DNA of 24,981 nt, taken from positions 1-24,981 of IMG/VR virus record IMGVR_UViG_3300048447_000344; one strand, 5' to 3'. The notes beneath the pieces are model-generated. The model was given only the letters and a program-made list of their open reading frames with translations. It ran no database searches and was not told the DNA's origin. Every line of letters begins with the position of its first letter. The stretch's first letter is position 1. Shown here one piece after another: positions 1 through 24,981 of the stretch. Source of the DNA: a virus. A program made the position numbers and the translations under genes.

Positions 1-299
1 TGATGGCAGCGAAGGCAGGTGCCACATACATCTCACCTTTCGTGGGTCGTATGAATGATAATTCTCTCAGTGGTGTTGAACTTGTTCGTGCTATCTCTGG
101 TCTGTACTGTGCTCATGGTGTTCGCACCAAGATCCTTGCTGCCAGTTTGAGAGATGTCCACCATGTCTCGCGTTGCTTCCTCTATGGTGCTAGTGTATGT
201 ACATTGCCACCTGCTGTGTTTGACAAAATGTACAACCATGTGCTGACTGATTCTGGTCTGGCAATTTTTGAAAAAGATTTCAAGGAGATCAATGGTTGA
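1..299 (+). CDS. talC: Transaldolase TalC, C-terminal part (5' end outside window)
   Basis: The reading frame is open from the window edge and ends at TGA 297-299, so only about the last 99 residues are present. The fragment has the end pattern of the short (about 215-220 aa) TalC/fructose-6-phosphate aldolase family: AGATYISPFVGRMND, then TKILAASLRDVHHV, a GAS..TLPP segment and the closing LTDSGLAIFEKDF. Known role: a TIM-barrel enzyme moving three-carbon units in the pentose phosphate pathway. In cyanophages TalC is thought to raise flux to NADPH and ribose for nucleotide synthesis, which fits the pur genes further along. The gene overlaps its downstream neighbour by 8 bases. The catalytic lysine region lies outside the window and was not checked. 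Confidence 0.93.
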   Translation, partial: MAAKAGATYISPFVGRMNDNSLSGVELVRAISGLYCAHGVRTKILAASLRDVHHVSRCFLYGASVCTLPPAVFDKMYNHVLTDSGLAIFEKDFKEING

Positions 300-495
300 A
301 GTTCCGTTTGCTGAATTTGAAAAAGACTTCGATGCTTACATGGATCGCATCGAAGCAGGCGAAACATTTATAGTTCGTAAACCAGATGGAACTGCTGTTA
401 TGGCAGTCCCTGCTGACGAATATCAAGAACTAGCAGATCAAGTTACTGAATCTGACTGGGAAAATATGATGACAACACACGATGATGCTAGTTAA
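292..495 (+). CDS. Phd/YefM-like antitoxin-type small protein
   Basis: 67 aa. The start ATG 292 is preferred over an upstream in-frame ATG at 268 because AAGGAG (282-287) sits 4 bases before it. The N-terminus (MVEVPFAEFEKDFDAYMDRI) followed by EAGETFIVR..DGTAVMAVPADEYQEL follows the Phd/YefM antitoxin fold: a short strand, a helix with the 'EAGE' turn, then a beta hairpin ending in '..VPADEY'. Phd/YefM proteins bind DNA as dimers and neutralise a partner toxin. No Doc/RelE-type toxin lies next to it, so it may be an orphan regulator or a decoy against host toxins; that is inference. It overlaps talC at the 5' end and the membrane protein at the 3' end. The acidic tail ends in DDAS. Confidence 0.72.
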   Translation: MVEVPFAEFEKDFDAYMDRIEAGETFIVRKPDGTAVMAVPADEYQELADQVTESDWENMMTTHDDAS

Positions 496-892
496 AAAGT
501 TAATTGCTAAGTATGTCTCTCTAATCCGAAAGATTCCAGAGAGACATTATTGGCCTATCTTCCTGTTCCTGTCTCTATACTTCATCGTTCCGATGAGTGA
601 GATCACAGTTACACTATCAGCAATTCTCTACTTCAAGTTTGAAAAGAAGATTGCTCCTGTGGTAGGTAGACTCACCAAGAGATTACCTAACTGGTTGAAG
701 TTTAGTGGTAGTGTTATCTTCTTCCTTGTGATGATTGATGATACCTTGTTCTACTTTGCCTTGATTGCTCTAGCATTCTGGAGCAGCAAGCAGGTCAGAA
801 AGAAAACTGTCACACCCCCTTTACATGACGATGAGGAGGTGCTACAATATGGACACAACAAGGAACCTGATGAAACCGACAGTCATTCTTGA
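482..892 (+). CDS. Two-helix inner-membrane protein, unknown function
   Basis: 136 aa with no recognised family. There is a basic N-terminus (MMLVKKLIAKY), a long hydrophobic stretch at about residues 23-51 interrupted by PMSE, a second hydrophobic segment at about 74-100, then a charged, acidic cytoplasm-like tail rich in D and E. The positive-inside pattern suggests both ends in the cytoplasm. The start could be ATG 482 or ATG 485; no clear Shine-Dalgarno sequence precedes either. It overlaps the antitoxin-like gene by 14 bases and the next gene by 44, so it is probably co-translated with them. Holin-like topology is possible in principle but nothing specific supports it. Confidence 0.7.
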   Translation: MMLVKKLIAKYVSLIRKIPERHYWPIFLFLSLYFIVPMSEITVTLSAILYFKFEKKIAPVVGRLTKRLPNWLKFSGSVIFFLVMIDDTLFYFALIALAFWSSKQVRKKTVTPPLHDDEEVLQYGHNKEPDETDSHS

Positions 893-1127
893 GAGATCTC
901 CCTACCGCTATGTTCAGTGCGGTCTTCTAGAGATCAATGGTAGACCTGACTACCGCATTCAAAAGTTCAATGACTGGACCAAGCGTTATACAGACATGTA
1001 TTTCCTTGACAATCAAATGCAACTTGACACATGCCTTGAGGATTTTGAGTATACCAAGTGGTTAGACCCTGATCCAGATGTATGTGCCTATCGTAAATTC
1101 AATTCTGTACGTAATCCCTATGTCTAA
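849..1127 (+). CDS. Conserved-type cyanophage protein, unknown function
   Basis: 92 aa. ATG 849 is chosen over the upstream in-frame ATG 825 because a strong Shine-Dalgarno, GAGGAGGT at 833-840, lies 8 bases before it. The protein is soluble and rich in aromatic and charged residues (YRYVQCG, DWTKRYTDMYF, YTKWLDPDPDV), with no signal peptide or membrane helix. No family recognised. It overlaps the membrane-protein gene before it by 44 bases and the next gene by 8 bases. Confidence 0.7.
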   Translation: MDTTRNLMKPTVILERSPYRYVQCGLLEINGRPDYRIQKFNDWTKRYTDMYFLDNQMQLDTCLEDFEYTKWLDPDPDVCAYRKFNSVRNPYV

Positions 1128-1410
1128 TTCTCGCAACGATCTAGATTTTATTCGTGACATGCTCATCATGGCTCTCAGTGAGAAGCGTGATGATATCGTA
1201 GGTGACTTGTTCAAAATGTATGAGCAAGTTCAAAACCGACCTACCATTCCTACTGGTAATATTAATATTGATTCTTTTACTAAACCTGATGGAACTGAGT
1301 ATAACTTTACTTTGAGTTCTGAATTTCTTTCTGAAATGGGAGACGTTACTATTGGCAATTTTAATCCCAGTAGTGCAGCTCTCAATAATGATGTAATTTC
1401 ATTCGGATGA
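1120..1410 (+). CDS. Hypothetical protein preceding the halogenase
   Basis: 96 aa from ATG 1120, which overlaps the upstream stop (1125-1127) by 8 bases. An in-frame ATG at 1078 would force a 50-base overlap and lacks a ribosome site. The N-terminal half is a predicted helix (DLDFIRDMLIMALSEKRDDI); the C-terminal half is rich in N, S, T and F, as in beta structure or a linker. No family recognised. Its last four bases (ATGA, 1407-1410) form the start of the halogenase gene, so the two are likely translationally coupled. Confidence 0.65.
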   Translation: MSNSRNDLDFIRDMLIMALSEKRDDIVGDLFKMYEQVQNRPTIPTGNINIDSFTKPDGTEYNFTLSSEFLSEMGDVTIGNFNPSSAALNNDVISFG

Positions 1411-2846
1411 AAATAGTTATTGTTGGTGGTGGTACGATAGGGTGGTTAGCGTCATACTATCTCTCGCAAGGACATTCAGTTGTCAATATATCTACTGATG
1501 ATATTCCCATCATTGGTGTAGGTGAAGGTACTACTGGCAAGTTTCTTGACATTCTCAAGGGCACCAACATAACTGAACTATTACTTAACCTTGATGCCTT
1601 GCCTAAACTTGGTATTAAATTCTCTGGGTGGAATAATTCTAATACAGATTTCTTTTCACCCCTTGATGGTACTAGAACTGCTGGTTATTATATTGATTAC
1701 TCTACGTATGCTTGCTATATTGGCGACCATCCGTTGGGTACAGTAAGTAATCTATCTGTTCTTAGTACATTAGGTGCTAGTAATTACTATCATGATGACG
1801 ATCAACTTAAAGTAGACTATGCTTCGCATGGTTTTCATTTGGATGCATATAAAACATCTGATTACTTTAAGAAAGAAAGCATCTTACGTAAAGTTAGACA
1901 CTATAACAATAAAGTAGTCAAAGTAAATCGAGATAACAATATAGTAACATCCCTAGACCTTGACGATGGCAGATCTGTTAGCGCAGATCTATTCATTGAC
2001 TGCTCAGGATTTGCTAAAGTCTTGAGCAATGACATGGGATGGGTAGACTACAGTAAGTATCTACCTGTCAACCGTGCATTGATTTATGATGGGGGTGATA
2101 GTGTTAAACAATCCTATACCTTAGCAACAGCAAGAAAGTATGGATGGACATGGGAAATTCCTACTAGAAATAAAATTGGTAGAGGATATGTGTACTGTGA
2201 TAAGTATGCATCTGAAGATGATGTCCTAAAAGAACTAGGAGATGTAGATAAGATTAGATCAATATCATTTGATTCTGGTCGTATTGATAAATTTATCCAA
2301 GGTAATGTAATTAGCATTGGATTATCTTCTGGTTTCTTAGAACCATTACAGGCTACTAGTATTCATTGTGCTATAATGCAAATGGAACTAGCATACTATT
2401 CGTTCCCAGACAAAGAGTTCCTTAATAATGAACTGTCTATTGCACGATACAACCAATTGTGTGCTAGACTGTATGACGATATGAGAGACTTTGTTTCGTT
2501 GCACTACTCAGGTGGTAAAACTGATTCAGAATTCTGGAAGAACACTGTTCTCCCACATCGAACTAATAACTTAATTAATCTTGCTAAGACCAGACTGCTT
2601 AGATCATTTGATTTTGAGCATACTTCTGGTACTGTAAAGCAGGAGTCATGGAATCCTATTCTTGCTGGGTTGGGACACTTCAACAAGTGTTCTATACCTA
2701 CGGTATTTGATTCAGATGGTGCTAATATACAGTGGTGGATCAATGACAATGAAAGTTTCGTTGCAAACCTAGAGTCTGAGATGAATGTTAAGAAGTACTT
2801 GACAACCGATCATCTCGATGCTATACTGGCATCAGTCCCGAAATGA
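1407..2846 (+). CDS. FAD-dependent tryptophan halogenase family protein (PrnA/RebH-like)
   Basis: 479 aa, slightly shorter than typical members (about 500-540). Seen: the N-terminal FAD-binding GGGTIGW (residues 7-13), the family pattern GVGEGT (37-42), DCSGF (198-202), and the halogenase signature W247-x-W249-x-I251-P252. The lysine that forms the chloramine in PrnA/RebH (Lys79) appears to match Lys67 in LPKLGIKFSGW. Known role: using reduced flavin, halide and oxygen to halogenate an aromatic substrate. Odd point: the usual EPLEST(G/S) motif reads EPLQATS (312-318), replacing the Glu-Ser pair next to the halide/active site. Substrate unknown; free tryptophan should not be assumed. No flavin reductase gene is in the window. 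It overlaps the upstream gene by 4 bases (ATGA). Confidence 0.88.
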   Translation: MKIVIVGGGTIGWLASYYLSQGHSVVNISTDDIPIIGVGEGTTGKFLDILKGTNITELLLNLDALPKLGIKFSGWNNSNTDFFSPLDGTRTAGYYIDYSTYACYIGDHPLGTVSNLSVLSTLGASNYYHDDDQLKVDYASHGFHLDAYKTSDYFKKESILRKVRHYNNKVVKVNRDNNIVTSLDLDDGRSVSADLFIDCSGFAKVLSNDMGWVDYSKYLPVNRALIYDGGDSVKQSYTLATARKYGWTWEIPTRNKIGRGYVYCDKYASEDDVLKELGDVDKIRSISFDSGRIDKFIQGNVISIGLSSGFLEPLQATSIHCAIMQMELAYYSFPDKEFLNNELSIARYNQLCARLYDDMRDFVSLHYSGGKTDSEFWKNTVLPHRTNNLINLAKTRLLRSFDFEHTSGTVKQESWNPILAGLGHFNKCSIPTVFDSDGANIQWWINDNESFVANLESEMNVKKYLTTDHLDAILASVPK

Positions 2847-2980
2847 CTTTAAACTTGCTCTGGTGGTGCCAAACCCTCCCTTCCGTGTGGTTGATTCTTG
2901 TTTACAACTAAAACAAACAAGTGGCGAGCATGACAGCCCACAAACTGTCACAAGGGTAAGTATAATTACTCTGCTTTGTG

Positions 2981-2988
2981 TATAAATA
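2981..2988 (+). promoter_or_regulatory. T4-type late promoter for the outer-membrane-like gene
   Basis: Exact TATAAATA, the -10-type box used with the T4-like late sigma factor gp55. The same extended string, TATAAATAAATG, also occurs before psbA (15999-16010) and on the minus strand before the fibre operon. Transcription would start around 2994, directly before a perfect hairpin. The rest of the 242-base gap 2847-3088 holds no convincing gene. It has a 6-bp hairpin (2931-2936 with 2945-2950) and an isolated TATAAT at 2961-2966 without a matching -35 box. Confidence 0.75.
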
Positions 2989-2996
2989 AATGTTAC

Positions 2997-3066
2997 AACT
3001 GGCACTGTGCCAGTTATACAACGGAGACATGTCGAGTCTCCTATCATCTGTGGGTTTAACTCCACA
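2997..3066 (+). promoter_or_regulatory. Structured mRNA leader: three tandem hairpins
   Basis: Three inverted repeats follow one another. Hairpin 1 is AACTGGCA/TGCCAGTT (2997-3004 with 3008-3015). Hairpin 2 is GGAGAC/GTCTCC (3023-3028 with 3036-3041), whose loop holds an in-frame ATG (3029). Hairpin 3 is TGTGG/CCACA (3049-3053 with 3062-3066). They fill the roughly 95-base leader between the late promoter and the gene start at 3089. Hairpins at the very 5' end commonly protect phage and ompA mRNAs from decay; that role here is inferred. Confidence 0.6.
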
Positions 3067-3088
3067 AGCAAACAAACTTTTAAACAAA

Positions 3089-3460
3089 ATGATCAAATCT
3101 GTATTCGCAGCAACCGCTGCCCTGTCCGTATCTGCTGGTGCCGCTTTCGCTGGTCCCTACGTTAACGTCGAAGCAAACTCAGGATTCACTGGATCCGATT
3201 ACAATGGTACAAATACCGACCTTCACGTGGGTTACGAAGGTGCTCTTGGTGAAGATGCTTCCTACTACGTCCAAGCAGGCGCTACAGTCCTGTCTCCTGA
3301 CCAAGGTGAAGGCGAAACCGTCCCTTCTGGTAAAGCAGGCGTAGGCGTCTCCCTGACCGATGCTCTGGGCGCATACGGCGAAATCAGTTTCGTTGGTAGC
3401 GGCGACAGCAATGTCGATCGCGGTTATGGAACTAAGTTGGGTCTTAAGTACTCCTTCTGA
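3089..3460 (+). CDS. Small secreted/outer-membrane-like beta protein with signal peptide
   Basis: 123 aa from ATG 3089. The first 21 residues (MIKSVFAATAALSVSAGAAFA) are a classic Sec signal peptide with an AFA cleavage site before GP. The mature part is about 100 residues of alternating beta pattern (YVNVEANSGF, LHVGYEGAL, YYVQAGATV, GAYGEISFV) and ends in Phe (LGLKYSF), as outer-membrane barrels often do. Similar short proteins are known in cyanobacteria and cyanophages without a firm function. Codon use is richer in G+C third positions than its neighbours, as in psbA, suggesting high expression or recent host origin. No Shine-Dalgarno precedes the ATG; a longer start at 3029 would mask the signal peptide and is less likely. 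It has its own promoter and terminator, so it is monocistronic. Confidence 0.78.
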   Translation: MIKSVFAATAALSVSAGAAFAGPYVNVEANSGFTGSDYNGTNTDLHVGYEGALGEDASYYVQAGATVLSPDQGEGETVPSGKAGVGVSLTDALGAYGEISFVGSGDSNVDRGYGTKLGLKYSF

Positions 3461-3483
3461 TTTCGATAAGATGATCTAATAAG

Positions 3484-3511
3484 GGAGGGGTCTTGACACC
3501 CCTCCTTTTTT
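3484..3511 (+). terminator. Rho-independent terminator after the outer-membrane-like gene
   Basis: A perfect 8-bp stem, GGAGGGGT (3484-3491) with ACCCCTCC (3498-3505), has a 6-base loop (3492-3497) and is followed by TTTTTT (3506-3511). It lies 23 bases after the stop codon. The loop and the first base of the 3' arm form the -35 box of the promoter listed next. Confidence 0.9.
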
Positions 3512-3521
3512 ACTATATAAT
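3493..3521 (+). promoter_or_regulatory. Consensus sigma-70 promoter embedded in terminator, drives hli-petF cluster
   Basis: TTGACA (3493-3498), a 17-base spacer and TATAAT (3516-3521): all 12 positions match consensus with ideal spacing. The predicted start is near 3528, giving a leader of about 17 bases with AAGGA (3537-3541) before the hli ATG at 3545. The -35 box occupies the loop of the upstream terminator and the spacer contains its U-tract. The host RNA polymerase should read it early in infection. Confidence 0.85.
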
Positions 3522-3544
3522 ATGTAAAGATTTATTAAGGAATA

Positions 3545-3754
3545 ATGACTACAGTAACTGAAGACGGTGGACGTACAAACATGTACGCTACAGAACCACA
3601 AATGTACACTGATCCTTCTTACACAGAAAGATACGGTCTTGAAACCCACGCAGAACGTGCAGAAAAAGCAAATGGACGCTATGCTATGTTGGGTATCATC
3701 GCAGGATTCATTTCGTATGCTGTGACTGGTAACTTTTTCTTTGGTATTATTTAA
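3545..3754 (+). CDS. hli: High-light-inducible protein (Hli)
   Basis: 69 aa. An N-terminal polar stretch of about 35 residues is followed by the chlorophyll-binding helix motif ERAEKANGRYAMLG (38-51) and a hydrophobic single transmembrane segment ending FFFGII. Hli/Scp proteins sit in thylakoids, bind chlorophyll and carotenoid, and protect photosystem II under excess light. In phages they are thought to preserve photosynthesis during infection. It is the first gene after a consensus host-type promoter and directly abuts the ferredoxin gene, whose ATG follows its stop with no gap. The family is multi-copy; a second, shorter copy lies at 4443. Confidence 0.93.
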   Translation: MTTVTEDGGRTNMYATEPQMYTDPSYTERYGLETHAERAEKANGRYAMLGIIAGFISYAVTGNFFFGII

Positions 3755-4048
3755 ATGACAACCTATAGTATTCTACTTAAAACTTCTGAAGGTGAACACA
3801 CAATTCAGTGTGAAAGCGATCAATATATTCTAGATGCTGCTGAAGAAGCAGGCGTTGATATGAATTATTCATGTCGTGCAGGTGCATGTTCTACATGTGC
3901 AGGCAAAATTGAAAGCGGGACAGTTGATCAAAGTGATCAGTCGTTCCTTGATGATGATCAAATGGAATCTGGATTTGTTCTTACTTGTGTAGCATATCCA
4001 ACTAGTGATTGCGTTGTTGTAGCAGAACAAGAAGATGCTTTATACTGA
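3755..4048 (+). CDS. petF: Plant-type [2Fe-2S] ferredoxin
   Basis: 97 aa, the standard length. Cluster ligands are visible as C40-x4-C45-x2-C48 and, 30 residues on, C78, in the typical setting [14 protein letters not shown] and [11 protein letters not shown]. The protein is very acidic, as expected for photosystem I ferredoxin. Known role: carries electrons from photosystem I to ferredoxin-NADP reductase, nitrite reductase, ribonucleotide reductase systems, or phage bilin reductases such as PebS/PcyA (not in this window). It abuts hli without a gap and overlaps the next gene by 14 bases, so they form one operon. Confidence 0.95.
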
Positions 4049-4310
4049 AGACGCCCTCATCGATGCTGTTGCTAAACTTGGGTGGGATGTTCGACACGAT
4101 AACCTCGTAGTTGAGATCGCAGGTACTCAAGTTTCTGGCATTGATGTTGGTGAAATATATAATAAGAAGTGGCAATCACCTATTGGCACTAGAAAATATA
4201 ATAAAGAAGCATTTATTGTAATTAAAAATCTTTCTCGCGATCCATTTGAGTCTTCTCAACCTATGGATAGAGAACATCAACCGCATCATTTAAAAGATGA
4301 CAAATCCTAA
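4035..4310 (+). CDS. Hypothetical protein downstream of ferredoxin
   Basis: 91 aa, no family recognised. It starts [35 protein letters not shown]-type, a compact alpha/beta start, and ends in a disordered, histidine- and aspartate-rich tail ([11 protein letters not shown]). It overlaps petF by 14 bases and the next small gene by 14. There is no signal peptide or membrane helix. A role linked to ferredoxin is only suggested by position. Confidence 0.65.
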
Positions 4311-4446
4311 CGCTCTCTATGAAGACATGGAGAAACTAAACGCCCTTTACGAAGAACTTTGCTGGGGGCACGATGATGAACTGATGTTCACTCACGAAAA
4401 CGGCAGAGTTATTATTTACAACAAAACACAGGAGCAAGTAAAATGA
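4297..4446 (+). CDS. 49-aa acidic small protein, unknown
   Basis: ATG 4297 to TGA 4444-4446. The product starts [21 protein letters not shown], continues CWGHDDEL, and ends with VIIYNKTQEQVK. The first half is a likely amphipathic helix with two repeats of 'NALYE', the second a beta hairpin. It overlaps the genes on both sides (14 and 4 bases), fitting the compact operon. Family not known to me; overlap and coding-like composition are the support. Confidence 0.6.
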   Translation: MTNPNALYEDMEKLNALYEELCWGHDDELMFTHENGRVIIYNKTQEQVK

Positions 4447-4562
4447 AATTCGGATTCACACCTGAGGCAGAGATCCTCAACTCACGTCTAGCAATGCTTG
4501 GTTTCATCATTGCTGTCGGAACTTATGCTACAACTGGACAGATTATTCCAGGTATTTGGTGA
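4443..4562 (+). CDS. hli: Short high-light-inducible protein (Hli)
   Basis: 39 aa. AGGAG at 4430-4434 precedes ATG 4443. The motif E-x2-NSRLAMLGF (residues 10-21) is the Hli chlorophyll-binding signature with Ser for the usual Gly in N-G-R. It is followed by a hydrophobic helix and the family-typical ending TGQIIPGIW. It consists of almost nothing but the transmembrane segment, so it probably acts as a dimer or by pairing with other Hlips in the thylakoid membrane. It is the second hli of the operon, overlapping the neighbours on both sides. Confidence 0.88.
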   Translation: MKFGFTPEAEILNSRLAMLGFIIAVGTYATTGQIIPGIW

Positions 4563-4642
4563 TGGAGTATTTGTTAGTTGCATTCATACTAGCAGGTAGT
4601 TTCGCTGGCGCTGCTCTATTCACCCAATCGGGAAAAGAATAA
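4562..4642 (+). CDS. 26-aa single-pass membrane microprotein
   Basis: ATG 4562 overlaps the hli stop by one base; the stop is TAA 4640-4642. The product MEYLLVAFILAGSFAGAALF plus TQSGKE is one hydrophobic helix of about 18 residues with small-residue (G/A/S) packing and a short polar end. Size and form recall small photosystem or cytochrome b6f subunits, but it matches none I can name. It is the last gene of the hli-petF operon, 24 bases before the terminator. Support is position, tight coupling and the helix pattern. Confidence 0.55.
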   Translation: MEYLLVAFILAGSFAGAALFTQSGKE

Positions 4643-4665
4643 ATAGATTTATATCGTCGTCGCAT

Positions 4666-4704
4666 AAAAAGACCCCCCTGGCAAAAACCAGATGGGGTCT
4701 TTTT
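4666..4704. terminator. Bidirectional terminator between convergent operons
   Basis: AAAAAGACCCC (4666-4676) pairs with GGGGTCTTTTT (4694-4704), with an inner CTGG/CCAG stem (4678-4681 with 4688-4691) and an A-rich loop. There is a T-run on the plus strand (4698-4707) and, read on the minus strand, a T-run from 4670 to 4666. It ends both the plus-strand hli operon and the minus-strand virion operon. Confidence 0.9.
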
Positions 4705-4715
4705 TTTGTCTTAAA

Positions 4716-7700
4716 TTATGCCTGTGCTTCTGTCCAGGAAATTCTGAAGTCAATTGCACGACGGTTTGAACCACGACCACCACCAATGTTGGTGACTTGA
4801 ATTCCTAGTACCTCAGGACCATCAGGGAATACACCTGTTGGGTTAGGTGGAGTAGTAGCAGTAAGACTAGAACCACCACCACCTAGAATAGAGTTAGAAA
4901 TTTCTTTGACTCGTCCTAGATCATAATCAGACACTCCATTATCAGCATAGAATCCATAGATAACTTCACCACCAACAAGTTCGTTGTTAACAATACCCAA
5001 ACCTTGTGTAAGGTCAGCGTATTGTGCTAATGATGTACCACCAACACCTTCCCAGGCAACGGTGTTAGTAATGTTTGGATTAAGAACTAGTTCCACAAAG
5101 AAAGGACCATTAGCAGACACCTCAGCGGTTCTTAGAACCAACTGCATTCTGTTAACCAACTCTCTTTCACCAAACTGTCCAGGGATACCATTATCAACTG
5201 AAGGTGCTGTACGAATAGCAAGTAGTGCCTTAGTCTGTCCAGAGTTAATCTCACGACCAGTTCTAGTACCAACTGTATAGACATATGCTCGGTCATCGTC
5301 ATATAGACCTTCCATAATGACTGATGAACCCCAGTGACTAATCTGTGGTACTGATGTTGCACCTAGAAGTTCGAGACCAGTTGGTTGTGTACTACTATAA
5401 GTAAACGTTTGTGCTGAAGCAGAACCTAAAGGTGAGAATATAACACCAGTAGGATTAGTTACTGTTACTGCTTTGCTCAGTTGAATAACTGTGCCGCTAA
5501 TGTCATGTACAAATGTATCAGCAGGAATACCAGTAGCAATTACTCTCTGTCCTTTCTGGATACCAGAAGCATTACTTACAGCACCCTGTGACTCACCACT
5601 ATTAATTGTAATGGTTACACTGGTAGCACCTGCTTGTTCTCTAGTAACACCAGTAAAGATACCTGAAGTAGCTGTTGCTAGTGGTGATAGTTCTGAACCA
5701 GTTTGACTTGTAAGTGTCTTAGCAACAGCAGAAGGTCCACTATTCTCGGAGATAGTAAAACCACCAGTCGTAGTAGATACAACATAGTAAACTTTATTTG
5801 CTGCAATGTTTGCAAACGGTGTGTCAAATTTAACTGTTTGAACACCACCACCACTTAGACCAACAGTACTAGAGACTGAAATCTGATTGTTACCTGAAGT
5901 AGTTGCAGTAACATTTTGAATGTATGATGTTCTACCTGTGTAATTAACATATTCCTGAATTCCAGTAGTAGCACCAGTAGTTTTTCTTACACGTAGTGTT
6001 CCAGAATTAGGGAAGTGAGTAGGAGCATCAGCAATATAGATGCTAGTGTCACCAGTAGCAATTGATTTAGTAGATGTCGTGCTTGGAGGAACAGTACTTA
6101 CTTCATAACGAGCAGGTAGGTTACCTGATCTCATGTATGCCTCAGTGTTAGCATTGTTGTTAGGAATTTTGTGTGCATAGATTACATTACCATTCTCTGC
6201 TCGGAATCCCCAACGAATAAATCCAGCACCATACCAAGAATAATCCATGTAGAACATCTGCATCTTAGTTACGTCAATTGAGTAACCAGTTTTACCAGAA
6301 CCATCACAACGGTCAATGTTCCAATCAGATTGATTCCATTCAGTCTCTACAGTTTTAGTGATGGGAACATTAGTTGCTGATGGACCACGATAATCAGGGA
6401 AGATTACCATTTGGGTATCAGAAATAATACCATCAACACGGTATGAAGTACCACGAATAACAACATAGTCACCAGGTTCTAGTTGCTTGGAAAACTTAGT
6501 TCCTTGCAGGTTAGCACCAGTGTAACTAGAAATTAATGTGTTTCCATTAGTAACTGTAATTTTACCTGACAACTGATAAGTAGAAGTTCTGCGAACAACA
6601 CTCAAGTTTCCACTTGCATATCTAAAAAACAAACCATTTTGTTGGTCTTGCATACCAATTTCAAGTCTAGTACCAAACCCACCGACAGGAGTTACGGTAT
6701 ACTCACCAGTTGCAGCTGCCTCTGTTGGTGCTGAACTAGTTTCGTATTTAAATGTGTATGGATCAACAACATTAGTAACTTGGTACTGTCCATTGTAGTT
6801 ATTATCACCACAATTTCTTACATCAACGATTGTATCTCTAGTAACATTATGTGCAACAGCACTAACAACAGTTACAGTTGTTCCTGATGCTGTAATGCTA
6901 TCAATGTTTTCAATAGCAGGTTCTAGAATAGAACCCGTGGAGAATGCTACACCTTTACCAGATTGATAACGGAAGTAACGTTTGGTCTGTCTGATTGCCT
7001 GTTGGTTCTTAGAGAAAGAATTAGTTGAAAATTTAACACCACCATCAAATGCTCTGTGGACAGAAGATCCTTGTGGTCTAGGATATAGTTTAATAGTACC
7101 TGAACTTACGCCACCTGTGGGAGCAGAAGTTGGGAAGTAGAAGAATGTATTTGGATCTTGTACTCTAGCAACAACCCATGATCCATTTACATTAGTTCCT
7201 GAAGATCCAGCAACAGCAATTTCATTACCAACTTCAAATCCATGTGCTTGCGATGTATTTACCTGAACAGAACCAGACATATCACCACCAGCAGCTGCTA
7301 GAGTAATTGTTCCACCTACAGATGATGCTGTGTAGTGGATGCCGATATAAATTGCAGTTCTTGCGGAGTCAAAGATGTTTGTTTGACCAGCAGTCCATTC
7401 ATATGTACCTGTATACTTGAAACTTGTGGAGTCAGAACTATCAACAATAAAGACACCATCAGCACCTGGAAAGGAAGTATCTTGTACGTAGATAGCACTA
7501 CCTGCAGCAGGTGGAGATGAGCATGATACTTCCATCTCTCTCAAGTTATTACTATTAGCACCAGCCTGAATCTCTGTGATAGCAATATTTGTAGTAGACT
7601 TATATGCAAATGGGTTGTTGTTGATCATTGTCAACGATTCCCACTTGGTACTCTGTGTACCATATTCAAAGTCAGTATCAATTTGTGATTGAGGGGTAGA

Positions 7701-8033
7701 CACCCTCATTTTATTTACTGCATCATGATATGATTCAGCAGGTTCAATTTTTTCTTCAAAGTCATCTACGATAATCTGCAACTTGTCTGTGTCAGACATC
7801 GTTGTAGTGTCATACGCTAGGGTTACCCTAGTCGTAGTAACATTTCTGATATCAGTCGCGATGGTGTATGCGGTAGCAGTTAGTTCTGGATCGGAAAAGT
7901 TATAGATAACTTTGTTATCAGTAACGTTTGTGATAAGAATCAACTGTTCTCTTTGGACACCACCAGGAATTACTATCTGTCGTTCTGAAGCATCAAAAAG
8001 ATAATAATTACTAAGGATAGTTTTTCTTGCCAT
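4716..8033 (-). CDS. Large virion structural protein with repeated beta-sandwich modules (1105 aa)
   Basis: No catalytic motif is seen. The N-terminal ~150 residues (MARKTILSNYYLFDASERQI start) look like an assembly or attachment domain. At least three related modules of about 60 residues follow, with the pattern 'AHGFEVGNEIAVAG..NVNGSW.V..V.DPNTFFY' and 'AHNVTRDTIVDVRNC...YNGQYQV.NVVDPYTFKY', an Ig-like fold common in phage tail proteins. A region with conserved aromatic residues (MQMFYMDYSWYGAGFIRWGF) resembles structural proteins of other cyanomyoviruses. Later parts are T/S/G-rich beta repeats, and the end (FRISWTEAQA) is compact. It is the third gene of a minus-strand block of fibre-type genes, with its own putative late promoter overlapping the stop of the gene before it. 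Likely baseplate- or tail-associated; exact position unknown. Confidence 0.8.
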   Translation of the reverse strand: MARKTILSNYYLFDASERQIVIPGGVQREQLILITNVTDNKVIYNFSDPELTATAYTIATDIRNVTTTRVTLAYDTTTMSDTDKLQIIVDDFEEKIEPAESYHDAVNKMRVSTPQSQIDTDFEYGTQSTKWESLTMINNNPFAYKSTTNIAITEIQAGANSNNLREMEVSCSSPPAAGSAIYVQDTSFPGADGVFIVDSSDSTSFKYTGTYEWTAGQTNIFDSARTAIYIGIHYTASSVGGTITLAAAGGDMSGSVQVNTSQAHGFEVGNEIAVAGSSGTNVNGSWVVARVQDPNTFFYFPTSAPTGGVSSGTIKLYPRPQGSSVHRAFDGGVKFSTNSFSKNQQAIRQTKRYFRYQSGKGVAFSTGSILEPAIENIDSITASGTTVTVVSAVAHNVTRDTIVDVRNCGDNNYNGQYQVTNVVDPYTFKYETSSAPTEAAATGEYTVTPVGGFGTRLEIGMQDQQNGLFFRYASGNLSVVRRTSTYQLSGKITVTNGNTLISSYTGANLQGTKFSKQLEPGDYVVIRGTSYRVDGIISDTQMVIFPDYRGPSATNVPITKTVETEWNQSDWNIDRCDGSGKTGYSIDVTKMQMFYMDYSWYGAGFIRWGFRAENGNVIYAHKIPNNNANTEAYMRSGNLPARYEVSTVPPSTTSTKSIATGDTSIYIADAPTHFPNSGTLRVRKTTGATTGIQEYVNYTGRTSYIQNVTATTSGNNQISVSSTVGLSGGGVQTVKFDTPFANIAANKVYYVVSTTTGGFTISENSGPSAVAKTLTSQTGSELSPLATATSGIFTGVTREQAGATSVTITINSGESQGAVSNASGIQKGQRVIATGIPADTFVHDISGTVIQLSKAVTVTNPTGVIFSPLGSASAQTFTYSSTQPTGLELLGATSVPQISHWGSSVIMEGLYDDDRAYVYTVGTRTGREINSGQTKALLAIRTAPSVDNGIPGQFGERELVNRMQLVLRTAEVSANGPFFVELVLNPNITNTVAWEGVGGTSLAQYADLTQGLGIVNNELVGGEVIYGFYADNGVSDYDLGRVKEISNSILGGGGSSLTATTPPNPTGVFPDGPEVLGIQVTNIGGGRGSNRRAIDFRISWTEAQA

Positions 8034-8065
8034 TACAGACTGCCGTAGATATTCTTTGCTTTATC

Positions 8066-8073
8066 TATTTATC
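8066..8073 (-). promoter_or_regulatory. Probable T4-type late promoter (GATAAATA)
   Basis: The minus strand reads GATAAATA, one mismatch from TATAAATA, 32 bases before the start codon at 8033. It overlaps the stop codon of the 1416-aa gene (8072-8074). Spacing to the start resembles the exact late box at 15898-15905, which lies 38 bases before its gene. Confidence 0.5.
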
Positions 8074-11000
8074 AGACACCGTACTTACCACGGGTGGCGT
8101 TGAAGTTCTGGGATATCTCTGTGGCACTTAGAGATGTTTGATAGATACGAACTTCACCGATGCTGCCATCCCAATAATAGTTATCTTTAGAGTTACCAAT
8201 ATCAAAACTAACATTTGGATTAGTCATAGCAGTTGTATAAGAAGCAGTATTTTCCAACACACCATTTCTATACAGTTTCACATTACTACCATCATATGTT
8301 CCAACCCAATGTGTGAATCCAAAACTAGTCGTGGAAGATTGAGTTTCGGTTACTCCACCACCATTCCATTCATTTACCCACCAAGAAACAACTCCACTCT
8401 GCTGATAGAATCCAAAACCATCATTCCAAGCTGTATTGGTAGTTTTCATTAGTGGAGCCTTATAACCAGAATCAGGATAGTCTGATGTTCCCCACCATTC
8501 AACAGTTATATTTGTAAAATTGGCAATGGTAGAATTTGTACTTATCGTATCATCCGTTCCATCAAACTCCCAGTATCCAGCACTATTGAATGTAGCTCCA
8601 TCAACTATACCAATGTAAGAACTACTTGAGAGGTTATTTACTTTGCCTGGACATGATGGTCTGCTCACGCCAGGTATTGCAGCAGTTCCATATGTTGGGA
8701 CGTATGTATTAACAGAAGATTTTAGCTCTACTTGTGGTCCCCAAACATACAGATCAGCGGAAGAAGCAAATGGATAGTATCTATGAAACTTACCAGCTGG
8801 CGCTCCAAATTCACTAGTAGCAACTCCAGATAAAGTAAACCTCTGCCAGTCACCAGTAGCAGTATGTGTAACAGACACAACTTCTCCGCCAGTGCTTTGG
8901 AGATAGACAAACTGCTGAAAAGATTGTGATGATCCATCAACTGTCTTGACCCAAGCAGATATAGTAAAATCGCCGTCATTAACGATAGATTGATAAATGC
9001 TAGCACTAGCTCCAGTTATTAGCGTAGCAGTCTTAGATCCATCAGGAGCTATTGCTGCATTTCGTGTAATTGTGGGGGTAGTAGCACCCAACCAACTCCA
9101 ATCAGTCAATACTCCATTTGCAGTTCCATCACTAAAATTTGTTAGATTAAAACTAGAAGTATATCGATTCTCACCAACGTTGACAGTCGCTCCAGAATCA
9201 TAAGTTGCTCTGTTTCCAAAGTCATAGTTCAGAAGTAGGTCAGTATTAATTTCAATAGCATCAGAAGTAATCCTAGGCGCTGTATTAGGTGCTTCGTAGA
9301 TGTACTTAGTTTTGGTAGCGTTGTAGTTCTGGTAGACTTGTGCTGGTGTTAGTGCTTTTGGATAGATACGAACTGCACCAATCTTACCATCAAAATGTCT
9401 GTTAGCCAGAGCAAATCCTCTGCCAAGTTTAACGTTCTTGAATTCACCGATCCATCCAGCAGTACCAGCAGTGGATTGATATGATTGGTTGACATATTCT
9501 CCATTGATGTATGCCTTACCTCCTGTTGGTTCTGTTCCATCGAATGTTATGGCAGCATGATACCAAACACCTGTCGATCCACTTCCACTAGGTAGAGCAA
9601 AGTAAGGATCATTTGCTGAAATCTTAGAACCAAATGCCCAGAAGAATGAACCAGCAGCATTGATTTCTAATCGTGGTCCGATGTTACCTGAGTCAACTTC
9701 ACCACCAGTATCTGGTGTACCAAAGTTACAATCAATAGGGTTCTGCCAGTTGCTATGTGAATCAGACTTGAACCATATCTCTACAGTAAACTGAGACATA
9801 TCAACACCGAGATCACCTATCTCTATGGTGTCATCTGTTCCATCAAACTCCCAGTATCCATCAGCGTTGTGGGTGGCACCAAGTATAGCACCACTACTAT
9901 CTTTACCTGATTGATCACCCCATAGTAAGGTAATTGGTGCTTCTTTCACTGAAATATCATCCATCAAATAAGCACCACTACCAAAAGATGTAATTGCAAT
10001 AGTAGAAGTTGAAGATGCTGCCTTAAAATATGCTTCCTCATCGAAAGCTACGCTTCCAGTATTGGCTGTAGTCATCGTCGTTAATGTTGTTCCTGACAAA
10101 CCACTTCCATCAAATATTGTAAAAGTAGGAGACCCTGCTTGTTGTAAAGTTATATAATATGTTTTTCCAGGTTCTGTTACAAAAGATTGATAGAATTTAG
10201 GATCACCAGAACCACCAAGGTTTTGAAGACTTACAGATCTGCTGCCAGTATACCCTGAAGAATAGAAAGCGAGAACGTTTCCTCCATTCTGATCAAGAGT
10301 CCACCCATCAATATTATCATTTTCAAAACCTCCATTTGTAATCAACTCTGGTCCTAGCACATCTTTTTGAACTGAAATATTATCAAGTACGTAAGCTGCT
10401 CCAGAAGGAATATCAAAAACTGCAAAAGTAGAAGTTGTTGATGTTGCTACAAAAGTTCCTGTTTCACCAGTTTCATAATTACCTGAATTGGTTGTAGTGA
10501 TCGTCTGTAATGTTGTTCCCGAAACACCACTTCCATCAAATATTTTAATAACAGGACCACCAATTTGGTCGAGGCTTACCTTATATCTTTTTCCAATTTC
10601 TGTCGTAAAAGATTGAATGAAACTATCAGCAGCTGCATAGTTCACAATAATTAAAGAGTTAGTTCCATTGTAACTATTATTATAACTGTATCGTAGATCA
10701 GCAGTAAGTGTAGCAGGAGACCAACCAGTAACATTACTACTATTAAAATCTCCATTAGTAATCAACTCTACTGGCATAGTCTCAGGAATGCCAGCATCAC
10801 CCAACAGGTTCAGTTCTTGGAAGTCGGCAACTCTAATAGCAGGACTACCACTATATTGCATGACACCAGCATCAAATGCATTAATTTTTTTCTTACTTAC
10901 TTGAGTTGAATAGTCATCAAAGATAATATGATTAGCACTGAAAGGAGTCTTACGTAAGTCACTACTATCAAATCTTACTGAACCATCATCTAATGTAGCA

Positions 11001-12322
11001 ATTTCATCTGTAATATTTAAAACTTTATAGTTATCAATGCTGCCACTACCATCAGGATAATCAAATTCTCCAAGACCATTACCTGATGTACTTACTTTAC
11101 CAAAGACATATCCATAAGGTGTATTATTAAGAGTAACATATTCCTCATCAATAAATGAAATATAATAGAATGATGAATCAGCATCTAGTACTGGGTTGTC
11201 AATGAAGGAAGATGAATCACTGATTAGTGATCTTCTCCAAAGTAAATCTCCATTCTTGGAATACTTACTTAGAGCTATGCCTTCATCAGTTAATGAGGAC
11301 CATTCACTTACTGTAGTAACCTGCTCTGTTTGATCATCTGCAGAAACACGACGGTGGTTCATGTGTGTTCCACTGCCGTTGGTTGTTTGTTTCTGCCAGA
11401 TTAGATTTCCTTCTGCAGTAAACTTTCCAATCCATCCCAGGCGATCACTATTACGCTTCCCACCCGATGTCACTTGCAAGTTACCACTGATAAAAAGTTG
11501 ATCTTTATCATCAACGTGTATGTCAGTAAGTCTGGTTTTATAAGTCCAACTACTTTCTTCTTTATCTGCTTGTAGAGATTTGTCCCATACATAATCACCA
11601 TTTGATGTAATCTTGACCATGTAACCTTTAGTTTGATCGAGGTCTTCGATGTTTCCAACAGCAACTACTTGACCTTTACTGTTTGTAGATATAGAAAACA
11701 GTTTTACTCTATTGCTACTTCCTCCGACTGTAGAAATTTTCTTACCCCATACAGGGTTACCATTTAAATCGTATTTTTCTACAACAGTTTCACCTGTGAC
11801 TGTACTTGATCCACATGCATAGTATCCAGTGGCATCAGATGTAACGCTGGTATAATCTATGCTGCCTGTAAACGTAGATGATTGCCAATCTAAAACACCT
11901 GTTGTATAATTATACTTAGCAATCCATGGACTAGTACCATCTACATGACCGCAGACAATAAGATCTCCATTGCTATCTACATGCATATCTCGCAGTTCTA
12001 CAAATCCAGTACTAGGATTAGAGTTAGTAGATAAAATTCTAGTTTCATAGTCTAGAGTTGTTGTTGGGTTTGCTGGATCTGTTTCTTGATCATAGTTTCT
12101 TTTGTCAAAGAAACCATACCCAACCAAATTTAAATTTCTACCTGATCCAGAAATAATATACTTATCATCATCGTAAAAATATCTAATTTGCTCAGCGGAG
12201 ATGTAACCATCACCTACACTATTTTCTTTGTCAATATATTTAAAAAAGTTCTGAGCTACCTGTTGTCCTGAGGAACCTAAAAGAAATAGGTTCCTTGCTG
12301 CGCTGTTATATGATACTGGCAT
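8072..12322 (-). CDS. Tail-fibre-type adhesin: beta-propeller, CBM-like and two LamG lectin domains (1416 aa)
   Basis: Domains by pattern: residues ~1-450 hold repeats such as 'YDLNGNPVWGKKIS' and 'ITSNGDYVWDKSLQ', typical of a beta-propeller. About 515-650 and 655-790 are two related CBM4/9-like modules, each opening ELITNG(D/G)F and closing DNISV/DDISV. About 820-1000 is a LamG/concanavalin-like lectin domain (GYWEFDGTDDTIEIG ... GAVRIYPKALTPAQVYQNYNATK). About 1020-1230 is a third carbohydrate-module-like stretch, and 1240-1416 a second LamG domain (GYWEFDGTDDTISTN ... GEVRIYQTSLSATEISQNFNATR). The repeated pairs point to internal duplication. Such modules bind sugars, so host lipopolysaccharide or capsule is the likely target (inference). 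The ribosome site AAGGAT (12331-12336, minus) overlaps the upstream stop, implying coupling to the fibre gene before it. Confidence 0.82.
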   Translation of the reverse strand: MPVSYNSAARNLFLLGSSGQQVAQNFFKYIDKENSVGDGYISAEQIRYFYDDDKYIISGSGRNLNLVGYGFFDKRNYDQETDPANPTTTLDYETRILSTNSNPSTGFVELRDMHVDSNGDLIVCGHVDGTSPWIAKYNYTTGVLDWQSSTFTGSIDYTSVTSDATGYYACGSSTVTGETVVEKYDLNGNPVWGKKISTVGGSSNRVKLFSISTNSKGQVVAVGNIEDLDQTKGYMVKITSNGDYVWDKSLQADKEESSWTYKTRLTDIHVDDKDQLFISGNLQVTSGGKRNSDRLGWIGKFTAEGNLIWQKQTTNGSGTHMNHRRVSADDQTEQVTTVSEWSSLTDEGIALSKYSKNGDLLWRRSLISDSSSFIDNPVLDADSSFYYISFIDEEYVTLNNTPYGYVFGKVSTSGNGLGEFDYPDGSGSIDNYKVLNITDEIATLDDGSVRFDSSDLRKTPFSANHIIFDDYSTQVSKKKINAFDAGVMQYSGSPAIRVADFQELNLLGDAGIPETMPVELITNGDFNSSNVTGWSPATLTADLRYSYNNSYNGTNSLIIVNYAAADSFIQSFTTEIGKRYKVSLDQIGGPVIKIFDGSGVSGTTLQTITTTNSGNYETGETGTFVATSTTSTFAVFDIPSGAAYVLDNISVQKDVLGPELITNGGFENDNIDGWTLDQNGGNVLAFYSSGYTGSRSVSLQNLGGSGDPKFYQSFVTEPGKTYYITLQQAGSPTFTIFDGSGLSGTTLTTMTTANTGSVAFDEEAYFKAASSTSTIAITSFGSGAYLMDDISVKEAPITLLWGDQSGKDSSGAILGATHNADGYWEFDGTDDTIEIGDLGVDMSQFTVEIWFKSDSHSNWQNPIDCNFGTPDTGGEVDSGNIGPRLEINAAGSFFWAFGSKISANDPYFALPSGSGSTGVWYHAAITFDGTEPTGGKAYINGEYVNQSYQSTAGTAGWIGEFKNVKLGRGFALANRHFDGKIGAVRIYPKALTPAQVYQNYNATKTKYIYEAPNTAPRITSDAIEINTDLLLNYDFGNRATYDSGATVNVGENRYTSSFNLTNFSDGTANGVLTDWSWLGATTPTITRNAAIAPDGSKTATLITGASASIYQSIVNDGDFTISAWVKTVDGSSQSFQQFVYLQSTGGEVVSVTHTATGDWQRFTLSGVATSEFGAPAGKFHRYYPFASSADLYVWGPQVELKSSVNTYVPTYGTAAIPGVSRPSCPGKVNNLSSSSYIGIVDGATFNSAGYWEFDGTDDTISTNSTIANFTNITVEWWGTSDYPDSGYKAPLMKTTNTAWNDGFGFYQQSGVVSWWVNEWNGGGVTETQSSTTSFGFTHWVGTYDGSNVKLYRNGVLENTASYTTAMTNPNVSFDIGNSKDNYYWDGSIGEVRIYQTSLSATEISQNFNATRGKYGV

Positions 12323-12334
12323 TAGATAATATCC

Positions 12335-15300
12335 TTAGCTGAAGTCTGTATTTCCTTGTCCGAATACTTTGGTTACACCAGAGTTATCCTTAACGATAAT
12401 AAAGGTTAGAATGTCAGTATTAGATGTGGCAGCTGGTGGAGAACCACCAGACCATTGAACCCCAGTGTTAATGTCTACTCCATCAACACTACAGTCATCA
12501 CCATATGTAGCAGCAGTATTACCTGCAAGAATCAGTGACAGTGTAAGTGATTCACCATTAGAAAGACTTGCACTAGTGAATGCCCACTTGTTAATAGCAC
12601 TGGAAGCAGGTGTACCAAGAATGGTGTTAGCACCAGCAGTATTAATAGTGAGTGTATTAGAAGATGGTGTGAGACTAGTAGTGTAATTAAAGAATACTTT
12701 TTCTTTTACTCTACCGCCTAGACTAATAGCACCATCAACAGTAAGAGCAGTAAGTGTACCAACAGATGTCAATGAAGAATTAATGACAGATGTACCAAGA
12801 TCTGTATTACTGAGCAACAGTTGGTTAGCAATAGAGATCTGCTTACCTGCTTGTAGTTCTAAACTTTCTGAGAAAGTCCAGTACTTGATAGTTCTGCTGC
12901 CATCATAGATCATTGTCTTATCGGTGGTTCCTTTCAGGATTAAACCACCACCTGTTGCTGCAACATCAGAAGGACCAGTAGCAACAATAGATGCTGTACC
13001 GTTACCAGTTACTGTGTTAGAAAGAACTGCACTGTTACCAGTAATACTTACGATAGTACAACCAGTTCCTAGATCAATACCATCAGTAATAGATGTAACA
13101 CCCATTCCAGGAATCAATCCAGCAGTAGGTAAGATGTTTGTGATTGTTGTGGAACTGGTTGTAGTTGTAGCAGTGAAAGTTACTGTCGCAACAGCAGCAA
13201 GTTCAATTGCCTTGTCATCAACTGAAATGACGTTTGAATTAATTGTGGTGGTAGTACCGTTTACAACCAGTGATCCATTTAGAATTGTATCTCCATCAAC
13301 AGTTAATGCATTTGGAATAGTAACATCAAAACTAGCGTTACCTCTAATCCATGCTTCCGTAGAAGAACCAATAACTAATTGGTTATCACCTGTGATATTG
13401 GGTGGTGCATATGTAACATTGGTTGCATTCTCATCAGGAGAAGAACCAATGAGTACGTTACCAGAACCAAGGCAGTTGAAACCTGCATAGTGTCCAATAC
13501 AAACGTTATCATTACCTACAGTGTTATTCTGTAGCGAATTCATACCTGCTGCAACGTTCTTTACCCCGTCTTCATTGAGGGTCATTGATCCAGAACCAAT
13601 AGCAACGTTTTTCTCACCGTCACTATTAATCTTCAGTGCTTGATAACCAAAAGCAGTATTGCTATCAGAATTGTTAACAAACAATGCTTCATAACCAATT
13701 GCGGTACAGTTACTACCAGCATTATTTGCTTGCAGTGCTTTGTTACCCATTGCAGTATTGGTTGCAACACTACCACCACCACGACCAACAATCATTGGTG
13801 CTGCAGAACCACCACGAATAGAGATGTCAGAATTTGCTGAGTTTAGAATACCATTAATGGTAATTGTGTCAGAAATTGTACCACCAACTGTTAAGTCTTT
13901 CTCTACAACTACATCGCCATTGATAGTTGTGGTGCCTGATGTATTACCAATGTCTAATGTAGTAGCAGCAGATGCAAACGTAAGATCAGTTACTCCACTT
14001 ACTAATAGATTAAATGCAGTTGATGCGGTGGCAATACTTGTAACAAAGATAGGAGACTGTTGGAATACTACGCTACCAGTACCAGTTGTATCTGTAATAA
14101 GACCACGCAGTTGTGTGGATGTAGTAGATGAGAATGATGCTAGAGTGTCTGATTTAAAAGCAACTTCTCCACCTAGTCTAAAGTTAACACTGATTTGCTG
14201 AGCATTATTATCACTAGTAAATAGAAGATCTTTTTGAAATTCAATTTCCTTAGTATCAGCAATCGTTAGTTTAGAGTTAGCAGATGAAGCAACTTCAACA
14301 CCATTAATTGTGGTGCATGTTGCGTTGCCTAGAATAGGTGAAGTTAGTGTAGGTGAAGTTAGTGACTTGTTTGTAAGTGTTTGAGATTCTGTTTCTGTGA
14401 CAAGTCTGTTAGAAATTGAACCATCAAATGATCTCCAGTAACCGCCTGCTTCATACCAAGACAACTGAATGAAAGATGTAACCGATTCTCCAGAATCAGT
14501 TGTTCTGTTAACTTGAATGCCTCCATCAGAACCAACAATAGATGCACCTTTTCTCAACTCAATAATATTATCTTCGACTCGTAGTGTTGTGGTGTCTAGA
14601 GTAGTCTGCGATCCATTTACAACAAAATCTCCAGTAACAGTAACAGTAGAACCATCGTCAGTTAGGATACTGTTGCCCATCTGAGCATTACCAGAGTCCC
14701 ACTTAAGTATGGTATTAGCACCAAAGTTATTGTTGTTCTTAAGTTCAAAGTTAGTATTGTTTTTAAGAACACCACCACCTGCAGAGAATGATGCACCAGT
14801 ATCATCGTTAGTTGATGAAATTTCAATGGTGGTCAGACCTGACGCTGTGCTTTGGGTAATGTTTGTAGCACCTGCAGCTGTAAATTTGAAGTCTCCTGAT
14901 GATAATGTATTAGTACCAGTAGTAACTTGTGTAACTGTATTAGTATCTGTCGATTCAATTTCAATTGATTGTCCATTTTGAGATACAGTTACATTGCTAC
15001 CACCAGTAAGTGTAACGTCACCTGAAGTAAGTGAACCAGTATTACCACCTTTTAATCTGGTGATAGTATCCAAAGAACTAATAGTGATTTCTTCTTCACC
15101 TGTTCCAACATTTAAAGATTGTGTTAGTGTAGTTGCTCCTGATTGTAGTAGTGTAAACTTACCTGACTTTAGGGTTTGACCAGTACCAGCACGAATTTCT
15201 GTGATGGTGTCAACGTTAGACCCTGTAATTGTAATTGTACTACCAGACTGACTGACTGATGCGAAACCAGCAGCATCAATAATAACCTGACCACTCACTG

Positions 15301-15859
15301 CCGAACCACCAATGGCAGATTCTACTGTTGTAACAGTATCTGTATCAGTGAAACTAGATGCTAGTGTAACAACATCACCCACACGGGCAATGCTCATGTT
15401 GGTGCCTGCTTCTAGTGTGATGTCATCGTTGTTGCCACCTGAGTCGGATAGACGGATGATCTTCTGTCCACTGGTGCTACCATCTTGTGCTGAAACGCTG
15501 TATGTTGTATCTGTGTTCGGGATCGTGGTGCTCCCTCCAAGAGACACTTGCGTTCCGTTCACAGATATGCTAGAATTAACCAGTGCGGCATTCGGGATTG
15601 CCGACAGTATGTTGGTCGCACCTGAAATGGTGCAATCCTGGAAGGTTTTGTTTGTAACTACTTGAGATAGTGTGGTGTATACATCACCTGGATATGCCCA
15701 TTCAAGGGTCGATCCATTACTTTTCAAGTATTGATCAGATAAACCTGCACTACCAGAAATCGCTACTCCATTTCCAGTTAGGTCTAGGTTATCACCAGCA
15801 ACCAGTTCTTCGATTTTTCTAGAAGACTCATTGACTATAAGTGGAAAACGATTTGCCAT
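12335..15859 (-). CDS. Tail fibre protein with beta-repeat shaft and YadA-head-like repeats (1174 aa)
   Basis: The N-terminal ~110 residues (MANRFPLIVNESSRKIEELV) are of the kind that anchors cyanophage fibres. About 110-370 contains five or so ~45-residue repeats of the type 'TITEIRAGTGQTLKSGKFTLLQSGATTLTQS', a fibrous beta shaft. Two copies of the fibre motif (V)VNG(S/T)xTTx(D/N)(T/S)xxxxV(E/D)D occur at about 410 and 880. About 700-812 is a YadA-head-like region with repeats 'NTAMGNKAL', 'CTAIGYEAL', 'NTAFGYQAL', 'NVAIGSGSM'. The C-terminus shows no S74 peptidase or chaperone domain. It probably forms a trimeric fibre on the tail. It is the first gene of the minus block and has an exact late promoter but no Shine-Dalgarno; instead its leader carries ACGGCAGT, shared with the 1105-aa gene. 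Confidence 0.85.
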   Translation of the reverse strand: MANRFPLIVNESSRKIEELVAGDNLDLTGNGVAISGSAGLSDQYLKSNGSTLEWAYPGDVYTTLSQVVTNKTFQDCTISGATNILSAIPNAALVNSSISVNGTQVSLGGSTTIPNTDTTYSVSAQDGSTSGQKIIRLSDSGGNNDDITLEAGTNMSIARVGDVVTLASSFTDTDTVTTVESAIGGSAVSGQVIIDAAGFASVSQSGSTITITGSNVDTITEIRAGTGQTLKSGKFTLLQSGATTLTQSLNVGTGEEEITISSLDTITRLKGGNTGSLTSGDVTLTGGSNVTVSQNGQSIEIESTDTNTVTQVTTGTNTLSSGDFKFTAAGATNITQSTASGLTTIEISSTNDDTGASFSAGGGVLKNNTNFELKNNNNFGANTILKWDSGNAQMGNSILTDDGSTVTVTGDFVVNGSQTTLDTTTLRVEDNIIELRKGASIVGSDGGIQVNRTTDSGESVTSFIQLSWYEAGGYWRSFDGSISNRLVTETESQTLTNKSLTSPTLTSPILGNATCTTINGVEVASSANSKLTIADTKEIEFQKDLLFTSDNNAQQISVNFRLGGEVAFKSDTLASFSSTTSTQLRGLITDTTGTGSVVFQQSPIFVTSIATASTAFNLLVSGVTDLTFASAATTLDIGNTSGTTTINGDVVVEKDLTVGGTISDTITINGILNSANSDISIRGGSAAPMIVGRGGGSVATNTAMGNKALQANNAGSNCTAIGYEALFVNNSDSNTAFGYQALKINSDGEKNVAIGSGSMTLNEDGVKNVAAGMNSLQNNTVGNDNVCIGHYAGFNCLGSGNVLIGSSPDENATNVTYAPPNITGDNQLVIGSSTEAWIRGNASFDVTIPNALTVDGDTILNGSLVVNGTTTTINSNVISVDDKAIELAAVATVTFTATTTTSSTTITNILPTAGLIPGMGVTSITDGIDLGTGCTIVSITGNSAVLSNTVTGNGTASIVATGPSDVAATGGGLILKGTTDKTMIYDGSRTIKYWTFSESLELQAGKQISIANQLLLSNTDLGTSVINSSLTSVGTLTALTVDGAISLGGRVKEKVFFNYTTSLTPSSNTLTINTAGANTILGTPASSAINKWAFTSASLSNGESLTLSLILAGNTAATYGDDCSVDGVDINTGVQWSGGSPPAATSNTDILTFIIVKDNSGVTKVFGQGNTDFS
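13425..13761 (-). repeat. YadA-head-like coding repeats in the fibre gene
   Basis: Around five degenerate protein repeats of about 22-24 residues with the core N-x-A-(I/M/F)-G-x-x-(A/S)-(L/M), within residues ~700-812 of the 1174-aa fibre. In trimeric autotransporter adhesins such repeats form a left-handed beta roll in the binding head. Here they mark the likely globular or head part of the fibre. DNA repeats are diverged, so this is an old expansion. Confidence 0.7.
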
Positions 15860-15897
15860 TACTGCACTGCCGTTACGTAGGTTTTACTTCTCTCATT

Positions 15898-15905
15898 TAT
15901 TTATA
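15898..15905 (-). promoter_or_regulatory. T4-type late promoter for the fibre/virion block
   Basis: The minus strand reads an exact TATAAATA within TATAAATAAATGAG, 38 bases before the start codon of the 1174-aa fibre. The same extended string occurs before psbA on the other strand, only about 94 bases away, so late transcription is divergent here. Confidence 0.78.
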
Positions 15906-15972
15906 GAGCAGCATATTTATATTATTTGCTGTTCGTGAAAAAATGTTGAGCATTTCTACTCACCCTCAGGGG

Positions 15973-16006
15973 TTGACAAAACTTCAGAAATGAAGTATTA
16001 TAAATA
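15973..16006 (+). promoter_or_regulatory. Overlapping early (sigma-70) and late (gp55) promoters of psbA
   Basis: TTGACA (15973-15978), a 17-base spacer and TATTAT (15996-16001) form a near-consensus host-type promoter. The last three bases of TATTAT are also the first three of an exact TATAAATA late box (15999-16006). The spacer contains the perfect inverted repeat ACTTCA-GAAA-TGAAGT (15981-15996), which could be an operator. Both promoters would give a long leader (about 155-160 bases). This is the main control signal in the 310-base gap 15860-16169. Confidence 0.78.
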
Positions 16007-16017
16007 AATGAGGCAAG

Positions 16018-16121
16018 TTAAGGAACCAACACATTTCTTAATGCTTCGCAACACTCCATAAACCGAGACCTATAGGGTGTTTAAACACGTCTCTAATACC
16101 TATGACTGAGGGTGTCATAGG
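16018..16121 (+). promoter_or_regulatory. Folded psbA mRNA leader with competing hairpins
   Basis: Hairpin 1: TTAAGGAA (16018-16025) with TTTCTTAA (16034-16041). Hairpin 2: GAGAC (16065-16069) with GTCTC (16089-16093), enclosing the palindrome GTGTTTAAACAC (16077-16088). Hairpin 3: CCTATGAC (16099-16106) with GTCATAGG (16114-16121). An alternative pairing, AACACTC (16050-16056) with GGGTGTT (16075-16081), would break hairpin 2. The last part of the leader (16122-16169) looks open and has no Shine-Dalgarno before the psbA ATG. Known psbA genes are controlled at mRNA stability and translation; such a role here is inferred. Confidence 0.55.
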
Positions 16122-16169
16122 AATACTTACCAGTGTTTCCCTGCACTATTTCTAACCCTTTTCAAAACA

Positions 16170-17246
16170 ATGGCTTCAACACTTTCAAGACAACAAACAA
16201 CCCCATGGCAGAATTTCTGTGAGTGGGTGACATCAACTAACAATCGTCTCTACGTCGGTTGGTTTGGTGTACTGATGATCCCAACTCTGTTGGCGGCAAC
16301 CATCTGCTTTATCGTTGCTTTCGTAGCAGCACCCCCCGTCGATATTGACGGCATCCGTGAACCCGTCGCTGGTTCACTCATGTATGGTAACAACATCATC
16401 TCTGGTGCAGTTGTCCCATCCTCCAACGCAATTGGTCTTCACTTCTACCCCATCTGGGAAGCAGCATCACTCGATGAGTGGCTGTATAACGGTGGTCCTT
16501 TCCAACTTGTAGTATTCCACTTCCTCATTGGCATCTATGCATATATGGGACGTGAGTGGGAACTTTCCTACCGTCTAGGTATGCGCCCCTGGATCTGTGT
16601 TGCATACTCTGCTCCAGTCGCTGCAGCATCTGCTGTATTCCTGGTCTATCCTTTCGGTCAAGGTTCTTTCTCCGATGCGATGCCTTTGGGTATCAGTGGT
16701 ACATTTAACTACATGCTTGTCTTCCAAGCAGAGCACAACATTCTCATGCACCCCTTCCACATGCTCGGCGTAGCAGGTGTCTTCGGTGGTTCATTGTTCA
16801 GTGCAATGCACGGTTCATTGGTTACTTCCTCACTCGTTCGTGAAACGACTGAAACAGAATCACAGAACTATGGTTATAAGTTCGGACAAGAAGAAGAGAC
16901 ATATAACATCGTTGCAGCACATGGCTACTTCGGTCGTTTGATCTTCCAATATGCTTCATTCAATAACTCCCGCTCCTTGCACTTCTTCCTGGCAGCATGG
17001 CCTGTAGTTGGAATCTGGTTTACTGCACTGGGCGTAAGCACCATGGCATTTAACCTCAATGGATTCAACTTCAACCAGTCCATCCTCGACGGACAAGGAC
17101 GTGTCCTTAACACATGGGCCGACGTGCTCAATCGTGCAGGACTCGGAATGGAAGTCATGCACGAAAGAAATGCACATAACTTCCCGCTTGATCTTGCAGC
17201 AGCTGAGTCCACACCTGTGGCCTTGATTGCTCCATCTGTTGGTTGA
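16170..17246 (+). CDS. psbA: Photosystem II D1 protein
   Basis: 358 aa, full length and uninterrupted (no intron). D1 is the fast-turnover core of photosystem II. Seen, with standard numbers one higher than these: Tyr160 (redox TyrZ), Asp169 (Mn ligand), His189, His197 (P680 ligand), and the C-terminal NFPLDLA with processing expected after Ala343. Glu129 (standard position 130) in [12 protein letters not shown] matches the high-light form (D1:2) rather than the Gln130 form. The QEEETYN segment is normal. Phage copies replace host D1 lost to photodamage. Codon use is host-like and richer in C at third positions than in psbD. It has its own promoter, structured leader and terminator; the divergent neighbour is the fibre block. 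Confidence 0.99.
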
Positions 17247-17269
17247 TCACTCAACCTGTGGTATAATTC

Positions 17270-17297
17270 AGGGGTCATTACGACCCCTATTTTTTTC
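17270..17297 (+). terminator. Rho-independent terminator after psbA
   Basis: AGGGGTC (17270-17276) pairs with GACCCCT (17282-17288), with a 5-base loop ATTAC, then a T-run 17290-17296. It lies 23 bases after the psbA stop. An isolated TATAAT (17262-17267) sits just before it, with only a weak -35 candidate (TTGGTT, 17239-17244). Confidence 0.88.
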
Positions 17298-17336
17298 TTT
17301 ATTATTGTAAAGTTTTATGTCTAAGGTAAATAAAAA

Positions 17337-18392
17337 ATGACAACAAGTACACTAACAACACCAACGAGGGGGTGGTTCGATGTCCTGGATGACTGGGTTA
17401 AACGCGATCGTTTTGTCTTTGTGGGCTGGTCTGGACTCCTACTTCTTCCCACTGCTTATCTGGCCATTGGTGGCTGGCTTACTGGCACGACTTTTGTTAC
17501 AAGTTGGTACACCCACGGTCTTGCTAGTTCCTATCTTGAGGGTGCTAACTTTCTCACAGCAGCTGTCTCGACGCCTGCTGATGCTATGGGTCATTCTCTT
17601 CTTTTACTTTGGGGTCCTGAGTCTCAAGGCGACTTCCAACGCTGGTGCCAACTTGGAGGGCTTTGGTCCTTTGTTGCTCTCCACGGTGCCTTTGCTCTAA
17701 TTGGATTCATGCTACGTCAGTTTGAACTGGCACGTCTTATTGGTATTCGTCCTTACAATGCTATTGCGTTTTCTGGTCCTATTGCTGTTTTTGTCAGCGT
17801 ATTCCTTATCTATCCACTGGGTCAATCTTCATGGTTCTTTGCACCTAGTTTCGGGGTAGCAGCAATCTTTAGATTCCTATTGTTCCTGCAAGGTTTCCAC
17901 AATTGGACGCTTAATCCGTTCCATATGATGGGTGTAGCAGGTATCCTTGGTGGTGCATTGCTCTCAGCAATCCATGGTGTCACAGTTGAAAATACATTAT
18001 ATGAAGATGGAGAACAAGCAAACACCTTTAAGGCATTTGATTCCACTCAAGAAGAAGAGACGTATTCGATGGTTACAGCGAATCGTTTTTGGTCACAAAT
18101 CTTCGGCATTGCGTTTAGCAATAAGCGTTGGTTGCATTTCTTTATGCTGTTTGTTCCTGTCATGGGTCTCTGGGTCTCAAGTATTGGCATCATTGGGCTT
18201 GCTCTTAATCTTCGTGCTTATGATTTTGTAAGTCAGGAGATTAGAGCAGCAGAAGATCCTGAGTTCGAGACGTTCTATACAAAGAACATCCTATTGAACG
18301 AAGGACTACGTGCATGGATGGCACCTGCTGATCAACCACATGAAAATTTTATATTTCCAGAGGAAGTATTGCCACGTGGAAATGCACTTTGA
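17337..18392 (+). CDS. psbD: Photosystem II D2 protein
   Basis: 351 aa, the standard length. Five-helix reaction-centre protein partnering D1. Visible: Tyr159 (TyrD, 160 in standard numbering) in FLIYPLG, His196 (P680 chlorophyll ligand, standard 197) in NPFHMMG, His213 (non-haem iron/quinone ligand, standard 214) in SAIHGVT, and the conserved ending [12 protein letters not shown]. Known in cyanophages together with psbA, where it supports photosystem II repair. A short AAGG (17323-17326) lies 10 bases before the ATG. No strong promoter is seen between the psbA terminator and the gene, so partial read-through or a weak promoter is needed. Its third codon positions are rich in T, unlike psbA. 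Confidence 0.99.
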
Positions 18393-18504
18393 ATATGTCT
18401 TAGCATGGGTTGCACTCATTATTATCTACTTTGTTACTCAAAATCCTGACGATGATGATGATCAAGATGGTGGTATGATGGTCCCATCGTATCAAGGAAA
18501 CTAA
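18382..18504 (+). CDS. 40-aa acidic membrane microprotein after psbD
   Basis: ATG 18382 overlaps the psbD stop by 11 bases. The product starts [21 protein letters not shown], one transmembrane helix, followed by an acidic run of five aspartates and the tail [11 protein letters not shown]. Likely N-out/C-in single-pass protein. Tight coupling to psbD suggests a role in the thylakoid membrane or in the same expression unit, but no family is recognised. An in-frame upstream ATG (18310) would lie inside psbD and is rejected. Confidence 0.65.
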
Positions 18505-18506
18505 CT

Positions 18507-18545
18507 ATGAAGCGATTACTTAAACCTAATCGCTTCACTAAATAA
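18507..18545 (+). other. Possible 12-codon leader ORF coinciding with a hairpin
   Basis: ATG 18507 to TAA 18543-18545 would encode MKRLLKPNRFTK. AAGGA (18494-18498) precedes the ATG by 8 bases, an ideal spacing. The ORF coincides with the perfect inverted repeat at 18508-18537. Peptides this short arise by chance, so it is offered only as a candidate leader peptide. Confidence 0.25.
18508..18537. repeat. 11-bp perfect inverted repeat (hairpin) after the psbD unit
   Basis: TGAAGCGATTA (18508-18518) and TAATCGCTTCA (18527-18537) are exact inverted copies with an 8-base loop. No T-run follows on either strand, so it does not look like a simple terminator. An mRNA 3'-end stabiliser, a processing site or a protein-binding palindrome are all possible. 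Confidence 0.75.
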
Positions 18546-18564
18546 AACAAATCTTAAATTTATT

Positions 18565-18786
18565 ATGTCTTGCAATCTTCGAGTTAAAATGTTAGATGCT
18601 CTACTTGCTGATGCCCAAGGTAATATTGCCAAAGCAAAAGCAAACGTAGAAGTATACCTACACAATCCTGTTGGTATTGGTGAGCACCCTGATGTGCTTG
18701 CTGCTATTCAAGAGCAGGTAGATATTATTGCTCATGAACAAGAGCGTATTGAAGTTATTCAGAATCACTTTAGTGAACATGAGTAG
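18565..18786 (+). CDS. Small helical cyanophage protein, unknown function
   Basis: 73 aa starting MSCNLRVKMLDALLADAQGN. It is almost entirely helical with heptad-like leucine/alanine spacing, and the middle reads VYLHNPVGIGEHPDV before a second acidic helix (IQEQVDIIAHEQERI). This arrangement recalls a short protein common in T4-like cyanophages, with no assigned function. The last 8 bases overlap the Cys-rich microgene that follows. No clear Shine-Dalgarno. Confidence 0.68.
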   Translation: MSCNLRVKMLDALLADAQGNIAKAKANVEVYLHNPVGIGEHPDVLAAIQEQVDIIAHEQERIEVIQNHFSEHE

Positions 18787-18856
18787 AGGATGCTGTGGTG
18801 CTGGGTGTCGCGACTGCCCGTTCAGACCACCTCCTAAACCGACCACCACTCCTTGA
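18779..18856 (+). CDS. 25-aa cysteine-rich microprotein (CC-x3-C-x2-C)
   Basis: ATG 18779 overlaps the upstream stop; the stop TGA 18854-18856 lies within the following terminator/promoter. Residues 1-15 read MSRGCCGAGCRDCPF: four cysteines in CC-x3-C-x2-C spacing followed by Pro, then a proline/threonine tail. The motif resembles the 'CCGxGCxxCPY' core of small bacterial DUF5522-type proteins, so a zinc- or iron-sulphur-binding knuckle is plausible. Function unknown. A very short product, supported by the ordered cysteines and the 8-base overlap. Confidence 0.55.
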   Translation: MSRGCCGAGCRDCPFRPPPKPTTTP

Positions 18857-18871
18857 CAGGGGTGGTTTTTT
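18845..18871 (+). terminator. Rho-independent terminator whose loop is a -35 box
   Basis: ACCACTCC (18845-18852) pairs with GGGGTGGT (18859-18866; one G-T pair), followed by TTTTT (18867-18871). The 6-base loop is exactly TTGACA. It ends the psbD-side transcript and overlaps the last codons of the Cys-rich gene. Confidence 0.82.
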
Positions 18872-18881
18872 ATTGTATAAT
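18853..18881 (+). promoter_or_regulatory. Consensus sigma-70 promoter embedded in terminator, drives the pur operon
   Basis: TTGACA (18853-18858), a 17-base spacer and TATAAT (18876-18881): 12 of 12 consensus positions. The -35 box is the terminator loop and the spacer holds the 3' stem arm and U-tract. The predicted start is near 18888, which is the A of the first ATG of the next gene. It would drive the 17-gene plus-strand chain with purS, purC and purM. Confidence 0.85.
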
Positions 18882-18887
18882 GACTTC

Positions 18888-19067
18888 ATGGCAAATATAG
18901 GTATGGACAAAATTGACACCCAAGGCATGAGTCTTCCTGGCAAATCAAAGAAACCAAGTAGATATGATCCTATGCCAGTAAAGCATCGTACAATCTTCAC
19001 GCCAGAAGAACGCATAGAATTGAAACAAATTATTCATGAAGCACTTGACGAGAGAGAACAAGCATGA
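18888..19067 (+). CDS. 59-aa hypothetical protein at the head of the pur operon
   Basis: Begins MANIGMDKIDTQGMSLPGK; the middle is basic (KSKKPSRYDPMPVKHR) and the end is an acidic helix (TPEERIELKQIIHEALDEREQA). ATG 18888 falls at the predicted transcription start, so translation from it would be leaderless; ATG 18903 or 18927 are alternatives, the latter with AAGG 4 bases before it. No family recognised. The last four bases (ATGA) overlap purS, implying coupling. Confidence 0.62.
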   Translation: MANIGMDKIDTQGMSLPGKSKKPSRYDPMPVKHRTIFTPEERIELKQIIHEALDEREQA

Positions 19068-19339
19068 AGTTTAAAGCATTAGTATTCATCCGACTACGAT
19101 CACAGGTAGATGACTCACCAGGTAATGCTGTGAGAGATGGTAGTAGACGATTGTCTGAGTTGGACATCAAGAAACTTAGACTTGGTAAGGTCATTGATAT
19201 TTGGTTGGAAGCAGAGAGCAGAGAGTATGCCGAGAAAGAAATTGAAATGCTTTCTGATCGTTTCTATGCCAATACAGTCATGGAAGACTGGGACTATGAA
19301 TTGACTGAGATTGAAACTTTTCCACCAGGTATTGAATAA
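19064..19339 (+). CDS. purS: PurS, small subunit of FGAM synthase
   Basis: 91 aa, a little longer than bacterial PurS (about 80-85). Seen: start MKFKALVFIRLRSQVDDSPGN, the family pattern of a first strand, 'D..GNAV' and a helix; then LRLGKVIDIWLEAE and a second helix, ending in ANTVMEDWDYE, which matches the family's 'NPVIEDY'. PurS holds PurL and PurQ together in phosphoribosylformylglycinamidine synthase (step four of purine synthesis). PurL and PurQ are not in the window, so the protein would work with host subunits or phage genes elsewhere. Confidence 0.85.
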   Translation: MKFKALVFIRLRSQVDDSPGNAVRDGSRRLSELDIKKLRLGKVIDIWLEAESREYAEKEIEMLSDRFYANTVMEDWDYELTEIETFPPGIE

Positions 19340-19533
19340 TGGAATTTAACACACCAGGATCCAATAAGAGTTGGATGGACGATGGATTCAAGAAGTATGC
19401 TGCTGAATGGCAACTCAATAATATTGAGAAACTATTGGATGCTAAGGTAGAACGCTGCCATGTATACAACAGTGACGACCGAGATGTAGTATATAATCAA
19501 ATTACTATTACATACAAAATGGAGGATGATTAA
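19339..19533 (+). CDS. Small hypothetical protein between purS and purC
   Basis: 64 aa. Starts MEFNTPGSNKSWMDDGFKKY with a helix (AAEWQLNNIEKLLDA) and a beta hairpin (VERCHVYNSDDRDVVYNQITITYKMEDD). It shares one base with the stop before it and one with purC after it (TAATG on both sides), so it is translated with the purine genes. No family recognised. Confidence 0.65.
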   Translation: MEFNTPGSNKSWMDDGFKKYAAEWQLNNIEKLLDAKVERCHVYNSDDRDVVYNQITITYKMEDD

Positions 19534-20231
19534 TGGAAATAATTGTAGAGGGTAAGGTCAAGACTGTTTACCAAGGTGATGATGCTGATCGTGTCATCAT
19601 TGAGTATCACGATAAAGTGACAGCAGGCAACGGTGAGATGGTTGATCATCCATTGGGTAAAGGATCTCTATGTTGTACTATCTCATCTGTTATCTTTGAG
19701 AAACTTGCCAAGGAACATGTTCCTAATCACTACATCAATATGGTTGGTGCTAACAAGATGATTTGCAAGAAAGTAGACATCGTTCCTCTGGAAGTTATCT
19801 GTCGTAATCGTGCTGCTGGATCTATTGTTCGTGAGACAACGCTACAAGAAGGTTATTCTCTACCACATCCTATTGTTGAGTTCTTTCTTAAAGATGATAG
19901 CAAGCATGACCCTTTACTAACTAAAGATCGTGTGCGTCTGATGGGATATGATCCTGAACCTTTTATTGACTTGACTCTACGTATCAATGACATCCTCCGT
20001 TCATTGTTCTACATCTTAGGTATTGATCTGGTTGACTTTAAAGTTGAGTACGGATACACTGCTCATGGTGAGTTGCTACTTGCTGATGAGATCAGTCCTG
20101 ATAGTATGAGACTATGGAAGATTGGTAGCGATGAACGATTCGATAAGGATCTATTCAGAAACGATGAAGGTGATATTGTCCCTGCTTATCGTCAAATCCT
20201 TGATAAACTGCAACCACTTGCAATCCAATGA
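19533..20231 (+). CDS. purC: SAICAR synthetase (PurC)
   Basis: 232 aa, near the usual bacterial length (about 235-240). Seen: EGKVKTVYQGDD near the N-terminus (ATP-binding P-loop-like KxK), DKVTAGNGEM, PLEVICRNRAAGSIVR (85-100), the signature LLADEISPDSMRLW at about 182-195 (family: ADEISPDxxR), and the acidic end. Reaction: CAIR plus aspartate and ATP to SAICAR. Bacterial-type, single-domain. It sits in an overlapping gene chain with purS and purM, feeding phage nucleotide demand together with talC-derived ribose. Confidence 0.95.
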   Translation: MEIIVEGKVKTVYQGDDADRVIIEYHDKVTAGNGEMVDHPLGKGSLCCTISSVIFEKLAKEHVPNHYINMVGANKMICKKVDIVPLEVICRNRAAGSIVRETTLQEGYSLPHPIVEFFLKDDSKHDPLLTKDRVRLMGYDPEPFIDLTLRINDILRSLFYILGIDLVDFKVEYGYTAHGELLLADEISPDSMRLWKIGSDERFDKDLFRNDEGDIVPAYRQILDKLQPLAIQ

Positions 20232-20500
20232 AACATCACATCCCCGATGAGATTAGAAAACTTGGTTTCGATTGCTTTAGAAGTTTGAATGCTGCTGAGA
20301 GAGCAGTTGTTCTTCTTGGTGAAGATGAGTATCGTAAGTCATTAGACCTTGATAACGATGATGCTCCCTGTTGGAAGATACCCAGTGGAGAGTCAACTAC
20401 CTTTGTTGGTTGGAACCCCATGTGTATCCCTACAATGGATTACATCGTATGGAAACTAAAACGTCGTGAACAAATTGCTAAAGGTGAAATCATTGGATAA
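20228..20500 (+). CDS. Hypothetical protein after purC
   Basis: 90 aa, starting MKHHIPDEIRKLGFDCFRSL and containing NAAERAVVLLGEDEYRKSL, then PSGESTTFVGWNPMCIPTMDY and a basic helix (VWKLKRREQIAKGE). ATGA overlap with purC. The conserved-looking W/P/C segment (VGWNPMCIPT) suggests a folded domain, but no family is recognised. Confidence 0.63.
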   Translation: MKHHIPDEIRKLGFDCFRSLNAAERAVVLLGEDEYRKSLDLDNDDAPCWKIPSGESTTFVGWNPMCIPTMDYIVWKLKRREQIAKGEIIG

Positions 20501-20663
20501 GTTATCTAAAGATGAGATGAGATCTAAGATCAAAGAATTCTCTACACTTCTTAAAAGTCAAAGAGAACACTGGGATAAGGAAGACAAGATTGGATTCACC
20601 TATTCTTGTGACCTTATCTCACAATCACTTATTACATTATACATTCGCTTAGGAAGAGACTAA
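20493..20663 (+). CDS. Small helical hypothetical protein (TTG start proposed)
   Basis: 56 aa if TTG 20493 is the start. AAAGGTG (20480-20486) lies 6 bases before it and the overlap with the upstream gene is 8 bases, as elsewhere in this operon. In-frame GTG codons at 20466 and 20484 are alternatives (65 and 59 aa). The product reads (M)DKLSKDEMRSKIKEFSTLLK, then HWDKEDKIGFTYSCDLISQS, two amphipathic helices. No family recognised. Confidence 0.58.
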   Translation: MDKLSKDEMRSKIKEFSTLLKSQREHWDKEDKIGFTYSCDLISQSLITLYIRLGRD

Positions 20664-20860
20664 TGGCACTATCTGACTCAGTTCAAAACTCACTTGATGG
20701 TGCAGAATCATCACTACGCAATGCCCTGGCATTTGCTGCCAGACAAGAACGTCCCATTGTTTGTACCCAAATTTCCAAGATGATTTCTGACATTGAGAGT
20801 ATCGGAACAATGGACGAACTTCTTGACACACTTACAGACCTTTCTGATAAAAATAAGTAA
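20663..20860 (+). CDS. Small helical hypothetical protein before purM
   Basis: 65 aa: MALSDSVQNSLDGAESSLRN, then ALAFAARQERPIVCTQISKM and an acidic helix (DIESIGTMDELLDTLTDLSDKNK). Predicted all-helical. It shares one base with the stop before it and one base with purM (TAATG). No family recognised; conserved-looking small proteins are typical of this part of cyanophage genomes. Confidence 0.65.
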   Translation: MALSDSVQNSLDGAESSLRNALAFAARQERPIVCTQISKMISDIESIGTMDELLDTLTDLSDKNK

Positions 20861-21783
20861 TGGATTACAAAACTTCTGGCGTTGACATTATCAAAGGACG
20901 TTCCTTTGTAGAGTATATCAAAGCACTAGCACCTAGTGTTGGTGGGTTCAATGGAATGATGGAGCTCCCATCAGGATATGAGAAACCTGTGTTGGTATCT
21001 GGTGCTGATGGGGTTGGAACTAAGATTAATATCTGTAGAATTGCTAACGATTACAGCACTATTGGTATCGATCTGGTTGCTATGTGTGTCAATGACGTTA
21101 TATGTTCTGGCGCTAAACCATTATATTTTCTAGACTATATCTCTACCAAATCACTCGATGCTAACGTGAGTGAAATCGTACATGGAGTTGCTACTGCTTG
21201 TGCTATGGCAGGAATGGAACTCCTAGGTGGAGAAACAGCAGAACATTACAGAGCAACTGACTATGACCTTGCTGGTTTCTGTACTGGTGTTGTAGAGAAG
21301 TTTGAGATTGTTGACGGTAGTAACATCAGACCTGGTGATGTAGTAATTGGTATTGAGAGTAGTGGTCTTCATAGTAATGGATACACACTGGTCAATGATA
21401 TGTTGTGGAGAAATTACATCTACTATAAGGAGATGCCTGAGTTGCTAACACCAACCACCATCTATGCCCGTCTCATTCAGCACCTGTTAGATGAAGTTCC
21501 TATCCTAGGCATGGCACACATCACTGGTGGAGGACTGCCTGAGAACCTTCCACGATGCCTTCCAGCAGGTCTTACGGTTGATGTTGATTACAATGCTTGG
21601 GAACGACCTGAGTTGTTTAATAAGATTCAGGAAGCAGGAGACATTACTGAGGATGAAATGCGTAATGTATTCAATCTTGGTATTGGATTCTGTTTGGTGG
21701 TGCCAAAAGAAGTAGTAGAAGACACTCAAACTTTTATTGCTGCCACAGGTCTGGAATCATGGGTTATTGGTACAGTTAAGTGA
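20860..21783 (+). CDS. purM: AIR synthetase (PurM)
   Basis: 307 aa, shorter than bacterial PurM (about 345). Seen: start YKTSGVDI, LVSGADGVGTKI (47-58), TIGIDLVAMCVNDVICSGAKPLYFLDY, GGETAE followed directly by HYRATDYDLAGFCTGVVEK (the bacterial 'MPGMY' insert after GGETAE is missing), SSGLHSNGYTLV, AHITGGGLPENLPR and FNLGIGF. Reaction: FGAM to AIR with ATP (step five). The shorter length seems spread over loops rather than a broken end. It starts one base into the previous stop and ends at the GTGA start of the oxygenase-like gene. Confidence 0.95.
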   Translation: MDYKTSGVDIIKGRSFVEYIKALAPSVGGFNGMMELPSGYEKPVLVSGADGVGTKINICRIANDYSTIGIDLVAMCVNDVICSGAKPLYFLDYISTKSLDANVSEIVHGVATACAMAGMELLGGETAEHYRATDYDLAGFCTGVVEKFEIVDGSNIRPGDVVIGIESSGLHSNGYTLVNDMLWRNYIYYKEMPELLTPTTIYARLIQHLLDEVPILGMAHITGGGLPENLPRCLPAGLTVDVDYNAWERPELFNKIQEAGDITEDEMRNVFNLGIGFCLVVPKEVVEDTQTFIAATGLESWVIGTVK

Positions 21784-22304
21784 TCTTGTGGTATGATGAC
21801 ACACTTTCTTATGAAAGTGAAATGTTTGATAGACTCAAATGTTTTGTAAAAGAAAACACAAATAAGCAAGGATCTAAATACTACAGTAATTACAATACGG
21901 ACAGTGAAAAACTTAGTAATATTCCTGTCCTAGGCGATTACCTCATCGATTTTTATACTGAAAATATAAAAATAATGATGAAAGACCTTGGTGTTTTTGG
22001 TCATTTTGTTTATGATATAGAATACTGGACCCAAATGTATTACCTAGGTAGTACATCTCACACACCTCATTCGCATTTTGGTGATGGAGCACAAGTTTCA
22101 TGGGTTCATATCATAGATGCTCCAGAAGATCAAGATTGTTTTCACTTCATTGATTCTAAATGTAATAAGTTTTACCCGAAGAATCAAAGATCAAATACAC
22201 TATTTGCATTTCCTTCTTGGGCAATTCATAGTGTTGATAGTTTGAAAGTAGATCATGATCGTATAATTGTCGCAGGTAACGTTAATTTTAAAACTCAATT
22301 ATGA
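21780..22304 (+). CDS. 2OG-Fe(II) oxygenase-like protein (GTG start)
   Basis: 174 aa. The start is GTG 21780 in a GTGA overlap with purM. The core fits the jelly-roll fold of small phage 2-oxoglutarate/iron oxygenases: THTPHSHFGDGAQVSWVHII (His97, His99, Asp102 as candidate metal ligands), then NTLFAFPSWAIHSVDS (His150 as distal ligand) and HDRIIVAGNV (Arg161 as candidate 2OG-binding residue). This resembles the putative 2OG oxygenase family PF13759, common in cyanophages and of unknown substrate. Less certain than the pur genes; the ligand assignment is by pattern only. It overlaps the glutaredoxin by 4 bases. Confidence 0.7.
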   Translation: MILWYDDTLSYESEMFDRLKCFVKENTNKQGSKYYSNYNTDSEKLSNIPVLGDYLIDFYTENIKIMMKDLGVFGHFVYDIEYWTQMYYLGSTSHTPHSHFGDGAQVSWVHIIDAPEDQDCFHFIDSKCNKFYPKNQRSNTLFAFPSWAIHSVDSLKVDHDRIIVAGNVNFKTQL

Positions 22305-22555
22305 ATATTGTAATCTATACCAGATCAGGATGTAAGTATTGTAGTCAGGTGAAGGAACTCATGGCTCGCTCCCAGTTTGAGTATGAAGAAAGATTCATCT
22401 CGACCCCAGAGCAACGACAGGAATTCTTAACAGAACATGCTGGCGCAAAGACCTATCCGTATGTTATAATTGATGGGAAACCCATTGGAGGTCTGGTAGA
22501 AACCGCTAAATTATTTGTGGAAAACAAATGGATAAAAGCACAGAACCAGCAATAA
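22301..22555 (+). CDS. nrdC: Glutaredoxin (NrdC-type)
   Basis: 84 aa. Catalytic C11-K-Y-C14 after a beta strand (MNIVIYTRSG), cis-proline motif T51-Y-P53 and glycine pair G63-G64 in IDGKPIGG: all glutaredoxin hallmarks. Known role: delivers electrons to ribonucleotide reductase (T4 NrdC is the phage counterpart), so it fits deoxynucleotide supply beside the pur genes. It overlaps the oxygenase-like gene by 4 bases and the following 56-aa gene by 28 bases. Confidence 0.92.
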   Translation: MNIVIYTRSGCKYCSQVKELMARSQFEYEERFISTPEQRQEFLTEHAGAKTYPYVIIDGKPIGGLVETAKLFVENKWIKAQNQQ

Positions 22556-22698
22556 ATAAAGGCATAGAGCTTATGCTCAGGAGAGAGCAACCCGAAACAC
22601 CTAAAAAAAATGGTGTTGTCCTTGACCATTCATTCACTCTCCTTGGTAACACAATTCAATTCAAGTTTGAATTTACTTGGGGACAATCACGCAAGTAG
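22528..22698 (+). CDS. 56-aa conserved-type cyanophage protein
   Basis: ATG 22528 lies within the end of nrdC, in another frame; TAG 22696-22698 ends it. Product: MDKSTEPAINKGIELMLRRE, then QPETPKKNGVVLDHSFTLLG and IQFKFEFTWGQSRK. A helix is followed by a beta sheet with alternating hydrophobic residues. The arrangement recalls a small protein seen in related cyanophages, function unknown. Confidence 0.65.
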   Translation: MDKSTEPAINKGIELMLRREQPETPKKNGVVLDHSFTLLGNTIQFKFEFTWGQSRK

Positions 22699-22712
22699 TT
22701 GGAGCACAAGCA

Positions 22713-22943
22713 ATGCAAGTATCCGTAATTCTTTTTTTCTCGGCGGTCTTTGGTTTACTATCAATAATTATTGGATTTATTTCTGGGTGGTATGTTAACG
22801 ATGTAGTTTATGCATTAAGAAGTCAGGATCAAGGTTACACACAGCATCCAGAAATGTATGATGATAATGGTGTGTGGATTAATGAAGAACTCTATTCAGT
22901 AAAATTTGTAAAGGAGGACGAAGAGGAGGATGATAATCATTGA
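22713..22943 (+). CDS. Single-pass membrane protein with acidic tail
   Basis: 76 aa from ATG 22713, preceded by GGAG (22701-22704) at 8 bases. The in-frame ATG 22677 would overlap the previous gene and lacks a ribosome site. Residues ~3-27 form one transmembrane helix (VILFFSAVFGLLSIIIGFISGW). The soluble part contains HPEMYDDNGVWINEELYSVKF, typical of a recurring cyanophage protein, and a run of acidic residues. Function unknown. It overlaps the nuclease gene by 14 bases. Confidence 0.7.
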   Translation: MQVSVILFFSAVFGLLSIIIGFISGWYVNDVVYALRSQDQGYTQHPEMYDDNGVWINEELYSVKFVKEDEEEDDNH

Positions 22944-23793
22944 TATGAATCAGGTTATGATAAGTAACCTGATGGCTCAATTGAAACATGATCAGTTGAA
23001 TGGTAATCTAGTACGCCATATGGTTCTCAATTCACTGAGATCATATGAGCGTCAATATGGTCAGAAGTACGGCGAGATGGTTCTTGCCTACGACTCTAAA
23101 AAGTATTGGAGAAAAGAATATTTTCCATACTATAAACAAAATAGAAAGAAAGATCGCGAACGTTCTGGTCATGATTGGTCAGCAATTTTCGATCTACTCA
23201 ATGCTATTCGAGATGAGATTCGTGAATTCTTTCCATACAAAGTAGTAGAAGTTCTTGGCGCAGAGGCAGATGATGTTATCTCTACCCTGTGTAAAAACAA
23301 AGGTCCGAAAGAACTTATACTGATTCTATCTGGCGACAAAGACTTTATTCAATTGCAAAAGTATTCAGGAGTGTATCAATACAATCCTATTACTAAGAAA
23401 AGCATTGCATATAATGATCCCCATACATTCATTAAAGAACATGTAATCAAGGGTGATAAGTCTGATGGGATTCCAAACTTCCTTTCACCTGATGACTGCT
23501 TTGTCTCAGGTTTGAGGCAAAGACCTATCAGTCAAAAAAACTTATCCAAGTGGGTTGATCAAGAACCAGATGCCTTTTGTGCTAACGAAACTCAGTTAGC
23601 AAACTACCATCGCAATCGTGTCCTAATTGATTTCGATTACGTACCTAAGGAGATTGAACAGAAGATCATGGATCAGTTTCAGTCCCTAAATACTAGTGGG
23701 AAAAAAGTTCCATTGGAATACTTCCAAAAATATCAATTGAATGATATGATGGCGGAGTATTTTTTTCGTAGTTCTACAACATTCAAAAAATGA
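22930..23793 (+). CDS. rnh: T4 RNase H-like 5'-3' exonuclease
   Basis: 287 aa; T4 RNase H is 305 aa. Belongs to the FEN1/5'-nuclease family: Asp5 (MIIIDMN), Asp55 (LAYDSKKYWRK), Glu112 with Asp114/Asp115 (GAEADDVIS), Asp136 and Asp138 (SGDKDFIQLQ), and GDKSDGIPN, giving the acidic metal-binding set. Known role: removes RNA primers and flaps during lagging-strand synthesis. The strong AAGGAGG (22911-22917) lies 12 bases before the ATG, a longer spacing than usual, and GGAGG directly abuts it. Followed by a DUF6433-like gene, as in other T4-like cyanophages. Confidence 0.93.
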   Translation: MIIIDMNQVMISNLMAQLKHDQLNGNLVRHMVLNSLRSYERQYGQKYGEMVLAYDSKKYWRKEYFPYYKQNRKKDRERSGHDWSAIFDLLNAIRDEIREFFPYKVVEVLGAEADDVISTLCKNKGPKELILILSGDKDFIQLQKYSGVYQYNPITKKSIAYNDPHTFIKEHVIKGDKSDGIPNFLSPDDCFVSGLRQRPISQKNLSKWVDQEPDAFCANETQLANYHRNRVLIDFDYVPKEIEQKIMDQFQSLNTSGKKVPLEYFQKYQLNDMMAEYFFRSSTTFKK

Positions 23794-24227
23794 AACTATT
23801 AATTTCAGAAGTGCTCCAGAAAGTGAGCAATGCAAAAACCAAACCTCAAAAAGTTAAGATCCTTACGGAGCATAATACACCAGCATTGAGAGCAATTCTT
23901 ATTGCAAACTATGACGAAAGTATTATCTCTATGCTTCCTGAAGGTGTGGTTCCATTTGAAGCAAACGATGCACCTAAAGGTACAGATCATACTGTACTAG
24001 AGAAAGAGTACCGTCGCTTGTATCTGTTCTTCCAAGGTGGTTCAAATTCTTTGAAGCAATCTCAACGTGAGAACCTATTCATTCAGATGCTTGAAGGTCT
24101 GTGTGAAGAAGAAGCAAACCTGCTTATTCTTGTTAAGGATAAAGCATTGCAGAAAAAATATAAGGTTACTCGCGCTTGTGTAGAGCAAGCATTTCCAAGT
24201 ATTGTTTGGGGAAATAGATCTAAATGA
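23790..24227 (+). CDS. DUF6433-like protein, conserved in T4-like cyanophages
   Basis: 145 aa, starting MKLLISEVLQKVSNAKTKPQ, with LTEHNTPALRAILIANYDES, a central EKEYRRLYLFFQGG and the conserved-looking EEANLLILVKDK, ending TRACVEQAFPSIVWG. Mostly helical. This protein regularly follows the RNase H gene in cyanomyoviruses; its function is unknown. ATGA overlaps on both sides. I assign the family from memory of its pattern, not from a search. Confidence 0.8.
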   Translation: MKLLISEVLQKVSNAKTKPQKVKILTEHNTPALRAILIANYDESIISMLPEGVVPFEANDAPKGTDHTVLEKEYRRLYLFFQGGSNSLKQSQRENLFIQMLEGLCEEEANLLILVKDKALQKKYKVTRACVEQAFPSIVWGNRSK

Positions 24228-24481
24228 AATTAAAAATCACAATCCTGAATGAAGATTGTGATCCTAAGTTAGGTGATGATAGAACACTTCCCTATACTAC
24301 ATACCTAGTATATTATAATCTAGATGGTCAATTAAAAACTGATCTTGTAATGTGTAAAAAAGAAGTGGATATTTTTGACCACTACTGGGATCAATATCAT
24401 AAAGACTTTGTAAAGTTCGTGAAGACTGAAGGTAGAGCCAATCCTAGACTATGGGTAAACCCTAATCCTGTTAAGACATGA
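24224..24481 (+). CDS. Small conserved-type cyanophage protein
   Basis: 85 aa. Begins MKLKITILNEDCDPKLGDDR, then TTYLVYYNLDGQ in beta strands, a helix (DIFDHYWDQYHKDFVKFVKT) and a polar end (NPRLWVNPNPVKT). No known domain. It couples by ATGA overlap to both neighbours, and the order rnh - DUF6433-like - this gene appears typical for the group. Confidence 0.7.
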   Translation: MKLKITILNEDCDPKLGDDRTLPYTTYLVYYNLDGQLKTDLVMCKKEVDIFDHYWDQYHKDFVKFVKTEGRANPRLWVNPNPVKT

Positions 24482-24741
24482 CGATTACTACAAGAATTAG
24501 TAGCAAAATGAATACATTTTGTATTCAGTACTGGCCCTTTGGTAGTACAGAACAACCCAAAGTGATGCGTAGAATTAATAAGAATGGAATAGTTATTTCT
24601 ACCAAAAAGTTTTCCGAAGTGTTTATGTATACTTCATTGCAAGACACTTGGGAAGACTGTCAGTGGTTGATGGAAAATGGTTTTGATATTAAAGTACGTA
24701 AGTGTAACCTAGGAAGAAACGATAAGTTCTGGTTAATTTAA
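24478..24741 (+). CDS. Hypothetical protein before speD
   Basis: 87 aa from ATG 24478 (ATGA overlap), or 77 aa from ATG 24508. It contains FCIQYWPFGSTEQPKVMRRI, a beta-rich middle and TWEDCQWLMENGFDI. Neither start has a strong Shine-Dalgarno. Its stop TAA shares one base with the speD ATG. No family recognised. Confidence 0.6.
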   Translation: MTITTRISSKMNTFCIQYWPFGSTEQPKVMRRINKNGIVISTKKFSEVFMYTSLQDTWEDCQWLMENGFDIKVRKCNLGRNDKFWLI

Positions 24742-24981
24742 TGGGTGATCATTATCTATTGAACTTATTTGACTGCGATCCAGACATACTTAATGATGAA
24801 GAATTCATTAAAAGATTGTTGGATGATGCAGCATACTGTGCAAAGATGACAGTGTTGAATATAACTTCTTATAAATTTTATCCCCAAGGTGTAACTGCTA
24901 TTGCTTTACTTTCTGAAAGTCATATGAGTATTCATACATGGCCAGAGACAGGTAAAGCAGCAGTGGATGTGTATACATGTG
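24741..24981 (+). CDS. speD: S-adenosylmethionine decarboxylase (SpeD), N-terminal part
   Basis: 80 codons are present and the gene runs off the window. SESHMSIHTWPE is the class-1B AdoMetDC signature. Self-cleavage would occur before Ser60, which becomes the pyruvoyl cofactor; His65 (+5) and Cys80 (+20) keep the spacing of the known catalytic His and Cys of the Thermotoga enzyme (Ser63, His68, Cys83). Reaction: decarboxylates AdoMet for spermidine synthesis. SpeD is a known cyanophage auxiliary gene. It starts one base into the previous stop (TAATG). The C-terminal half is not visible. Confidence 0.93.
   Translation, partial: MGDHYLLNLFDCDPDILNDEEFIKRLLDDAAYCAKMTVLNITSYKFYPQGVTAIALLSESHMSIHTWPETGKAAVDVYTC

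Follow-up and report, generated by a model that had tools for sequence, protein, structure and literature searches.

Here we report an element at positions 18853-18881 of the viral record IMGVR_UViG_3300048447_000344 that, with a probability of about 0.8, is a compact promoter-terminator cassette, in which a transcriptional terminator, a sigma-70 early promoter and a probable recombination joint are interlocked in one stretch of DNA. The whole record of 24,981 nucleotides was analyzed and is referred to below as the window. Photosynthesis and nucleotide genes carried by cyanophages change the metabolism of their hosts throughout the oceans. A dispersed cassette that stops one transcription unit and starts the next at the joints of exchanged gene blocks would offer a concrete, testable mechanism for how these genes are swapped and kept under control. 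The interlocked geometry would also represent a very compact natural insulator-promoter part, one that could be tried out by synthetic biology in cyanobacteria.

Structure of the element and its genomic context

The element contains a -35 hexamer TTGACA (18853-18858) and a -10 hexamer TATAAT (18876-18881) separated by a 17-nt spacer, which is a 12/12 match to the consensus and bears out the positions given in the preliminary description of this DNA; the predicted transcription start lies near 18888. In the minimum-energy RNA fold, the 5' arm ACCACTCCT (18845-18853) is paired with the 3' arm AGGGGTGGT (18858-18866), with a free energy of -13.4 kcal/mol and a z-score of -2.7, and the hairpin leads into the T-run of a predicted intrinsic terminator (18866-18871). 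The -35 hexamer had been described as being exactly the terminator loop. It does sit at the hairpin tip, but the fold resolves it into the tetraloop TGAC (18854-18857) and the closing T-A pair. The 17-nt promoter spacer is made up of the hairpin 3' arm and the T-run. The hairpin is preceded by an upstream box at 18826-18844, here ACCACCTCCTAAACCGACC, with the consensus CCACYTCCNNAACYGTCAC in the dispersed cassette family described below, where the box is kept directly after stop codons and ~45-65 bp before the expected start site. A role of this box as an antiterminator that pairs with the 3' arm was rejected on inspection, since the box stays constant when an arm base changes. All features of this module, of the second module and of the genes up to PurS are located on the plus strand.

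The last large gene before the terminator is a match to phrog_1811, with no function assigned (18565-18786). A possible Cys-rich ORF of 25 amino acids, MSRGCCGAGCRDCPFRPPPKPTTTP (18779-18856), has its TGA stop inside TTGACA; five ACG-2014 phages retain its core CCGAGCPDCPFRPP(P/S), and most of the changes among them are synonymous. The first gene of the downstream block matches phrog_1286 (18903-19067), and the homology of other phages begins exactly at 18903. It is followed by the annotated pur genes encoding PurS (19064-19339), SAICAR synthetase (19533-20231) and PurM-like AIR synthase (20860-21783), in agreement with the earlier placement of the element before a pur operon. On the upstream side, a PhotoRC-II RNA (16039-16134) lies between a near-perfect promoter, TTGACA-N17-TATTAT (15973-16001), and a photosystem II reaction-centre gene (16170-17246).

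A second element of the same design had been noted at 3484-3521, and we found it as described, including its different stem. Its hairpin (3481-3508; stem 3481-3491/3498-3508, loop CTTGAC at 3492-3497) has a free energy of -18.2 kcal/mol and a z-score of -3.5, and its sigma-70 promoter TTGACA-N17-TATAAT (3493-3521) is set in the same register as at 18853, upstream of a high-light-inducible gene (3545-3754). These two modules hold the only perfect TTGACA-N17-TATAAT matches in the whole 24,981-nt record, with none on its reverse strand. The broader pattern TTGACA-N5..14-TTTT-N0..12-TATAAT occurs twice in the window compared with 0.01 expected, and two occurrences were reached in no shuffle. The stems of the two modules are unrelated in sequence and each derives from a separate dispersed family, which rules out the simple duplication of one element. 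No Rfam model matched at either module, and their identity as a known structured RNA was rejected on this ground.

Enrichment of the interlocked design

To place the window in a wider context, 1391 terminators were predicted in 11 complete cyanophage genomes, and sigma-70-like promoters with a score of at least 10/12 were positioned relative to the loop centre. The -35 positions formed a sharp single peak at the loop centre, with 17 promoters at offset 0 and a background of 0.45 per nt, so that the earlier view of a repeated design, as opposed to a duplication, extends to complete genomes. In total, 24 interlocked modules were counted in the 11 genomes versus ~1.35 in block-wise dinucleotide shuffles, an ~18-fold enrichment; the check proposed in the preliminary description, namely that the pattern be commoner than in shuffled genomes, thus came out in its favor. 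Individual cyanophage genomes contained between 0 and 6 modules, with 0 in Syn9, and shuffled genomes contained 0-0.3. Perfect versions are uncommon: of the 16 reference records, just 2 contained the strict pattern.

A strong hairpin around the -35 was present in 15 of 137 promoter-plus-T-run matches listed for IMG/VR, compared with 0 of the 118 matches listed for a reversed-pattern control (p 6e-5) and 1 of the 120 matches listed for bacterial genomes (p 5e-4). The single bacterial case was weak and AT-rich, and a general bacterial design was therefore rejected. T4 and RB49 contained no interlocked modules with the -35 in the loop, and the Vibrio phage KVP40 contained three modules of a shifted type, near copies of one another, with the -35 at the border of the 5' arm and the loop; in this form, the design is therefore not a trait of all T4-like phages. 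It is also present in unclassified IMG/VR contigs. Hence, the interlocked design is general but sparse, and it occurs beyond cyanophages too. The earlier term "general cyanophage punctuation module" captures its repetition across cyanophages, but the modules are few per genome, are not exclusive to this group, and are not unprecedented, given the promoter-early stem-loops (PeSLs) compared below.

A dispersed cassette family with covarying arms

The 18853 element belongs to a dispersed family of cassettes of ~58 bp with the consensus CCACYTCCNNAACYGTCAC-AGCACTCC-TTKACA-GGGGTGCT-TTTTTATTG-TATAAT. When the loop and the 5' arm were left free in the search, a stem of at least 6 bp was found in 135 of the 138 family members among the matches listed. 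The loops of these 138 listed members have on average 4.2 of 6 matches to TTGACA, and only at a spacer of 17. The paired arms covary: at the second stem pair, 83 distinct hairpins among the matches listed include 42 with C-G and 30 with G-C, and mismatches are few. Such compensatory change points to selection for pairing, with the reservation that part of the arm sequence was set by the search patterns and evidence can be drawn from the free positions alone. The cassettes start right after adjoining upstream stop codons, most commonly with TAA at -4, and the distance from the -10 to the next start codon is ~27 nt.

Alternative explanations

The reading of the element as a combined terminator and promoter was weighed against three alternatives. 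According to the first, which we consider unlikely, only the hairpin and the T-run are under selection as a terminator, and the resemblance to a promoter follows incidentally from the AT-rich tail and a favored TTGAC loop. TGAC or TTGAC loops are indeed found at some terminators that have no -10 (43 of the 66 whose loop carries a good -35), and many family members have an imperfect, degraded -35 (TTCACA, TTGCAC), so that some of them may act as weak promoters or solely as terminators. However, a -10 is more likely to follow terminators that have a TTGACA-like loop (odds ratio 5, p 9e-8), and TATAAT is retained in 96 of the 138 family members among the matches listed, in the exact 17-nt register. 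Natural variants argue against a terminator-only element as well: in contigs L508 (11910), L552 (9559) and L553 (3771, minus strand), the left half of the cassette and a spaced promoter TTGACG-N17-TATACT are kept, whereas the 3' arm of the hairpin is lost. A further comparison is offered by the T4-type late promoter TATAAATA, which is enriched 10-30 nt after terminators in the 11 cyanophage genomes and is seen in this position in T4 too. Stop and restart are joined in this arrangement as well, but the late promoter lacks a -35 and none of its signal is thus held in the loop, and the commonest loop at these terminators is the ordinary TTCG, not TTGAC.

According to the second alternative, the hairpin acts at the DNA level, as a cruciform or a protein site, and regulates a promoter with a structured spacer, with no terminator involved. 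The location of the stem inside the promoter and the extra conserved upstream box would fit such a role. We nevertheless regard it as very unlikely, because the T-run directly follows the stem, the stems have the folding energies usual for terminators, and the cassettes stand immediately after stop codons. In addition, the same hairpin is joined to late-promoter genes: in contigs L401 (917), L453 (974, minus strand), L538 (609) and L481 (1039), it runs straight into TATAAATA and one shared gene, which is present without the cassette in L551 and L461. Finally, an overlap by coincidence in AT-rich phage DNA, which can produce single cases in shuffled genomes, is refuted by the shuffle and reversed-pattern counts and by the existence of a conserved family with covariation.

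Comparison with known systems

PeSLs reportedly combine an early promoter with a terminator of the stem-loop type and mediate the shuffling of gene modules. The criteria for PeSLs include measured transcription termination and the formation of mini-circles. The 18853 element resembles them as a small composite in which a sigma-70-like early promoter is joined to a stem-loop terminator; it is dispersed between plastic genes and probably linked to modular gene shuffling. As judged from its sequence, the element has a strong sigma-70-like early promoter (12/12, spacer of 17 nt) and a terminator stem-loop joined to it (stem, T-run, fold energy and covariation). The family provides several dispersed related copies in plastic regions, up to 4-5 per contig, and different genes are joined at them in related phages, where purC, purS, the nrdC region, 2OG oxygenases and others come after psbD and the cassette. 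PeSLs have been described in the T4-like phages RB49/phi1, T4/PST and KVP40/nt-1 (Arbiol 2010 and Comeau 2014, as cited in an excerpt of PMC4503421); in the same excerpt, the PeSL density of S-PM2 is judged too low to explain the gain of an ORFan region.

The geometry of the 18853 element differs from the tandem arrangement of RB49. There, the promoter comes after the stem-loop, 20-50 nt past the loop of the terminator, whereas in cyanophages the loop forms the centre of the -35. KVP40 has an 18-nt spacer and a -35 overlapping both the 5' arm and the loop, whereas the cyanophage spacer consists of the 3' arm and the T-run. T4 showed no promoter peak near its terminator loops. The element is best read as a putative interlocked cyanophage form of the known T4-type PeSL cassettes, with a geometry different from that of RB49.

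Two other viruses offer partial parallels. For halovirus HF2, the abstract of PMC8707807 reports short dispersed intergenic repeats of 58 bp and 29 bp, cloned copies of which were tested as promoters by reporter assay; HF2 differs in being an archaeal virus, and the abstract describes no interlocked terminator. In Kayvirus 515A1, the early promoter p98 was located by RNA-seq immediately after the terminator t97 (excerpt of PMC7698491), an arrangement that differs in being tandem, with no interlocking described in that excerpt.

Proposed mode of action

In the proposed mechanism, RNA polymerase arriving from the psb block would pass through the inverted repeat, which is GC-rich, and into the T-run, and would stop near 18872. 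The duplex form of the same DNA would constitute a consensus sigma-70 promoter, with the -35 in the loop, the spacer formed by the 3' arm and the T-run, and then the -10, from which the host RNA polymerase holoenzyme could begin the pur block near 18888. Every gene block would become an insulated early transcription unit, with its stop and start signals sharing ~40 bp. Each part of this mechanism has support in the sequence, while termination, initiation, their timing and recombination at the cassette are inferences. In single-molecule work, a polymerase that has terminated often remains on its template and is able to start again, mostly in the opposite direction (PMC6978322), which makes a direct coupling of stop and restart possible but speculative. 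Near-identical cassettes between many different genes might also supply short homologies for the exchange of gene blocks.

Cassettes at mosaic gene joints

In 8 of 11 reference genomes, the similarity to the window is interrupted within the 18853 cassette. BLAST breakpoints at the two modules were found in 8/11 and 6/11 genomes, and ordinary gene ends (psbD, hli) scored 9-10; since such ends collect breakpoints too, the counts suggest but do not prove recombination in the cassette, and breakpoint enrichment was discarded as proof of it. At some loci, joints were observed within the cassette itself, and at four loci its left half is joined to a late-promoter gene.

The gene next to the cassette varies among related phages. 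After psbD and the cassette, the following gene is purC in ACG-2014e/i/j and purS in ACG-2014b. The cassette is followed by an unannotated gene and then nrdC in S-RIM44 and by 2OG oxygenases in S-CAM9, and the order in S-SKS1 is psbD, cassette, insert, cassette, purC. In ACG-2014e/j, the window block 18903-19518 has its counterpart at a long distance from the cassette, at ~16 kb, and ACG-2014h has a 315-bp insert between the Cys-rich ORF and the cassette. These arrangements are consistent with a likely evolutionary role of the module as a dispersed cassette at mosaic gene joints.

A match to the consensus cassette, with 89.9% identity over 89 nt, also adjoins psbA in the T7-like podovirus S-RIP1. 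The corresponding match at L686 3001-3088 (HQ317388 43525-43612) covers the cassette together with the start of its downstream gene, a combination otherwise found in T4-like myoviruses, and may be taken as a sign of transfer between phage families. We give an even chance to the broader proposal of a mobile regulatory unit, in which the ~58-bp interlocked cassette would pass from one phage family to another (T4-like myoviruses and a T7-like podovirus), make each captured gene an insulated early transcription unit, and supply the homology through which cyanophages trade auxiliary metabolic genes, the pur and psb blocks among them.

The upstream box was found in at least 82 IMG/VR stretches. S-SKS1 has six cassette matches at E<=0.01, and the 6.9-kb contig L538 carries four cassettes with single genes between them. 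In the cyanophage contig L454, three cassettes occur together with a group I intron (6347-6631) and a PhotoRC-II RNA.
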